From Fodinibius salinus (GTDB taxonomy: Bacteria > Bacteroidota > Rhodothermia > Balneolales > Balneolaceae), in contig NZ_VNHY01000002.1 of assembly GCF_008124865.1 (NCBI RefSeq), positions 186,001 through 250,000 of the forward strand: a DNA stretch of 64,000 nt. Direction: 5' to 3'. The position numbers were made by a program, and so were the translations under genes. Shown piece by piece: positions 1 through 64,000 of the stretch (its first letter is position 1; each line of letters starts with the position of its first letter). The notes below the pieces were generated by a model. That model had not been told where the DNA came from. It ran no database searches and saw only the letters and a program-made list of their open reading frames with translations.

Positions 1-1435
1 AAAATCGCCAGAGCGTAATCAAGATAGGCAGCTGCAGCAAGTTAGGCAGACATCCGCCCAGCGGATTGACGCCCTCTTCTTTATAAAGTTTCATCGTTTC
101 CTTTTGCTGCTTCTCGGGATCATCTTCATACTTCTCCTTAATCTCCTCCATTTTGGGCTGCAGCTCTTTCATGGCTGCCATACTGCGGTAACTTTTCTTG
201 GTCAACGGATACAGTATCATCTTCACTAAGATAGCAAACAGGATAATGGCAAAACCCATCCCCATATATCCGTCCACAAGACCAAAATAAGGGATAATGA
301 TATATTCAACGATCGGATCAGACATCCAGCTGAGCCACGAATATCCGGTATCCACCATTCCGTAAGCCTGGCTGTCATAAGCATGCAGCGCATCATATGA
401 CATAGGGCCTGCAAAAAGCTGAAATGAGATATTGCCCCGCTGCGAAATGTTGCTAGAAATATACGACGTATAACGATGGTTTGTTAATGAATCATCGGCA
501 GGACCGGTTTGTTCACCAGTCAACAGTGCACCCTGCGTAGTGTTCGATGTCTTTATAATTTGCGTAAAGAACTTGGTCCGGGTAGACACCCAGCTAATAG
601 AACCATTATAATCCTGCTCATTGCTACCCGCTTCACTAACCTTCAGGCGCTCCATTTCTCCACCGGTATAAACGTAAGCAGCAGCATAACGGGCTTCGGT
701 AGTTGCGGGATTTTTTTCCGTAAAGTTAAGCGGAGCTGTCCATCCAAAATCCACTTCCCCACCTATAATATTACGTTCCAGCCCTTCAAAAGAAATGTCA
801 AGTCCAATTTCGTGTGAACTTCCACTAAAAGTATAGGTATAAACCACTCGCTTGTTATCACTAATATTGAGTGCATACTTCAGCTGCGTTGTATCATTTT
901 TAGTAATATTTATAGAATCCGCATTGGTAAGCGGTTTAAATACAAGCTTGTCGGTTTCTACATTGTAATTTTCGTCCGTTAAAAACCCCATTGAATAAGC
1001 CGAACGCGACATACCTTTTATCATGTGCACCGGCTTGTGATCCCAAGTTTCGTAATCTTTTAAAACAATTTGAGAAGGACCTGCTCCCAGATTGGTAAAT
1101 GTTGCCCGATACAGAGGAGTTTTCACAATTGTTTCAGTAGTATCAGCCACGCTGGCTGTAGAAAACATCCCCATTTGCTCTTGTCCCTCTTCGGATTGCG
1201 TAGTTTCAGCAGGAGATTCCGATGATACTTCTTGGGATGCGGTAACATCTTGTGTATCACTATTTTCTGGCTGAACAGGTGTTTGTTGGGTATCAGCCTG
1301 CGCAGCAGCAATACTATCCTGACGCGCCTGTTCCTTTCGTTGTTTCAATTCTTCTTGCGATGGCATGGAAAAGTAGGCCCATGCAATCATCACTATAAAA
1401 ATTAATACTAAACCGGTTACTGTATTACGATCCAA
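1..1435 (-). CDS. yidC: Membrane protein insertase YidC (C-terminus beyond window)
   Basis: YidC/Oxa1 insertase, which inserts and folds inner-membrane proteins alone or with SecYEG. The visible part has an N-terminal membrane anchor (about residues 7-22), a Ser/Thr/Gln-rich linker, the periplasmic beta-domain, and then the conserved core with hydrophobic segments beginning around residue 395. The core includes the typical LYKEEGVNPLGGCLP loop. The start is a TTG at 1433-1435 with a GAGGA ribosome-binding site about 7 bases upstream; no ATG gives the anchor. The 3' end is cut by the window edge. It is last in the order rpmH-rnpA-yidD-yidC, a widely conserved arrangement. Confidence 0.95.
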   Translation of the reverse strand, partial: MDRNTVTGLVLIFIVMIAWAYFSMPSQEELKQRKEQARQDSIAAAQADTQQTPVQPENSDTQDVTASQEVSSESPAETTQSEEGQEQMGMFSTASVADTTETIVKTPLYRATFTNLGAGPSQIVLKDYETWDHKPVHMIKGMSRSAYSMGFLTDENYNVETDKLVFKPLTNADSINITKNDTTQLKYALNISDNKRVVYTYTFSGSSHEIGLDISFEGLERNIIGGEVDFGWTAPLNFTEKNPATTEARYAAAYVYTGGEMERLKVSEAGSNEQDYNGSISWVSTRTKFFTQIIKTSNTTQGALLTGEQTGPADDSLTNHRYTSYISSNISQRGNISFQLFAGPMSYDALHAYDSQAYGMVDTGYSWLSWMSDPIVEYIIIPYFGLVDGYMGMGFAIILFAILVKMILYPLTKKSYRSMAAMKELQPKMEEIKEKYEDDPEKQQKETMKLYKEEGVNPLGGCLPNLLQLPILITLWRF

Positions 1436-1448
1436 GAGAAGTCCTCAA

Positions 1449-1682
1449 TTAAATTTTCGGGTTGCTGTGTTGTTCGGGCACGGGGTCATGGCCACCGTCA
1501 CTCCAAGGATGACATCGCGATATGCGTTTTACTGTTAACCAAAAACCTTTAAAAGCACCGTGTTTCCGAAACGCCTCGATACTGTATTGACTGCAGGTGG
1601 GATGGTAGCGGCAACTGCTGGGCATCCACGGAGAAATTATGTTCTGATACAAACGGATAAGCCCGATAAATAAATATTTCAT
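1449..1682 (-). CDS. yidD: Membrane protein insertion efficiency factor YidD
   Basis: A 77-residue YidD (DUF37) protein, a small inner-face membrane-associated factor that helps YidC-dependent insertion. It has the family pattern: an amphipathic N-terminus ([19 protein letters not shown]), then conserved Cys residues in [11 protein letters not shown], then an RISRCHPW segment. Its start codon overlaps the rnpA stop by four bases (ATGA), which implies translational coupling. It lies 13 bases before the yidC start. The length is normal for the family. Confidence 0.96.
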
Positions 1683-2110
1683 GATTTGCTATCTCCCGAG
1701 ATGGGATCTTTATTACAAAGATGCTCGATCAACATCACCACATCTTGCTCTACATCTTCATAGGATACACCAACAGATTTTGCCATAAAAGCCCCATGTA
1801 GTGTAACCTGAAGCTCATTAAGAACGCCAGTAAGCTTGTGCTGATGGTGCCGATAGGCTTCTTTCAAAAGCCGCCTCATCCTGTTGCGTTTGGTAGCCTT
1901 ACCCAGACTTTTTTTAACAATAAAGCCCATTTGACATCCAAAAGAGGTGTTATCTACAATTTGAAACCGTAAATCAACACGGGTCTCTCGGATGACACAG
2001 GCATCCCGCTGAAAGAGACGCGAAAAATTCTTTCGGCCCCGCAGGATTTTAGCTCTGGGTAAGCTGTAATCATCATGGGAGCTCGAAGCGTTACTTCGGC
2101 CCTTTCTCAT
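1679..2110 (-). CDS. rnpA: Ribonuclease P protein component
   Basis: The protein subunit of RNase P, which assists the catalytic RNA in 5' processing of tRNA precursors. The 143-residue protein has the basic RNR-type helix ([17 protein letters not shown], about residues 74-90), the hallmark of RnpA. The N-terminus has about 20 extra Ser/Lys-rich residues before the conserved [17 protein letters not shown] region. Its first 20 bases overlap the end of rpmH in another frame, and its last four overlap yidD, so three genes are packed without gaps. Confidence 0.95.
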
Positions 2111-2246
2111 TACTGACTGTTAAGTTATGACGTCCTTTTTTGCGACGCTTCTTAAGCACTTTTTTTCCATTTTTACTACTTTTCCGCTTACGGAAACCGT
2201 GCTTCTTCTTGCGCTTTTTATTACTAGGTTGATACGTACGTTTCAT
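2091..2246 (-). CDS. rpmH: 50S ribosomal protein L34
   Basis: A 51-residue, strongly basic protein beginning [18 protein letters not shown], the L34 signature. The tail ([10 protein letters not shown]) resembles Bacteroidota L34 proteins that end in a LTVSDE-type segment. The reading frame runs past the rnpA start codon and stops 20 bases inside it, so the two genes overlap out of frame. It is the first gene of the rpmH-rnpA-yidD-yidC unit and is divergent from secA across a 216-base gap. Confidence 0.93.
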
Positions 2247-2393
2247 AACAACAATTTTTTAATGAAATTTTGATTCTCAAACAGACTCCTAAAATAAAAA
2301 TAAATTTAGACAATAAGAACCATAATTTATCGGTTATATCAATCCAAGGGCAGAAATAATCATTCGTAAAAACTAAATTATACTGTCAATTCA

Positions 2394-2425
2394 TTTGAAC
2401 AGGCTCTCTGTAAGCTGTAACTTTA
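2394..2425 (+). promoter_or_regulatory. Candidate secA promoter (Bacteroidota-type)
   Basis: TTTG at 2394-2397, then 20 bases, then TAACTTTA at 2418-2425. This fits the Bacteroidota -33/-7 pattern (TTTG, 19-21 bases, TAnnTTTG) except for the last base. It lies about 40 bases before the secA start, in the rpmH-secA divergent gap. That this organism's main sigma factor uses this consensus is an inference. Confidence 0.4.
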
Positions 2426-2462
2426 ATAGATCATATAAATTACACGAGGACAACCTTATTTT

Positions 2463-5400
2463 ATGTTCGAGAATTTAGGCGATACAGTAAGCAACGTTTT
2501 AACAAGTATCTTCGGATCCAAGAGCGAGCGTGACCTTAAGAAAATCTGGCCCATGGTTGAAGAGGTTAACGAACACTACGAAGGGCTGGAAGAACTTTCT
2601 GATGACGAGCTCAAACAAAAGACTCAAGACTTTCGGGATAAAATCAGCAGTGCTACCGAAGAAGTCGAAGAAGAAATTAACAGTATTAAGCAACGGCTTA
2701 ACGGCGGTGAACAACTCTCGGTAGATGAACGTGCACAACTGGCCGAAGAGCTGGAAGAACTGGAAGAAGAACAGACCGATATTATTGAAGATACGCTGAT
2801 GGAAATTATGCCGGAAGCTTTTGCCGTCATGAAAGACACCTGCCGGCGCTTTCTGGGTGAAAAATGGATGGTCGGCGGCAGCATGAATGAATGGGGGATG
2901 GTACCCTATGACGTGCAAATAGCCGGTGCTATTGCCATGCACCAAGGCAAAATTGCAGAGATGAAAACCGGTGAAGGTAAGACGCTAGCTGCTATTATGC
3001 CGGCCTATCTCAATGCACTCAGCGGACGCGGTGTTCATATTGTAACTGTTAATAATTATCTAGCCAAGCGAGATGCTGAATGGAATGAACCGCTGTTTAA
3101 TTTTCATGGTCTCGAAGTGGATTGTGTAGATCTTTATGAACCTAACTCTGAGCAGCGTCGCCAAGCCTATCGTGCCGACATTACCTATGGCACCAATAAT
3201 GAATTTGGGTTCGACTATCTGCGTGACAATATGGTCAGTAACTCTGATCAGTTGGTACAGCGCGATCACAATTTTGCCATCATTGACGAGATTGACTCGA
3301 TCTTAATTGATGAGGCCCGAACACCGCTCATCATTTCCGGACCCGTTCCCGAAGATAACAGATCTGAAAAATATGAAGAGCTTAAACCACGCGTAAAATC
3401 ACTGGTTAGTGCACAGAAAAAACTAGTTGCATCATTCGTTAAAGAAGGACAACAGCTACTCGATGAGGGTAAAGAAGAAGAGGCTGGGTTAGCACTGTAT
3501 CGAGCACAGCGGGGCTTCCCAAAGAACAAAAAGTTTCGCAAGATGATGCAGATCCCTAAGAACCAAAAGCTGGTACAAGAAACTGAATCATTTTACTTGC
3601 AAGATAACGCACGTCGCCTCCCTGAAGTTGACCAAGCCCTTTACTATTCGGTCGATATGAAGAAAAATAGTATCGAGATGACTGAAAAGGGACAGGAGTT
3701 CTTGCTGGAAGAGGACGAGGATGAAGAGTTTTTCGTCATTCCCGATCTGGGCACCGAAACCACCCAAATTGAGGAAGAAATTGATGCTCTTCGGGAAGAA
3801 AAGATTCAGGAGATAAAAGAAAACGATGAGTTCAGTGAAGAATACAAGGAAGAAAAAATTGCTGAAGCTAAGCAAGAAGTTGAACAAGAACGAGAACGAC
3901 GCTTTAATGAGCTGCATCGCCTGTTTGCCGAACGAAGCGATCGCCTCCATACGATCAACCAGCTATTAAAAGCTTACACGCTCTTTGAACGCGAAGAGGA
4001 ATACATTGTACAAGAAGGTAAGGTTCAAATTGTGGATGAGCATACTGGTCGCGTACTTTCGGGCCGGCGCTACTCCGACGGACTCCACCAGGCTATTGAG
4101 GCCAAGGAAAATGTAACGGTTGAAGCTTCTACTCAGACTTATGCTACAATTACGCTGCAAAACTACTTCCGGATGTATAATAAGCTCTCCGGGATGACAG
4201 GTACCGCGGCTACTGAAGAAGGGGAGTTCAATGAAATATATGACCTTGATGTAGTAATCATCCCCACGAATGAACCGGTAATCCGTGATGACAAAGAAGA
4301 TCTGGTATTCCGTACCAAGCGCGAAAAGTACAATGCTGTAATACAAAAAATTGACGAATATCACGAAAAGGGACAGCCAGTGCTTGTTGGTACTACCAGC
4401 GTAGATGTATCTGAAACCATCAGCCGCATGCTGAAAAAAGAAAATATACCGCACAATGTTCTCAACGCTAAACATCACGCCAAAGAAAGTGACATTGTAG
4501 AAAGTGCCGGTCAGCCGGGTGCCATTACCGTAGCCACCAACATGGCTGGTCGTGGTACGGATATTAAATTAGCTCCGGGTGTTAAAGAAAAAGGAGGATT
4601 AGCTATCTTGGGAACAGCACGTCACGAGTCTCGGCGTATTGACCTACAGCTCCGTGGACGTGCCGGACGGCAGGGAGATCCGGGTGAATCTCAATTCTAT
4701 GTTTCGCTCGAAGACGATCTCATGCAGCTATTCGGCTCAGATCGCGTTGCCAACGTCATGGATCGGCTGAATTTTGAAGAAGGCGAAGTAATTACACACT
4801 CATGGATTACCAAATCACTAGAGCGCGCCCAAAGCAAGGTTGAACAAAACAACTTCAGCATCCGTAAGAAACAGCTTGAATACGATGACGTGCTCAACAA
4901 CCAGCGTGAGGTCATCTACAAGCGCCGAAAACACGCCCTTTCCGGTGAACAGCTGCGCAGCGACATCTATGATATGCTCGAAGAGTTGGTGGCAAATGTA
5001 GTTAACGAACACTATCCACAGGGAGAACTTGAAGAACTGAAAAATACGATTCTTCGTCTTCTAGCCGTGGATATTAAACTGGATCGTGATGAGATGGGCC
5101 AAATGGGTCCTGATGTGCTTATTGATCATATCATTGAGCGGGCCTACGAGGCTTATGAACAAAAAGAAGAAATGATTTCGGAACCACTGCACGAAGTCAT
5201 TAAAAATATTGAGGATTCCGATGCCGACAATAAGCCCGATAAGGTACAAGTTATCTTTACAGACGGCATACGCCGCATGCGTGTAGTCGTTGACGTAGAA
5301 AGTGCTCTTGAAAATGAGGGACATGAAGTAGCCCGCGCATTGGAACGCACTGCTGTACTTTCCACTATTGATAGTAAATGGATGGATCACCTGCGGGAGC

Positions 5401-5870
5401 TTGACGCCGTAAAAGAAGGTATTGGACTGCGGGCATATGGAAAAAAAGATCCATTGCTGGAATACAAACGCGAAGCATTTGAAATGTTTAAGCAGCTGCT
5501 CGATGAAATTAACCAAGAGGCTATATCACTGATTTGGAAGGCTATTCCCGAGATGCAGGCCGACCAGAAGAAGATGCAGCAAGCACCCGAAGAACGAGCC
5601 AAAGTTGACATGAATCGTGCCGAAACCAAACACTCTGATGCTACCAACATGGGCTTTAAGTCCGGTGCGAAACAACAGCAAAATGGTTCCGATGGTTCAG
5701 AACAGCAGCGCAGTGACCAAAAACCACAACCTGTTACTGTAGAAGAAGAGCCCGGGCGCAACGACTACGTCAAAATACAGGAAATGAGCAGTGGTGACGT
5801 TATCGATATTAAATGGAAAAAAGCCAAGCGCATGATTGAGGAGGACGGCTGGGTGCTTATTGAAAAATAG
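2463..5870 (+). CDS. secA: Preprotein translocase ATPase SecA
   Basis: SecA drives unfolded preproteins through SecYEG using ATP. At 1135 residues it is long, as in Bacteroidota. Visible elements in order: a coiled acidic insert (about residues 60-105), Walker A MKTGEGKTL (about 167-175), Walker B IIDEID (about 274), an enlarged charged insert in the preprotein-binding region (about 290-500), the GRRYSDG loop, and the second helicase domain with GRAGRQGDPG (about 732). The C-terminal linker keeps GRND but then lacks the zinc-binding CxC...CH motif; a 34-residue segment ending DGWVLIEK replaces it. The next gene starts only three bases after the stop. Confidence 0.98.
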   Translation: MFENLGDTVSNVLTSIFGSKSERDLKKIWPMVEEVNEHYEGLEELSDDELKQKTQDFRDKISSATEEVEEEINSIKQRLNGGEQLSVDERAQLAEELEELEEEQTDIIEDTLMEIMPEAFAVMKDTCRRFLGEKWMVGGSMNEWGMVPYDVQIAGAIAMHQGKIAEMKTGEGKTLAAIMPAYLNALSGRGVHIVTVNNYLAKRDAEWNEPLFNFHGLEVDCVDLYEPNSEQRRQAYRADITYGTNNEFGFDYLRDNMVSNSDQLVQRDHNFAIIDEIDSILIDEARTPLIISGPVPEDNRSEKYEELKPRVKSLVSAQKKLVASFVKEGQQLLDEGKEEEAGLALYRAQRGFPKNKKFRKMMQIPKNQKLVQETESFYLQDNARRLPEVDQALYYSVDMKKNSIEMTEKGQEFLLEEDEDEEFFVIPDLGTETTQIEEEIDALREEKIQEIKENDEFSEEYKEEKIAEAKQEVEQERERRFNELHRLFAERSDRLHTINQLLKAYTLFEREEEYIVQEGKVQIVDEHTGRVLSGRRYSDGLHQAIEAKENVTVEASTQTYATITLQNYFRMYNKLSGMTGTAATEEGEFNEIYDLDVVIIPTNEPVIRDDKEDLVFRTKREKYNAVIQKIDEYHEKGQPVLVGTTSVDVSETISRMLKKENIPHNVLNAKHHAKESDIVESAGQPGAITVATNMAGRGTDIKLAPGVKEKGGLAILGTARHESRRIDLQLRGRAGRQGDPGESQFYVSLEDDLMQLFGSDRVANVMDRLNFEEGEVITHSWITKSLERAQSKVEQNNFSIRKKQLEYDDVLNNQREVIYKRRKHALSGEQLRSDIYDMLEELVANVVNEHYPQGELEELKNTILRLLAVDIKLDRDEMGQMGPDVLIDHIIERAYEAYEQKEEMISEPLHEVIKNIEDSDADNKPDKVQVIFTDGIRRMRVVVDVESALENEGHEVARALERTAVLSTIDSKWMDHLRELDAVKEGIGLRAYGKKDPLLEYKREAFEMFKQLLDEINQEAISLIWKAIPEMQADQKKMQQAPEERAKVDMNRAETKHSDATNMGFKSGAKQQQNGSDGSEQQRSDQKPQPVTVEEEPGRNDYVKIQEMSSGDVIDIKWKKAKRMIEEDGWVLIEK

Positions 5871-5872
5871 TC

Positions 5873-6631
5873 ATGGAAGTTCTGGGAATAGATATCGACA
5901 GTTCAGGTATTAAAGGAGGTATTGTTGATACCCAAGAGGGCGAAATTATTTCTGATCGTCAACAGACCCCGCCGCTAGAAGACACCACTCCCCACAAGGT
6001 ACTGGCACAAATTCATCAACTTGTAAAAAATAATTTTGATTGGGAGGGCCCCGTAGGATGTTCCCTGCCGGCTCCGGTTCGTAACGGTATAGTATTATCA
6101 GCACAGCGTATTGACAATTCGTGGGTGGATGCCAATGCCGAGCAACTCTTTTCTGATATCACAGATAATCCGGTGGTTGTTGTCAATAACACAGACGCCA
6201 TGGGATTAGCCGAGATGTATTTTGGAGCAGGCCAAAACCAACGGGGGCTCACAATAGTATTGACCGTGGGTTCTTATATTGGCTCATCCCTGTTTCTGGA
6301 TAACAAGCTTATCCCCAATACCGAACTGGGATATATGGAAATAGACAACAAAACAGCAGAGACTCATGCATCCAATAAGTCTCGGAAAGAAGAAGGACTA
6401 CGCAAAAAAAGCTGGGCAAAACGAATAGAAAATGTCCTTAAACATTTTGAAACCATTTTCCATCCTAATCTTTTTATCCTTGGAGGAGAACTGGGCCAAA
6501 AGACTGAAAAAGTCTTTCCTTTTATAAAAATCACCACCTCGTTTAAAGCCGCTGACTTTCAAGAAGATGCCGCCATTGTTGGTGCTGCAATGGTTGCTGC
6601 CGACCACAAAGACAAAGTATTTTTCCGCTAA
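5873..6631 (+). CDS. Polyphosphate glucokinase-like ROK protein, active site altered
   Basis: The whole 252-residue length matches polyphosphate glucokinases of the ROK family: an N-terminal phosphate loop region, GPVGCSLPAPV, the NTDAMGLAEMYFGAG segment, the LIPNTELG sugar-binding loop and the LFILGGELGQK region. Several residues normally invariant are changed. The catalytic NDAD motif reads NNTD, with Asn at residue 106 where the base Asp is expected. The GIDxGGSGIKG loop reads GIDIDSSGIKG, and the GTGIG loop reads GSYIG. It may be inactive, regulatory or of altered specificity. It lies directly after secA and is probably cotranscribed with it. Confidence 0.8.
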   Translation: MEVLGIDIDSSGIKGGIVDTQEGEIISDRQQTPPLEDTTPHKVLAQIHQLVKNNFDWEGPVGCSLPAPVRNGIVLSAQRIDNSWVDANAEQLFSDITDNPVVVVNNTDAMGLAEMYFGAGQNQRGLTIVLTVGSYIGSSLFLDNKLIPNTELGYMEIDNKTAETHASNKSRKEEGLRKKSWAKRIENVLKHFETIFHPNLFILGGELGQKTEKVFPFIKITTSFKAADFQEDAAIVGAAMVAADHKDKVFFR

Positions 6632-6676
6632 CCTGTTATTTCTTATGGATGACGATTGTAACTCCAATTGTTACAA

Positions 6677-7447
6677 ATGAGTAACCTCGACAAACTCAAT
6701 CGTATTTCCGGACTGCCACCCGAAGAAACTATATTTCTTTCAAAATCATCGGTGATGTATTATGCAGCAGCTTTTTTAGGCGGTATTTGTACTTCCATTG
6801 CAACTTATTTACTTATAGCAATCATCCTGTTTAGATGGGTAGCTCCACCCACAACTTCTTTCATGCTACAGCGGCAGTTCGAAGCCCAGCAAAATAATCA
6901 ATCTCTCGAACAGCAATATGATTGGCAAAACTGGGAAGCAATTGCTCCAGAAATTAAAATGGCAGCTATTACATCCGAAGATCAGCGGTTTGCCAAACAC
7001 TGGGGCATTGATTTTAATTCTATCCAAAAAGCAATTAATGAATATGAGCGGGGAGAAGATCTGCGCGGCGCCAGCACCATTACGCAGCAGGTCGCTAAAA
7101 ATTTATTCCTTTGGCCAAGCCAGTCCTATCTAAGAAAAGGCATTGAGGCTAATATTGCCCTATTTATTGAGTTACTTTGGTCCAAAAAGCGTATCCTCGA
7201 AGTATATTTGAATATTGTGGAGTTTGGGGACGGTATTTATGGCGTACAGGCCGCGGCCGAACGGTACTTCAATACAACAGCCGCAGACTTGTCGGCTTGG
7301 CAAAGTGCAATGATGGTAACGGCCCTGCCGGCCCCAAAGCGTTATAACCTGGCTAACCCTTCTCAATATATGCTGGAACGCCGCAGCTGGATTTTACGCT
7401 ACATGCACCTGTTAGGTACACAACAATATTTGGATAAGCTAAAATGA
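6677..7447 (+). CDS. mtgA: Monofunctional peptidoglycan transglycosylase MtgA
   Basis: A GT51 glycosyltransferase that polymerises lipid II into glycan chains at the outer face of the inner membrane. A single N-terminal membrane anchor (about residues 25-50) precedes the catalytic domain. The first GT51 motif SEDQRFAKHWGID holds the catalytic Glu at about residue 100; GASTITQQVAKNLFL and the KKRILEVYLNIVEFG motif with the second Glu follow. There is no transpeptidase domain, so it is monofunctional. An upstream TTG at 6668 is in frame; I prefer the ATG at 6677. It is probably in the secA transcription unit. Confidence 0.93.
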   Translation: MSNLDKLNRISGLPPEETIFLSKSSVMYYAAAFLGGICTSIATYLLIAIILFRWVAPPTTSFMLQRQFEAQQNNQSLEQQYDWQNWEAIAPEIKMAAITSEDQRFAKHWGIDFNSIQKAINEYERGEDLRGASTITQQVAKNLFLWPSQSYLRKGIEANIALFIELLWSKKRILEVYLNIVEFGDGIYGVQAAAERYFNTTAADLSAWQSAMMVTALPAPKRYNLANPSQYMLERRSWILRYMHLLGTQQYLDKLK

Positions 7448-7531
7448 GTAGAGTAAAAATATATTGTGCTCTTGCCCCTCTCATAAATCCTTTATTTATT
7501 GCCCAATTGAAAATGAAATAAGATTTCCCCG

Positions 7532-9631
7532 ATGATGAAAAAACTGATCAACATTTGTCTACTACTTCTTTTTATTCCTGGTTTAGCACATGCACAGAGC
7601 GGCCTGGATACGCTGAGCCTGGAATCCATTTTTTATGAGCCGCTGCTGGCGGGTAACCGTCCCGACCTTACCACTTTTTCTCCTGACGGCTCCAAAATTT
7701 ACTATCAGGCCAATGATTCAGCTATGACCAAGGAGGAACTATTCCAGGTAGGCTTGAACGGCAAAAACCGCAAACCGGCTCCAAAAGGAGTGAAAAATCG
7801 TTTCACTGTTTCTCCAAACGGACAAAAATTACTGTATAACGACCGTGGCGATATCTGGATGGCTAACCTGAATTTTGAGAATAAGCAGCAGCTCACAAAG
7901 TCCAAAGTGCCTGAATATAATGCCACGTGGTCTCCCGACGGCAAGCGCATTGCTTATGTACAAGAAGGGGATGTCTGGATCCTGGATATCAAAGGCTCGG
8001 GGCTCACCCAGGTAACATCCAAAAAAGAAGACCAGACCGGCTATAGTATTGCAGACTGGGCAGGCGATGACAAGATTATTCTTTCGCAGTATGATACTTC
8101 TGAGTACGAAGAATATTACTTTCCGGAATATGTCAATCACTATGTAAAAACCGGAGCAACTCGACGCGGTATAGCTCGTCAAATTTATTCGGTTGCGTAT
8201 CTAGATTCCAGTAAGGTTGAACAAGTATATGAACACAAAGGCTACACCAGCTCCAGTATAAGCGCTGATGGACAGTACCTGGCACTCGATATTATGGGGC
8301 CGCCCATGAAGAAGCGCGATATCAAAGTATATGATATGGAGACCTCAAAATGGACTACTGTTTTTGAAGACTCCACTGACGGCTGGCTCTATGGTACGGA
8401 AATGGAGTTTGCTCCCAAAGGGCAAAAACTGATGTTTCAATCCGAAAGAGATGGCTGGAATCACATTTATACCATCAATCCCGATGGCTCTGAAATGAAG
8501 CAACATACTTCTGGTAATTATGAAGTACCCTGGGTAGCGTGGACGAGTAAACATTCTATGGTCTTTGCTTCTACGGAAGTGGATCCCGGTGAACGTCATA
8601 TTTATACCCTTAACACCACGAATAATAACACTTTAAAACTGACCAGTAAGGCTGGCTACCGACAAGGGTTTGAACTAAGCAACGACAAACAGCACCTTGT
8701 CTATGAATACAGCTATTTTAATGAGCCCTTTGAACTCTACGCGCTGGATCTCCAAGATCCCGGAAAAGAAGTACGGCTTACTCAAACTATTCCCGAACGT
8801 TTTACCAATATTGATTGGCAAAAAGAGGATTATATCCGCTTTACCGGGCGCGATGGAGAAACAAAACTTTCTATGTCAGTACTGGAACCTCACAATATGG
8901 AGGAGGACAAAACGTATCCTGTAGCTGTGTTTGTGCATGGTGCCGGTTCGTTACAAAATGTGTATAAGGGATGGTCGGACCATTACTACCGCGAATACAT
9001 GTTCCATCAGTACCTCAATGCGCATGGCTATTATGTTATTGAAGTGGACTATCGGCACAGTACCGGCTATGGCCGCGAATTCCGCGAAGATGTAACAAAC
9101 TGGATGGGTAAATATGAGACGCAGGATATTATTGACGGTATTAACTATCTGGCTGAAAACTATACCAAAGCAGATACCAGCAACGTAGGCATTTACGGTG
9201 GCAGCTACGGTGGATTTATGTCACTTTATGCCACCAGTGTAGCCCCAAAATATTTTGATGCCGCTGCGGCGCTGCGCGCTGTCACCAACTGGGACAATTA
9301 CTACCATACTAATCCCTGGTACACTTTGCCACGGCTCGGTAAGCCAAAAGCAGACTCCGCTAACTATGCTCAAAGTTCACCTATCACTTATGTGGACCAG
9401 CTTGAACAACCGGTTCTTATTTTACACGGCCTAATTGATAATAATGTAGGGTTTCAGGATGCGGCACAATACATCGAAAAACTAATTCAAGCAGAAGATA
9501 AAGAGTTCGAAATGATGATGTATCCCTCCGAGCGGCACAGCTTTACGGACCCTGATGCTTGGTACGATGAATATAGCCGCATTTTTGAGTTTTTTAATAA
9601 GCATTTAAAAGAAACCGACGCAAATCAATGA
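7532..9631 (+). CDS. Secreted S9-family prolyl oligopeptidase-like peptidase
   Basis: A 699-residue serine peptidase. It has a signal peptide (hydrophobic stretch ending AHAQS), then a beta-propeller domain with repeated SPDGxxI/SPNGQ motifs, then a C-terminal alpha/beta-hydrolase domain. The nucleophile elbow is GGSYGG (Ser about residue 558), the Asp is in LIDNN (about 634) and the His in ERHSF (about 668), so the triad is complete. S9B/S9C-type enzymes release dipeptides or short peptides in the periplasm. Two adjacent ATGs could serve as start. It is preceded by an 84-base gap with no clear promoter. Confidence 0.9.
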   Translation: MMKKLINICLLLLFIPGLAHAQSGLDTLSLESIFYEPLLAGNRPDLTTFSPDGSKIYYQANDSAMTKEELFQVGLNGKNRKPAPKGVKNRFTVSPNGQKLLYNDRGDIWMANLNFENKQQLTKSKVPEYNATWSPDGKRIAYVQEGDVWILDIKGSGLTQVTSKKEDQTGYSIADWAGDDKIILSQYDTSEYEEYYFPEYVNHYVKTGATRRGIARQIYSVAYLDSSKVEQVYEHKGYTSSSISADGQYLALDIMGPPMKKRDIKVYDMETSKWTTVFEDSTDGWLYGTEMEFAPKGQKLMFQSERDGWNHIYTINPDGSEMKQHTSGNYEVPWVAWTSKHSMVFASTEVDPGERHIYTLNTTNNNTLKLTSKAGYRQGFELSNDKQHLVYEYSYFNEPFELYALDLQDPGKEVRLTQTIPERFTNIDWQKEDYIRFTGRDGETKLSMSVLEPHNMEEDKTYPVAVFVHGAGSLQNVYKGWSDHYYREYMFHQYLNAHGYYVIEVDYRHSTGYGREFREDVTNWMGKYETQDIIDGINYLAENYTKADTSNVGIYGGSYGGFMSLYATSVAPKYFDAAAALRAVTNWDNYYHTNPWYTLPRLGKPKADSANYAQSSPITYVDQLEQPVLILHGLIDNNVGFQDAAQYIEKLIQAEDKEFEMMMYPSERHSFTDPDAWYDEYSRIFEFFNKHLKETDANQ

Positions 9632-9705
9632 TACGTTTAACTTATTTTCATAAATCTATGTATTGCTGATTTCTATCTACCTAACACATCTCGACAGATT
9701 AATAA

Positions 9706-10788
9706 ATGCCTGCTCTATTAACGTACTTTATAGGATTTGCTGTTGCCATCTCAGTAATGATGGTGGCTACAAAAGTTGTTGATATCATTATTAAAGCTCC
9801 GGGGTACCAAGGAGAACCTACGGAACATTTTGACGGTAAACAGTTTCACAACATCAGCAAAACAAAAGCACGAAGTCTGCTTGACGTTTTTAAGTGGGCT
9901 TTAACGGAAAACCCGGAGGAATGGCAGGAGCTCAGCCGTGATGATGTAACCATCGGCAAAGCGCCCAACCCCTCAACCAACGATGGGGAAATCAACATTA
10001 CCTTCGTCAACCACGCTACCTTTTTGATACAAGTTGGGGAATGTAATATTCTTATTGATCCCGTTTGGAGCAAACGTGCCAGCCCTTTTCAATGGATTGG
10101 TCCCAAACGTATGCGTCCGCCGGGCATCGATTTCGAAGATCTGCCTGATATTGATTTGGTGCTCATCAGCCATAACCACTACGACCATCTCGACATTCAC
10201 ACTGTTAAGCAACTAAGCAGTACTCATGATCCCTTATTTGTAGTGCCATTAGGTGTATCGCGCTACCTCGAAAGTCATGGAGTACACCGGACGGCTGAAC
10301 TTGGCTGGTGGAAAGACAAACAGATTGCAGCCAACCTGCAGGTAACATCCGTACCCGCTCAGCACTTTTCGGGACGTGGCCTCTCCGACCGAGACGAAAC
10401 ACTCTGGTGTGGATACGTACTCGAAACCACTGCCGGTACGCTCTACTTTGCCGGGGACACAGGCTACGACGGCATCTTTACCAAAATTGGCCGCCGGTTT
10501 GACATTGACCTCTCATTTATTCCCATCGGCGCCTACAAACCGCGCTGGTTCATGAACCCCATCCATGTTGATCCCGAGCAAGCAGTCCAAATCCACAAAG
10601 ATGTAAATAGCAGCCAAAGTATTGGCATGCACTTTGGGACTTTTCCATTGGGCGATGAAGGAATGCACGACCCACCGGCTGATCTAAAAAAAGCTCGTGA
10701 AAAGCATATCATCCCAGAATCAGAATTTTACACGCTTGAAGAAGGGGAAACTAAGACATTGCTTTCTTCAACAGTCATGCAAGCTTGA
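9706..10788 (+). CDS. MBL-fold metallohydrolase (NAPE-PLD/UlaG-like)
   Basis: A 360-residue metallo-beta-lactamase-fold enzyme with the zinc motif SHNHYDHLD (about residue 154) and a later GDTGYD Asp motif. The overall arrangement (FVNHATFLIQVGECNILIDP, FSGRGLSDRDETLW, a late MHFGTFPLGDE) resembles bacterial relatives of N-acyl-phosphatidylethanolamine phospholipase D. The N-terminus has a hydrophobic segment (about residues 3-27) that may anchor it to the membrane. A lipid phosphodiesterase role is inferred from the family, not shown by the sequence. It stands alone between the S9 peptidase and dnaX. Confidence 0.82.
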   Translation: MPALLTYFIGFAVAISVMMVATKVVDIIIKAPGYQGEPTEHFDGKQFHNISKTKARSLLDVFKWALTENPEEWQELSRDDVTIGKAPNPSTNDGEINITFVNHATFLIQVGECNILIDPVWSKRASPFQWIGPKRMRPPGIDFEDLPDIDLVLISHNHYDHLDIHTVKQLSSTHDPLFVVPLGVSRYLESHGVHRTAELGWWKDKQIAANLQVTSVPAQHFSGRGLSDRDETLWCGYVLETTAGTLYFAGDTGYDGIFTKIGRRFDIDLSFIPIGAYKPRWFMNPIHVDPEQAVQIHKDVNSSQSIGMHFGTFPLGDEGMHDPPADLKKAREKHIIPESEFYTLEEGETKTLLSSTVMQA

Positions 10789-10892
10789 TTTATAAAAAGG
10801 AAACTTTCAATTTTCCCCGAAATTGGACTTCACTTTTTGTAGATTTATGTGTTGTTTATATGAATAAGTTATAGCCCAACGAGACTTCTTGG

Positions 10893-12797
10893 ATGTCTGA
10901 AAATTACCGATCTTTAACACGCACATACCGGCCGCGAACGTTCGATGATATTGTTTCGCAGCAACACGTCAGCAGTACATTAAAAAATGCTATCCAAAAA
11001 AATCGGCTGGCACATGCGTATATGTTTTGTGGTCCGCGGGGTGTGGGCAAAACCACTATGGCCCGCGTGTTGGCCCGTACGGTAAACAGTATTGACAAAG
11101 AAGTAGATGGGGAATCGCTCAACCAAACGCTGAATGTAATTGAGATTGATGCTGCCTCAAATAACAAGGTGGATGACATCCGCGACCTGCGTGAAAAGGT
11201 ACGGGTACCACCACAGAACGGTCGGTATAAGATTTATATCATCGATGAGGTACACATGCTCAGCAAGTCGGCCTTTAACGCTCTGCTGAAAACACTGGAA
11301 GAACCCCCCGATCACGTTATCTTCATTTTTGCTACCACCGAACCGCACAAGGTACTGCCTACTATCTTGTCACGTGTTCAGCGGTTTGATTTTAAGCGCA
11401 TCAGTATTGACGAGATTGTAGATCGGCTCAACAATGTAGCCGAAGATCAGGGAATCCGTATTGATGAAGAATCACTGCATGTTATTGCTAAAAAAGCCGA
11501 TGGCGCCCTGCGCGATGCGCTCGGACTGATGGACCAGGCTATTGCTTTTTGCGGTAGCGATATTCAGCACGAAGAACTGCTGCGCGCTTTGAACGTGGTT
11601 AGTACCGAACGGATGTTTGATTTTATGGAAGCCGTCAAAACAAAAAACGCCGAAAAGGGACTTAACCTAATCAATGAGCTGTTGCAAGAAGGCTATGACA
11701 TCCAGGAATATTTAGTGGGATTAACTGAACACCTGCGCAATCTATATGTTGCCGCCAGCTCAGCCAAGATGCATTTGGTAGAAGCGTCCCCGGATAACAA
11801 AAAACGCTATAAAAAATCGGCCGAGGACTTTTCGGAAGATGACCTTATGCGAATGCTGCATATTGTAAGTGAGGCCCAATATAAGCTTAAAGAAGCACAG
11901 CAGCCTAAAATTCAGTTTGAGATTACGCTCTTGAAACTCATCCACATGGAGCGAACGGAAAATCTTAACAAACTACTGAAGCAACTTGAAGACTTAAAAA
12001 AAAAGAGCGGCAAACGGCAAAAGCTGACTAGTAGTTCAGAAGAAAACACAGAATCTAATTTCAAGACAAAATCTACAAACGGGCGACAGAGCGAAGAGGA
12101 CATACAGCAAAAAAGCAGGGAATCCATCAAACAACAGGCCGATACCCAAAAGGACGAACCTGCCAAAACAGAAAACACTGGTAAGAAACAAGTATCTGCA
12201 GAATCTGACGATAAAACTTACGATTCCTCTTCAACCAATGGGAAGGACAATGTAACAGATCACGAAGAAACCGAAGCGGGAAAAGAGAACGAAGACTTCA
12301 CCAATTTATTTGGCAAATCGTCTCTTGGCAAATCCCCCTCTTCATCACCAAAAGCAACTACGCAGACAAAGTCCAAGAAGCCACAAACAAAAACAAAGTC
12401 ACCCAGCAAAGCACCCAAGGATATTTCGCTGGAAGAAATCAACAGTCAGTGGGAAGATTATCTCGAAGAATTACGTCACCATGTGCCGCAGATGTTGTAT
12501 TTTCAGATGCAGCGTGTTGACCCGGTTGAGCTAAAAAACGGAGAGCTTATGCTGCGCTGTAATGATGATTTTGCAAAGAAAATTGTAGCTGAGAATGATC
12601 GACGGCTCAGCAAACTGCTGGAGGATGAAATTGGGGCTTTTCTAAGCTTTAATTGTACTGTGCGCCAAAAAGATAACGATACGGAAAAGTCGATGAGTCC
12701 CTATGAACGGTTTAAGAATTTACAGAAACGCGACCCGAAAATTAAAAAGCTCGTTGAACTTTTTGGAGCTGAACTTGATTATAATTTGAATCAGTAA
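10893..12797 (+). CDS. dnaX: DNA polymerase III subunits gamma/tau (DnaX)
   Basis: The clamp-loader ATPase and replisome organiser. The 634-residue product has Walker A GPRGVGKTT (about residue 47), IDEVHMLS as Walker B, and TTEPHKVLPTILSR with the arginine-finger region. The zinc module between Walker A and the ELDAASNN-type motif has no cysteines, as also happens in other Bacteroidota-type DnaX proteins. Domain III ends near residue 365. There follows a Ser/Thr/Lys-rich linker and then a conserved C-terminal tau domain from about residue 510. The junction carries a nine-A slippery run (separate entry), which suggests that a shorter gamma form is also made. ybaB and recR follow, the common dnaX-ybaB-recR order. 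Confidence 0.97.
   Translation: MSENYRSLTRTYRPRTFDDIVSQQHVSSTLKNAIQKNRLAHAYMFCGPRGVGKTTMARVLARTVNSIDKEVDGESLNQTLNVIEIDAASNNKVDDIRDLREKVRVPPQNGRYKIYIIDEVHMLSKSAFNALLKTLEEPPDHVIFIFATTEPHKVLPTILSRVQRFDFKRISIDEIVDRLNNVAEDQGIRIDEESLHVIAKKADGALRDALGLMDQAIAFCGSDIQHEELLRALNVVSTERMFDFMEAVKTKNAEKGLNLINELLQEGYDIQEYLVGLTEHLRNLYVAASSAKMHLVEASPDNKKRYKKSAEDFSEDDLMRMLHIVSEAQYKLKEAQQPKIQFEITLLKLIHMERTENLNKLLKQLEDLKKKSGKRQKLTSSSEENTESNFKTKSTNGRQSEEDIQQKSRESIKQQADTQKDEPAKTENTGKKQVSAESDDKTYDSSSTNGKDNVTDHEETEAGKENEDFTNLFGKSSLGKSPSSSPKATTQTKSKKPQTKTKSPSKAPKDISLEEINSQWEDYLEELRHHVPQMLYFQMQRVDPVELKNGELMLRCNDDFAKKIVAENDRRLSKLLEDEIGAFLSFNCTVRQKDNDTEKSMSPYERFKNLQKRDPKIKKLVELFGAELDYNLNQ
11996..12034 (+). promoter_or_regulatory. 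Candidate dnaX frameshift or slippage site (A9G)
   Basis: Nine A residues at 11996-12004 are followed by G, in phase to give the heptamer A AAA AAG with AAA and AAG as zero-frame codons 370 and 371. A -1 shift adds eight residues (ERQTAKAD) and reaches tandem TAG TAG stops at 12029-12034. A +1 shift stops at TGA 12025-12027. A weak stem (CTGACT pairing with AGTTCAG through one bulge) lies 12025-12040. The position, just after domain III, is where E. coli and Thermus make gamma. The predicted gamma is about 379 residues. Confidence 0.65.
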
Positions 12798-12814
12798 GTA
12801 CACAATTTTCAAGC

Positions 12815-12873
12815 TTGTCATCCTGAACTATTGTACTGAACTTGTTTCTGGATCTACTGATAGTAAATCCAGA
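12815..12873 (+). repeat. Dispersed REP-like element with hairpin
   Basis: Contains TGTCATCCTGAACT and TGTTTCTGGATCT, which match a diverged copy at 34861-34888 on the other strand. The 3' part folds as a hairpin at 12847-12873: TCTGGAT pairs with ATCCAGA, with an inner TACT/AGTA stem around GAT. It lies between dnaX and ybaB. No T-tract follows, so a simple terminator is unlikely. Confidence 0.5.
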
Positions 12874-12924
12874 ATATCGGAAAAGCTTAACAAGAATTAC
12901 TTTTCAACCTAGACACAAAATATT

Positions 12925-13269
12925 ATGGATCAAAATATGGCAGATATGTTCGGTAAATTTTCCGAACTGCAAGAAAAAATGAAGGAAGCAAAAAGCGAAC
13001 TCTCTAAGCTTGAAGTTGAAGCTGAAGCCGGCGGCGGAATGGTTAAAGTAAAAGCCAACGGACAGCGTAAAGTTTTGAGTATTACACTCGATGAAGATGT
13101 CATCGATCCAGATGATGCAGAGATGATGGAAGACCTGGTCGTAGCCGGCGTTAATAAAGCGCTCGACAAAGCTGAAGAAGCCGCCCAAGAACGCATGCAA
13201 GAAACCTATAAGGATATGATGCCCGGCGGCGGTATTCCCGGCATGGACATGAGTAAGCTGGGACTTTAA
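12925..13269 (+). CDS. Nucleoid-associated protein, YbaB/EbfC family
   Basis: A 114-residue protein with the YbaB/EbfC layout: an N-terminal helix (MADMFGKFSELQEKMKEAK), a central beta-sheet with GGGMVKVKANGQRKVLSI, and a C-terminal helix. A Met/Gly-rich tail (GGGIPGMDMSKLGL) follows. Family members are small DNA-binding dimers usually encoded between dnaX and recR, exactly as here. The ATG at 12925 fits the family N-terminus. Confidence 0.95.
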   Translation: MDQNMADMFGKFSELQEKMKEAKSELSKLEVEAEAGGGMVKVKANGQRKVLSITLDEDVIDPDDAEMMEDLVVAGVNKALDKAEEAAQERMQETYKDMMPGGGIPGMDMSKLGL

Positions 13270-13333
13270 TTGTTGAACGTTGAAAGTTGAGGGTTTGAAA
13301 ACCTTTAACTTCTAACTTTTAACATTCAACAAA
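13270..13333. repeat. Long imperfect palindrome between ybaB and recR
   Basis: The left arm (13270-13295, built of TTGAA/GTTGA units) is the imperfect reverse complement of the right arm (13300-13333, ending TTAACATTCAACAA). The right arm has one extra short repeat unit. The gap holds nothing else. Palindromes made of tandem GTTGAAA-like units are common between genes in Bacteroidota. It could form a strong RNA hairpin in the polycistronic transcript. Confidence 0.6.
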
Positions 13334-13339
13334 TATCAC

Positions 13340-13948
13340 ATGGAAGGAACCTCTGAAATACTTGAGCAGGCCATTGAACAGCTGGCTAAGCTGCCGGGCA
13401 CGGGACGAAAATCGGCGCGGCGTATCGCCCTATATTTACTTAAACAGGATGAATCTTCTGTTATGGAGCTCGGTGAGGCGTTGGTAAACCTTAAAAAGGA
13501 AATCACCCGCTGCACAAACTGCGGCGTCATTAGCGACGGTGATCCGTGCTCAATATGCAGTAGCGTAAAACACCAGACCGGCAAAGTTTGCGTGGTTGAA
13601 GAGTCCCAGGATGTTTTTTTGATTGAAAAGACCAATGAGTTTCACGGGCGTTACCACGTGCTGGGCGGAGTCATCTCTCCCCTCGACAATATCGGTCCCG
13701 ACGATGTGCGCATTAAACAGCTGATGGAACGCATCAATGATGAGGAAGAAAATATTGAAGAGGTTATCCTGGCACTGAATCCCGACTCCGAAGGTGAAGC
13801 AACTGCTTATTATATCAACAAACTGTTAAAACCATTTGACGATATAAAGGTCACGCGTATTGCTTATGGCATACCCATGGGAACGGAACTCGAATTTATT
13901 GACGAAGCCACCCTCGGAAGAGCTTTTGCCAGCAGAAATACTTTTTAG
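13340..13948 (+). CDS. recR: Recombination mediator RecR
   Basis: RecR works with RecF and RecO to load RecA at gaps. The 202-residue protein has the order expected: an N-terminal helix-hairpin-helix (LAKLPGTGRKSARRIALYL), a four-cysteine zinc finger (CTNCGVISDGDPCSIC, about residues 58-73), a Toprim domain with VVEESQDVFLIEKT and LNPDSEGEATAYY, and the C-terminal GIPMGTELEFIDEATLGRAF segment. It is complete and of normal length. Palindromic repeats flank it on both sides. Confidence 0.97.
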   Translation: MEGTSEILEQAIEQLAKLPGTGRKSARRIALYLLKQDESSVMELGEALVNLKKEITRCTNCGVISDGDPCSICSSVKHQTGKVCVVEESQDVFLIEKTNEFHGRYHVLGGVISPLDNIGPDDVRIKQLMERINDEEENIEEVILALNPDSEGEATAYYINKLLKPFDDIKVTRIAYGIPMGTELEFIDEATLGRAFASRNTF

Positions 13949-13954
13949 CTTTAA

Positions 13955-14007
13955 AATTAGGGATTAGCAATTGAGAATGCTGAATTCTTAATTGCTAATT
14001 CTTAATT
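13955..14007. repeat. 24-bp near-perfect palindrome between recR and M1 peptidase
   Basis: Arms at 13955-13978 and 13984-14007 match at 21 of 24 positions around a five-base loop. All three mismatches would be G-U pairs in RNA. The arms are made of AATTAAGAAT/AATTGCTAATT units, different in sequence from the palindrome before recR. It could act as a terminator-like or transcript-stabilising structure. Confidence 0.65.
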
Positions 14008-14021
14008 CACAATCATAAGAC

Positions 14022-15917
14022 ATGAAATCAACAAAACTATTTCTTACGATTTTTCTATCCCTATTCACCCTTACTGCCTTTGGGCAAGGAACGAGCTACT
14101 GGCAGCAAGAGGTAGAATACGAAATGGACATTAATGTTGATGCCGAAAACCACCAGTTCACCGGTACGCAAAAATTGACTTATACTAATAACTCTCCGGA
14201 TACACTTCGGCAGGTTTATTACCATCTATATTTTAATGCCTTTCAGCCGAACAGCATGATGGACGTACGCTCGCGAACCATCGAAGATCCCGACAGCCGA
14301 GTGCGCGACAGAATCCAAAAGCTACCAAAAGACGAAATAGGCTATCATCACATCAATAACCTTACACAAGATGGTGATGATGTCAGCTATTCAGTGGATG
14401 GTACGGTAATGAAAGTCACTCTGAATGAGCCCATTTTACCTGGGGAGTCCACAGTATTTAATATGGAGTTTGAAAGCCAGGTACCCCGGCAAATTCGTCG
14501 CTCAGGCTGGATGAATAAAGAAGGTGTTGAGTTTTCAATGAGCCAGTGGTATCCGAAACTTTCAGAATATGATGAAGACGGCTGGCATCCAAACCCATAC
14601 ATCGGACGTGAATTTCACGGTGTTTGGGGTAGTTTCGATGTAGAAATTACCATTGACCGCTCGTACGTAATGGGCGCAACCGGCCACCTGCAAAATGCAG
14701 ATGAAATTGGTTACGGCTATGCCGAGGAATACGATCGCCCCGAATCACAAAAAATAACCTGGCACTGGAAGGCCGAAAACGTACACGACTTTATGTGGGG
14801 CGCCGATCCGGATTTTACCCATACCACGGCACAAGTTCCCGACGGACCTACATTACACTTTCTGTATCAGCAAGATACGGTAGCCGTCAATGCCGATAAG
14901 CGTTCACAGAAAAAGCTCACCAAAAACTGGGAGCGGTTGCCTGAATACACGGTGCGTGCTTTTCAGTTTATGAGCAAGAATTTCGGTAAATATCCCTATG
15001 ATAAATTTACAGTTATCCAGGGTGGCGACGGCGGCATGGAATACCCTATGGGTACGCTTATTACGGGGAACCGATCATTTGGTAGCCTCGTAGGCGTTAC
15101 GGTACACGAATTTATCCACATGTGGTACTACGGCGTACTTGCTACCAATGAAAGCCGATACCCTTGGATGGACGAAGGATTTACAACCTACACTTCGACC
15201 CTGACGATGAATCATCTGTTCAATAACGAAAGTACCGAACGTCCGCATAAACGGTCATACCAATCATATTTCAATATCATTGAAGATGGCAAACAAGAGG
15301 CCTTGGACACTCATGCTGATCACTTTCATACCAACCGCGGATACGGAACAGCATCGTATTCAACGGGGGCAGTCTTTTTGAATCAACTGCGTTATATCAT
15401 CGGCGCTGAAACATTTGATCAGGGGATGAAAGCTTACTTTAACAAATGGGAGTTTAAGCATCCTGATGGCCGTGATTTTCTGCGCGTGATGGAAGAAGAA
15501 TCAAACATGGTGCTCGACTGGTATTACCAGTATTTCATTGAGTCCACCAAACATATTGATTACGGTATCAGCTCAGTTGTAGGGAATGATCAATCTACCC
15601 ATATAACTCTTGAGCGCCATGCGCTTATGCCTATGCCTATTGACCTGATGGTTACCTATCAAGATGGCAGTAAGGAGTTGTTTTATATGCCACTACGCAT
15701 TATGCGGAATGCTAAAAATCATGAAATGTCGGATGTGCAGCGAACTATTAAACCCGATTGGCCGTGGGTCAATCCTACCTATACACTTGAGGTTGACGCA
15801 CCTACTTCAAAGATCAAAAAAGTCGAAATAGATCCCTCACAACGCATGGCGGATATTGATCGCAGTAATAATGTTATCCGGATGAAGGATTATATAAAAC
15901 AATACAAGAACAACTAA
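14022..15917 (+). CDS. Secreted M1-family metallopeptidase
   Basis: A 631-residue gluzincin. A signal peptide (hydrophobic segment ending LTAFGQG) precedes the N-terminal beta-saddle domain. The zinc site is HEFIH (about residue 363) with the third ligand Glu in the NESRYPW segment 18-19 residues downstream. The GGDGGMEYPMG segment fits the exopeptidase GxMEN-type loop in a diverged form, so aminopeptidase activity is likely but the substrate is unknown. It ends shortly before a strong terminator, so it probably closes the transcription unit that begins upstream. Confidence 0.92.
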   Translation: MKSTKLFLTIFLSLFTLTAFGQGTSYWQQEVEYEMDINVDAENHQFTGTQKLTYTNNSPDTLRQVYYHLYFNAFQPNSMMDVRSRTIEDPDSRVRDRIQKLPKDEIGYHHINNLTQDGDDVSYSVDGTVMKVTLNEPILPGESTVFNMEFESQVPRQIRRSGWMNKEGVEFSMSQWYPKLSEYDEDGWHPNPYIGREFHGVWGSFDVEITIDRSYVMGATGHLQNADEIGYGYAEEYDRPESQKITWHWKAENVHDFMWGADPDFTHTTAQVPDGPTLHFLYQQDTVAVNADKRSQKKLTKNWERLPEYTVRAFQFMSKNFGKYPYDKFTVIQGGDGGMEYPMGTLITGNRSFGSLVGVTVHEFIHMWYYGVLATNESRYPWMDEGFTTYTSTLTMNHLFNNESTERPHKRSYQSYFNIIEDGKQEALDTHADHFHTNRGYGTASYSTGAVFLNQLRYIIGAETFDQGMKAYFNKWEFKHPDGRDFLRVMEEESNMVLDWYYQYFIESTKHIDYGISSVVGNDQSTHITLERHALMPMPIDLMVTYQDGSKELFYMPLRIMRNAKNHEMSDVQRTIKPDWPWVNPTYTLEVDAPTSKIKKVEIDPSQRMADIDRSNNVIRMKDYIKQYKNN

Positions 15918-15932
15918 TATTATATTGATTTG

Positions 15933-15969
15933 AAAACCCGGGTCTCTGTTACTCGGGTTTTCTTTTTTT
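15933..15969 (+). terminator. Rho-independent terminator after M1 peptidase
   Basis: AAAACCCG at 15933-15940 pairs with CGGGTTTT at 15954-15961 around a 13-base loop. A CTTTTTTT tract follows. It lies 16 bases after the M1 peptidase stop. Confidence 0.9.
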
Positions 15970-16127
15970 GCTTCTATTTTTCCATCAAACAGCCAATTCA
16001 GACGTCCGATGATCTTTACAAAAGATTTCTGGCACTGTTTTTTTAACAGTTTTTTGATTCTTTGTATCCAAAAAAACCGTTATCTTTCGGGTTTACTCTA
16101 AAAACTAATTAGCAGTTAACACCTTAC

Positions 16128-17309
16128 ATGTCCTCAGACGAAAATAATTACGATCAACGATCAATCGATGCCCACAAAAAGCACGGCGGCAAGATTCGTA
16201 TTGAATCCAAAATGCCGCTTGATACTCGTGAGGATCTGAGCGTTGCTTATACCCCGGGCGTGGCTGAACCCTGCCGTCAAATTAACAACGATAACAGCAA
16301 AGCCTACGACTATACCTGGAAGAAAAATACAGTGGCTGTTGTTTCAGACGGATCTGCGGTACTGGGACTCGGTAATATTGGTCCCGAAGCTTCACTGCCA
16401 GTGATGGAAGGTAAGTGCGTACTGTTCAAAAAATTTGCCGGCGTTGATGCCGTTCCCGTAGTGCTGGACACGCAGGATATTGATGAGATGGTAACTACCA
16501 TTAAGCATATAGCACGTACCTATGGCGGAATAAACTTGGAGGATATCGGTTCCCCCCGCTGTTTTGAAATCGAAAGACGACTAAAAGATGAACTTTCTAT
16601 TCCCGTAATGCACGACGACCAGCATGGTACTGCCATTGTTACACTGGCCGGCATGATTAACGCTATGCGCGTAACGGGACGTAACCTTAACGACCTGAAA
16701 GTCGTTATTAACGGATCGGGTGCAGCCGGAGTAGCAATTGTAAAACTGCTGCAACACGTGGGCGTTCGTGAAACTATTATGTGCGACAGTCGGGGTACTC
16801 TCTATAAAGGCCGAGGAGAAATGAACAGTGTTAAAAAGGAAATGGCTAAAATCACCAATCGAACAAGGGTTAAAGGATCACTCGGTGATGCTCTTGAAGA
16901 TGCAGATGTTTTTATAGGTGTATCCGTGCCAGACGTACTCAAGAAAAAGATGATTAAACGGATGCGAAAAAATCCCATCATCTTTGCCATGGCCAACCCC
17001 ATTCCCGAAATAATGCCCGCCGAAGCCCACGAAGCAAAAGCCGGTATTGTAGCAACCGGCCGGTCTGACTTTCCCAACCAAATTAATAACGTTCTGGCCT
17101 TTCCGGGGCTGTTCCGCGGAGCACTTAATGCCCGTACATCCAACTTTAGCTACCAGATGTACGTAGCCGCCGCCTACGGTATTGCAAATTGTGTTGAAGA
17201 CCCCACACCCGAAGAAATCATTCCCAGTGCTTTTGATAAGCGCGTAGCAAAGCAAGTAGCCGATATTGTAGAGGATGTCTGCGAACAAAATAACTCCATG
17301 ACGTTCTAG
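16128..17309 (+). CDS. NAD(P)-dependent malic enzyme (short bacterial form)
   Basis: Decarboxylates malate to pyruvate, giving NADH or NADPH. The 393-residue protein has the malic-enzyme motifs SVAYTPGVAEPC, SDGSAVLGLGNIGP, the KKFAGVDAVP catalytic-Lys region and HDDQHGTAIVTLAG, followed by a Rossmann domain with NGSGAAGVA. It lacks the phosphotransacetylase-like domain of MaeB, so it is the short form. Cofactor preference cannot be read with confidence. It stands alone downstream of the terminator at 15933. A TATCTTTC sequence at 16081-16088 is a possible -7 element. Confidence 0.94.
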   Translation: MSSDENNYDQRSIDAHKKHGGKIRIESKMPLDTREDLSVAYTPGVAEPCRQINNDNSKAYDYTWKKNTVAVVSDGSAVLGLGNIGPEASLPVMEGKCVLFKKFAGVDAVPVVLDTQDIDEMVTTIKHIARTYGGINLEDIGSPRCFEIERRLKDELSIPVMHDDQHGTAIVTLAGMINAMRVTGRNLNDLKVVINGSGAAGVAIVKLLQHVGVRETIMCDSRGTLYKGRGEMNSVKKEMAKITNRTRVKGSLGDALEDADVFIGVSVPDVLKKKMIKRMRKNPIIFAMANPIPEIMPAEAHEAKAGIVATGRSDFPNQINNVLAFPGLFRGALNARTSNFSYQMYVAAAYGIANCVEDPTPEEIIPSAFDKRVAKQVADIVEDVCEQNNSMTF

Positions 17310-17402
17310 CCTACGTTCCCCTCTCAGTAAACAGCTCCTAAAACGATTATATATCCCCTGATGTTGAGGGGGGGTACTACAATTCAAATTAAGGAGCTTA
17401 CT

Positions 17403-17693
17403 ATGATGACTATTGAAAACCTTAAAAACACTGTACTTATTATTTTATCCTCCGCCTTAATCCTGGGATATGTGAGTAGCAATAATACTGGAACCACTGC
17501 AAAAGAGAGTGAAAACCTAAAAGTTACCGAAGACATCCGGCTTTATTCCAACGGAAAACTAGTTGGGCAATGGGAAGGTATAGGCCGAGGGCAATTGGAA
17601 GGAAATACGTACACCTTTAAAACCGAACGGGGAACATTTAGCAACGAAGTTCGCATTAGCGGCGATTTTGTGATTAAAACAAACACCAACTAA
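17403..17693 (+). CDS. Small membrane-anchored or secreted protein, unknown
   Basis: A 96-residue protein. A good ribosome-binding site (AAGGAG) lies 7 bases before the ATG at 17403, so this start is preferred to the in-frame ATG at 17361. A hydrophobic segment (about residues 10-25) suggests a signal anchor or signal peptide. The remainder is a short polar beta-rich domain (LYSNGKLVGQWEGIGRGQLEG). I do not recognise a family. A CCCCT/AGGGG hairpin at 17355-17371 lies in its leader. Its stop overlaps the convergent gene at 17690 by four bases. Confidence 0.7.
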   Translation: MMTIENLKNTVLIILSSALILGYVSSNNTGTTAKESENLKVTEDIRLYSNGKLVGQWEGIGRGQLEGNTYTFKTERGTFSNEVRISGDFVIKTNTN

Positions 17694-18259
17694 AATAAAT
17701 CAGCCTGTTCGTTATCTTCTTTGGGCGCCCGTTCAATTTGGGGATTTCTAATCTCTCCCTGATTGACCTTAAGTATTTCGGGTTTAAATTTCTTGCCCGT
17801 AATTCGCTTGGCGATACCCTGCAGTGCTTTCTCTCCACGTGGGGTGATGAGCAATCGATCCTGGTCATCCAGCGAAAGAAAACCAAACTCTTTTAAATCA
17901 TTCACAATCATATAGGCAAGCTTGCTAACTGCCCCCGAGTTCTGTTCCACATACTCCCGGCGCGGTGCTTCATTTTCAGCTGAAAAAACGAGTCCCAGCA
18001 CATTCATTTCCACCTTCGTCAGCGGATATCCCTCACACCCTTTAGTAAGCGTTTTATTCCAAGCCGCTTGGCTGTAATACGAGCCAAACCACCACTTACC
18101 CTCTTTGATGAGTTTATTAGATACCGTACAGACAAAATACTCTCCCGGCTTGGCTTTTTTAGGAATGCCGCGGTCGCGATACATCGAAACCAGAGTTGCC
18201 AAATCCAACTCATGCAGATTCGAAGGGTATCGAAAATATGTTTCCGGCTGTTTTTCCAT
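17690..18259 (-). CDS. Hypothetical protein, possible winged-helix region
   Basis: A soluble, charged protein of about 189 residues with no signal or membrane segment. I do not recognise the family. The middle (LTKVEMNVLGLVFSAENEAPRREYVEQNSGAVSKLAYMIV...) followed by a wing-like LLITPRGEKALQ stretch looks like a winged helix, which would suggest DNA binding or regulation; this is an inference from pattern only. Either a GTG at 18260-18262 or the next ATG could be the start. It is downstream of topA on the same strand, about 100 bases away. Confidence 0.7.
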   Translation of the reverse strand: MEKQPETYFRYPSNLHELDLATLVSMYRDRGIPKKAKPGEYFVCTVSNKLIKEGKWWFGSYYSQAAWNKTLTKGCEGYPLTKVEMNVLGLVFSAENEAPRREYVEQNSGAVSKLAYMIVNDLKEFGFLSLDDQDRLLITPRGEKALQGIAKRITGKKFKPEILKVNQGEIRNPQIERAPKEDNEQADLF

Positions 18260-18362
18260 CACACTTTAAGGTAGAAAACTGGAACCGAATTATCATTTTT
18301 TTTTGCAGGACGTGAGATGCGTGACGACCGTTGCCAAACATTTCACATCCCCCTCTATATTG

Positions 18363-20906
18363 CTATCCCTTTTCAGCAATTAGCTGCTTGGCAATATCCA
18401 TGTTCACATCTTCGGGATCAAAATCGTCGGGGAGGCTAATGTTCGTCTTGCCAAATTTAATATACGGACCATACCGCCCGTTCATCACACGTACCTTTTT
18501 GTTTTCTTCGGGATGCTTCCCAAGATCTTTAATAACTTTTTTGTTTTTTGATGATCGTTTTTTCTTCTGCTCCAGTAGGTCCAGAGCACGATCTAAAGTT
18601 ACATCGAGTACGTGATCGTTCTTTTTGAGCGATGCAAAAGTTCCGTCATGCACTACAAAAGGCCCATACCGGCCAACCCCGGCACGTACCACTTCTCCAG
18701 TATCGGGATGTTCGCCCAGCGGACGCGGGAGTTCCAGCAGGCGCAGTGCCAGATCTACATCCACATCTTCGGGCTTCATATCATCAAGCAACGAAGCACG
18801 GTCAGGCTTTTTGTTGTCGTCCGTTACTTCCCCAACCTGTACATAAGGACCGTATCGTCCATTCAACACAAAGATAGGCTCTCCGGTATCAGGATGCTGA
18901 CCTATAGACTGCGGTCCCTTTTCTTCGGCCTCAATAAGTTCCTCAAGTTTTTCAACCGTTATATCACTGGGCTTCCAGCTCTCAGGGATAGAAGTAGTCA
19001 GTTCTTCGCCCTCTACTTCCTTTTTGATGTAGGGACCGTACCGACCCACTAGAATATTAATCCCATTTAGTCCCGGCAGCGGCAAATTGAGCTGTCGTGC
19101 ATCATCGGGATCAATCTCATCTTCTTGCTCATCGACTTTTGCCTTTAGGCCTTTTTCACCCTTGTAATACTCACTTAAATATTGATCAGTATCAAGCTCA
19201 CCGTGGGCAATTTGGTCTAGCTTTGCTTCCATCTGGGATGTAAAATCACTGTCCACTACATCATGCAAGTTCTCTTCCAGAAGCTCCGTTACGGCAAAGG
19301 CTGTAAAAGTAGGAATCAGCGTCTTGCCGTCGGCCTCAGCATAACCCCGATTTTGAATCGTACTTATGATAGATGCATAGGTACTGGGTCGGCCCACGCC
19401 TTGTTTTTCGAGCTCTTTCACCAGTGTCGCTTCTGTAAATCTTGAAGGAGGCTGTGTCTCGTGAGAGGTTGGCTCGATACCTTCTTCGGTAACTTCTTCT
19501 CCTTCGGCAAGCTTCGGTAAAAATCGTTCTTGATTTGCTAGTGCCGCATTCGGGTCATCACTGCCTTCTACATACGCACGGAAGAAACCCGGAAAGATGA
19601 TTTCTTTTCCACTTGTTTTAAATTCAGCTACTTTGCCATCGGCATCAGCCTTAATAGTCACGTTAGTAAACTCCAACTCGGCTTTGGCCATCTGGGTAGC
19701 TATGGTACGCTTCCAGATTAGATCATACAGCTTAAACTGGTCACCGTATAAACCGGCCTCTTGAGGTTTCTTAAAATAACTGCCCGCCGGACGGATGGCC
19801 TCATGGGCCTCCTGTGCTGCTTTTTGTCCGCCGTAATTTCGCGGACGATCAAATAAATATTTTTTGCCGTATTCATCTTTTACCGCATTCCGGGCTGCGT
19901 TAATGGCCTGTCCCGAGAGTCGCGCCGAATCGGTACGCATGTAAGTAATATGACCATTTTCATACAGTTTTTGTGCCACACCCATCGTCCGCTTGGCCGA
20001 AAAGTTCAGCTTGCGGTTCGCTTCCTGCTGTAGAGTAGAAGTAATAAAAGCCGCTGACGGATTTCGTTTGCGACGATTTTTCTTTACTTCTGATACTTCC
20101 CATTCTGCTCCATTTAAATCATCACGCAATTCTGAAGCTGAATCATCATCCAGCAATACCACCTTTTCCGGTTTCTTAAGCTTGCCGGTGTTTTCATCAA
20201 AGTCTTTGCCAGAAGCCAAACGCTTTCCATCAAGACGCGTAAGATCAGCCTCAAAGATATCAGACTCGTTTAATTTGTGCAGCTTCGCTTTTAAGTCCCA
20301 GTAGCGGGCAGAACGAAATTTCATGCGTTCGCGCTCCCGCTCTACTAAAAACCGTACGGCCACCGACTGCACACGTCCCGCCGAAAGGCCGGGTGCAATT
20401 TTCTTCCACAGCAGTGGCGAAATAGTATATCCTGCAAGACGGTCGATAATACGTCGTGCTTCTTGCGCGTTCACCAGGTTGATATCAATATCCCGAAAAT
20501 GATTAAGTGACTCTTTGATAGCCTCTTCGGTAATTTCTCGAAAGACCATCCGCTTAACGGGTACATCGGGCTTTAAAATTTCGGTGAGATGCCACGATAT
20601 GGCTTCACCTTCGCGGTCTTCATCAGTAGCAAGAATTAGTTCATCCGAATCTTTGAGCTCTTTTTTAAGTCGGCGTACAACCTTCTTTTTACCGGATGGA
20701 ATAACGTAGAGCGGCTCAAATCCGTCATCGGTATTCACTCCCAGGTTTGACCACTCTTCACCTTTAAATTTCTTAGGCACTTCTTTGGCATTCGCCGGTA
20801 AATCACGAATATGTCCCATCGACGAATCGATCACATAATCGTCCGGCAAATACTTTTTGAGGGTCTTAATTTTTGTGGGTGACTCTACAATTACAAGAGA
20901 CTTCAT
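18363..20906 (-). CDS. topA: DNA topoisomerase I
   Basis: A type IA topoisomerase that relaxes negative supercoils. The 847-residue protein starts with the Toprim domain (KSLVIVESPTKIKTLKKYL) and carries the active-site Tyr in GHITYMRTDS (about residue 322). The C-terminus lacks the tetracysteine zinc fingers of E. coli. It instead has four repeats with GRYGPY/F cores (about residues 610-830), as in Bacteroidota and Chlorobi. It is complete. The peroxiredoxin gene lies 12 bases upstream on the same strand. Confidence 0.97.
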   Translation of the reverse strand: MKSLVIVESPTKIKTLKKYLPDDYVIDSSMGHIRDLPANAKEVPKKFKGEEWSNLGVNTDDGFEPLYVIPSGKKKVVRRLKKELKDSDELILATDEDREGEAISWHLTEILKPDVPVKRMVFREITEEAIKESLNHFRDIDINLVNAQEARRIIDRLAGYTISPLLWKKIAPGLSAGRVQSVAVRFLVERERERMKFRSARYWDLKAKLHKLNESDIFEADLTRLDGKRLASGKDFDENTGKLKKPEKVVLLDDDSASELRDDLNGAEWEVSEVKKNRRKRNPSAAFITSTLQQEANRKLNFSAKRTMGVAQKLYENGHITYMRTDSARLSGQAINAARNAVKDEYGKKYLFDRPRNYGGQKAAQEAHEAIRPAGSYFKKPQEAGLYGDQFKLYDLIWKRTIATQMAKAELEFTNVTIKADADGKVAEFKTSGKEIIFPGFFRAYVEGSDDPNAALANQERFLPKLAEGEEVTEEGIEPTSHETQPPSRFTEATLVKELEKQGVGRPSTYASIISTIQNRGYAEADGKTLIPTFTAFAVTELLEENLHDVVDSDFTSQMEAKLDQIAHGELDTDQYLSEYYKGEKGLKAKVDEQEDEIDPDDARQLNLPLPGLNGINILVGRYGPYIKKEVEGEELTTSIPESWKPSDITVEKLEELIEAEEKGPQSIGQHPDTGEPIFVLNGRYGPYVQVGEVTDDNKKPDRASLLDDMKPEDVDVDLALRLLELPRPLGEHPDTGEVVRAGVGRYGPFVVHDGTFASLKKNDHVLDVTLDRALDLLEQKKKRSSKNKKVIKDLGKHPEENKKVRVMNGRYGPYIKFGKTNISLPDDFDPEDVNMDIAKQLIAEKG

Positions 20907-20918
20907 ATAATAACTTTT

Positions 20919-21392
20919 CTACAAATTCTTGATCACTTCTTTGAGCTCTTCAGCGTGATCGTTGGTATTAACTTTTTCAATAATTGCTTGTACAGTACCA
21001 TCGGTACCTATTACATAAGCCGAACGGCTGGGCGCCTGATATTCGTTACCAAACATCTGTTTATCAACAATAGAATCGGTTGCTTCGGCAAACTTATATT
21101 CTGGATCGGAGGCCAATATATAGTTAATATCAAGCTTCTCGGCGTAATTCTTGTGCGAGCCGCAGCTGTCTTTACTAACAGCTACCAGGTTGTACTCGCG
21201 CTCATCAAACCAGTCCGCCTGATCTGCCAAACTTTTATTTTGCTTGTCGCAACCTGAGGTATTATTCCGCATATACACCGAAACAATTGTGGGACGATCC
21301 AGCAATTCAGAAAAAGTAACCGTCTGCTCAGTGCCGTCCTTCACGATATCCAGCGCAAAATCGGTATCTATTTGTGTTCCTTGCTTTACCAT
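20919..21392 (-). CDS. Peroxiredoxin, Bcp/AhpC-TSA family
   Basis: A 157-residue thioredoxin-fold peroxidase. The peroxidatic site is NNTSGCDKQ, keeping the Thr-x-x-Cys arrangement. There is no Cys five residues after it, as in E. coli Bcp. A second Cys lies in SKDSCGSHKNYAEKL instead, so it may use an atypical resolving Cys or act as a 1-Cys enzyme. There is no signal peptide, so it is cytoplasmic. It is the first gene of a unit with topA. Confidence 0.88.
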   Translation of the reverse strand: MVKQGTQIDTDFALDIVKDGTEQTVTFSELLDRPTIVSVYMRNNTSGCDKQNKSLADQADWFDEREYNLVAVSKDSCGSHKNYAEKLDINYILASDPEYKFAEATDSIVDKQMFGNEYQAPSRSAYVIGTDGTVQAIIEKVNTNDHAEELKEVIKNL

Positions 21393-21937
21393 ATTGTTTT
21401 TTAAAATCCTGGCTTATTAATGTTTCACGATTTGTATTAACTATACTACAACCCAAAATCGTTCATCTCATTCGATGTTTATTCTTTTATAATAAAATGA
21501 TCCGCAGGATACTGCAATAAATCTTTTGATTGCCGAAGGTACGGTCTGTAATTGAAGATTAGATGAAGGCGGAAGCCATAAAATGTAAGACGGCGGAAGT
21601 AAGATAGCGGGTAAACGCAATATCTAAAAAATCAATTTGCAAGTATTATAGAGCAACAACATCCTATTTATGAATAACCATTCATGAAATTAACCATCTG
21701 CTCTTATATATCACTTTCCGCAATAGTTTAGCTCTCCAATTGCGCCATGCGGCTGTATCTATACCATCTAAGTATTGCTTGCTGATAAAATACGTAGCAA
21801 TTCATTGTTATTTCTGATTTATTCCTACATAACGGCATTAAATCATTACCATTTCCTGCCTGATATTCCTTATTTTCTTGAACAATCACATATAGTGTGG
21901 CCGTTAAAATTATCACTCACCCAGAAGATTAAAATTT
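21393..21937. other. Intergenic region between peroxiredoxin and amn
   Basis: A 545-base A/T-rich gap between divergent genes. I see no convincing ORF, RNA gene or repeat. Two copies of GGCGGAAG lie near 21568-21595, and a small inverted repeat (TTTATGAAT/ATTCATGAAA) lies near 21667-21689. It presumably holds promoters for both flanking genes, but no clear TAnnTTTG element was found. Confidence 0.5.
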
Positions 21938-23128
21938 ATGTCAGACCGATTCGAATTTAATACTCAGGATATTGACTCTACTGAAGAACTCCATCAGCAA
22001 ATGGAAGAAGCCTGTGATTTGATGGAATCTATTTATGAGGATGGTGAATATCCGAAGGTGTTAGTTAAACGTTCGTGGTCAAAACACAATCCCATTATCA
22101 CCGGAGAAATGGCCAAGCCTAAGGCCTACCGCTGGTACCTGCTGCGGGAGCTAAAAAAATTGGGTGAGAAAGGAGCTCAAATTAAGGTGATACCCTCACG
22201 CGAACGCCGCCCGCTCAACGATCCGGAACTGCTCGAAAACACTGACGAGGACGACTGGGATATCACCCAGAAGAAACTCTTTCTCTTTAGTCCTGAACGT
22301 ATTGAAATTTCGCTGAACCGGCTCAGTCATTACACTGGCACCGATCCCGAAGATTTTCAACGCTATATCCTGTTTACCAATTACGATATGCACGTAGAAG
22401 AGTTTTTGAAAAAATATCCTGACTGTGTAAAGCCGAGTCGGGGCGGCGTACAAATGCCGGCCTTTCATCACAAGTTACCCAATAATAAAGGCGTAACCCT
22501 TATCAATATTGGCGTAGGACCCTCAAATGCTAAAACTATTACTGATCACGTGGCTGTACTGCGTCCCGATGCCATGATTATGGTCGGCCACTGTGGCGGG
22601 CTCCGTAATCACCAAGCCATTGGCGACTTTGTATTAGCTACCGGATTTATGCGTGCCGACGGGGTGCTTGATGAGATTCTACCGCTCAACATCCCCATCA
22701 CACCCAACTACCTGCTTAATGTATATCTGAAGGAAGTACTCGATTCTTATAATCGTGATCATCGGCTAGGCACAGTATATAGTACCAACAATCGTAACTG
22801 GGAGTTCGTCAAAGGACGGACTGTCGAACAAATCCATATGAGCCGCAGTATCGCTGTGGATATGGAATCGGCTACCGTAGCCACCAACGGCTACCGATAT
22901 CGTATCCCCAATGCTACGCTGCTCTGCGTGAGCGATAAGCCCCTGCACGGCAAACCCAAGCTCAGTGATGAGGCACAAAATTTTTATGAAGACTCCAAGC
23001 AAATGCACTTGGATATCGTGCTTGAAGCCCTGGATATTTGCAAAGAAAGCTATCCGGAAGGATTGCCCAACGCCAGCATCCGCGCAATGAATGAACCCCT
23101 TATGGGTGGACCTGATGAGGATAGCTAA
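21938..23128 (+). CDS. amn: AMP nucleosidase
   Basis: Hydrolyses AMP to adenine and ribose 5-phosphate. The C-terminal phosphorylase-like domain contains INIGVGPSNAKTITDHVAVL, MVGHCGGLRNHQAIGDFV and the nucleoside-binding VDMESATVATNGY. The 396-residue length is shorter than E. coli Amn (about 480) but holds an N-terminal regulatory-type domain and the complete catalytic domain. There is no signal peptide. It is the first of a series of plus-strand genes, and the frame after its stop continues into a disrupted small membrane-protein gene. Confidence 0.93.
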   Translation: MSDRFEFNTQDIDSTEELHQQMEEACDLMESIYEDGEYPKVLVKRSWSKHNPIITGEMAKPKAYRWYLLRELKKLGEKGAQIKVIPSRERRPLNDPELLENTDEDDWDITQKKLFLFSPERIEISLNRLSHYTGTDPEDFQRYILFTNYDMHVEEFLKKYPDCVKPSRGGVQMPAFHHKLPNNKGVTLINIGVGPSNAKTITDHVAVLRPDAMIMVGHCGGLRNHQAIGDFVLATGFMRADGVLDEILPLNIPITPNYLLNVYLKEVLDSYNRDHRLGTVYSTNNRNWEFVKGRTVEQIHMSRSIAVDMESATVATNGYRYRIPNATLLCVSDKPLHGKPKLSDEAQNFYEDSKQMHLDIVLEALDICKESYPEGLPNASIRAMNEPLMGGPDEDS

Positions 23129-23144
23129 ACATACTTCTGTCGAA

Positions 23145-23401
23145 ATGGACAAAAAAATAAGATATTAAATTCTGTTTGGTTCCCTCTTATAACACCCCTC
23201 ACTTGTGTAATCAGTATCTGTGTTTTGCTTTTTTGGCCCGGATCCGCCAAATACATCATGGTATTTTTATTACTAGGCTTAACACCAGGTTTAATGTCTA
23301 ATTTTCACAGGGAAAAACAGTTTGAAACACCTTATTTCACTATTAACATGGTCACTTTAATATTGGTTATCATCTTTGTGTATTTTGCATTACAAGGATG
23401 A
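23145..23401 (+). pseudogene. Small membrane protein interrupted at an A7 run
   Basis: ATG GAC is followed by seven A residues (23151-23157), and the frame stops at once (TAA 23166-23168). Adding one A would give an 85-residue protein beginning MDKKNKILNSVWF. It would have three hydrophobic segments (LITPLTCVISICVLLFW, YIMVFLLLGLTPGL, TLILVIIFVYFAL) and end at TGA 23399-23401. The continuous open frame and strongly membrane-like composition suggest a real gene. It may be a mutation, an assembly error at the homopolymer, or slippage-dependent expression. Confidence 0.6.
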
Positions 23402-23523
23402 AATGTACAGGTACTAGAGTGTGCTTGTGCCAATAGGTTCCCAGAGCAAACTCCTTATTATTCTGATTATCAGAATGCAGAGATGCTTATTTAGCATGTA
23501 AACAAAAATAATACCCGGGAATA

Positions 23524-23766
23524 ATGAAATTACTTTCCAATAATACGCTTCGTATTGTATCAGGTATTTTTATGATTACTGCCGTTTTACTTACTTTCGC
23601 CAATTTTGCTAATATGATTCTAATTTACATTATTGGCGGAACGGGATTATTTTTATTTGGCATATATTTGCTCAAGACTGATAAGAGCAAATATAAGTCA
23701 AAGCTTGCTCCATACCTTCTGGGTATTACTGCCATAATAATTTATTTGGTAATAATGACTTTATAG
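23524..23766 (+). CDS. Small integral membrane protein, unknown
   Basis: An 80-residue, almost wholly hydrophobic protein with three predicted membrane segments (about residues 10-25, 28-48 and 62-79) separated by a short charged loop (KTDKSKYKSK). I do not recognise the family. It follows another small membrane-protein frame (23145-23401) and precedes a terminator, so the two may belong together. There is no clear Shine-Dalgarno sequence, which is common for this kind of organism. Confidence 0.65.
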   Translation: MKLLSNNTLRIVSGIFMITAVLLTFANFANMILIYIIGGTGLFLFGIYLLKTDKSKYKSKLAPYLLGITAIIIYLVIMTL

Positions 23767-23794
23767 ATAACAATTTCCTTTCAAATTTATTTCT

Positions 23795-23829
23795 AACCCT
23801 GGTTAACTTTAATATAGCCGGGGTTTTTA
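23795..23829 (+). terminator. Probable Rho-independent terminator
   Basis: AACCCTGG (23795-23802) pairs with CCGGGGTT (23818-23825, one mismatch) and a short T-tract follows (to 23827). It lies 29 bases after the 80-residue membrane protein gene. Confidence 0.7.
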
Positions 23830-23977
23830 TTTAATGCCTACCCTTTCCACCTCATTATCCCCCTCATGATGTTACACCTAAAACAACAATACTTTACTGT
23901 TTAACAACAAAAATTTATTGTTATTCAATAATATTTTTTATTATTTACCGGTGAACATCAAGAAATAATTGACATTT

Positions 23978-24619
23978 ATGGCTTGGAAATGGTTTAAAAA
24001 CGACTGGAGCATTGCCGGATTCCTGCTCTTTTGTGCTCAGTTTGCGTGGGCGATGTACCTCCTCTCGTTTATAGTGTACTCGGCACTGTTTCTATTGGGA
24101 ACACTATTAGGGTCTGGAATATTTGCTCCTTTTGATCTGCCGGCCCAGTTTAAAATCCAAGACTTTACAAAAGTAGTTGCCAATAGCAAGACCATGGATA
24201 TCTTTGGAAGTCCTATAGTGGAACTAGATGTCAGTACACTTGGCACTGAGATCCAACGCACGTGGACCACTTCTTTAGCAAGTGTAATGATCCTCGGTCT
24301 CAATGGGATTATCCTGTATGGACTTACCTTACTCAAGCGAATTTTACAAAGCCTCCAACGGGAACAACCCTGGAGCAAACAGAATTCAAAAAACTTACGA
24401 ATAATCGGCTATTTGATGGTGCTTGCAGTCCCCTATAAGTACGGTATCGGCTGGCTTTCCTATTTGACCATTCAGCAAGTTCAACTGCCGGAAAATATCT
24501 CCCTGTTCTGGCCACCCATTGCATGGGAACTGGGACTAGCCGGGCTCGCGGTTCTGCTGGTCGCCTACATTTTTGAGGAAGGCACACGGCTGTATGAGGA
24601 ACAAAAGCTTACAGTATAA
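23978..24619 (+). CDS. DUF2975 family membrane protein
   Basis: A membrane protein of about 213 residues with four hydrophobic segments (about residues 10-40, 90-115, 145-165 and 175-195). The C-terminus FEEGTRLYEEQKLTV is typical of DUF2975 proteins. Such proteins are usually paired with a small Cro/CI-type regulator, and one starts two bases after this stop codon. The function is not established; a sensor or partner role for the regulator is inferred from the pairing. A TTG at 23969 is an alternative start. Confidence 0.8.
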   Translation: MAWKWFKNDWSIAGFLLFCAQFAWAMYLLSFIVYSALFLLGTLLGSGIFAPFDLPAQFKIQDFTKVVANSKTMDIFGSPIVELDVSTLGTEIQRTWTTSLASVMILGLNGIILYGLTLLKRILQSLQREQPWSKQNSKNLRIIGYLMVLAVPYKYGIGWLSYLTIQQVQLPENISLFWPPIAWELGLAGLAVLLVAYIFEEGTRLYEEQKLTV

Positions 24620-24621
24620 CC

Positions 24622-24843
24622 ATGGCTATAAAAGTAAATTTGGATTTGATGCTGGTAAAGCGCGACATGACGCTGACCGAGCTTTCTGAGGAAGTCGGCG
24701 TTACGATTTCCAATCTCTCAATCCTAAAAACGGGAAAAGCCAAGGCCGTACGATTTTCGACACTCAACGCTATCTGCGAAGCACTGGATTGCCAGCCAGG
24801 CGATATTTTGGAATACGAGACAGACACCAATGATGAGAGGTGA
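24622..24843 (+). CDS. Small XRE/Cro-type helix-turn-helix regulator
   Basis: A 73-residue DNA-binding protein of the YozG-like type. The helix-turn-helix covers MTLTELSEEVGVTISNLSILKTGKAKAVRFSTL, and the end (LNAICEALDCQPGDILEYE) is the family signature. It follows the DUF2975 gene with a two-base gap, the usual arrangement. It probably controls its own operon and perhaps the ABC exporter genes downstream at 24980. Confidence 0.9.
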   Translation: MAIKVNLDLMLVKRDMTLTELSEEVGVTISNLSILKTGKAKAVRFSTLNAICEALDCQPGDILEYETDTNDER

Positions 24844-24979
24844 AACACAAACGCATTGGACCTTATTCCTCGGCAATATATTTTCAATTCACGCTTTATG
24901 TCTATTCGTTCTATCACTGAAACCTGAATAAAGAACAGTCGTACACAACGATCAAATACTAATTACATACCAAAAAGTT

Positions 24980-25717
24980 ATGATGCTAAAGGCTCAGAAC
25001 GTCACTAAGACTTTTAAAAAATCAGGAGGCAATGCTTTTAGGCTGCAAATCGACGAGCTGGAGATATCGGAAGGCAGCTTTACGGCTATCCTCGGCCCCA
25101 ACGGCTCTGGTAAGTCAACTTTTCTAAAAACCATTCTCAACCTTTTGTTTGCCGATACCGGCCAAATTTCTCTGCTTGGCACCAGCCACAAAAACAAGGA
25201 GTCACGATCGAAAGTGAGCTATCTTCCTGAAAATTTTTCTTTCCCGAAAAATTTAACTGTAGAGCAAATGCTCCATACGTTTGCAAATCTCAAGGATAAT
25301 AACCCCGATGACCTTGATGCAAAGATTGCTGAACTGGCCGAGGCCTTTAACGTTGATTACCTGGACAAAAAGATCAAAAAGCTCTCCAAAGGGATGACCC
25401 AAACAGTGGCATTGATGCATACCTTTTTGTCTGATGATAAGTTCTATATTCTCGACGAGCCCTTTAACGGACTCGATGCGGTACAAAAAAAGGCTATTAT
25501 GGATTACATCTTCCATCTACAGGCTGAACACAAGATCTCTATTCTTATCACTACACATATCCTCTCGGATATCGACAAAACCTGTGATACGCTCCATCTT
25601 ATAAAAGACGGAGAAATCATTAACACGGCATCTAAAACCGAGATCCAAGGAGAATTCGGATCTGTTGAAGACTACTACTTAAACAATTTTGAACATAAAA
25701 CTGAGACAACTCCATGA
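24980..25717 (+). CDS. ABC transporter ATP-binding protein
   Basis: A 245-residue ATPase. Walker A is GPNGSGKST (about residue 40), the signature is LSKGMTQTV (a diverged LSGGQ), and Walker B is FYILDEPFNGLD; the switch His lies in ITTHIL. The LSKGM signature is typical of ABC-2 drug, antibiotic or copper-type exporters. It overlaps the permease gene by four bases (ATGA). The neighbouring DUF2975/HTH pair may regulate it; the substrate is unknown. Confidence 0.92.
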   Translation: MMLKAQNVTKTFKKSGGNAFRLQIDELEISEGSFTAILGPNGSGKSTFLKTILNLLFADTGQISLLGTSHKNKESRSKVSYLPENFSFPKNLTVEQMLHTFANLKDNNPDDLDAKIAELAEAFNVDYLDKKIKKLSKGMTQTVALMHTFLSDDKFYILDEPFNGLDAVQKKAIMDYIFHLQAEHKISILITTHILSDIDKTCDTLHLIKDGEIINTASKTEIQGEFGSVEDYYLNNFEHKTETTP

Positions 25718-26499
25718 TACGCCTTAATCTATACCAACTGTTCAAAAATAAAACGTTATGGGCCTGGCCGGGTTTATTTCTATTGTTTGTGGTCGCTATG
25801 TTATACTGGGGTGATATTGGAGCTGCCCAAAATAGCTACTCCTTTACCGTCATATTGGGAGAAGGCGAAATTCCCATGTCCCTCGTTATGTCTCAATTAA
25901 CGAGTCTGGTCATCCTTATTTGTATCATTGGATTGCCTAACCATTTTTCCAAAAACCTGACACCTGAGCGGGGATCTCTTCTGTTATCAAAACCGATATC
26001 ACGCAGGGACTTCTTCTTTTCAGACTTTGCTTCGGTATCTGCTGTATTATTCTCTTACACCATTATAAGCATGGTTTTGATGGCCATTCTGCTGGGCGTA
26101 AAGGCAGCAATATTTCCTGTTCAGTTTTTCTTGGCACAGCTCTTGTTTTTTCCGCTTTTGATCATGACATACTATATCAGCATCGTTTTATTCCTGATAC
26201 TCACCGACTCATACTTGGGCGGGGCACTATTGGGATGGATTGTAACAGGGTTCTCTTCGGTATTTCTAAACAGCGACAAAATATTGAGCATGCTTGGCCT
26301 TCAATCCGGTTTTGCAAGTACTTTCATGGATATTCTTAGCTATTTGATACCAAGTGCGGGAGGAATACAAAAAATTGTAGGGCAAGTATATGCCGGTGGA
26401 TTCTCAGCCATCGACGGTGGACTATTAGCCTTTGTGTTGGCCTCATGCCTACCATTCGCATTGTTGAGCTATTATTTACTGCAAAAAAAAGAATTCTAA
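25714..26499 (+). CDS. ABC-2 type permease
   Basis: A 261-residue membrane protein with six likely transmembrane segments (about residues 14-30, 55-75, 105-128, 137-160, 165-185 and 230-255). It is translationally coupled to the ATPase upstream. LTPERGSLLLSKPISRRDFFFSDF is a coupling-helix-like sequence seen in ABC-2 permeases. Together the two genes form an exporter of unknown substrate. The next gene converges with it, 103 bases away. Confidence 0.85.
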   Translation: MIRLNLYQLFKNKTLWAWPGLFLLFVVAMLYWGDIGAAQNSYSFTVILGEGEIPMSLVMSQLTSLVILICIIGLPNHFSKNLTPERGSLLLSKPISRRDFFFSDFASVSAVLFSYTIISMVLMAILLGVKAAIFPVQFFLAQLLFFPLLIMTYYISIVLFLILTDSYLGGALLGWIVTGFSSVFLNSDKILSMLGLQSGFASTFMDILSYLIPSAGGIQKIVGQVYAGGFSAIDGGLLAFVLASCLPFALLSYYLLQKKEF

Positions 26500-26602
26500 T
26501 TTACATAACCGGTAGAATATTTCGTAGTGTCATTGTGCAATGAGTGAGAAGTCAACGATCTATTTCTAATCATTTCGTTTCACTTCCGCCCCTTGCCGGA
26601 GG

Positions 26603-28897
26603 CTAACTTCGAATCAAGTACTGAAACTTTACAAAAAATTGACGACTGGTTTCTTTATAGCCTCGAAATCCACCGGCACCCGACTGGTTGAATTCGGTAA
26701 TGTAACTGGTTACACCTATATGAAATTTTGTAAATGGATTGGCTTTGTAAGAAACCAATGGGTAGATCTGCAGTTCATCCCTAAAAGAATTATACTCACT
26801 GATCAGTCTTGTATATAGCTTAGAGGTAAAATGGTAACGGCTATTCAGCCGATAAATATTACCGCTATAGAAAGTCTGAGGCCCATCCAAATCCGAAAGC
26901 GTAGAGTAATTATAATCCATTGTAAGACGAAATCGGGAGGTGGGCTTAATGGTAACATTACCAGAAATACTGTAGCCTTTACCTAATTCAGGATTCGTCG
27001 TGCGATTAATATCCCGACCAACTTCAAATCTGCCGCCAAACGAAAAGACATTCCAGGTATTAGAGTTAAAACTGATGGTTAAACGATTAATTTTACGAAA
27101 CATCTGTCCCCGGAAGCGCTCATCATTCAATGGAAGGTAGCTAATATTAAGGCTGTTCTGTCCATCAAAGGTGTTGCTTAACCGGAGAAAAATATAGCGT
27201 TCCTGAAACTTACCTGAGAAATCATATCTCCAGGCACCACTCATACTCAATGATCCCTGAGATAAGAAATCATTGTTGGGGTAATACGAAATACTTTGGT
27301 TGCCCTCAAAGATCCGGCGATTTGTTTCATTAACAAATCCTGTTTGCGACTGAAAAGTCGGGGAATACGACCTGTATCCAAGCGAGAAGTTATAATACTT
27401 GGCCTCCCTTGCAAACTCAGTGTTTACAAGCAATCCGCTGTATTGTTCTCCGTTAAAAGCAGCGTCAAATGACGTTTCGCCAAAGGTTCGTTGATCATTA
27501 TGCACAGTCGTATCGTTGAGCTCCTGGGTGCTGGAATAAGCAGTCTGTCCCCGAAAATAATAGTTGTCCGTAAGCAAAAAGTCCCAATCCAGGCTACCCA
27601 CATAATTAGCTCCATCTATCTGGTTGCGCGTGGTAACCAACCCACCTATGTGAGACTCCTGACCCACATTATACTTTGCCCGTAATATATTGCTGTATGC
27701 TCCCTGATCGGACCTTACCTGAGAACTCCGTTCCTTGCCCGGAATAATAAAAGGGGTATTGCGATCGTATGCTGATAGGAATGCAATGCTAAAGTCATCT
27801 CCTTTCTGGGTATATTTACCTGCGGCCAAGGGATTATTGATTGTTCTCGAATAATACAAATCTTCGCTGGTACTAAACAGATCAGATCCCCGTACAAAAA
27901 ACGGTCTCTTCTCAGGGTAAAACAAAGCAAAGGTTTCATTGACACTAATTTGTCCTGCATCTGTTTCTACCTGACTAAAATCCGGATTGATCACCAAATC
28001 CAACGAGCTGGTAGAGGTAGGAGAATATGAAATACTCCCACCAACCTTAGGCTGTACCGGACCATTATCAAATCCTGAGTTTGGATCCGACGGATCATTA
28101 AGAGCTCCACTCTGTGTAGCCACAGCATAGGGCAAAAGCTCTACTGTGTTGGAACTTTCCACATCTTGCATGTTTACTAACCTTCCGTTTTGGCAGAGCA
28201 AACAGGAGTTGTCTATACTCACATCAGTCCATAAAAGTTGATATCGATTATTACGCGGGTAGTTACGGAAAAACTGGATTGACCAATCTTGGAGATTGCG
28301 ATCGGGAAAATTGATACTTTTAAATGGTATTTTCATCACGGCAGTATAACCGTTTTCGGTGATAGTAGCCTTAGAATACCACAGGGCATCAAAATTCATA
28401 TCTTCGGAATTTCCCGTCCGTATAGCATCCATCTGTATGCCCAGGGGGTTCACAAAAAACTCATAGGCATTTTGGTTGTTATTGTAGGGATCTAGAAAAA
28501 CACCGACATAGTCGTCACCGGAAAAATCATCGCGATCTGTTACATTGGCCCGAATACGACCAGGAGAAACATCCTGGCTACTGAATCCCACATACAGATG
28601 GGTTTTGCTGTATAACACTTTAACCTCGGTTGTAACGGGGGCTTCTTCTTCGTCATTGGGCTGCATTTGATGCTTAATAAATACTGAAGACGCTTGTTCC
28701 CAGGCGGTATGATCAAGATCTGCCGTAACCTCAAAATCCTCATCAATTTGATAAGGGTGTACTTTTGAGACACTGTCGGAGGGGGATTGGGCGTAAGAGT
28801 CAGGAAGTACCCCAACTAATAAAACAGCGATTAAAAAAATAAAATGATACTGAAACCGTAATCTCAATATTAAACTGCTGACCTTCTTTTGATCCAT
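26603..28897 (-). CDS. DUF5916 protein with N-terminal CBM9-like domain
   Basis: A protein of about 764 residues. A signal peptide (hydrophobic segment before DSYAQS) precedes a carbohydrate-binding CBM9-like domain (about residues 40-230, with VKVLYSKTHLYVGFSSQD and DPYNNNQNAYEFFVNPLG). The rest looks like a DUF5916 outer-membrane beta-barrel with many aromatic alternating strands, ending FFVKFQYLIRS. The family is common in Bacteroidota; its function is unknown, with binding or uptake of a glycan plausible. The ATG at 28895-28897 has an AGAAAGAAC purine stretch upstream. An in-frame TTG at 28921 is the alternative. Confidence 0.85.
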   Translation of the reverse strand: MDQKKVSSLILRLRFQYHFIFLIAVLLVGVLPDSYAQSPSDSVSKVHPYQIDEDFEVTADLDHTAWEQASSVFIKHQMQPNDEEEAPVTTEVKVLYSKTHLYVGFSSQDVSPGRIRANVTDRDDFSGDDYVGVFLDPYNNNQNAYEFFVNPLGIQMDAIRTGNSEDMNFDALWYSKATITENGYTAVMKIPFKSINFPDRNLQDWSIQFFRNYPRNNRYQLLWTDVSIDNSCLLCQNGRLVNMQDVESSNTVELLPYAVATQSGALNDPSDPNSGFDNGPVQPKVGGSISYSPTSTSSLDLVINPDFSQVETDAGQISVNETFALFYPEKRPFFVRGSDLFSTSEDLYYSRTINNPLAAGKYTQKGDDFSIAFLSAYDRNTPFIIPGKERSSQVRSDQGAYSNILRAKYNVGQESHIGGLVTTRNQIDGANYVGSLDWDFLLTDNYYFRGQTAYSSTQELNDTTVHNDQRTFGETSFDAAFNGEQYSGLLVNTEFAREAKYYNFSLGYRSYSPTFQSQTGFVNETNRRIFEGNQSISYYPNNDFLSQGSLSMSGAWRYDFSGKFQERYIFLRLSNTFDGQNSLNISYLPLNDERFRGQMFRKINRLTISFNSNTWNVFSFGGRFEVGRDINRTTNPELGKGYSISGNVTIKPTSRFRLTMDYNYSTLSDLDGPQTFYSGNIYRLNSRYHFTSKLYTRLISEYNSFRDELQIYPLVSYKANPFTKFHIGVTSYITEFNQSGAGGFRGYKETSRQFFVKFQYLIRS

Positions 28898-29116
28898 GTT
28901 CTTTCTGAAAATCTGATTCAATCCTTACAAAATTTGTTCATTCGATTTCAAAACGAATGGGAAAAATAAGGATAAAAGATCACATTTTTTACGATTAAAG
29001 AATCATAAAATTGATCAGTAATGCCGTTAAAGATAGCCGCACAAATTCTTTTTTCTGTAAGGATTCCCAACGAAGACAGTCTTACTTATAAACCTAACTA
29101 CAAGTGAGATGCTATT

Positions 29117-29836
29117 ATGTCTGATCAAGAACAATTCGAAGCGAACAATTTTTTAAAGCGAACGGTAAAAGAAATGAATCCCGATGAGCAGCCACGCGAA
29201 AAGCTGATGAACTATGGCAGCGAAAGCCTTTCGGATGCCGAGCTTATGGCCATTCTTCTGCGCACGGGCAGTCGCAAGATGAATGTCATTCAGATGGCAC
29301 AAGCCCTGCTCGATCAATTCGATGGACTCCGTTATTTGGCTCGCAAAGAATGGCAAGACTTAAAGGTTATTCCAGGCATGGGCAAAGTAAAATCGCTGAC
29401 GCTGGAGGCCGTTTTTGAGCTTTCGCGCCGTATCCAGATGGCTAGCTTGGGCGAACAGGTGCAAATTACCTCTCCTGAAGATGCCGTTGCCTATTTCGGT
29501 CCCAAGCTGCGTGACCTTACCAAAGAGGTGTTCATGGTGGCTTTTCTGAATAATGCCAAAGTGGTAATGGGATACAAGAAAATCAGTTCCGGCGGTGCCA
29601 CAGCTACTATTGTAGACCCATCTGAAGTCATGCGTCAGGCGGTAATGAATGAAGCTAATAGTATTTTACTGCTGCATAATCATCCCAGCGGCAACAATAG
29701 CGAATCGAAGGCAGATATCCAGCTGACAGAACGCATCGCTAAGTCGGGCAAACTACTGGGCATCCCTGTTGATGACCACATCATCATCGCAGGCGACGGC
29801 TTCACAAGCTTCCGTTCTAAAGGGTTTATCAATTAA
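29117..29836 (+). CDS. radC: RadC family JAB-domain protein
   Basis: A 239-residue protein with an N-terminal helix-hairpin-helix region (VIPGMGKVKSLTLEAVFEL) and a C-terminal JAB/MPN metallo-domain. The zinc motif is LLLHNHPSGNNSES (about residue 187) with the later VDDHIIIAG. RadC proteins were once linked to DNA repair, but their biochemical role is still unclear. It stands alone. The stretch after it is the remains of a broken gene. Confidence 0.94.
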   Translation: MSDQEQFEANNFLKRTVKEMNPDEQPREKLMNYGSESLSDAELMAILLRTGSRKMNVIQMAQALLDQFDGLRYLARKEWQDLKVIPGMGKVKSLTLEAVFELSRRIQMASLGEQVQITSPEDAVAYFGPKLRDLTKEVFMVAFLNNAKVVMGYKKISSGGATATIVDPSEVMRQAVMNEANSILLLHNHPSGNNSESKADIQLTERIAKSGKLLGIPVDDHIIIAGDGFTSFRSKGFIN

Positions 29837-29837
29837 A

Positions 29838-30137
29838 AATTGTCCAGCTTTCATAAGATTAAACCAATCGAACCGATTTGTTCTTTCTAAGCAGATACTT
29901 AAAGCAGAACGTCTATGGGAGCAATTGTAGAAGAAGGAATTGGCAGACAAAGCAGAAAAGATTTCCGCGCTAAACTACTTCATCGCATATAAAGAAGCGC
30001 GCGAAACGCACTATTGGTTACGTCTCTTGAGAGATAGTAAATTAATTACTAGTAAAGAAGTAAAATCTATGCTTGATGATTGTTACGAACTAAAATGTAT
30101 TCTGGGAGCAATACTTACCACACTCAATAAAGAATAA
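29838..30137 (+). pseudogene. Decayed four-helix bundle (23S IVS-type) protein gene
   Basis: Three pieces of one four-helix-bundle protein lie in two frames: RFVLSKQILK (29874-29903), then KSRTSMGAIVEEGIGRQS-like sequence to FRAKL (29900-29976), then FIAYKEARETHYWLRLL to the stop at 30137. The first break is repaired by one extra A at the A-run 29901-29903, and a second break lies near 29976-29985. The N-terminus is also eroded. Such proteins are found in 23S rRNA intervening sequences and as free genes in Bacteroidota. Their function is unclear. Confidence 0.75.
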
Positions 30138-30257
30138 AAGAGATCATTTTTCATTTTCTCATTATTAAGTTTTCATTCCAACCTATTCGATATTCATGCT
30201 TCAAAAGTCTTATATTTAGCGGTTATTAATTTCCCGCAAATGCAATGGTATTAGACA

Positions 30258-31892
30258 ATGAAGGAATACTTACGAGAAATAATTCGAGAATCTCTCCAGC
30301 AGTTTAATATTGATGACGAAGAAATCCCCGAGATACAGATTGAAAAGCCCAACCAGCCCGAGCACGGCGACGCCGCTGCCAATATTGCCATGAATCTGGC
30401 TAGCGTGCTTAAAGACAATCCCCGAAATATCGCCGAGCAGATTGTTGAGGGACTTGAATACAACTCCCAAAAAATTGATGCCGTTGAAATTGCGGGACCA
30501 GGCTTTATCAACTTCCGATACGCTGAAAATTACCTTTTTGATGAACTGTGGCAAATTATTAACCAAGGTGCGGAGTTTGGAAAATCCGATCTCCAAAAAG
30601 AAAAACACATTCTCGTAGAATTTGTAAGCGCCAATCCCACGGGTCCGCTGACTGTAGGACACGGTCGTAATGCCGTACTGGGGGACACTATCGCCAACCT
30701 GCTAGAATGGACCGGTGCCAAAGTAGATCGTGAATACTACTTTAACAATGCCGGGCGACAAATGCGCATGCTGGGCCAAAGTGTCCGCGCGCGGTACTTG
30801 CAAGAACTCGGAAAAGATGCTGAATTCCCCGAAGAAGGTTATAAAGGAGAATACATCCGTGATATCGCCCAAACATTAATAGACGAACACGGCAACGATC
30901 TTGTAGAATCAGACGATATTACGCCATTTAAAGAGAAAGCCGAAGCCGTCATTTTTAAAGATATTCAAGCCACACTGCAGCGAATGAATATCGCGATGGA
31001 CTCCTTTTTTAACGAGCAACAGGTGTACGACAACGGGTCCATAGACGAAACGGTAAAAAAGCTGCGTGACAAAAACCTAGCTTACGACAAAGACGGAGCT
31101 ACATGGTTTCGTACAACCGAATTTGGCAAAGATCAGGATACCGTACTCATCAAAAGCAGCGGTGAGCCCACTTACCGCCTGCCCGATATTGCCTATCACG
31201 CCAATAAACTCGATCGCGGCTATGACCAGTGCATCGACGTCTTTGGCGCCGATCATATTGATACTTACCCCGATGTGCTCTCGGGTATTGAGGCACTGGG
31301 CTATGACAAATCTAAGGTGGATGTGGTCGTCTATCAGTTTGTGACGCTCGTCAAAAATGGAGAGCCCTTTAAAATGAGCACCCGCAAGGCCAACTTTGTA
31401 ACGCTCGACGATCTGATGGATGAGGTGGGCGCCGACGTTACGCGCTTTTTCTTTGAGATGCGCGATCCCAATACGCATCTCGAATTCGACATTACGCAAG
31501 CCAAAGAAGCCGGCGACAAAAATCCCGTATTCTATCTGCAGTACGCGCATGCCCGTATCCATAGTATTCTGGGCAAAGTAGATCAAGAGTATAACTTTGA
31601 TAGCAACCCTAATTTAGGGCTGCTTACTCACGAATCCGAAACAAAGCTGATTAAAAGCATGATTCGCTTCCCGGAGATCATCCAAAGTGCTGCGGAATAT
31701 CGTGAACCGCACCGGCTGGTTAATTATCTTGATGACCTGGCGTCGGCATTCACTTCTTTTTATCACGATTGCCGCATTTTGGGTGAAGAAGAGGAGCTTG
31801 TACAGGCACGGACACTACTGGCTAAAGCAACAGCCCAAGTACTGGCAAATGGGTTGAGTATTCTGGGTATTTCCGCTCCTGATCAAATGTAA
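30258..31892 (+). CDS. argS: Arginyl-tRNA synthetase
   Basis: A class I synthetase that charges tRNA-Arg. The N-terminal Arg-tRNA-specific domain (about residues 1-100) precedes the catalytic domain with the HIGH-type motif VGHGRN (about residue 134) and the MSTRKAN segment (about 372) at the KMSKS position. The C-terminal DALR anticodon-binding domain ends ANGLSILGISAPDQM. The 544-residue length is normal. It is preceded by a 120-base gap. Confidence 0.97.
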   Translation: MKEYLREIIRESLQQFNIDDEEIPEIQIEKPNQPEHGDAAANIAMNLASVLKDNPRNIAEQIVEGLEYNSQKIDAVEIAGPGFINFRYAENYLFDELWQIINQGAEFGKSDLQKEKHILVEFVSANPTGPLTVGHGRNAVLGDTIANLLEWTGAKVDREYYFNNAGRQMRMLGQSVRARYLQELGKDAEFPEEGYKGEYIRDIAQTLIDEHGNDLVESDDITPFKEKAEAVIFKDIQATLQRMNIAMDSFFNEQQVYDNGSIDETVKKLRDKNLAYDKDGATWFRTTEFGKDQDTVLIKSSGEPTYRLPDIAYHANKLDRGYDQCIDVFGADHIDTYPDVLSGIEALGYDKSKVDVVVYQFVTLVKNGEPFKMSTRKANFVTLDDLMDEVGADVTRFFFEMRDPNTHLEFDITQAKEAGDKNPVFYLQYAHARIHSILGKVDQEYNFDSNPNLGLLTHESETKLIKSMIRFPEIIQSAAEYREPHRLVNYLDDLASAFTSFYHDCRILGEEEELVQARTLLAKATAQVLANGLSILGISAPDQM

Positions 31893-31982
31893 TCAGCCTG
31901 TAATTCTAAGTTGGCTAACAATATTATTTAACAAATTTTATATTTTATTCCATTTATCATCCAATTGACGTGTAATCGTATA

Positions 31983-32189
31983 TCAGTTCACCAGTTGTGG
32001 TATTTTCTTATAATTCAGGAGTAAATAAATTAATCCTGAAAATGGGACAAAGAAGAAAAATAACGCCAAGAAAATTTTAATAAATACCCCATAACGTTCT
32101 TCTTGTATTACTAAAAAAACCGCAAAAACCATGGTGAAGAAGTACATTATAGCCAAAAGCAATACTAAGGGAGAAGAGATTGACATCAT
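31983..32189 (-). CDS. Small two-helix membrane protein
   Basis: A 68-residue protein with two long hydrophobic segments (about residues 7-28 and 36-60) separated by a short charged turn (IQEERYGVFIK). The end (YLLLNYKKIPQLVN) is weakly reminiscent of phospholipase D nuclease N-terminal-type membrane domains, but I cannot assign it. It follows the broken propeller gene by only a few bases on the same strand, so it is probably in that transcription unit. Confidence 0.6.
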   Translation of the reverse strand: MMSISSPLVLLLAIMYFFTMVFAVFLVIQEERYGVFIKIFLALFFFFVPFSGLIYLLLNYKKIPQLVN

Positions 32190-32197
32190 TTTAAAGT

Positions 32198-33261
32198 TTA
32201 ATCACCCAGAGATTTAAATTCCCAAATACTCAGAACATTTTGTGCCTTGTAACCTGATAATTTTTTATTCAAAATAAAAATTTTATTCCCCAAAGAGGCT
32301 CTTAAATGACTTGAGACAAAATCCGTGTTTTTAAAATGAATTGTATCGATTTGATTGAAAGATTCATCCAGCACCGCAAAATTTGTGACCCTATCTTCAA
32401 ACCGACCAGCCCCTTTACTCAATTCTCCTGTTTGTACTTCTACAACACAGAAGTCTTTTAAGGCATATACTTCCATTGTCCTGCTGTTTTGCGAAAGGTA
32501 ATCAAACAACTTTTTTTGTCAGTATTTACTATTTGGCGGGCAGAACCCTGAACCTTATCAACAGAAAAATCAGGAATGGTTACCGAATATGTATCTTGTG
32601 AAAAATCCCCCAAATTGATCTTGTGTAGATTAGGATCATCAGCTCTTGCATAAAATAATTCACCATTCTGAATATCTAATGCCCCACTTCCTTTAAGTAC
32701 CATTAATAAAATGTGCTCATTAGTCTTGGCACCAATTTCTTTAATTTTCTTTTGATTTTTCAGATCATATACTGTGATAATAGAATCATGACCACCTCCG
32801 GTATTATATGTTATAACATAATTCTGGTACTTTCTAATATCAGCAACTGCAGTACTAAAATCTGATAACTGCAAAAGATGTTTGCCCGATTTTGTAATTG
32901 CTGTAAAACGTAACTGCTTTGAATCCCAGAGGTATAATGTATCATCTCTGTTTGAAATTAACGACGGATTTAGATATTCAAAAGGCCCTCGTCCTCTTTT
33001 CCCAATAATCTGTTCTTGAATCCCTTTTGTATTGTATTTTATTATTGTTGCGTTTTGCTTGTCAACAACAAAAATATCCCCATCCGAACCTACAGTAAAA
33101 TCGTTCACCTTACCTAATAATTGTAAGTTTTCCTGCAAAGGAATGGTCTTCTTTAAATGTAAAGCCACCTTATTTTGCTCACCCTTATATTGATGAGATT
33201 GAGCCACTACTAAGGAATTGCAAAACAGATACAAAAGAATAATTAATAATAATTTTCTCAT
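32198..33261 (-). pseudogene. Six-bladed beta-propeller secreted protein, frameshifted
   Basis: Two frames make one protein. The upstream frame has a signal peptide (ending SLVVAQ) and propeller blades (VNDFTVGSDGDIFVVDK, NPSLISNRDDTLYLWD) and drifts out of frame after NTDKK. The downstream frame continues LFDYLSQNSRTMEVYALKDF to SIWEFKSLGD. Seven A residues (plus-strand T7, 32511-32517) mark the break, and one extra A would give a 354-residue protein. It resembles the BF3173-like/6-bladed propeller family of Bacteroidota, which often sits next to small secreted peptides, as here (33337-33723). Confidence 0.75.
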
Positions 33262-33336
33262 CTTTGAATAAGTTTATCACTGCCGGTGTTACAAATACAC
33301 TGGCAGTGATGAAAATTAAATTAATAGCCAATCTCG

Positions 33337-33723
33337 TTATCCCTCTTCAAATCCGGGATCACCTTCACCTATGTCCCCGCCATCTCCATCGTCTCCACAG
33401 TTATCTTGACACTTAAACTCTCCTCCTGTTTCGCAGGTAATAGTTGGTCCCATAAATCCCCATTCTACCGTAACATTCCAATAAGGACAACAAACATTGG
33501 CTAAACCCCCTGTGCTACAGTCTCCCAAAAATATTTTAGAAATATCTTCAAAAGATTCAAAATTTTTCACACTCATACTGACCACTTTATCACCATATTT
33601 TTTGTAGTCATTCGAGTATTTTATGGGGTTCTCTTCATTTCGATCTCCAGCCTGTATTCCATTTATAGAAAAAAGACCGAATACAAGAAGTGTTAATAGT
33701 GCTCTCTTTAATAAAGGTTCCAT
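33337..33723 (-). CDS. Small secreted Cys-rich protein with acidic Gly/Asp tail
   Basis: A 128-residue protein with a signal peptide (about residues 7-25, ending NGIQAG). It has six Cys residues in the second half (GDCSTGG, VCCPYW, TITCETGG, KCQDNC) and a Gly/Asp/Glu tail (DDGDGGDIGEGDPGFEEG). I do not recognise it firmly. The build and its position 75 bases upstream of a six-bladed propeller gene recall the NVEALA-type peptides found beside such propellers in Bacteroidota. That comparison is an inference. Confidence 0.7.
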   Translation of the reverse strand: MEPLLKRALLTLLVFGLFSINGIQAGDRNEENPIKYSNDYKKYGDKVVSMSVKNFESFEDISKIFLGDCSTGGLANVCCPYWNVTVEWGFMGPTITCETGGEFKCQDNCGDDGDGGDIGEGDPGFEEG

Positions 33724-33927
33724 TTTGACCTCTCATTTTAGTTAAAATTGAAATAATAAACTGATGAATACTATTCAATTGTTTTTCAACTATATTTTTA
33801 AAAATAAAGAAAAGCAAGAATGAAGATACAAGACGAGCATTATTGCAATTTCGGCACCGGAAAAAATGTGATTTCCAAGACACAAGATTCAGCGTACACC
33901 CCGAAAAAATCCTGCATACTGGAACTT

Positions 33928-34734
33928 TTAGGCGGGAATTAGCTTCGTAAAACACACTATGCCTTTTGAGAACTGGTCAGCTACGGTAAATCCGGCTCGC
34001 TCAAACAGCTGGTTGCTCTCCTTGATCGTCCAGAATTTGATTCCGCCAAACTCGGCCGAATCCTGCAGCAACCGGACATACCAAGCATCCGCTTTTACGA
34101 GATGCATCATAAAAAAAGTCCCGTCCTTTTTGACCACGCGCCGTGCTTCGTACAACACTTTCAGCGGATCAGTAAGCTCATTAAGCGTACCGCCCATCAT
34201 CAGTCCATCGAAAGTAGCCCCAAAAAATGGAAGATGGCGCGCATCTGCCCGCAGTAAATAATGGTCGGCGCCCTCCGCTTCCGACTTGAGCCGTGCCTCA
34301 TCCAGCATCTGCCGAGAGAAATCAAGTGATACAACCTTGCATTCTGGTTCCGACTTTTTTAACAGTCGGCCGTAAAGTGCCGTAGAACAACCAATATCCA
34401 GATACAGCTTATCAGGCTGTGGATTCAACCAGTCAATCAACAGTTCGCGTTCTTTATCGATGGGGAATTCTTCACCGGTAAGAATAGAAAGCGATCGTTT
34501 ACGCCAAATATCTTCATAGAGCGCGGCTGTCACTTTCCAGTGATTGGAACTTTGCGCCCACGACATTGGCACCTGGTCATTACCCAAAAGATCAATAATA
34601 TTGTTGGTGATATCATACTCATCACCTTCTTTCGAGCAGATATTACCGTTAATTTTTTTCTGAAGCTTCGATGTTTCTTCGGGGACTAATAGCGAAGCAC
34701 GTTCAAATTGAGGGGACCGTAATTTCAATGCCAT
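33928..34734 (-). CDS. SAM-dependent methyltransferase (UbiE-like)
   Basis: A 268-residue class I methyltransferase. An N-terminal segment with a single Cys (NGNICSKEGDEYDITNNI) looks like a worn Trm112-type domain. The SAM site follows: LYLDIGCSTALYG (motif I, about residue 113), then VSLDFSRQMLDEAR and ADARHLPFFGATFDGLMMGG. The substrate cannot be told. It is preceded by a 231-base gap that contains a repeat, and followed by a 204-base A/T-rich gap. Confidence 0.85.
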   Translation of the reverse strand: MALKLRSPQFERASLLVPEETSKLQKKINGNICSKEGDEYDITNNIIDLLGNDQVPMSWAQSSNHWKVTAALYEDIWRKRSLSILTGEEFPIDKERELLIDWLNPQPDKLYLDIGCSTALYGRLLKKSEPECKVVSLDFSRQMLDEARLKSEAEGADHYLLRADARHLPFFGATFDGLMMGGTLNELTDPLKVLYEARRVVKKDGTFFMMHLVKADAWYVRLLQDSAEFGGIKFWTIKESNQLFERAGFTVADQFSKGIVCFTKLIPA

Positions 34735-34860
34735 AAGAGTACCTGATTAACCAATCCGGTAAGGGTTATAGAAATAGGAGGCTTTAGCAAACAACATTTC
34801 GTCCCAAATCATGTACTGGGACTGTCTCAAGACCTTAAGTAAAACACATTAGTTCATATA

Positions 34861-34888
34861 AGATTCTGAAACGAGCTCAGAATGAAAT
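34861..34888 (-). repeat. Dispersed REP-like element, second copy
   Basis: ATTCTGA (34863-34869) and TCAGAAT (34877-34883) form a hairpin. Read on the minus strand it gives TTTCATTCTGAGCTCG followed by TTTCAGAATCT, matching the copy at 12815-12873. It lies between the methyltransferase and SAM hydrolase genes. Another hairpin (GTCCCA/TGGGAC, 34801-34822) lies in the same gap. Confidence 0.45.
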
Positions 34889-34965
34889 AATCTTCTAGTT
34901 TTGCAAAACCTGCAAATAGTATTCACACCAAGATTATACGTAGAATTTGTTGAGGTGTTTCGTAT

Positions 34966-35766
34966 TCAGGATTCGGCCTGCTTCTGCAGAATTAATGAGA
35001 TTTGTGCTCCTTTTTGGATTCCAAGCATCTGTTGGGCATCTCCCTTATTAATACCTACCTCTAGCATACCCGAACTACCGATGTAAGCCACAGGCTCACC
35101 ATCGGCTACATCACCAAAAGTGTCCGCAATATTATCCAGGATGGTATTGCCTATATAAATACGCACCTTCCTATCACCTATCACATCCTCAACATGATCG
35201 GCGGTAATATTTGTCACCAGGTTTCCAAACTTGTCGATATGCATAACCATACCTTCAATACCGTTTTTATCAGTAATAGGTACCGTCCACCGGTAGGTTT
35301 TTAAATCCTCAGCAGATTCACCTAGCTCTTCCAAGTTCACACCTTGGCTAAGATGGGCGGCAACGGGAGCAAAAATATCTCGTCCATGAAAAGTATTTGA
35401 AGGATTATCTCTCCAATATTCTGCATTTGTTAACCGAACCGCCTCGTAGGGATGCTCTTCAATTAGAAGTGAAAAAATACCATTATCGGGACCTACAAAA
35501 TATTGATCAGCAATTTTGATCGCTATGGGATCGCGGTCAGTTCCCACTCCCGGATCAACTACCACAGCATGCACCGTTCCCTTGGGGAAAAGCATTGCAG
35601 AATTTTTAAGGATCCAGGAACCAGCCATAATATCCTGCGAAGGAATATCGTGTGATATATCGACCATGCGTACATCAGGAGCAATATCCAACATAACCCC
35701 CTTCATGGCACTCACATAGTAATCCTGCAGACCAAAGTCGGTCGTAAGGGTAATCACATTACGCAT
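34966..35766 (-). CDS. SAM hydroxide adenosyltransferase (DUF62)
   Basis: A 266-residue member of the DUF62 family, related to fluorinase and chlorinase, that hydrolyses SAM to adenosine and methionine. The family motifs are present: TLTTDFGLQDYYVSAMKGVM at the N-terminus, VVDPGVGTDRDPIAI, and FVGPDNGIFSLL. The C-terminal beta-barrel domain follows. Its first eight bases overlap the end of dnaN, so it is probably translated from the dnaN transcript. Confidence 0.9.
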   Translation of the reverse strand: MRNVITLTTDFGLQDYYVSAMKGVMLDIAPDVRMVDISHDIPSQDIMAGSWILKNSAMLFPKGTVHAVVVDPGVGTDRDPIAIKIADQYFVGPDNGIFSLLIEEHPYEAVRLTNAEYWRDNPSNTFHGRDIFAPVAAHLSQGVNLEELGESAEDLKTYRWTVPITDKNGIEGMVMHIDKFGNLVTNITADHVEDVIGDRKVRIYIGNTILDNIADTFGDVADGEPVAYIGSSGMLEVGINKGDAQQMLGIQKGAQISLILQKQAES

Positions 35767-36874
35767 AGGTATTAAGCATCACTGGCATCACAAGCATAAG
35801 AATTTGCTCATCCTCTTCCTCTTCAGAAGGTTTTACAATACCGGCCCTGTTGGGAGTAGAAAATTCAAAATAGACCTCTTCACCATCAACATTGCTAAGT
35901 ACATCTGCCAAATATTTAGCATTGAACCCAATTTCCATCTCATCATCATCATACTCACAAGCAATAGTCTCTTTGGCCTCGCTGCTCATATCGATGTCCT
36001 CGGCACGGATGGTCAAATTATCCGAATTCATCTGTAAACGAATTTGCCGTGTAGTAGAACTTGAAAATATGGCTACACGCTTCACCGTTGCCAGCATTTG
36101 ATCTTTCGTAATGAACAGTTCTTTTTGATTGTCTTTAGGGATAACCGACTCATAATTGGGATACTGTTCGTTAATTAACCGGGTGATGACAATCGTATTT
36201 CCACTCTTAAAGCGCACATGGTCGTCAGTGATGGTCATCTTACACTCCTCATCATGCAATGCTTTTTGAACCAGGTTTAACGCCTTTTCCGGAACAATAA
36301 AATCAATTTCCTCATCACTTGTTAAATCTTCTTTGATATATTTAACAAGGCGATGACCATCAGTGGCTACAAATTTGCTCTCTTCGGGACCAATATCAAA
36401 ATAAACGCCCATCATAGCAGGACGCAAGTCATCATTGGAAACGGCAAAGAGCGTTTTGTCAATAGCTTTCAGGATATTGTCTTTGCCCGCATCCAACGTA
36501 TGGCCCTCATCAAGATCAGGTATTTCGGGAAACTCATCGGGATCTTCGCCCACTAACTTATATGTACCTTTGTCAGTCCGAAACTTAATATTAAATTTTT
36601 CATCTACTTCAAAAGCCACCGGAATGTCGGGAAGCTGACGAAGTGTCTCTGTCAGCCGGCGTGCAGGAATAGCAACCGCACCACCTTCGTCAATATCTGC
36701 ATCAACAGATTCTACAATTGAAATTTCCAGATCGGTAGCAGTAAGGCGTAACTGCTCTCCCTCACTTTCAAATAAAATAGTTTCGAGAATAGGAAGAGTT
36801 GCTTTGTTGGGAACAGCTCCCGAAACTGCAGACAGAGCGTCTACTAATTCATCACTTGAGATATTAAATTTCAT
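35759..36874 (-). CDS. dnaN: DNA polymerase III beta sliding clamp
   Basis: The ring-shaped processivity clamp. The 371-residue protein has three tandem clamp domains, starting MKFNISSDELVDALSAVSG, with RLTETLRQLPD in domain 1, FIVPEKALN in domain 2, and the C-terminal EQILMLVMPVMLNTYA which corresponds to the usual MPMRL end. It has drifted at the extreme C-terminus (MPVMLN rather than MPMRL), so the clamp-loader and client pocket edge is slightly unusual. dnaA is not adjacent. Confidence 0.97.
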   Translation of the reverse strand: MKFNISSDELVDALSAVSGAVPNKATLPILETILFESEGEQLRLTATDLEISIVESVDADIDEGGAVAIPARRLTETLRQLPDIPVAFEVDEKFNIKFRTDKGTYKLVGEDPDEFPEIPDLDEGHTLDAGKDNILKAIDKTLFAVSNDDLRPAMMGVYFDIGPEESKFVATDGHRLVKYIKEDLTSDEEIDFIVPEKALNLVQKALHDEECKMTITDDHVRFKSGNTIVITRLINEQYPNYESVIPKDNQKELFITKDQMLATVKRVAIFSSSTTRQIRLQMNSDNLTIRAEDIDMSSEAKETIACEYDDDEMEIGFNAKYLADVLSNVDGEEVYFEFSTPNRAGIVKPSEEEEDEQILMLVMPVMLNTYA

Positions 36875-36911
36875 AAGTAATACTATTTTAGGCTAAGCGT
36901 TCATCGCAGGT

Positions 36912-36919
36912 CAAATATA
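36912..36919 (-). promoter_or_regulatory. Candidate -7 element upstream of dnaN
   Basis: Read on the minus strand, TATATTTG matches TAnnTTTG exactly. It lies 38 bases before the dnaN start. No matching TTTG -33 element is visible at the usual distance. Confidence 0.3.
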
Positions 36920-37140
36920 ACCTCATTTTATAATACCTTATACTAATAAATCTCCACTCTCTTAGCAACCAAATTACACGGTGTATTTTGGATCAAATAG
37001 ACCGTATAACTCATCCTTTGACCACTGCTTATCATTACAAAAAAACAACGCCTCATATCCCTAATTCTATTATTCAAAAAGAGAACTATTGCTTATCTTT
37101 TTGCTTCGTAATATTCAATAATTCCTGACTCTCTGATCTT

Positions 37141-38070
37141 TTGCAAATACTCTTGCTCGGTCCTACAGCAGTGGGCAAAACGGCACTTTCAACCAGTTTA
37201 GCCCGGCAGCTCAATGCCGAAATTATATCCGTCGATTCCAGACAGTGTTATAAGTATATGGACATTGGTACAGCCACCCCCACCGAAGAAGAGCAGAACG
37301 GCATTCCACATTATAACCTCTCCATTATCGACCCGGACCAGAAAGACAATGTCGCAAACTTTCACAAGCGCGCTATGCAGTGGAAAAACGAAATTCAATC
37401 CCGTGATAACAATGTTCTTTTTGTAGGCGGCAGCACCCTGCATACCCAATGCGTTATACAGCCGCTGGATGACGTACCCAGTGCAAATGAACAAAATATT
37501 GCCGATCTCGAAGCCCGCATAGAGAAAGAGGGGATAGACCCCCTGTATCAAAAACTCAGGGAAGTAGATCCAGAGTATGCCCACAACATGGACGGCAAAA
37601 ACACCCAGCGCATCGTTCGTGCACTCGATGTGTGGATGCAAACCGGCCGTGCTTTTAGTTCTTTTCATTCTGATGACGATACTCTTACCGTTCCTAATGA
37701 TATGATTGTCTTTGGCCTGCAGCGCGAGCGGCAACAGTTATATGACCGCATTAACCGCCGCGTGGACAATATGTTTGCACAAGGATTTTTGGATGAGGTG
37801 CGTGCCATCCTCGAGAAGGGCTACTCGCTGGATGATCCGGGACTTAACACCGTAGGATATAAGCAGGCTATCGCATTTTTAAACAACGAAATGAGCCGCG
37901 AACAGATGATCAGTAATATGAAAACCAAGACTCGGCGCTATGCCAAGCAGCAGCTTTCCTGGTTCCGGCGTTGGGAGTTTATCAACTGGATTAACTTAGA
38001 AAAATATAATCAAGATCAGGCTCAAGATTTTATCCTTCAACAATTAGCAGCTAAGGCAAATAACAATTAA
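37141..38070 (+). CDS. miaA: tRNA dimethylallyltransferase MiaA
   Basis: Adds an isopentenyl group to A37 of tRNAs reading UNN codons. Walker A is LLGPTAVGKTALS (residues 5-17), followed by DSRQCYK, QRIVRALDV and the GLNTVGYKQAIAFL segment of the family. The start is a TTG at 37141 because an in-frame TGA lies 15 bases upstream and the next Met is inside the protein. The length of 309 residues is normal. It is the first gene of a plus-strand run to 40636. Confidence 0.95.
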   Translation: MQILLLGPTAVGKTALSTSLARQLNAEIISVDSRQCYKYMDIGTATPTEEEQNGIPHYNLSIIDPDQKDNVANFHKRAMQWKNEIQSRDNNVLFVGGSTLHTQCVIQPLDDVPSANEQNIADLEARIEKEGIDPLYQKLREVDPEYAHNMDGKNTQRIVRALDVWMQTGRAFSSFHSDDDTLTVPNDMIVFGLQRERQQLYDRINRRVDNMFAQGFLDEVRAILEKGYSLDDPGLNTVGYKQAIAFLNNEMSREQMISNMKTKTRRYAKQQLSWFRRWEFINWINLEKYNQDQAQDFILQQLAAKANNN

Positions 38071-38107
38071 CTTTACCCTCAACAAAAGACAGCATAATTT
38101 TACGCTA

Positions 38108-38356
38108 ATGTATAAAGCCACTGTAAACGTCACACTTCGTAAGTCTATTTTAGATCCCAAAGGCAAAGCTGCACAGCATGCCCTCACTGATCTCGGCTTA
38201 ACAAATATCGATAACGTACGGATCGGCAAACTAATAGAGTTGGATATTGATGCCGACGATAAAGATGAGGCATTCGATATTGCCGAAACGGCATGCTCGA
38301 AGCTGCTAGCCAACGAAGTGATGGAAGATTTTGAAATTGAGATCCACGAAAATTAA
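38108..38356 (+). CDS. purS: Phosphoribosylformylglycinamidine synthase subunit PurS
   Basis: An 82-residue small subunit of the three-part FGAM synthase (PurSQL) in purine synthesis. It has the typical start (MYKATVNVTLRKSILDPKGKA) and the ALTDLGLTNIDNVRIGKLIEL segment. It is separated from purQ (38715) by a ClpS-like gene, which is unusual, since purS and purQ are normally adjacent. Confidence 0.94.
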   Translation: MYKATVNVTLRKSILDPKGKAAQHALTDLGLTNIDNVRIGKLIELDIDADDKDEAFDIAETACSKLLANEVMEDFEIEIHEN

Positions 38357-38368
38357 TTCTCTCTCGGT

Positions 38369-38710
38369 ATGTATCATTCGCTTTTTAGCATTTGGGGATC
38401 TGATCCCGATGTCGAAAAAGAAGAAGACAAACCCGGGGTAGGGGTTGAGGTTCTGCAAAAAGAACAGGAGGACGAAGAAGAGAAGACCCCGTGGAGAGTT
38501 ATTTTATATGATGACGATATCCATACCTTTGATGAGGTTATCGGACAACTCAAAAAAGCACTAAAATGTAATCAAGCACGCGCCGAAAAATTAACCCGGA
38601 AGGTACATAACGAGGGCAAAGCCGAAGTCTTTAAAGGAAACTTTGAAGAATGTTTTAAAGTGAACGGCGTACTTAAGGAAATACAACTTATCACCGAAAT
38701 AAAAGGATAA
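38369..38710 (+). CDS. clpS: ClpS-like ATP-dependent protease adaptor
   Basis: A 113-residue protein. A disordered acidic N-terminus (about 40 residues) leads to the ClpS core: PWRVILYDDDIHTFDEVIGQL, the RKVHNEGKAEV helix with its His, and the C-terminal strand. ClpS delivers N-degron substrates to ClpAP/ClpC. At the substrate pocket, the usual Asn-Asp-Asp reads Asp-Asp-Asp, a possible specificity change. It lies between purS and purQ with gaps of 12 and 4 bases, so it is cotranscribed with them. Confidence 0.9.
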   Translation: MYHSLFSIWGSDPDVEKEEDKPGVGVEVLQKEQEDEEEKTPWRVILYDDDIHTFDEVIGQLKKALKCNQARAEKLTRKVHNEGKAEVFKGNFEECFKVNGVLKEIQLITEIKG

Positions 38711-38714
38711 ATCT

Positions 38715-39416
38715 GTGTCTGCTAAATTAGGAGTAATCGTTTTTCCCGGTTCTAACTGCGACCATGATGCGTATCATGCACTCGCTCATATCATGAATGC
38801 CGAAACCACTTTTCTCTGGCATAAAGATACCGATCTTTCTGATATCGACTTTTTACTTATTCCCGGCGGTTTTTCATACGGTGATTATCTTCGATCCGGT
38901 GCCATTGCACGCTTTTCCCCCATTATGCAATCGGTTATACAATTTGCCAACCAAGGCCGACCGGTACTGGGAATTTGTAATGGGTTTCAAATTCTGCTTG
39001 AAGCGGGGCTGTTGCCCGGTGCAATGCTTCATAATGAACAGCTGCGCTTTGTCTGTAAGCACACGCACATTCGATGCGAAACATCCGACACGCTTTTTAC
39101 CCGCAATATTGTCCCTGGCAGTGTGCTGCAAGTTCCCGTAGCCCACGGCGAAGGTAATTACACTACAGATCAAGATCAGCTGAAGCAATTGCAGGATAAC
39201 GACCAGATTGTATTTCGATACTGCAACGAGGGAGGAGAAACTACTGACGAAGCCAACTTCAACGGCTCAATCGATAACATTGCCGGTATTTGTAATACCA
39301 ATCGTAATATTTTGGGAATGATGCCACATCCTGAACGTGCTGTTGAAAAGTTGCTGGGTTCTGATGACGGAAAACAAATTTTCGAATCTGTGCTTGAGGA
39401 ATTAGCTGTCGCATAA
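38715..39416 (+). CDS. purQ: Phosphoribosylformylglycinamidine synthase subunit PurQ
   Basis: The glutamine amidotransferase subunit that supplies ammonia to PurL. The 233-residue protein has the class I triad: nucleophile Cys in GICNGFQIL (about residue 87) and His-x-Glu in MMPHPERA near the end. The FPGSNCD start is the family signature. The start is GTG at 38715 with AAGGA ten bases before. purL is not in this window. Confidence 0.96.
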   Translation: MSAKLGVIVFPGSNCDHDAYHALAHIMNAETTFLWHKDTDLSDIDFLLIPGGFSYGDYLRSGAIARFSPIMQSVIQFANQGRPVLGICNGFQILLEAGLLPGAMLHNEQLRFVCKHTHIRCETSDTLFTRNIVPGSVLQVPVAHGEGNYTTDQDQLKQLQDNDQIVFRYCNEGGETTDEANFNGSIDNIAGICNTNRNILGMMPHPERAVEKLLGSDDGKQIFESVLEELAVA

Positions 39417-39437
39417 TTATAATTCATTCCCACCAAT

Positions 39438-40211
39438 ATGGCAGAGGCATCAAAAAACAAAACGCTATATAGTAAGGGCCTCACCAAAAGCTACAAAAAG
39501 CGTACCGTTGTTTCTGATGTTTCTATTGATGTTACGCAGGGCGAAATTGTAGGACTGCTCGGCCCGAACGGAGCGGGTAAAACCACAACTTTTTATATGT
39601 TTGTAGGTTTAGTTACACCCGACAGCGGCCAAATTTTTCTTGATGATCAAAACCTTACCGGTTTGCCCATGTATAAACGCGCACGGATGGGCGTTGGCTA
39701 TTTGTCGCAAGAAGCCAGTGTATTCCGTAATTTGACCGTACGCCAAAACCTGGAATCTATTTTACAGTTTTTTGATCTGTCTAGCCAAGATATTAATGAG
39801 CGCGTAGATCAGCTTATTGAAGAGTTCGGGCTGGAACGGGTAGTCGACAGTAAGGGACACAGCCTTTCGGGCGGAGAGCGCCGTAGAACCGAAATTGCTC
39901 GTGCGCTTGTCACTGATCCTGACTTTATTCTGCTGGATGAACCATTTGCCGGCGTTGATCCTATTGCTGTTGAGGATATACAAGATATTGTAGCCCAACT
40001 TAAATATCGTAACATTGGTATTTTTATTACCGATCATAACGTCCACGAAACACTGGCTATTACTGATCGGGCCTATCTGCTGTTTGAGGGAAAAATTCTT
40101 AAAGAAGGATCTGCTGATCAGCTGGCCGAAGATAAAGAAGCGCGACGGCTGTATCTGGGTAACCAGTTTCGCCTGGACCGATACAGCGGACCGCCAAAAG
40201 AGGAAGAATAA
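39438..40211 (+). CDS. lptB: LPS export ABC transporter ATPase LptB
   Basis: The ATPase of the LptBFGC machine that moves lipopolysaccharide to the outer membrane. The 257-residue protein has Walker [10 protein letters not shown] (about residue 40), the LptB-type signature [15 protein letters not shown], Walker [20 protein letters not shown] and the [19 protein letters not shown] segment diagnostic for LptB rather than LivG. The ending ([13 protein letters not shown]) also fits. Its presence indicates a cell with LPS and an outer membrane. Confidence 0.94.
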
Positions 40212-40303
40212 TTTCTCGTTTTTATATGAAATACGTTTCTAAAATAGATTTTCATTATAAATTGGATATAGGATTCGTCTCTAAAAATTTTATTCGATAA
40301 ACT

Positions 40304-40636
40304 ATGGAAGAAATTACTGTACAAGAGTTTAAAGAAAAGTTAGAAGATAACGACTCCAATGTACTACTACTGGATGTACGGGAACCGTTTGAGCAATATC
40401 AGTCTAAAATTGAGTATGACAACTCAACTTTAATACCGGTTGACCAGCTGCCAAACAGGCTCGATGAAATTGAATCACATAAAGACCAAGAAATAGTTTG
40501 TATGTGCCGCAGCGGTAGCCGTAGTGCCCAAGCTTGTGAGTTATTAGAAAAGAAAGGATTCGAAAACGTAATGAACCTGAAAGGCGGCATTAACCAATGG
40601 GCCAAAGATATTGATAACAGTCTGCCGGTATACTAG
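40304..40636 (+). CDS. Rhodanese-like domain protein
   Basis: A 110-residue single-domain rhodanese. It has the DVREPFEQYQ segment and the active-site loop VCMCRSGSRSAQAC with the catalytic Cys at about residue 69, in the position expected. It can carry persulfide sulfur in the cytoplasm; the partner is unknown. It is the last plus-strand gene before a palindrome and the convergent rho gene. Confidence 0.9.
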   Translation: MEEITVQEFKEKLEDNDSNVLLLDVREPFEQYQSKIEYDNSTLIPVDQLPNRLDEIESHKDQEIVCMCRSGSRSAQACELLEKKGFENVMNLKGGINQWAKDIDNSLPVY

Positions 40637-40685
40637 TATTCAGTATCAAATTACCTACATTTCATAACTCAATACTCAAATACTA
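40634..40685. repeat. Palindromic element between rhodanese and rho
   Basis: TAGTATT (40634-40640) pairs with AATACTA (40679-40685) and AGTAT (40642-40646) with ATACT (40672-40676). The arms are built of AGTATT-like units. The element separates convergent genes and could terminate transcription from both sides. Confidence 0.5.
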
Positions 40686-40692
40686 AATAAGA

Positions 40693-41880
40693 TCAGACCA
40701 TAGCCGCAATCTGGTTCAGTAGTTCTTCGTTGCTGTCGGTATTTTTAAGCACTTTCAACAGGCTTTCCATTGATTCTTTGGGCGACTTTTTGAGCAGATA
40801 GCGCCGAACCATATTACGTTCCTCAACAGAATCTCCAATAAACTTATCCTCATTACGCGTTCCTGATGCGCTAATATTAATAGCCGGAAAAATACGATCA
40901 TTGGCTAGTTCCCGATCTAGCACTAACTCCATGTTACCGGTACCCTTAAACTCTTCAAAAATAAGATCATCCATCTTAGAGTTCGTCTCAATGAGGCAGG
41001 TCGCAACAATAGTCAGCGATCCGCCACCTTCAATTTTGCGGGCAGAACCAAAAATCTTTTTAGGGATTTCGAGCGCGCGAATGTCAAGACCACCCGAAAG
41101 AGTACGTCCACTGCTTTCCTGAATATTGTTGTAAGCTCGTCCCAGTCGAGTAAGAGAATCCACAAGCAGTACAGCATCGTCGCCCATTTCGGCCTTGCGC
41201 TTCATATGACCAAGAGCTAATTCCGTGATGCGAACATGGCTTTCCGTGGGTTTATCATTCGATGAGGCAAATACATCCGCATCCGTTGACCGCAAAAAGT
41301 CAGTCACTTCTTCCGGACGCTCATCCACCAGCAGCACTCCGGTAGAAATATCCTCATGATTAGCAGTAAGAGATTCAGCAATCTTTTTAAGAAGTACCGT
41401 TTTTCCGGTACGGGGTGGGGCCACAATTAACGCTCGCTGCCCTTTACCCACCGGGGCCACCAAGTCCATAACACGCATTTCAATATTATCCGAATCAATA
41501 CCTAACTTGATGTGTTCAATCGGCATAATGGGCGTTTGTAATTCAAAACGGGTAGATCGTTGCCAATCCATAGGATCACGCCCATTAATTTTTTCGATAG
41601 AATAAATATGACGATGCCCATTACCGTCTTCTTCGTATTCTCCCTCAATTTCCAAGCCCGGTCTTAAATTATGCTTTTCAACTTCATCAGGCTTTAGAAA
41701 TGGATCGCTCGGCTCATAGCTGAATTCATAATCCTTTTCACGTGCAAAACCATAGCCTTTGGCGTTAATTTCAACTACACCTTTATAACTACCCGCCACT
41801 TCCAGGTCATGATTTTCATTAAATCGGGGAACAAACACATTATTATTGTGTCCGCGATTATTGTTTCTTGAACGTCCCAT
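40693..41880 (-). CDS. rho: Transcription termination factor Rho
   Basis: The RNA helicase that ends many transcripts. The 395-residue protein has a short Asn-rich N-terminal tail (RSRNNNRGHNNN), a cold-shock-like RNA-binding domain (GVVEINAKGYGFAREKDYEF), Walker A IVAPPRTGKTVLLK (about residue 160), the LLVDERPEEVTDF motif and the Q/R-loop segments. It is complete. It follows the terminator at 41975-42016, so it has its own promoter in a 177-base gap. Confidence 0.97.
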   Translation of the reverse strand: MGRSRNNNRGHNNNVFVPRFNENHDLEVAGSYKGVVEINAKGYGFAREKDYEFSYEPSDPFLKPDEVEKHNLRPGLEIEGEYEEDGNGHRHIYSIEKINGRDPMDWQRSTRFELQTPIMPIEHIKLGIDSDNIEMRVMDLVAPVGKGQRALIVAPPRTGKTVLLKKIAESLTANHEDISTGVLLVDERPEEVTDFLRSTDADVFASSNDKPTESHVRITELALGHMKRKAEMGDDAVLLVDSLTRLGRAYNNIQESSGRTLSGGLDIRALEIPKKIFGSARKIEGGGSLTIVATCLIETNSKMDDLIFEEFKGTGNMELVLDRELANDRIFPAINISASGTRNEDKFIGDSVEERNMVRRYLLKKSPKESMESLLKVLKNTDSNEELLNQIAAMV

Positions 41881-41974
41881 TGCAGTCGATTTTTATGTTA
41901 TCCTTATTCCAAAATGCTTCGAATATCAAAGCTTCGAGCGTAGAAATGCAGGAATTGAATTAGTTTTACGAATT

Positions 41975-42016
41975 GAGAAAAGAAAAGCAGTGCGGTCTCC
42001 ACAACTGCACTGCTTT
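41975..42016 (-). terminator. Terminator after the TPR gene, before rho
   Basis: On the minus strand AAAGCAGTGC (42016-42007) pairs perfectly with GCACTGCTTT (41993-41984) over ten bases, followed by TTCTTTTCTC. It lies 42 bases after the TPR gene stop and separates that unit from rho. Confidence 0.85.
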
Positions 42017-42057
42017 GTACCGAATTTTAATATAATAATATCAGGTGACAGTTAAAA

Positions 42058-43380
42058 CTAGCGTACGGTTGTTGTTTCATTAATCCATTCGTAGCATTCC
42101 ATCAGTGATCCGTCAATTTTAAATTCATCCCCAGAATTAAGGGGAGGATCCCAGAAGAATTTTTCTTCGTTTGTGGGCGTAACCGGACTATAAGATTTAT
42201 ATTTACGTTCTACTTCATTAGTAGTATTGGGATCTATTCGTTTTGCCTTATCCAAATAGTCGAGCACCAACCAATAAACGGTTTTATCTCTTCGCTCCAT
42301 CTTACGCCCTTCTGCACATTTACTTACAGCCCGAGCATAAATATCTGCAATTTGGATATATGGAGCGCCCCAATCGCTGTCATAGTCAGTAGCACTACGT
42401 GCATATTCACGAGCCTTTCTTAGTCTTCCACTATTCAAATATGCATCAGAGATTTTAATCGAAATTTCAGCCTTTTGTTTATCCGATTGGGCCTTGTCCA
42501 TCGCTTCATTAAAGTACTTAATAGCCATATTGTGATTGGCATTGCTGACAGCAAAATCCGCCAAGGCCATTGTATTTCCATAGCTGGGATTTAGCTTATA
42601 CAACTTTTCTGCTACCGATCGCTCTTTTTTTGTCATTTCCTGCTCTCTATAAAGATCACGCAGCGAAGACAATACCTTCTGGTTTTTAGGATTTTCTTTC
42701 AAACGCCCTTCCAAAAAGGTGATCCGTTCTCCAGGAGATTCAAAAAGCTGGTTCCGTTTATCATTAAAGGTCGTTTTTAACTTTTCAGAAGCATAAGGCT
42801 CTGCCTTTTTCATAACACTGAGAGCCTTGTCTTTCTTTCCTTGAGCAATCATTTCTTGCAACATTACCTGTATATAATACCCATCACCATAGTTAGTGAA
42901 TTCTTCTGGACGCAATTCAAATGCTTTATAGTAATTTTCCGAAGCTTTTGCAGAAGCATTATCGAACACATTAGAATGGGTTTGATAAAGGCGTCCACGA
43001 TTTATATACCAACTATAATGATTTGACTTATCAGAATACTTCTTAAACATCTGATCATAAATCTGCAATGCCGTATCTGCATAGGCTTCCTGCATAGCGG
43101 GGTCTTCCAATTCTTCTGCATATCCACTGTAAGAATTGGCAAGACGTCGCAGATTTCTTTTTAGCTCAAACCGACTATAGCCTTCAATACTTTCCGGCAT
43201 CCCTTCCCAGATCCACCGGCCAAACTTTACAGCTTTTTCAAAAGAATCACTTTTGTAGTTTTCTAAAAAAAGCGAATAGGCTCCTACTTCACTCATCCCA
43301 TCAGGAGGCGATGTGGCATTTTGAGCCATCAGGGAACTACTGCTGAAAATCAAGAATAAAAATAGTAAAAGCTTCTTCAT
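42058..43380 (-). CDS. Secreted TPR-repeat protein
   Basis: A 440-residue protein with a signal peptide (MKKLLLFLFLIFSS...LMAQ), taken from the ATG at 43378-43380; an in-frame Met further upstream gives an implausible leader. The body is almost all helical, with repeats resembling TPRs (YGNTMALADFAVSNANHNMAIKYFNEAM; EISIKISDAYLNSGRLRKAREYA). It is probably periplasmic. The function is unknown. It lies just after an outer-membrane barrel gene (43440-44726), and the two may work together at the envelope. Confidence 0.8.
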   Translation of the reverse strand: MKKLLLFLFLIFSSSSLMAQNATSPPDGMSEVGAYSLFLENYKSDSFEKAVKFGRWIWEGMPESIEGYSRFELKRNLRRLANSYSGYAEELEDPAMQEAYADTALQIYDQMFKKYSDKSNHYSWYINRGRLYQTHSNVFDNASAKASENYYKAFELRPEEFTNYGDGYYIQVMLQEMIAQGKKDKALSVMKKAEPYASEKLKTTFNDKRNQLFESPGERITFLEGRLKENPKNQKVLSSLRDLYREQEMTKKERSVAEKLYKLNPSYGNTMALADFAVSNANHNMAIKYFNEAMDKAQSDKQKAEISIKISDAYLNSGRLRKAREYARSATDYDSDWGAPYIQIADIYARAVSKCAEGRKMERRDKTVYWLVLDYLDKAKRIDPNTTNEVERKYKSYSPVTPTNEEKFFWDPPLNSGDEFKIDGSLMECYEWINETTTVR

Positions 43381-43439
43381 AGTCTTAAGATTTAATGTAT
43401 CGTTCAGGTTATAAACTATATGCAACACAAATTTATTGT

Positions 43440-44726
43440 TTACTGCAATTTAGGACGGAAGAACATGATTTCTGTTAGGTTAAGCGTTAAACTAACTCCC
43501 CATATTTGTTCTTTCACTAAATTGCTGGAATTTGTTCCCCGAAATCCGTATTCGAGTCCCAAATCAACAGAAGAATTGGAGCTTGGCGAGCGAATACCTA
43601 ATCCCAGTGAAAACTTTAATGTATTAATGCGATTACCCCTTAATCGCAAATGACCGGTATCATAAGAGCCGCCAAATCGATATTTAAAATATGATAAAAA
43701 TTTATCAGATCCACTTCGGTAGGGATAATATTGCATCCCCACTCCTACTTTATAGCGATTAACAAAATTGGCATTCCCCTGGGTAGAACTAAAATCATTA
43801 CTATAGTTCGACCAGTCTTGATACAATCCCTCAACAGCTATAAGTGTTAAATTACTGGGACGATAACTTATGCCTCCAGTCATTTTCATAGGCATTTTAA
43901 CCTCACCATCTCCCAGGTTTATCGGATCTGGAGCCTGAACAATAGCTTCAGACACTTGTTTTTTAGTAGCATTAATAGTTACAGGTAAATCTACTGTTAG
44001 CCCAATGCTTAATTCATCTTCTTCCGAAAATAAACTAGGCAAATTAATCAATGTACCAACCCGGTTACCAAACCCAATACCGGAAGTTTCAAATCTATAA
44101 TTTATCGGTCTATAGCTTCCACTATTAAATATAGCAGAATAGTAATTATCCTGAGATAAAAATACTGCTGACGCCGCATATCCTATAGCAATATTTTTAT
44201 TTATTTGCCATCCAATACCCAGTTCTGCACGATTTGAACCACCGGTCCCTTCATTTTTTATCCTATACTGTAAGGTATCTTGCGTGCTACCCCGACTAAC
44301 AAATCTTGTATTATTCTGAACAGCGGAAAAATTAGAGCGTGTTAGAGGGGTAAATGATCCGGAAATACCTAATTTTTCTCGTATAATTGGGAACTGTAAT
44401 TGAAAGTTATTAACAGAAAAGTTCGAACTGGTAGCAGTATTCCCATTCTGCTCTGCACTAAAGGATTGAATATTAAGTCCTCCAGAACCCAACCCATAAA
44501 TAGTACTTCCCCAATGAGCAGGATTTGACAAGTTCCCTATCGGTATATCATTATATGAAACACCCAGTATCCCCATTGAACCGGCAGATGTGTTGGCAGT
44601 TTCTACAGGATACCCAACGCCAATTCTTGAATATACTGACCCATTGCTAGCTTGGCTTTCTGCTTGAGCAAAACTAACAGATATTGCAATACTCCACAGA
44701 ACCGCTGTTAAAACTATTTTTTTCAA
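43440..44726 (-). CDS. Outer-membrane beta-barrel protein (FadL/PorV-like)
   Basis: A 428-residue protein with a signal peptide (MKKIVLTAVLWSIAISVSFAQ). There is a repeated pattern of alternating residues and Gly-rich turns (YSRIGVGYPV, LGLGIRSPSSN, VDLGLEYGFRG), as in transmembrane barrels. The start resembles barrels of the FadL/PorV type: a Gly-rich N-terminus followed by SNPAHWGS. The family assignment is tentative. It is in the minus-strand run from the glycogen genes to the terminator before rho. Confidence 0.75.
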   Translation of the reverse strand: MKKIVLTAVLWSIAISVSFAQAESQASNGSVYSRIGVGYPVETANTSAGSMGILGVSYNDIPIGNLSNPAHWGSTIYGLGSGGLNIQSFSAEQNGNTATSSNFSVNNFQLQFPIIREKLGISGSFTPLTRSNFSAVQNNTRFVSRGSTQDTLQYRIKNEGTGGSNRAELGIGWQINKNIAIGYAASAVFLSQDNYYSAIFNSGSYRPINYRFETSGIGFGNRVGTLINLPSLFSEEDELSIGLTVDLPVTINATKKQVSEAIVQAPDPINLGDGEVKMPMKMTGGISYRPSNLTLIAVEGLYQDWSNYSNDFSSTQGNANFVNRYKVGVGMQYYPYRSGSDKFLSYFKYRFGGSYDTGHLRLRGNRINTLKFSLGLGIRSPSSNSSVDLGLEYGFRGTNSSNLVKEQIWGVSLTLNLTEIMFFRPKLQ

Positions 44727-44734
44727 GACGAAAC

Positions 44735-45946
44735 TTAGTTATTTGTTAATGAAGTTATAATTAGTTTTGGTCTTTTAGAAGGTGTAGCTTGATTGTTAAA
44801 GATGATACTTGATCTTATTCCACCATTGGCATTGAGCGTTATCACGAATTTCCGGTTTCCATCAATGCCCCTATCCAATCCCTGCAAAATAGCTGAGGTA
44901 ATATTAAAATGATACCCCCCATCATCTGTCGAATAGGTACCCTGAGCAATGGGAGAGCCGGATGTTATATTAACTGGGAGATCATCAGGATTTATCAAAT
45001 ATAATCGTGCTGTCGGTACACTCGGCCGTTGTACGGTTGATGGTTCTGATGAAATTGAAGACTCCATCAGTCCATTATTCCGATAAATTACCAACTCAGC
45101 TCTAGACACATTTTGGGTAGCCTGATTAATACTAGACCAATCCACATCAAACTCCATAAACTGTTCATTTGTGCTATGTAAAACCGAAGAACCTGCAGGT
45201 AAACTACTGGCATTATTGCGCTTAAAACTTGTGGCCCACTGATTTATCGGAACAGAAAATGTATCCGCCTTTGGGTTTTCAACAACAAACCGTGTTGAAG
45301 ATGCATTAAGAGGAACAACTTTTTTACTATTAGTTGGAACAATAGCTAAACCAAAAGCATCACGGCGATACAAAGAGTCAGCATTATTGTCTGCAAATGA
45401 CTTATATTCGCTAACCCAAGAACTAGACAAAGACACATCAACAGAATCCTCCTCCTCTACAGTAAACGATGCTATAGGTGATCCTCCATCATCAAGAGCA
45501 ATATCATCTTGGAAATTAAAATTATTTGCACGCCAAAGTTCATCAATCTCATAAACATCAAAAGATTGAGCAGCTGCCGAATCCCCGTATATTTGCTCTC
45601 CATCTAAAATAATTCGCATTAACATATTAGCATTTTGCTCTAACGAATCATCGGGCAGTGGAAGAGAGGGTTTTAATAATCCTGTAGCTGAAATATCACC
45701 AAGAAGAGGATCTTGATATTCGCCAGCTGCAAAAAATGAGAATTTCCCGGAGAAATAATTAACACTCCGCTCATTAAAGTTGCTTATCGACATGGTGTCA
45801 ATAGCCACCTCGGCTTGACCTCCTCCAATATCACCACCAACAGTGCTAGAACTTTCACATCCAAAAAGGATGGTCAGCGAAATTCCAGTTATCAGTATAA
45901 AGTTTGCTAATACGTTTTGCGAAATGTTGTTTATAAACTTGTGCAA
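44735..45946 (-). CDS. DUF4270-like lipoprotein
   Basis: A 403-residue protein with a lipoprotein signal (ILFGC, Cys at residue 30). It has beta-rich repeats, and the end (KRPKLIITSLTNN) resembles DUF4270 proteins, which in Bacteroidota are commonly encoded next to the short glycogen-synthase-like protein, as here. The function is not known; a surface or outer-membrane location is likely. It precedes the barrel gene by eight bases. Confidence 0.7.
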   Translation of the reverse strand: MHKFINNISQNVLANFILITGISLTILFGCESSSTVGGDIGGGQAEVAIDTMSISNFNERSVNYFSGKFSFFAAGEYQDPLLGDISATGLLKPSLPLPDDSLEQNANMLMRIILDGEQIYGDSAAAQSFDVYEIDELWRANNFNFQDDIALDDGGSPIASFTVEEEDSVDVSLSSSWVSEYKSFADNNADSLYRRDAFGLAIVPTNSKKVVPLNASSTRFVVENPKADTFSVPINQWATSFKRNNASSLPAGSSVLHSTNEQFMEFDVDWSSINQATQNVSRAELVIYRNNGLMESSISSEPSTVQRPSVPTARLYLINPDDLPVNITSGSPIAQGTYSTDDGGYHFNITSAILQGLDRGIDGNRKFVITLNANGGIRSSIIFNNQATPSKRPKLIITSLTNN

Positions 45947-45965
45947 CGAAATACGATCTAATTTT

Positions 45966-46784
45966 TTACGATTCTTCAGTTTCTTCTTCTACACCAGCAA
46001 TCTCATCATAATAAGCGGCAAACTTATCAGATACGTCTTCCGGTGATCCCTGAATTTTGTCAGGGGAGACACCCAGCTCATCAAAGAGCTCATCTAATTC
46101 ATCTGTAATATGATTACCTGTAACCAAGTGATCGCTGAATTTAACACCAAGAGTGCGTAAGTCAACGTTATCACCATCAATTAAATTGTCTTGGTCCACA
46201 GAATCAGGCAAACCGACAAGATCAAGCAACTTCTTGTTAAACACTCCATTATTTTCGGGATGGTGAATGTTGTAGATAACATCCGTATCCTTATATATAT
46301 CAAGATCATTATACTTATGCTTGGCTAACAAAGGAATAAGCCCAGCTGCCCAATCGTGACAGTGAATAATATCTGGCTCCCAGCCCAATTTAGCTATTGT
46401 TTCGAGCACTCCTTTGCTGTAAAAAACAATACGTTCATCATTATCATCATAATGTTCATCTGTTTCTGGATTCATGAACATCGATTTGCGGTTGAAATAC
46501 GTATCATTATCCAAAAAGTAAACCTGTAGCTTCGCATTTGGGATACTAGCCACCTTAATGCGCATACTTTCAACTTTTTCACCTACTTCAACCTCAATAC
46601 CCGATAATCGAATAACCTCGTGCAATCGATTCCGTCGGTCATTAATAGTACCATACTTGGGAAGTAGAATGCGAATTTCGTACCCCTTATCCTGCAAAGA
46701 GGCCGGCAAAAATCGTAACAGATCGGCCGTATGGGTCATGCGGGCAAATGGAGATATCTCAGCGGCAGCGTATAAAACTTTCAT
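45966..46784 (-). CDS. Truncated glycogen/starch synthase-like protein
   Basis: A 272-residue protein matching only the N-terminal GT5 half of glycogen synthase (MKVLYAAAEISPFA..., DDNDERIVFYSKGVLETI, PDIIHCHDWAAGLIPLL). The ADP-glucose-binding Lys-x-Gly-Gly loop reads RMTHTADL, and the second Rossmann domain is absent. This short form, with DUF4270 next to it, is found in Bacteroidota. It is unlikely to be an active synthase alone. The tail is acidic (GVEEETEES). Confidence 0.82.
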   Translation of the reverse strand: MKVLYAAAEISPFARMTHTADLLRFLPASLQDKGYEIRILLPKYGTINDRRNRLHEVIRLSGIEVEVGEKVESMRIKVASIPNAKLQVYFLDNDTYFNRKSMFMNPETDEHYDDNDERIVFYSKGVLETIAKLGWEPDIIHCHDWAAGLIPLLAKHKYNDLDIYKDTDVIYNIHHPENNGVFNKKLLDLVGLPDSVDQDNLIDGDNVDLRTLGVKFSDHLVTGNHITDELDELFDELGVSPDKIQGSPEDVSDKFAAYYDEIAGVEEETEES

Positions 46785-46821
46785 AGGCTTAGTATTAATG
46801 AATTCGTTGGTATTTTATTGT

Positions 46822-47640
46822 TTACTCGTCTGACTCTTTTTTTTCTTGGTCGGCATAAAGCTGATCCATCTCTTCATCATCAAGCGAATAAAAATCGAAA
46901 AGAGTATCGCTTCGAAGACCAAGGCGCAATGTTTCCACAGGAATTACCTCGGAGGGTTGGACATTCCCTAAATTGACATTGCTACCAAATTTTCTGATAA
47001 ACCAAACCTGCTGGGCTTTTTGAGGAGCCTCAAAAATTAAGTTTTCAACGGGTACCTGATCAGCTATTTCATCAATGAGCCCAGAACGTACTTCACCGTT
47101 GGGACGAAATACCCCAACCGTTCCGCTTTCTCGAGCCTCACAAATAATTTTCCAGGCTCCGGCATCAAGCTCGCGCTCAATCATTTTTACCCACTTGTAG
47201 GGAGGGATAATATCATTAGGATTTTTACTGCCAATTTCTGACAGAATAGTAAAATGCTTACTCATGCGTTGGATGATCTCAACTTTCCGTTTATCAGAAA
47301 GCCAGATTGTACCATTAGAAACTTCGGCATGCTGAATATTAAACCGGTCAAGCAACTCCATATATGCATCAAGCTGGTCGCGCAGCACATAAGCTTCAAA
47401 AAGAGTTCCTCCAAAATATACCGGAATATCAAAGTTAGAATACACCGCCAGCTTTTCTTCCAGGTTTTGCGTTACATAACTGGTTCCCCATCCAAGCTTG
47501 ACGATATCAAAATGATTGGAACAGGATTTACAAAAATCTTCAACCTCACGGACGCTCAACCCCTTATCCAAGACCAGGGTCATTCCTTTTTCACGAGGTT
47601 TTTCAGTTCGCTTTGGTAGGTGATTTAGCGTAAAAGCCAT
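46822..47640 (-). CDS. comA: Phosphosulfolactate synthase-like protein (ComA family)
   Basis: A 272-residue TIM-barrel protein. Motifs FDIVKLGWGTSYV, FGGTLFEAY, VSNGTIWL, SEIGSKNP, KIICEAR, LIFEAPQKAQQVWFI and NVNLGNVQPSEVIPVETLRLGLR follow the ComA pattern. ComA joins sulfite to phosphoenolpyruvate to give phosphosulfolactate. In methanogens this leads to coenzyme M; in bacteria, to sulfolactate and possibly sulfonated lipids. The pathway here is unknown, as no comB or comC is visible nearby. It is 97 bases after the glgB stop. Confidence 0.88.
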   Translation of the reverse strand: MAFTLNHLPKRTEKPREKGMTLVLDKGLSVREVEDFCKSCSNHFDIVKLGWGTSYVTQNLEEKLAVYSNFDIPVYFGGTLFEAYVLRDQLDAYMELLDRFNIQHAEVSNGTIWLSDKRKVEIIQRMSKHFTILSEIGSKNPNDIIPPYKWVKMIERELDAGAWKIICEARESGTVGVFRPNGEVRSGLIDEIADQVPVENLIFEAPQKAQQVWFIRKFGSNVNLGNVQPSEVIPVETLRLGLRSDTLFDFYSLDDEEMDQLYADQEKKESDE

Positions 47641-47737
47641 TGAACATTATATTTTGACAAATTAAACGGACAAATATACGAAAAGGAAGGGTTGAAATAA
47701 AACTTTATGACGACATCAACCTAAAGAAACTAAAATA

Positions 47738-49591
47738 CTATTGTGATTGCAGGATAAGTCCGGAAAAACTAGCAATCCATAGATGCTGTTTATCTGGGGA
47801 GCCACATAACCCTCCCGTGTTGGTACCCCCATAATATTTTGATTCACTATTAAACAACGTAAGATATTGATGATCATTTAACCTGTCAGGTTGATAATTA
47901 CCTATCTCTTGATCAGAAAAATTGAGAATAAATAATAAATGTCCTACTGATTCCGGCTTCCCACGTAAAAAAGTAAAGCAAGACGGAGGAGAAACCCCTC
48001 TGTCTATCCACTTAAAACTATTCTCATTGGATAGCCGCTTATAGAGTACTGGCTCGTTACAGTAGAGTTTATTAAGGTCTTGAATCATTGTCTGTATTCC
48101 TGAATGACGATGCTCTTCAAGCAAATCCCAATACAAAGACCTGCTTTCTGACCATTCTCTTGTCTCTGCAAATTCGCCTCCCATAAACAATAGCTTCTTT
48201 CCTGGATGGCCATACATATAGGTAAAAAGCAATCGTAAATTGGCAAACTGCTGCTGTTCGTTACCCCATCCTTTCCTGACCAGCGGTTTTTTAAGGTGTA
48301 CGACCTCATCATGCGAAAGAGGAAGCACAAAATCTTCGGTTTCATTATACATCATGGGAAAGGTGATATTTTTGGTATTCCCCTTGCGACTGGCAGGAGG
48401 ACGTGCAATATATTCCAACGTATCGTTCATCCATCCCATATCCCATTTATAATCAAAACCTAACCCCCCTTTATTAACAGCTGTGGTTACCCCAGGCCAA
48501 GCCGTTGATTCTTCAGCAAGGGTAAGTACTCCCGGAAACTGCTGGTGAATCATCTCATTAAAATCTTCCAAAAAGCTTACAGCCTCAAGGTTTTCTCGCC
48601 CCCCGTACTTGTTCGGTGACCATTCATCGGGACCTTTTGAATAATCTAAATATAACATCGAAGCTACTGCATCTACTCGAAAACCATCAATATGAAAATT
48701 ATTACACCAATAATGGGCATTGGAAAGTAAAAAATTACGTACCCCGGCCTTGCTGTAATCAAAAATATGAGTATTCCAATCTTTTTGCTGTCTCTTTTGG
48801 GAATCCCCATATTCATAGAGCGGGGTCCCATCGAACATATGCAAGGCATATTCATCCTTTGGGAAATGCCCCGGCACCCAATCCATGATAACACCAATAC
48901 CCTGTTTATGGCACTCATTTACAAAATACTTAAAGCCGTCAGGTTCTCCGAACCGACTGGTCGGCGCAAAATAACCGGTGATCTGATATCCCCAAGACGG
49001 ATCATATGGATGCTCAGCAACAGGCATTACCTCGATATGGGTAAATCCCATTTTTTGCACATAGGGGATAAGCCGGTCGGCAAGCTCCCGATAGGTCAAG
49101 TATTGGTTAGTACTGTCTTTTCGTTTCCACGACCCCAAGTGAACCTCATAAATTGATAAAGGCTTATTCAAAGATTGATTTTGCCGGCGATCTTGCAACC
49201 AACAGCTATCATCCCATTCAAATTTGGGCTCATAAATTTGCGATGCCGTTTTTGGGGGGAGCTCCATTGCCCATCCATAAGGATCAGATTTTAGAAAGGG
49301 ATCACTGTTGCTCTCAGTTTGTATCTCATATTTATAAAGGTCACCCGGATTTGCATCGGAGACAAAGGCACTCCATATACCAGTAGCCTCATCTTTTTCC
49401 ATTAGGTTTTTCTGGCCACCCCATTTATTAAATGTCCCAACTACGCTCAGGCGGGTTGCATTAGGAGCCCATACCGAAAAATAAACTCCATGCTCCGCTG
49501 GATGTGCTCCCAAATACTTATAGGCCTCGGAATAATTCCCCTCTTGCCATCGATTAGTATTAAAATGTTGGAATTTCTGGTTCATGAGCAT
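47738..49591 (-). CDS. glgB: 1,4-alpha-glucan branching enzyme
   Basis: GH13 branching enzyme, which makes alpha-1,6 branches in glycogen. The 617-residue protein has an N-terminal CBM48 domain (about residues 20-115; YFSVWAPNATRLSVVG) and the catalytic barrel. Catalytic residues are in GFRVDAVASMLYLDY (Asp nucleophile, about 302), TLAEEST (Glu, about 357) and LPLSHDEVVH (Asp). The C-terminal all-beta domain follows. Two Met codons near the start (MLMNQKF) are both plausible. There is no Shine-Dalgarno sequence. Confidence 0.95.
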   Translation of the reverse strand: MLMNQKFQHFNTNRWQEGNYSEAYKYLGAHPAEHGVYFSVWAPNATRLSVVGTFNKWGGQKNLMEKDEATGIWSAFVSDANPGDLYKYEIQTESNSDPFLKSDPYGWAMELPPKTASQIYEPKFEWDDSCWLQDRRQNQSLNKPLSIYEVHLGSWKRKDSTNQYLTYRELADRLIPYVQKMGFTHIEVMPVAEHPYDPSWGYQITGYFAPTSRFGEPDGFKYFVNECHKQGIGVIMDWVPGHFPKDEYALHMFDGTPLYEYGDSQKRQQKDWNTHIFDYSKAGVRNFLLSNAHYWCNNFHIDGFRVDAVASMLYLDYSKGPDEWSPNKYGGRENLEAVSFLEDFNEMIHQQFPGVLTLAEESTAWPGVTTAVNKGGLGFDYKWDMGWMNDTLEYIARPPASRKGNTKNITFPMMYNETEDFVLPLSHDEVVHLKKPLVRKGWGNEQQQFANLRLLFTYMYGHPGKKLLFMGGEFAETREWSESRSLYWDLLEEHRHSGIQTMIQDLNKLYCNEPVLYKRLSNENSFKWIDRGVSPPSCFTFLRGKPESVGHLLFILNFSDQEIGNYQPDRLNDHQYLTLFNSESKYYGGTNTGGLCGSPDKQHLWIASFSGLILQSQ

Positions 49592-50076
49592 ACGTAATTT
49601 AAAAACAGTATATAATGATTACGGCTGGGAACAAAAAAGCCGCCCTCATATACCGTTTTAAGCCTGCAAAATCTTAGCAGAAATCTTCCATAATGAGATA
49701 GCGAATCTGATCTCAACGAAAATCATTCGACAGTAGTGAATTCGTGTGGTTATCAATAGGGCAGGGACCATTACGACTGCGCTCTAACTTGCCATCAGAA
49801 CGCTCATTGACTCTGCGGACGTTACGGTATCGGTTCCATACAGTGGAGAGGCCGCGCATTTTGCCCGAGCGAAGCAAAATACACTAAAAAAATACAGAAC
49901 GATTATCTATAAAAATTTTTACTGCTATTTATACAAAGAAAGTTTTCAGGCTAATATTACGGCTTCACACCCATCTTCCCTTCCAGCGTATTAGGGATTG
50001 TAATACCATATAGCAAAACAGTATCTGAGTTCAGGTAACGATATGATCCAATGATGTAAAAATGCTGATGGACTAA
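49592..50076. other. Intergenic region with G/C-rich 48-codon minus ORF
   Basis: A 485-base gap between same-strand genes. From about 49745 to 49880 it is clearly richer in G/C than the flanking A/T-rich DNA. A minus-strand frame of 48 codons runs from ATG 49857-49859 to TGA 49713-49715, beginning MRGLSTVWNRYRNV and rich in Arg and Asn. Just upstream of it (49859-49879) ATTTTGC/GCAAAAT can form a hairpin. I cannot decide between a small gene, a structured RNA, or a mobile-element remnant. Confidence 0.4.
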
Positions 50077-51282
50077 CTATTGGGATTTTTGTCTTTTCCA
50101 CTTATCGTATTTTTCACGCTGCGAAGTTACTTTTTTTAGATAGTTACGGGCTTCGGCATATTCCAGGTTCTCTCGAAGATGTTCGTAGTTTTCTTCGGCA
50201 CTCATGCTATTAGCCTCTTGTATAGCACGTCGTAGCCCTGTATCTCCCGTGTAAGCCACGGCAACATTCCCCGCACCTGTATTATAAGCACTAATCATCA
50301 TATACAAGCGTGTGGTCTCATCCTTTACACTCTTAAAATAACGCCTTCCCAGGATCTTGATAAATGTACATCCCATTTCAATATTATTGCCGGGGTCAAA
50401 TAAATACTCCTTGGTTGGGATACCATCCTCGTTATAAATTTTGCGATAAGCATCACGTCCACCGGTCGTTGGCACTAGCTGCATAAGTCCATATGCATTA
50501 GCATGTGATGCAGCGGTGGGATTGAAGTACGACTCCACATGAATTACAGCAAATACTAATGACGGATCCAGATTATTCTTTTGAGCAAAATCATAAACTA
50601 GATCTTCCACTTTACGAGCGCGCTTTTGGAGGTGGTCACTGGCCAAGTCAAAATCTACGTATACTACATAACGTGATTTACCGTCTTTCCCTTTTACCTT
50701 TTTGGTATTGGTTTTTTGTTCGGCAACTTCTTTTGCATACTCTCCGACAGGTTCCTCTTCTGATTTCTGAAGCTGATCGTCGAGTACCGGCTCTTTGGTA
50801 ATCTCTTTATTAGGCATCTTCTCTGTTTCAAAACCTTCGCGCGTGCCTTTGGATTTCACGGCCTTTTCCACTTTTTCAGACATTTTCTCTTTTACCTGCC
50901 CGGCTTCTTCTTTGCTATCGGCCAATACCTCTACCTGCACTTTACCGTCTTCAAAGTCAGTTGAAATACGGAGGTCTCCATTCTCTTTATATTCGACCCA
51001 TCGCTTTTTAGAACGCTCTTTAAAGTCTCCCCATTTTTGCAACATCTCTTCCTTAAATGCCTCAAACTCTTTTTTATAGGCTTCGCGATAGTCTTCGTAA
51101 TCCTGCTGCGATTTAGCTATCCCATTCTCAAAACTATCTAAAAATTGCTGGTAACCTTGCTGGTACTGCTGTTTGAAATCCTCAAAACTGTCTTGCGCAG
51201 CTGTATCAACGACGCATGCAAAAAGAAAAACAGCTAATGCCGTTAACACCCCCTTGAAATGACTGGTTATACGATTATTCAT
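50077..51282 (-). CDS. MltC-like membrane-bound lytic transglycosylase
   Basis: A 401-residue peptidoglycan hydrolase. The signal has a lipobox-like LFAC (Cys 23). An N-terminal region follows with a Phe/Tyr/Lys/Gln helix (FEDFKQQYQQGYQQF) and an MltC-type domain (RWVEYKENGDLRISTDFEDG). The C-terminal SLT domain has the catalytic Glu in VIHVESYFNP and the AYGLMQLVP, AYNTGAGNV motifs. It lies after a long hairpin and downstream of LPP20/LpoB-type genes, and its N-terminal helix resembles that of the transglutaminase-like protein at 55503. Confidence 0.88.
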   Translation of the reverse strand: MNNRITSHFKGVLTALAVFLFACVVDTAAQDSFEDFKQQYQQGYQQFLDSFENGIAKSQQDYEDYREAYKKEFEAFKEEMLQKWGDFKERSKKRWVEYKENGDLRISTDFEDGKVQVEVLADSKEEAGQVKEKMSEKVEKAVKSKGTREGFETEKMPNKEITKEPVLDDQLQKSEEEPVGEYAKEVAEQKTNTKKVKGKDGKSRYVVYVDFDLASDHLQKRARKVEDLVYDFAQKNNLDPSLVFAVIHVESYFNPTAASHANAYGLMQLVPTTGGRDAYRKIYNEDGIPTKEYLFDPGNNIEMGCTFIKILGRRYFKSVKDETTRLYMMISAYNTGAGNVAVAYTGDTGLRRAIQEANSMSAEENYEHLRENLEYAEARNYLKKVTSQREKYDKWKRQKSQ

Positions 51283-51365
51283 AATCTTGCAGTCTTTCTA
51301 ATTAAAAAACTTGTGCGTATTGAAACCTATTCTTCTTTCTTATTTCATCTCTTAATCAAATAACA

Positions 51366-51419
51366 ATACTCATACCCGGGAATATCCAGCACACAGCTGA
51401 TTGTTCCCGAGCTGAGTAT
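51366..51419 (-). promoter_or_regulatory. Long stem-loop between LPP20 and MltC-like genes
   Basis: Three stacked stems: ATACTCA (51366-51372) with TGAGTAT (51413-51419), CGGGAA (51377-51382) with TTCCCG (51404-51409), and CAGC (51387-51390) with GCTG (51396-51399). It lies between 51450 and 51282 in the minus transcript. A loose T-rich stretch follows, so it may be an attenuating terminator or an RNA stability element. Confidence 0.55.
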
Positions 51420-51449
51420 AGCTATAAAGTAAAAAATAGGCCTATATCT

Positions 51450-52037
51450 CTATTGTTCGGAAGGCATATTTCCGTTTTTCATATCTTCGATCGATTTTTG
51501 CATGTCCTCAAATGCTTTCGAAGCCTTAAACTTGGTGTAAAGTTCCTCTTCTTTAGAAAGCGTATTTTCCAATGCTTTGTTGAGAGAATTTGCGGCTTCA
51601 CCTACCGGCATCCTAACAAGCATTAATACTTCATGCTTGGTATTATTTTGACGACGGTAAAAAGCACTCTCATCCACTTCAACACCACGCAGTGTTTGTT
51701 CAGCTACTGTTTTTGATACATCAGTAAATACTTCACTGTAATTACTGCTCTCACCGGATACGGTTTCTTCAGCGTAATTTTTTTGCATTGCACTTACCTC
51801 TGACTGAATTTTAATAGCCAGCTGCGCACGACCATTTTGCATTGCCTGTTTTCGAGCCATGCTGCGACGTGAGGATGTAGCCTCTCCAACAGAATAGATA
51901 TACTCACTATCACTGCTGGGTGGATTTGTGTACCAGCTCGGCAGATCACCAGAATCATCTTGTACTTCTTCTGAGCTGCTACAGCCAACAAATAACATTC
52001 CTGCGAGTAAAACGACGAGTACTGTTTTTATCTTCAT
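51450..52037 (-). CDS. LPP20-family lipoprotein
   Basis: A 195-residue lipoprotein with a lipobox at LFVGC (Cys 19). The LPP20 domain covers LPSWYTNPPSSDSEYIYSVG and a helix of RKQAMQNGRAQLAIKIQSEV, followed by HEVLMLVRMP. LPP20-type proteins are associated with the outer membrane in many Gram-negatives; their role is poorly known. The gene is third after lpoB in the minus-strand cluster and has a related paralogue upstream at 52158. Confidence 0.85.
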   Translation of the reverse strand: MKIKTVLVVLLAGMLFVGCSSSEEVQDDSGDLPSWYTNPPSSDSEYIYSVGEATSSRRSMARKQAMQNGRAQLAIKIQSEVSAMQKNYAEETVSGESSNYSEVFTDVSKTVAEQTLRGVEVDESAFYRRQNNTKHEVLMLVRMPVGEAANSLNKALENTLSKEEELYTKFKASKAFEDMQKSIEDMKNGNMPSEQ

Positions 52038-52157
52038 AACGTTCCCTTTTTTATTTGGATGATTAAGTTAAGCTATTCCTAGCATATAGATATATGTATA
52101 ATCAAAAAATGAATGTTAGCCAATATTTCTCTGACATCTTTATTATTAGGTAATCAA

Positions 52158-53198
52158 TTAATTTACAGCAAGCAATTCTTCATTAATAAAGGCAGAAAAT
52201 TCTGAATTTAACGTCCGCTGAACGGCCTGCAGCACTCTTTTTCGGGCATACTGTTTATTCATGCTGCCTTCGCGCCCCTCTGCCATATACGTACTAAACC
52301 AGCGTCCATTTTCCTTATTTTGCGCTTCAACCTGCAGGGCCCATTGCATAAATTCTACATTCGGCCGGTTTAAATCTACGGGTTCAATCATCAAACCCAC
52401 CTTTACTTCAACTACGGGCGTAGTGCTTGCATCCACAACGGTAAACCCTTCATTTTGCAGGACTCGACTGATTGCCGATATTATTTTTGGATCAACCTCC
52501 TTACTAGATATCAAAACCGTACATTCTTGTTTTGCCTGACGGTATTCCTGAGTAATCTCCGGCAGACTTTGGTTTTCAAACTGGCCCGATTGCCCAGATA
52601 AAATAGCACGCTGATTCGTCAGCATTTTATTCATTCGGGCTGATACCATTGCCTGTTTCATAAAAATCAGTCGCTCTAACTTGCTTGATGTCTGCTTTGC
52701 TTTCTTACGAAGCGAAGAAATTGCCTTGTTATTTCTATTTATCTCTTCGGTATAAAGCCGTGAGGTTTCCAGCCGATCCATAGCGGCCAGTGCATAAAAA
52801 GTACCGTCAGCCGCTTCATGCACCTCCTTTATTTCTACATTCTTCATTTGCTGATCTGACCCAACATCCGACTGGGTAATCAGCTGCGTATTTTCCTGCG
52901 TTGTTGTTTCTCCCTGCTCGTTGACTTGCTCTTTAAATTCCTGAACATAATTTTCATCAACCTCGACCTCAGCCACAAAACGCTTGGCCAAGTTCGCCTG
53001 CGCCTGATTTTTTGCACCCTGCCGAGAGGTCGAAGACCCCACCGCCATTAAATACTGGGCATCACTAAATTGCTTAGAGGGATTATTTACCCACTGTGGC
53101 AAACTACTATCTTGCGCCATTAGTTGCGCAGGCAGTAACAATAAGACCACACCCAGAGATGCAATATATGACCATGTTTGGGAATAAAGATGAGACAT
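52158..53198 (-). CDS. LPP20-like secreted protein (larger paralogue)
   Basis: A 346-residue protein with a signal peptide (hydrophobic segment ending LMAQ). The N-terminal third has the LPP20-type SLPQWVNNPSKQFSDAQYLM and AVGSSTSRQGAKNQAQANLAKRF. A helical middle (SSLRKKAKQTSSKLERLIFM) and a C-terminal LpoB-like alpha/beta domain (FTVVDASTTPVVEVKVGLM) follow. The order resembles a fusion of LPP20 with an LpoB/CsgG-type domain. It starts 12 bases after the COG3014 gene stop. Confidence 0.75.
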   Translation of the reverse strand: MSHLYSQTWSYIASLGVVLLLLPAQLMAQDSSLPQWVNNPSKQFSDAQYLMAVGSSTSRQGAKNQAQANLAKRFVAEVEVDENYVQEFKEQVNEQGETTTQENTQLITQSDVGSDQQMKNVEIKEVHEAADGTFYALAAMDRLETSRLYTEEINRNNKAISSLRKKAKQTSSKLERLIFMKQAMVSARMNKMLTNQRAILSGQSGQFENQSLPEITQEYRQAKQECTVLISSKEVDPKIISAISRVLQNEGFTVVDASTTPVVEVKVGLMIEPVDLNRPNVEFMQWALQVEAQNKENGRWFSTYMAEGREGSMNKQYARKRVLQAVQRTLNSEFSAFINEELLAVN

Positions 53199-53209
53199 AC
53201 TAAATAATA

Positions 53210-54535
53210 TTAATTAGAATAAATTGAGGACAGAGGCTCCAACCTTTCATTTTCCGTAATTGTAATAGGTATCTTTTCGCTGTGAATTACTTGTCCCTCT
53301 GCAGAATAATATTCAAAGGTAATTTCATGCTCTCCAGGCGGTAATTTAATTACATTGGTATATACTTTGCCCGGCATGGTTTGCCATCCTCGCAGATCAG
53401 CCTGTTCAGAAGCCTCTCTTATATTTTCTGCCAAAAAACCTACTACTTTCCCCAAGTCTTCATCTTGGTCTTCTGCAGCATCTGTTATCGCCTCTTCACC
53501 GGCAGATTTTAAAATCCCGCGAAGTGTAGCCCGGGCAACGATTATCGGCTTTTTAATCTGGAAGGTTTCCTGTGCTACCTTATCCATTTCTTCAATAATA
53601 AACATGGACACAGATTTTTCCTCATCAATAGTCGCCTCAACACGGGCTACCTTGGAAGGACGCATCACAAGCTTAGGAATTGCAATCTTAAGGCCAGGGG
53701 AATCATTAATATCCTCAATTTTGATATTATTGGATCTTTTTTCCGGCGCCTTACCACAAAAAGCTGTTAACAACACATTAAAATTATCTGGATTCTGGAC
53801 CTTTTTAAAAGCCGGAACAAACTCAACCTGCGAATTGGGTAGCGCCTGATGTCTCTCTATTGCGCTTTGTAAATTTTCCAGTTCTATCCGGGCATCATCC
53901 GGTGCTCCTGATTTCGCATACAACATTGAAGCCAAATAATGGCTTAATGGACTGTCGTGAATACTTGATGTTCCTGCATTCCACTCGATTTCATGATCTG
54001 TGGTATCAGATTCCTGCATAGAATTAGCATATCCAGCATACTTAGACTCAGCCTGGTCAAGCTTTTGGGCAATTCTCCGCGCCTCTACAAAAGCGGCCAA
54101 ATAATCATCCATTTCCAAATAGGCCAAACTTTTAAAGCCATTCAGATACACATCTTCATAAACCTCACCATCATAATTGAGTTGTGTATCATTCGTTAGA
54201 AACGCCTTTATACCCGTAGAAGCACTCTTTGCAAAGAACTGGTCAATGTATTCCTCTGCATTCGTAAATTCTTCTATACTTTTTTTATAGTTATTCTGAA
54301 AAAACTGAATAGTACCCATTTCCAGGCTATACAACACTCTGTCTTTAGCCTTGTAAACATCATTCTGTTTTAGACTATCAGCTATAGATGCAGCTTGCTG
54401 ATAATTGCCTGACTGAAATGAAGCCCCCATTTGCTTTTGCCCCGTCATAAGCTGTTGCGACGCGCAAGCAGTTAGTAAGGTTGAATATAAAACTAAAAGT
54501 ATTACTCTACCCGATGCTTTACTTATACTAATCAT
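53210..54535 (-). CDS. COG3014-family lipoprotein
   Basis: A 441-residue lipoprotein with a lipobox at LLTAC (Cys 24). Two TPR-like helical segments (GNYQQAASIADSLKQND; FQNNYKKSIEEFTNAEEY) precede a conserved core and a C-terminal beta-domain (KLPPGEHEITFEYYSAEGQVIH). This matches COG3014 lipoproteins, which in other Gram-negatives are encoded beside LpoB. The biochemical role is unknown; an envelope or peptidoglycan role is inferred from that linkage. Confidence 0.8.
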   Translation of the reverse strand: MISISKASGRVILLVLYSTLLTACASQQLMTGQKQMGASFQSGNYQQAASIADSLKQNDVYKAKDRVLYSLEMGTIQFFQNNYKKSIEEFTNAEEYIDQFFAKSASTGIKAFLTNDTQLNYDGEVYEDVYLNGFKSLAYLEMDDYLAAFVEARRIAQKLDQAESKYAGYANSMQESDTTDHEIEWNAGTSSIHDSPLSHYLASMLYAKSGAPDDARIELENLQSAIERHQALPNSQVEFVPAFKKVQNPDNFNVLLTAFCGKAPEKRSNNIKIEDINDSPGLKIAIPKLVMRPSKVARVEATIDEEKSVSMFIIEEMDKVAQETFQIKKPIIVARATLRGILKSAGEEAITDAAEDQDEDLGKVVGFLAENIREASEQADLRGWQTMPGKVYTNVIKLPPGEHEITFEYYSAEGQVIHSEKIPITITENERLEPLSSIYSN

Positions 54536-54715
54536 AAATTTGAACCCCTAAATTACAATGACCATTCATTGCATTTATCATGTCATAGCACATACCCCAC
54601 ATAAATTTGCGGGCTCTCCTGATTATAAAAATAGCCTCTCTCTTATTTCAAAGCCAATACCTGTGAACATTACAAACCCATGCACAGGTTAAACGTACCT
54701 AAATTAACTTAGAGC

Positions 54716-55315
54716 CTACCACTTAACTTTATTCCTCTCAATCATCTTCTTGATTTTCTTGTTCCCAAGCCAAGCTTTGGTATTATTTTCTACATTAATT
54801 AATTCAAGATTAACAGTATAAAACTTGGCAGCCTTAGTTCCATCCAGATTCTTATCCACATTGGCATCAATATTACCTACTAGCATATAGTCAGCGCCTA
54901 ATTCTTTAGCAAGCGCAGAAGCTGACTCATACGATGCATGTTGCTGTTGGTCAGTTCGCTCAGCACGAATTTGCTCACGTTGCTCAGGATCAGCAACAAT
55001 CTGAATCTGCTGGCTATTAACTACTGCCCGTTCAATTTCTTTAATAAAAATATTCGTCTGGATATGCTCAGTGGTGTTATTCCGGATATTCCCCACAATC
55101 ATAACCGGCCTGTCTTTCTGTTCATTCTGTAGCCAGGCTGCAGAGAGTAAATCAGATGTCATGTCTTGAGCTACCATGCGAGCATCCGTATCATTCCATT
55201 TGCCCGACAGGTCAGTTTGTGAATCTGTCTCCACGCGATTCACTTCTTGCGAAGGTGCACATCCTATTACCATAAACCCAACTAATAAACTCACTACTAT
55301 AGCAAACCTCATCAT
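54716..55315 (-). CDS. lpoB: Penicillin-binding protein activator LpoB
   Basis: An outer-membrane lipoprotein related to LpoB, which in E. coli reaches through the peptidoglycan to activate PBP1b. With the start at ATG 55313-55315 (AAGGGG site 7 bases upstream) it has 199 residues and lipobox VIGC (Cys 19). The core has VMIVGNIRNNTTEHIQTN, a LAKELGADYMLVGNI segment and KFYTVNLELINVENN, the LpoB fold. No PBP1b gene lies nearby. It opens the minus-strand cluster of lipoproteins. Confidence 0.87.
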   Translation of the reverse strand: MMRFAIVVSLLVGFMVIGCAPSQEVNRVETDSQTDLSGKWNDTDARMVAQDMTSDLLSAAWLQNEQKDRPVMIVGNIRNNTTEHIQTNIFIKEIERAVVNSQQIQIVADPEQREQIRAERTDQQQHASYESASALAKELGADYMLVGNIDANVDKNLDGTKAAKFYTVNLELINVENNTKAWLGNKKIKKMIERNKVKW

Positions 55316-55394
55316 ATTATACCCCTTTACTAATCTTGACTTTGTGTTTTTATTTAAACTGATTTTTGAAATTGCCACATTTAAGTAACTATTT

Positions 55395-55402
55395 CAAATC
55401 TA
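55395..55402 (-). promoter_or_regulatory. Candidate -7 element upstream of lpoB
   Basis: On the minus strand it reads TAGATTTG, an exact TAnnTTTG match, 80 bases before the lpoB start. A -33 TTTG is not evident at the usual spacing. The region is shared with the divergent gene at 55503. Confidence 0.35.
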
Positions 55403-55502
55403 TTTTTCTAAAGCTTGTAAATATAAATCTTTATGATTTAATTTATTTTAACTGCTTCCGTTTTGGTTGAATATAATCGAAAAACCTAAATCAAGAGTTA
55501 TT

Positions 55503-57056
55503 ATGAGACATTCGGCATTTAGTTATTTACGCCCCGTTCTATTACTCGTTGTGATGTTCTTTACCCTTTCCCTGACCGCTAACAGCCAAGACTTTGAAGA
55601 ATGGAAAGAAAATTACCTGCAGGAGTTTAAGGATTTTCAAAATAAATATGACAAGCAGTTTCACAAAATGTTGCAACAGGAGTGGACCAACCTTGATGTT
55701 AATATTAGTCCTGACCCTTATAAAGAAAATAAGCCCGAGCGGCCGCCTACAGTAGAAGAACCTTCAGTTTCGGACTCAAAACCTGTTCCCAATGTTTCAC
55801 TTACCAATAAGGAAAAATCAAGCCCACCGGTTACAAAGAAAACAACAGATACAGATGAAATTACTGTTGAAAACCGCAAAAAAGCACCTCCTGCAAATCT
55901 CCAATCAGGATTAAAGCCAACCTTTAAACCAACGGTGGAAAAGGCCGATGTCACAACCAAGAACCTCATGTTTTTTGATGTGCCTATTAGGTATCGATAC
56001 TACACAGCTTTTCAAAAACAGATAGATAAACCTGTAAATAAAAAAGTGATCTCCAACTTCTGGAAACATCTGAGTACTAAGGATTACCCTCCCTTTTTAA
56101 ATCAGATAAAACAAGTTCAAAACAAATTATCGCTTAATGATTTTGGATATGCCCAGCTGCTCGAAAATATAGGTGAACAAATTTATGGCAAAGACACACC
56201 TGAATCCACCTTGTTTGCTTGGTTTATGCTCACCCAGTCTGGTTTTAATACCCGTATAGGATATAATCAGGAAAATGTATACTTGCTTATCCAAACAACC
56301 CCCCGACTGTTTAATACTACTTATTTTACGATGAAGGGTACTAAGTATTATGCCATCTCATTTAATGAGACCAATAACAAGGCCCCGTCAAAACTTTATA
56401 CCTATAAAGGTGATTATCCCAAATCTGATATGAAAGCACTAAACCTGTCAGCAACTGATTTTCCGGCCTTCCCCGAAAAACCCATGAACAAAACAATGTC
56501 GTTTAGCTACAAGGATACCAGCTATAGCTTTGATGTGCCTATTAATCAACAGGTTATTAATTACTACAAAAACTACCCCAATGCATACCTGGGATTATAC
56601 TTTAACAGCAGGATGGATACAACGACCTACAATCAGCTGGCACGTTCACTACGGCCATTACTAAAAGGGAAAAGTGATTTTGAAAAGGTTAGCATCCTGC
56701 TGCGTTTTGTACAGACATCTCTGGAATATAAAACTGACCAACAGCAGTTTAATAAAGAAAAATATATGTTTCCCGAAGAGGCATTATACTATCCCGCTGC
56801 CGATTGTGAAGACAGAGCAGCTCTTTTTGCCTACTTAGTTGAGCATTTGGTGGGACTCGACTACATAAGCTTACGCTATCCAAACCACCTGACCGTCGCT
56901 GTTCACTTTCCCGAAAACCCACCGGAAGGAACCCATTTTAACTATCGAGGCAAATCCTACTATATGGCTGATCCCACTTACATTAACGCCGGTATCGGAA
57001 TGGTAATGCCCAGCATTAAAAATAAATCTCCCGAAATAATGGATTGGGAAATGTAG
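55503..57056 (+). CDS. Secreted transglutaminase-like protein
   Basis: A 517-residue protein with a signal peptide (hydrophobic segment ending LTANSQ). The mature N-terminus (FEEWKENYLQEFKDFQ) resembles that of the MltC-like enzyme at 50077. After a Pro/Lys-rich linker and a middle domain, the C-terminus carries a Cys-His-Asp triad: ADCEDRAAL (Cys about 436), NHLTVAV (His about 461) and ADPTY (Asp about 490). The family includes peptide-bond-modifying and peptidase members. Start at ATG 55503 is preferred. The gene is divergent from lpoB. Confidence 0.78.
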   Translation: MRHSAFSYLRPVLLLVVMFFTLSLTANSQDFEEWKENYLQEFKDFQNKYDKQFHKMLQQEWTNLDVNISPDPYKENKPERPPTVEEPSVSDSKPVPNVSLTNKEKSSPPVTKKTTDTDEITVENRKKAPPANLQSGLKPTFKPTVEKADVTTKNLMFFDVPIRYRYYTAFQKQIDKPVNKKVISNFWKHLSTKDYPPFLNQIKQVQNKLSLNDFGYAQLLENIGEQIYGKDTPESTLFAWFMLTQSGFNTRIGYNQENVYLLIQTTPRLFNTTYFTMKGTKYYAISFNETNNKAPSKLYTYKGDYPKSDMKALNLSATDFPAFPEKPMNKTMSFSYKDTSYSFDVPINQQVINYYKNYPNAYLGLYFNSRMDTTTYNQLARSLRPLLKGKSDFEKVSILLRFVQTSLEYKTDQQQFNKEKYMFPEEALYYPAADCEDRAALFAYLVEHLVGLDYISLRYPNHLTVAVHFPENPPEGTHFNYRGKSYYMADPTYINAGIGMVMPSIKNKSPEIMDWEM

Positions 57057-57070
57057 AACGTTGTCTTCCT

Positions 57071-58561
57071 CTAATTCTTAAACACTTTAAAGAACTCTTC
57101 GACATTATCAGGCGTAGAAGTCATATAACTTATCCCCCAAGTAGCTATCAGACTCAAGAAAAAAGCGGGTATTAATTCATAAAGATTATTTTTCAAGATT
57201 GGTACATAATACCACACTATCGTCGTTAGGGTACCCGTCAACAGTCCAGCAAATACCCCAGCACGTGTTGTTCCCTTCCAATAAAGAGCCAAGATAGAAG
57301 TAGGCCCAATAGCTGCTCCCAATCCCGCCCAGGCGAAAAGCACAAGCCAGAATACCAGCTCCTGAGCAACCAAGCTAAAAAACAACGCCACCGCAACTAG
57401 TGCTACCACAACTGCTCTACTGTAACGAACCAGCTTTTTCTGCGAAAGCTGTTGACCTTTCTTAATGATCCGATCGTAAATATCCCGAACAACAGCTGAG
57501 GCCGCAACCAAAAGCTGTGAATCTGCAGTGGACATAATTGCAGCAAAAATGGATGCTACTACAATCCCAAACACTACCGGCGAAAGATGCTGCTGTGCTA
57601 AAATAGGATACAGATTCTCGGTATCAGCCGCTGGCAGCATCTCTACCTCAGGAAAATAAACGCGACCGGCCAATCCAATAAAGATGGCGCCCCATCCCAT
57701 CACTACATTCCAGATAGTGCCTACCACCGCCGACCAGCGCAACTGCTTTGCATCATCAATAGCCATATATCGCGACAAGATATGCGGATTACCGGGTGAA
57801 CCCAGTCCGATACCAACAAATCCCAGAAATCCACCAACGGTAATGGCAAACGGATCAACAAAACCGGCTTCAAAATCTGTGAGTTGCGACAAGACTGCTG
57901 GGAGTCCACCAGCATCCCAAATAGCCAAGAAAGGGAGTACTACCAGCGCAAAGACCATAAAAATAGCCTGAAACATATCAGTAAGACTCACCGCCAAAAA
58001 CCCACCTAACACTGTATAAGCCAATATGATGGCCGCAGAAATAAAAATACCCGTGGTCTGATCAATGGGGAAGCTCGAAGCAAATGCCTTACCGCCGGCT
58101 ACAAACTGTGCAGCAACATAGCTGATCATAAAAATCAAAAATACTACAACCAGCACCATCCGTAAACGGCCATCCGTATCGTTAAATCGCTTCGCGAAAA
58201 AATCGGGCACGGTAATACAGTCATAGGCTTCCGAAAAATTCCGAAGCCTGCGAGCATAGTAGAGAAACAAGAAAAGCTCAACTATAATATATCCGGCTAC
58301 AGCCCAAACCGCAGAGGCCCCCTGCGCATATGCCATGCCAGTAACACCGAGCAATAGCCAGGCACTACGGCCCGACACCACCGCCGAAAGGGCTACTACA
58401 AAACGATTTATTTTACGCCCACCAATAAAAAATTCGCTGATACCCTCTGATGAAAACCGCGAAGAATATATACCTATCCCCACCAGCAACAGCAGATATC
58501 CCACAAATGCCCAGATGGCATATTGGTCAACAGCTAAAGAAATAGCCTGAGACTCATCCAT
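57071..58561 (-). CDS. Sodium:solute symporter (SSS family)
   Basis: A 496-residue transporter with about 13 transmembrane segments. SSS-family features include a sodium-binding core (VVSGRSAWLLLGVTGMAYAQG) and the GGFLAVSLTDMFQAIFM helix. It resembles proline or related PutP-type transporters, but the substrate cannot be told. Its start overlaps the last eight bases of a 32-codon membrane ORF (58554-58652), which suggests coupling. It converges on the transglutaminase-like gene with a gap of 14 bases. Confidence 0.92.
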   Translation of the reverse strand: MDESQAISLAVDQYAIWAFVGYLLLLVGIGIYSSRFSSEGISEFFIGGRKINRFVVALSAVVSGRSAWLLLGVTGMAYAQGASAVWAVAGYIIVELFLFLYYARRLRNFSEAYDCITVPDFFAKRFNDTDGRLRMVLVVVFLIFMISYVAAQFVAGGKAFASSFPIDQTTGIFISAAIILAYTVLGGFLAVSLTDMFQAIFMVFALVVLPFLAIWDAGGLPAVLSQLTDFEAGFVDPFAITVGGFLGFVGIGLGSPGNPHILSRYMAIDDAKQLRWSAVVGTIWNVVMGWGAIFIGLAGRVYFPEVEMLPAADTENLYPILAQQHLSPVVFGIVVASIFAAIMSTADSQLLVAASAVVRDIYDRIIKKGQQLSQKKLVRYSRAVVVALVAVALFFSLVAQELVFWLVLFAWAGLGAAIGPTSILALYWKGTTRAGVFAGLLTGTLTTIVWYYVPILKNNLYELIPAFFLSLIATWGISYMTSTPDNVEEFFKVFKN

Positions 58562-58652
58562 CGTCAGCCCGCTTAATACGATAGGATAAAAATACCGCCA
58601 GCAAAATTACTGAAACCGGCAGGACAAACATTATCAGATAAAAAGTAAGCAT
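58554..58652 (-). CDS. 32-residue membrane protein coupled to the symporter
   Basis: An ATG-started frame (58650-58652) encodes a single-helix membrane protein (LIMFVLPVSVILLAVFLSY) ending RIKRADDG, with positive residues on the cytoplasmic side. Its stop overlaps the symporter start (ATGGATGA), a typical coupled arrangement. Small accessory membrane proteins encoded beside SSS transporters are known in other bacteria. It could be such a partner. Confidence 0.55.
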   Translation of the reverse strand: MLTFYLIMFVLPVSVILLAVFLSYRIKRADDG

Positions 58653-58726
58653 GCTGTGATATTTTATAAGTAAATATATCTGTGCAAGACTTTAATTTCT
58701 TTCTATCTAGTTGCCCCGTACTCACA

Positions 58727-60130
58727 TTATGGGAAAATGCCCATCTGCTCGTAAATAACCCCTACTTTATTAATTGCACTCAAAAAGGCCGCGGTTCGTA
58801 AATCGATCTGATGCTTTTTACGCAGCTCGTTAAGTTCGTTATAGGCATTCACCATCGTCTCTTCGAGCCCGGAATCCACCAAGTCATACTCTCCGGCACC
58901 TTGAGCCAATTCGTTCATTTCCAATTCCGTAAACGAACGATCTGAAGTGTTTTCAATTACATTTAAAATTTTTCGATAACTGTTCTCCTCAAAGCGCTTT
59001 TCCATGCGTCCAAAACGGACGTGTGATAAGTTTTTAAGCCACTCAAAATAAGAAACCGTCACGCCACCGGCATTTAAGTAGTTATCCGGAATAATCAACG
59101 CTCCTTTTTCTTTTAGTATTTGATGTGCCTTTGCTGTGGTAGGGCCATTGGCTGCCTCTGCAATGATTTTTGCTTGGATATCTGGGGCATTTTCTTCGTG
59201 TAACTGATTTTCAAGCGCAGCGGGAATAAGAATATCGCACTCTTCTTTAAGCACCGCTGTATTACTTTCCAGCTCTTTGGTATTCCCAAAGCCCACTATA
59301 GATCCCGTTTCTTCACGATAATTGATCAAATCTTCCAAATCAATACCATCAGAATCATAGATAGATCCTTCAACCTCTGCTACTCCTACCATTTTTGCGC
59401 CACCTTCGGTCATATATTTAGCAGCGTGGTATCCTACATTACCAAGTCCCTGAATTACAAAAGTCTTTCCTTCCAACCCAGGCTCAAGATCGAGATCTTT
59501 CATATCTTCTGTTTGGCGACAGGATTCTCGAACCCCAAAATAAACACCACGCCCGGTTGCTTCGGTACGGCCGCGTACTCCACCCTGCGGAATAGGCTTA
59601 CCGGTTACACAAGCTTCGGCATTCAGATCGGAAACAAGCTGTCGATAAGTATCGAATACCCAGCCCATTTCGCGCGCACCAGTACCATAATCAGGAGCAG
59701 GCACATCCGATCCCGGACCCAAGAAATCTTTTTTGATAAGCTCATAAGTATATCGGCGGGTAATGCGCTCAATTTCATCATCCGAAAATTCTGACTTGTC
59801 AATTTTTATACCTCCTTTGGCTCCGCCGAAGGGGACATCTACCACGGCGCATTTGTACGTCATAAGAGCAGCCAGCGCCATCGTCTCATCCTCATTTACT
59901 GCTGTACTAAATCGTATTCCTCCTTTGGTAGGTAACTTGTGATGGCTATGCTCTACTCTGTAACCGTGAATCACCTTGATAGAACCGTCATCACGCTCTA
60001 GGGGAAAAGTGATATGATATACATTATTGCAAACTTTAATCTGGTCCAATAACCCTTGTTCATAGTCAGAGTACTGTGCTGCAATATCGAATGCTTCGTT
60101 AACCTGTTTAAAAAACTTATAATCGGACAT
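58727..60130 (-). CDS. Glutamate dehydrogenase (Glu/Leu/Phe/Val family)
   Basis: Interconverts glutamate with 2-oxoglutarate and ammonia. The 467-residue protein has the catalytic-Lys segment PFGGAKGGI (about residue 105), the GPGSDVPAPDYGTG motif and a Rossmann domain starting VIQGLGNVGYHAAK. The C-terminal VSYFEWLKNLSH motif is typical of glutamate dehydrogenase rather than leucine dehydrogenase. Cofactor is not certain. It has about 100 bases upstream to a 2H phosphoesterase gene. Confidence 0.93.
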   Translation of the reverse strand: MSDYKFFKQVNEAFDIAAQYSDYEQGLLDQIKVCNNVYHITFPLERDDGSIKVIHGYRVEHSHHKLPTKGGIRFSTAVNEDETMALAALMTYKCAVVDVPFGGAKGGIKIDKSEFSDDEIERITRRYTYELIKKDFLGPGSDVPAPDYGTGAREMGWVFDTYRQLVSDLNAEACVTGKPIPQGGVRGRTEATGRGVYFGVRESCRQTEDMKDLDLEPGLEGKTFVIQGLGNVGYHAAKYMTEGGAKMVGVAEVEGSIYDSDGIDLEDLINYREETGSIVGFGNTKELESNTAVLKEECDILIPAALENQLHEENAPDIQAKIIAEAANGPTTAKAHQILKEKGALIIPDNYLNAGGVTVSYFEWLKNLSHVRFGRMEKRFEENSYRKILNVIENTSDRSFTELEMNELAQGAGEYDLVDSGLEETMVNAYNELNELRKKHQIDLRTAAFLSAINKVGVIYEQMGIFP

Positions 60131-60229
60131 GAAGACTCCTATTTAAAATATTAATACAATTGAAATACTATCTTTTCTGATGCAGAATCATCGTGATATT
60201 ACCGCAGACTTTCAACTTATAAAACCTTA

Positions 60230-60748
60230 TTAACGCTCTTTAAAAACAGCGGTATGTATTCGCTTCCATTGCTCGGGCGTACCGGTTGTTTGCACGAGTG
60301 CTAGATGCTTGGCTTTAAACCGAATGTAAAACTCACGACCAATCAGATTTAATATTCGCTGTTTTTTATCTTGTGCCATATCACCATACATCAGGCTAAG
60401 GTGAGGCATAAAACCATCCTCTACTACCTCAAACAACTCTGTAGCTATATTGCGAAGCTCCATTAACTCACTACTTTCTTCCGCATGAATAAACAACGAC
60501 TGATAAAATCGGTCGCGATAACCAGCTTTTGTAAGATGTACAGTAAACGGACTGCCCGAAGAAGCAAGCGTATTTGTGAGTGAGGTCAACTCTGTTTCTG
60601 AACCTTTCAGACTTCCCAAAAGCGTAAGATGAGGCGAAAATTTCGGCGTCTCATACTTCTTACTCAACTTTTGGATTTGCTCTTTTAGTTTATAACCGAT
60701 ATCTCCGCCGGGTTCAAGCCACAGTGAATAAGTTGGTGTATTACTCAT
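60230..60748 (-). CDS. 2H phosphoesterase (2'-5' RNA ligase-like)
   Basis: A 172-residue protein with two H-x-T/S motifs: HLTLLG (about residue 40) and HLSLMYG (about 116), the catalytic pair of the 2H superfamily. The shape fits cyclic phosphodiesterases and bacterial LigT relatives. Natural substrates of the family include 2',3'-cyclic phosphates and ADP-ribose 1'',2''-cyclic phosphate. It is cytoplasmic. It lies alone between two minus-strand genes. Confidence 0.86.
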   Translation of the reverse strand: MSNTPTYSLWLEPGGDIGYKLKEQIQKLSKKYETPKFSPHLTLLGSLKGSETELTSLTNTLASSGSPFTVHLTKAGYRDRFYQSLFIHAEESSELMELRNIATELFEVVEDGFMPHLSLMYGDMAQDKKQRILNLIGREFYIRFKAKHLALVQTTGTPEQWKRIHTAVFKER

Positions 60749-60808
60749 TGAATCCTCCTGCCTACATTTCGATTGGCATGTAATATTTCTAATAAAAGCA
60801 GAATTTTT

Positions 60809-61561
60809 CTAATAATTTAGTGGTAAATAAACATGTAGATGATCGGCGGTACCCACATGTCTTGAAACTTGTAATGCCATTGCCCGCAAACTTATAACCA
60901 GCATCCAATTTTTCCACTCCGGACGCCCTTTAGTTCGCAAATCTATGGCATGTACATAACCGCTTGATTGTGGATAGTGCAAAGATTCAGGATTTTTATC
61001 CATCCCCATTTGCTCATAATCTTCGGGACGTCGCTGGATATCTGTGATCACAACGTCACTATCAGCCAATGTTACTGTCGCCACACTTATCCGCAGAATA
61101 GGATGCAACTGCCGGTAATAACGCTGGGCTTCTTTGGTCTTCGTATTTTCTGCCGAAACATAGATCAATCCATATAGTGCATAAGCAGTAACCAATACTA
61201 GGATTCCATACCGGATTTTTCGATGTATTTTAAATTTTTGTCTATACCACAAACTCACTCCCAAAGCATACCCAAACAACAGTAACACTGTCAGCAGTAC
61301 ACTCATTACAAGAGCGAGCCACCCGTTGAGATGAAATTGAGAATAGCCATAAACAGATGTTCGCACTAATAACAAAAAAGGTGCTACAACAATTGCTAGT
61401 ATCCCTAATAAATATAATAGTACGTTCTGTACCCAGCGAAAAAAAGAAGGAGCGGAAACATCCTTTTGCCCTTTTATTGCATTCAGCTGGTGATCAAATT
61501 TGTTATCCAGCTCCTTGAGCGTTTGGGGATCAAAATCGGTATTGGCATTATCGGCACACAT
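60809..61561 (-). CDS. Membrane protein with C-terminal soluble domain, possible M15-like fold
   Basis: A 250-residue protein. A soluble N-terminus (about 40 residues) leads to three membrane segments (about residues 45-70, 83-105 and 118-135). The C-terminal 110 residues are soluble. Two pieces, SGYVHAIDLRT and ADHLHVYLP, resemble the HxxGxAxD...HxH zinc ligands of LAS/M15 peptidases but in a degraded order, so an active peptidase is uncertain. I do not recognise the full family. The start at ATG 61559-61561 looks right. Confidence 0.6.
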   Translation of the reverse strand: MCADNANTDFDPQTLKELDNKFDHQLNAIKGQKDVSAPSFFRWVQNVLLYLLGILAIVVAPFLLLVRTSVYGYSQFHLNGWLALVMSVLLTVLLLFGYALGVSLWYRQKFKIHRKIRYGILVLVTAYALYGLIYVSAENTKTKEAQRYYRQLHPILRISVATVTLADSDVVITDIQRRPEDYEQMGMDKNPESLHYPQSSGYVHAIDLRTKGRPEWKNWMLVISLRAMALQVSRHVGTADHLHVYLPLNY

Positions 61562-61604
61562 CGTATAATTGTATCACGTCTTACGCTCATAAATGTTTCG
61601 ATAC

Positions 61605-61634
61605 AGCAAAGGCCCCGACAGCCTGCCGGAGCCT
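61605..61634 (-). terminator. Probable terminator of the GlsB/YeaQ-type gene
   Basis: On the minus strand AGGCTCCG (61634-61627) pairs with CGGGGCCT (61617-61610) through one G-U pair, and TTT follows. It separates the small membrane protein gene at 61683 from the next minus-strand gene. Confidence 0.6.
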
Positions 61635-61682
61635 CATATAATCAATCTTCCTGGTACTTCAAATGTACCTTTGTAAGCTCAT

Positions 61683-61943
61683 TTAATGAGCAGTTTCTCT
61701 CTGCTGATAAAACACATTCATTACAAACAGAATAGCTAAGCTGCCAACCGCCGCAAACACAATACCACCGGGTAGCTGCATCAATACTGTAATACTACCT
61801 ACAATAAGCGAACCGGCAATACCTGCCACTAAATTGGGAAATAGTCCAATTGTGGTATTCCGCATAGCCAGTTTGGCAATAGCTCCAATAACCATGCCCA
61901 GCGCAATCAGCCAGAAAATGGTAGCTCCATCTAAAACGTCCAT
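61683..61943 (-). CDS. GlsB/YeaQ/YmgE family stress-response membrane protein
   Basis: An 86-residue protein with three membrane segments (about residues 8-25, 33-55 and 60-78). The first helix contains IALGMVIGAIAKLAM and the second NLVAGIAGSLIVGS, matching the transglycosylase-associated (YeaQ/YmgE) family. These small proteins are induced by stress in several bacteria; their function is not settled. It is followed by a probable terminator. Confidence 0.88.
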   Translation of the reverse strand: MDVLDGATIFWLIALGMVIGAIAKLAMRNTTIGLFPNLVAGIAGSLIVGSITVLMQLPGGIVFAAVGSLAILFVMNVFYQQRETAH

Positions 61944-62074
61944 TTCTAAAATATTGTTTAAATTTTGGGATTAATGAGCTAAAAAATAACTTATTTTCTG
62001 TGTTTTTGGAACCCTGATTTACCTGTTATTAAAATAGTTCCCAAATATTCACACGTATATCACTGTAAAGATAC

Positions 62075-63160
62075 ATGGAAAAACCCGACATCCGAAAAAT
62101 CATACATATCGACATGGATGCCTTTTACACATCCGTCGAACAGCGTGATTTCCCCGAATATCGCGGTAAGCCCGTTATTGTGGGTGGATCTCCGGAGGGA
62201 CGCGGGGTTGTAGCTGCTGCCAGCTACGAAGTTCGGAAATTTGGCGTCCACTCTGCCATGCCTGCTGCCAAAGCCGTTAAGCTATGCCCACAAGCTATTT
62301 TTCTAAAACCACGATTCGAGGTATATCGGGCAGTATCCAAAAAAATACGGGAGATATTCTTCGACATTACCGATCTCGTTGAACCGCTTTCCCTGGATGA
62401 AGCCTACCTTGATGTCACAACAAACCACCTCGGCATCCCCTCTGCCACACTTATTGCTCAAGAGATCCGCAAACGTATTAAAGACAAGACACAGCTGACA
62501 GCCTCAGCCGGAGTTGCTGAAAATAAGTTTTTAGCCAAAATTGCGTCCGACCTCAATAAACCCGATGGGCTGGCAGTGATTGAACCTGATGAAGCTGAAG
62601 ATTTTTTAGCTGAGCTTGATATCGGAGCATTTCACGGTGTGGGCGAAGCCACAGAACAAAAAATGAATTCGCTTGGCATCCACAACGGAGATGACCTACG
62701 CAAATGGTCTAAGGTAGAGCTGGTAAATGAATTTGGGAAAACCGGTCGGCACTACTTTAACATCGTTCGCAGTATCGATCGGCGCAAGGTCAAGCCCAAC
62801 CGCATTCGAAAATCCATTGGCAAAGAACGTACTTTTTCAAAAGATATTGATGACCTCAGCTGGATTAATAACTTTCTTCGGGAGCTGGCCACTAAAATTT
62901 CCGAAAGCATGAAAAAGAAAAAGGCTGCAGGCAAAACAGTAACCCTTAAAGTCCGTTATGATGATTTTGAAACTATAAGTCGCAGTACCTCTTTCAATTC
63001 ATACATTAATGAACCGGGCGATATTGCCGATACTGCTATCTCTTTGCTAGAAGAAACCGAAGTAGGAGATCGCAAAGTACGACTGCTGGGCATTACACTT
63101 TCTAATTTGAACCTCCATAAAAAAGGACGATTCAAGCAGCTCGAAATCCCTTTTAAATAA
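62075..63160 (+). CDS. dinB: DNA polymerase IV
   Basis: A Y-family translesion polymerase. The 361-residue protein starts HIDMDAFYTSVEQRD (first catalytic Asp) and has SLDEAYLDVT (second metal-binding Asp-Glu), a helix-hairpin-helix (IGAFHGVGEATEQKMNSLGI) and the little-finger domain with KSIGKERTFSKDI. The extreme C-terminus ends QLEIPFK, resembling the clamp-binding QxxLxxF-type motif. The gene is complete and stands alone. Confidence 0.96.
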   Translation: MEKPDIRKIIHIDMDAFYTSVEQRDFPEYRGKPVIVGGSPEGRGVVAAASYEVRKFGVHSAMPAAKAVKLCPQAIFLKPRFEVYRAVSKKIREIFFDITDLVEPLSLDEAYLDVTTNHLGIPSATLIAQEIRKRIKDKTQLTASAGVAENKFLAKIASDLNKPDGLAVIEPDEAEDFLAELDIGAFHGVGEATEQKMNSLGIHNGDDLRKWSKVELVNEFGKTGRHYFNIVRSIDRRKVKPNRIRKSIGKERTFSKDIDDLSWINNFLRELATKISESMKKKKAAGKTVTLKVRYDDFETISRSTSFNSYINEPGDIADTAISLLEETEVGDRKVRLLGITLSNLNLHKKGRFKQLEIPFK

Positions 63161-63195
63161 CTCCGGACCTACACTGATTTAAACTGATGTTTTCT

Positions 63196-63203
63196 TATCT
63201 TTG
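63196..63203 (+). promoter_or_regulatory. Candidate queA -7 element
   Basis: TATCTTTG matches the Bacteroidota TAnnTTTG element exactly and lies 68 bases before the queA start. No clear TTTG -33 partner is visible. Confidence 0.4.
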
Positions 63204-63271
63204 CTTCTAAAATCTGATTCTATTGCTAATAGATAATTTTAAGTTTGATCCGCCCAAATCCGCGGTACGTT

Positions 63272-64000
63272 ATGTCCTACACGCTTTCCGACTTTGACTA
63301 CGACCTACCCGATGAGCGCATTGCTCAAGAACCTGCCCATCCGCGCGATCATGCTCGTCTGCTGGTTTACGACCGAGCAACGGGTGAGATTACTGATGAT
63401 CGTTTTTATAATTTGTTGGAGTATTTGCCCCAACAAACAACGCTCGTACTTAATAACAGCAAGGTAAAGAAATGTCGATTGCTTTTTGACGAAGGCAAAA
63501 AAGAAGTTTTTATCCTGGAGCGTCTAAACAATAAAACAGTGCGGGCAATGGTACGTCCCGGTAAGAAGTTTAAAAAGGGAAAGACCACGCAACTCACTGA
63601 TGATATTTCGGCCACAGTAATTGATATTGATGATGAGGGAATTCGAACGCTTGAATTATCTCCCTCTCTGGATCATCCTGCCTACAGCCAACACAAATAC
63701 ACGCCATTTCCGCCCTATATTGAGCAGAACGAATCTCTTTCCGAAGAGTATCAAACAGTCTATGCGGATTCTCAAGAATCGGGGGCCAGCAAAGCAGCAC
63801 CTACCGCAGGACTCCACTTTTCAGATAAGCTTCTCAGTGATATAACTGCTTCCAGTATCTCCAGGGCCGAAGTAACGCTGCATGTGGGACTAGGCACTTT
63901 TGCACCGGTAAAAACAGAAACCATCGAAGAACATACCATGCACTCCGAATGGTTTGAAATTACCGAACAAACCGCTGATAAGCTACAAAAAGCTGATCAT
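63272..64000 (+). CDS. queA: tRNA ribosyltransferase-isomerase QueA (partial)
   Basis: SAM:tRNA ribosyltransferase-isomerase, which transfers the ribosyl group from SAM to preQ1 in tRNA and gives epoxyqueuosine. The first 243 residues have the family pattern: SDFDYDLPDERIAQEP, a HPRDHARLLV segment, TLVLNNSKV, and KAAPTAGLHF followed by HVGLGTFAPV. The region before APTAGLHF (SQESGASK) differs from the usual PGSVA stretch. The ATG at 63272-63274 gives the typical start. The 3' end is beyond the window. Confidence 0.93.
   Translation, partial: MSYTLSDFDYDLPDERIAQEPAHPRDHARLLVYDRATGEITDDRFYNLLEYLPQQTTLVLNNSKVKKCRLLFDEGKKEVFILERLNNKTVRAMVRPGKKFKKGKTTQLTDDISATVIDIDDEGIRTLELSPSLDHPAYSQHKYTPFPPYIEQNESLSEEYQTVYADSQESGASKAAPTAGLHFSDKLLSDITASSISRAEVTLHVGLGTFAPVKTETIEEHTMHSEWFEITEQTADKLQKADH

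Follow-up and report, generated by a model that had tools for sequence, protein, structure and literature searches.

One gene, dnaX, very probably makes both the tau and the gamma proteins of DNA polymerase III in Fodinibius salinus, as judged by sequence comparison. We predict, with a probability of about three in four, that a run of nine A residues (A9) within this gene is a programmed transcriptional slippage site of the type found in Thermus. The gene is located in the stretch of DNA that was analyzed, which is 64,000 nucleotides long (contig NZ_VNHY01000002.1, positions 186,001 to 250,000 of the forward strand) and is referred to here as the window. The features of interest, in window coordinates, are as follows.

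10893–12797, plus strand: dnaX, DNA polymerase III gamma/tau, 634 amino acids (tau, zero frame); TIGR02397 dnaX_nterm, E=1.5e-121
11589–11984, plus strand: DnaX domain III, residues 233–364, the last domain common to gamma and tau; PF12169, E=9.3e-16
11996–12004, plus strand: the A9 run, proposed slippage site, which reads TTA AAA AAA AAG AGC with its flanks (codons 368–372)
12006–12794, plus strand: the part found only in tau, a variable linker and the C-terminal domain
12025–12027, plus strand: TGA in the +1 frame, predicted end of a 377-residue gamma (A8 transcript or +1 shift)
12029–12034, plus strand: TAG TAG in the −1 frame, predicted end of a 379-residue gamma (A10 transcript or −1 shift)
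12925–13269, plus strand: ybaB/ebfC, the gene after dnaX; PF02575
13340–13948, plus strand: recR, the gene after ybaB/ebfC; PF21176, PF13662, PF21175

The gene order is dnaX-ybaB-recR, and dnaX is one open reading frame of 634 codons rather than the two-frame (inverted) layout. The original prediction placed nine A residues and a G directly after domain III, and both the coordinates and the reading are correct. The PF12169 match ends at residue 364, four codons upstream of the run, and the base directly 3' of the run is G (position 12005). Both A_AAA_AAG and A_AAA_AAA are in phase within it. An extra A or a −1 shift leads from KKK into ERQTAKAD, eight codons that are followed by TAG TAG. The loss of one A or a +1 shift leads from LKK into RAANGKS, seven codons that are followed by TGA. 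Both of these terminations had been predicted and were confirmed. An A9 run is rare in this genome; a pattern search of both strands of the whole 2.86 Mb gave 12 matches. The only other A9 in the window is at 18296–18304 on the minus strand (T9 on the plus strand) and lies under no long open reading frame.

In the proposed mechanism, RNA polymerase would yield dnaX transcripts in which the number of A residues at 11996–12004 varies. Transcripts with nine A residues (or 9+3n) would encode tau with 634 residues. One extra A would give the 379-residue gamma with the tail ERQTAKAD, and one A too few would give the 377-residue gamma with the tail RAANGKS. We infer that the slipping agent is the polymerase rather than the ribosome. 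Gamma and tau are presumably both present in useful amounts.

The strongest evidence comes from the window's family, which includes Balneola. Of the 58 genomes sampled from this family, nearly all yielded a DnaX, and a class-wide draw supplied more members. The named record L066, a duplicate of a family member around the site, places Balneola in the family. The original prediction had named loss of the run or of its phase in close relatives as the result that would refute it. Instead, a run of at least nine A residues is kept at the same codon and in the same phase in 66 of 73 distinct genomes. Most of these have exactly nine: the 66 comprise 57 with A9, 7 with A10, and two partial genes that were placed separately (L064 and L065). 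The compared genomes are related and such counts are not independent, and genus means were used to lessen this effect. There are seven exceptions, namely L061 and six genomes of genus g5, and four of the seven carry an A9 or A10 at 26–43 codons downstream of the usual site. In genus g5 (L053, L055, L056, L058, L059, and L060), the canonical A9 is gone, and most members have an A8 to A9 further downstream, as if the site had been relocated.

In the family alignment, the nine A columns are invariant between genera. The columns 3' of the run are soon variable, and conservation of the dnaX sequence drops within about 20 nucleotides. The codon before the run is TTA or GTA. In the family's dnaX genes, AAA accounts for 67 percent of lysine codons and TTA for only 14.5 percent of leucine codons; the steady pattern TTA/GTA AAA AAA AA[CG] is thus not a matter of codon preference. 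Only two other A9 runs were found in 137 kb of the family's dnaX genes. A lysine motif is absent from this place in f2, f4, and f5, which are sister families, and in the class's remaining families, so the run is not a conserved feature of the protein. At the equivalent place, most members of f2, f4, and f5 and of the Rhodothermales-like families lack a run; the site is therefore not universal in the class. Its conservation across the family shows that it is not there by chance.

The base that follows the run is less constant. At 65 family sites it is C in 38, G in 23, and T in 4; the window's genus keeps AAG, whereas most genera have AAC. The run thus retains nine or more A residues while the next base changes. 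The original prediction described an A AAA AAG slippery site. This heptamer is indeed in phase in the window, but because the following base varies among C, T, and G, it is not conserved as a heptamer. The conserved element is the A9 run.

Stop codons lie close to the run in both shifted frames. Averaged over 17 genera, the −1 stop comes after 2.0 codons, compared with 11.0 at random linker positions in the same genes. The +1 stop comes after 6.8 codons, compared with 25.1. In neither frame did any of 2000 control draws reach a value as low as that observed, and the outcome was unchanged when single genomes were used as units instead of genera. The −1 stops are on average nearer than the +1 stops. 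The genera reach these stops by different routes (TCC GGT AAC, TCT AAA, TTT AGG, and CTC AGT AAC), a sign that the stop, rather than the amino acids, is under selection. Only slipping in both directions needs close stops in both frames. Taken with the conserved run, the pattern gives good support to the predicted pair of a gamma of about 379 residues and a tau of 634. An A9 that is fixed throughout the family, with both shifted frames closed soon after it, indicates that these bacteria keep a truncated DnaX under selection. The importance of gamma in cells was long a matter of dispute.

Two elements that could stimulate a ribosomal shift were considered. An upstream Shine-Dalgarno sequence was ruled out as a stimulator: a 5-base motif of this kind occurs upstream of the run in 16 of 62 family members and is not conserved, and none is found directly 5' of the run in the window. 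A hairpin downstream of the run is not conserved either (family mean z of −0.54 against −0.27 for controls). The 80 nucleotides downstream of the window's run fold no better than shuffled sequences (z = +1.07), and the weak stem noted in the original prediction is not a supported structure. The hairpin as a stimulator thus gave no signal. As the heptamer, the Shine-Dalgarno motif, and the hairpin all lack conservation, slippage by the polymerase is favored.

The main alternative is −1 ribosomal frameshifting as in E. coli, in which tandem tRNA-Lys would slip on A_AAA_AAG or A_AAA_AAA and gamma would end at the TAG at 12029. We consider this unlikely, although A_AAA_AAG is in phase in the window, the nearest stops are in the −1 frame, and a single lysine tRNA is present. 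In E. coli, the shift occurs far more readily on A_AAA_AAG than on A_AAA_AAC or A_AAA_AAA (PMC5009743), and a ribosomal site would therefore be expected to retain the G; C or T takes its place at 42 of 65 family sites. The Shine-Dalgarno motif and the stem are not conserved. At least nine A residues are kept even though six to seven would be enough, and the close +1 stops are left unexplained. In E. coli dnaX, our single control, the −1 frame closes after 1 codon and the +1 frame only after 12. The original prediction had leaned slightly toward transcriptional slippage. This preference can be strengthened, since neither close +1 stops nor a strict run length is needed for −1 frameshifting.

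The lysine tRNA was also considered as a discriminator. Of the 38 tRNA genes over the cut-off in this genome, which is 98.5 percent complete, tRNA-Lys(UUU) is the only one for lysine. This is the situation in E. coli; it would favor ribosomal slipping on AAA/AAG and would count against polymerase slippage. Some ribosomal slippage may occur for this reason, but the single tRNA-Lys(UUU) does not decide between polymerase and ribosome. The phase of the run was dropped as a discriminator because every A9 contains A_AAA_AAA in phase, and ribosomes could thus slip on any such run.

Less likely still is a mixed mechanism, in which slipping of RNA polymerase largely determines the ratio, and a ribosomal −1 shift adds to it where A_AAA_AAG is kept. 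The AAG after the run in the window's genus, compared with AAC in most genera, and the presence of tRNA-Lys(UUU) alone are consistent with this. No stimulators were found, however, and AAG alone may reflect a simple choice of lysine codon. A functionless, chance poly-lysine stretch is highly improbable: AAA is the common lysine codon and the linker is rich in K and E, but the A9 is invariant and preceded by TTA or GTA, other A9 runs are nearly absent from the same genes (2 in 137 kb), stops are enriched in both shifted frames, and f2, f4, f5, and the class's other families have no lysine motif there.

The proposed slippage by the polymerase has a close counterpart in Thermus thermophilus dnaX, in which transcriptional slippage on A9 yields gamma as a truncated product (PMC1088944, PMC5009743). 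The two genes share a tau encoded in one reading frame, a nine-A run, and close stops in both other frames. The window's site belongs with the Thermus type by its conserved run of about nine or more A residues at the gamma/tau boundary, its close stops in both frames, and a putative mechanism with no need for ribosomal stimulators. The Thermus type is further marked by mRNA that varies in its number of A residues and by a gamma to tau ratio of about 1:1. There are also differences. The run is about 58 percent of the way through the gene here and seven-eighths of the way in Thermus. Thermus has two lysine tRNAs, which a review ties to its use of slippage (PMC5009743), unlike the single tRNA-Lys(UUU) here, and slippage in Fodinibius is a prediction from sequence. 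E. coli dnaX makes the same products and also has A_AAA_AAG in phase and a single tRNA-Lys(UUU). It has A6, a Shine-Dalgarno sequence, and a stem-loop, whereas the window has A9 and a close +1 stop without either of these elements. In the two-frame (inverted) dnaX of Chlorobium and others, with A10, slippage or transcriptional realignment was suggested by Antonov et al. in 2013 (PMC3711429). A homopolymer A run is likewise at the gamma/tau boundary in those genes. Their zero frame encodes gamma, and a shift is required for tau, in contrast to the window, where the zero frame encodes tau.

A wider sample of 79 further DnaX loci, mostly from Bacteroidota, was compared. Runs of A9 to A11 are at or near the boundary in 56 of them (42 A10, 10 A9, and 4 A11), in all three codon phases. 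Tau is in the zero frame in 40 of the 56, in the −1 frame in 15 (less certainly for L137, whose contig is short), and in the +1 frame in a single locus. The two frames without tau close quickly, with median distances to the stop of 1 and 4 codons. The inverted layout, with tau in a shifted frame, occurs in 16 of the 79 loci. The one +1 case (L095) is a Flavobacteriales dnaX with A10 and gamma in the zero frame. A swapped layout is also present in genus g21 of the window's own family (L062 and L063): an A10 is followed by GAT TAA in the zero frame, and tau is in the −1 frame, which stays open for 186–218 codons. These genomes are small (1.5 Mb). A FastTree tree of 155 DnaX N-terminal regions requires at least 14 changes of arrangement by parsimony, 6 of which are forced by well-supported branches.

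These comparisons lead us to favor, with some caution, a general picture for Bacteroidota in which the gamma/tau pair is widely kept and its recoding is freely exchanged. Bidirectional slippage on A9 to A11 would operate with tau in the zero, −1, or +1 frame, the default product would have been swapped repeatedly, and UAG readthrough would have replaced slippage in one Bacteroidales family. The window's family would represent a slippage site frozen at A9. The swapped layout has already been described (PMC3711429), and the window's site belongs to a known type. As far as the literature found shows, the frozen A9 of the family and the number of swaps are additions to the work of Antonov et al. 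The novelty lies in the wider exchange of recoding routes, above all in the UAG version. The window's family offers natural variants of the site, with A9 or A10 and with G, C, or T as the next base, by which slippage of the polymerase can be told apart from a ribosomal frameshift. Products of this kind escape annotation pipelines, which would report the swapped versions as broken genes.

The UAG version was found in three uncultured gut or rumen Bacteroidales. These have no A run; a gamma-length reading frame ends in TAG, and the tau part continues in the same frame. The in-frame TAG at the gamma/tau boundary is located as follows.

L131, 3596–3598
L070, 2788
L092, 3599

These three loci form one supported branch in the DnaX tree. 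From the family of L131, 149 genomes were drawn and DnaX was found in 142. In an alignment that spans the boundary, most of the best matches have one TAG. A pattern search for the UAG motif in this family gave 11 matches; the match in L305 is not at a dnaX boundary and was rejected. The layout is also present in most of L314–L383, L388–L391, and L403, and with the added loci it was found in 73 distinct dnaX genes.

The codons after the UAG are strongly conserved in meaning. Isoleucine follows in 73 of 73 genes (ATT 46, ATA 27), then alanine in 73 of 73 and arginine in 72 of 73 (AGA 52, AGG 20). This synonymous variation indicates that the stretch is translated in the zero frame. The true end of tau in the 73 genes is TGA in 43, TAA in 16, and TAG in 14. 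Because UAG also serves as a normal terminator in these genes, the genetic code has not been reassigned. In the L131 family, no gene was seen in which UAA or UGA stood at the boundary and tau followed in frame. Members of this family that lack the stop (L329, L332, L333, and L339) have one unbroken homologous reading frame. A conserved hairpin after the UAG was too weak to claim (mean z of −0.50 against 0.01 for controls).

The likeliest explanation is programmed readthrough of the UAG, which would yield tau, while termination there would give gamma. The chief competing explanation is that a separate tau fragment arises by internal initiation. We found no published report of stop readthrough in dnaX in the literature searched. 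If confirmed, the UAG version of gut Bacteroidales would be a further, apparently undescribed route to the same protein pair. In four relatives of this group (L384–L387), the boundary reads AGG CNT AGC TAG and tau continues in the +1 frame, which suggests a +1 frameshift at a slow UAG.
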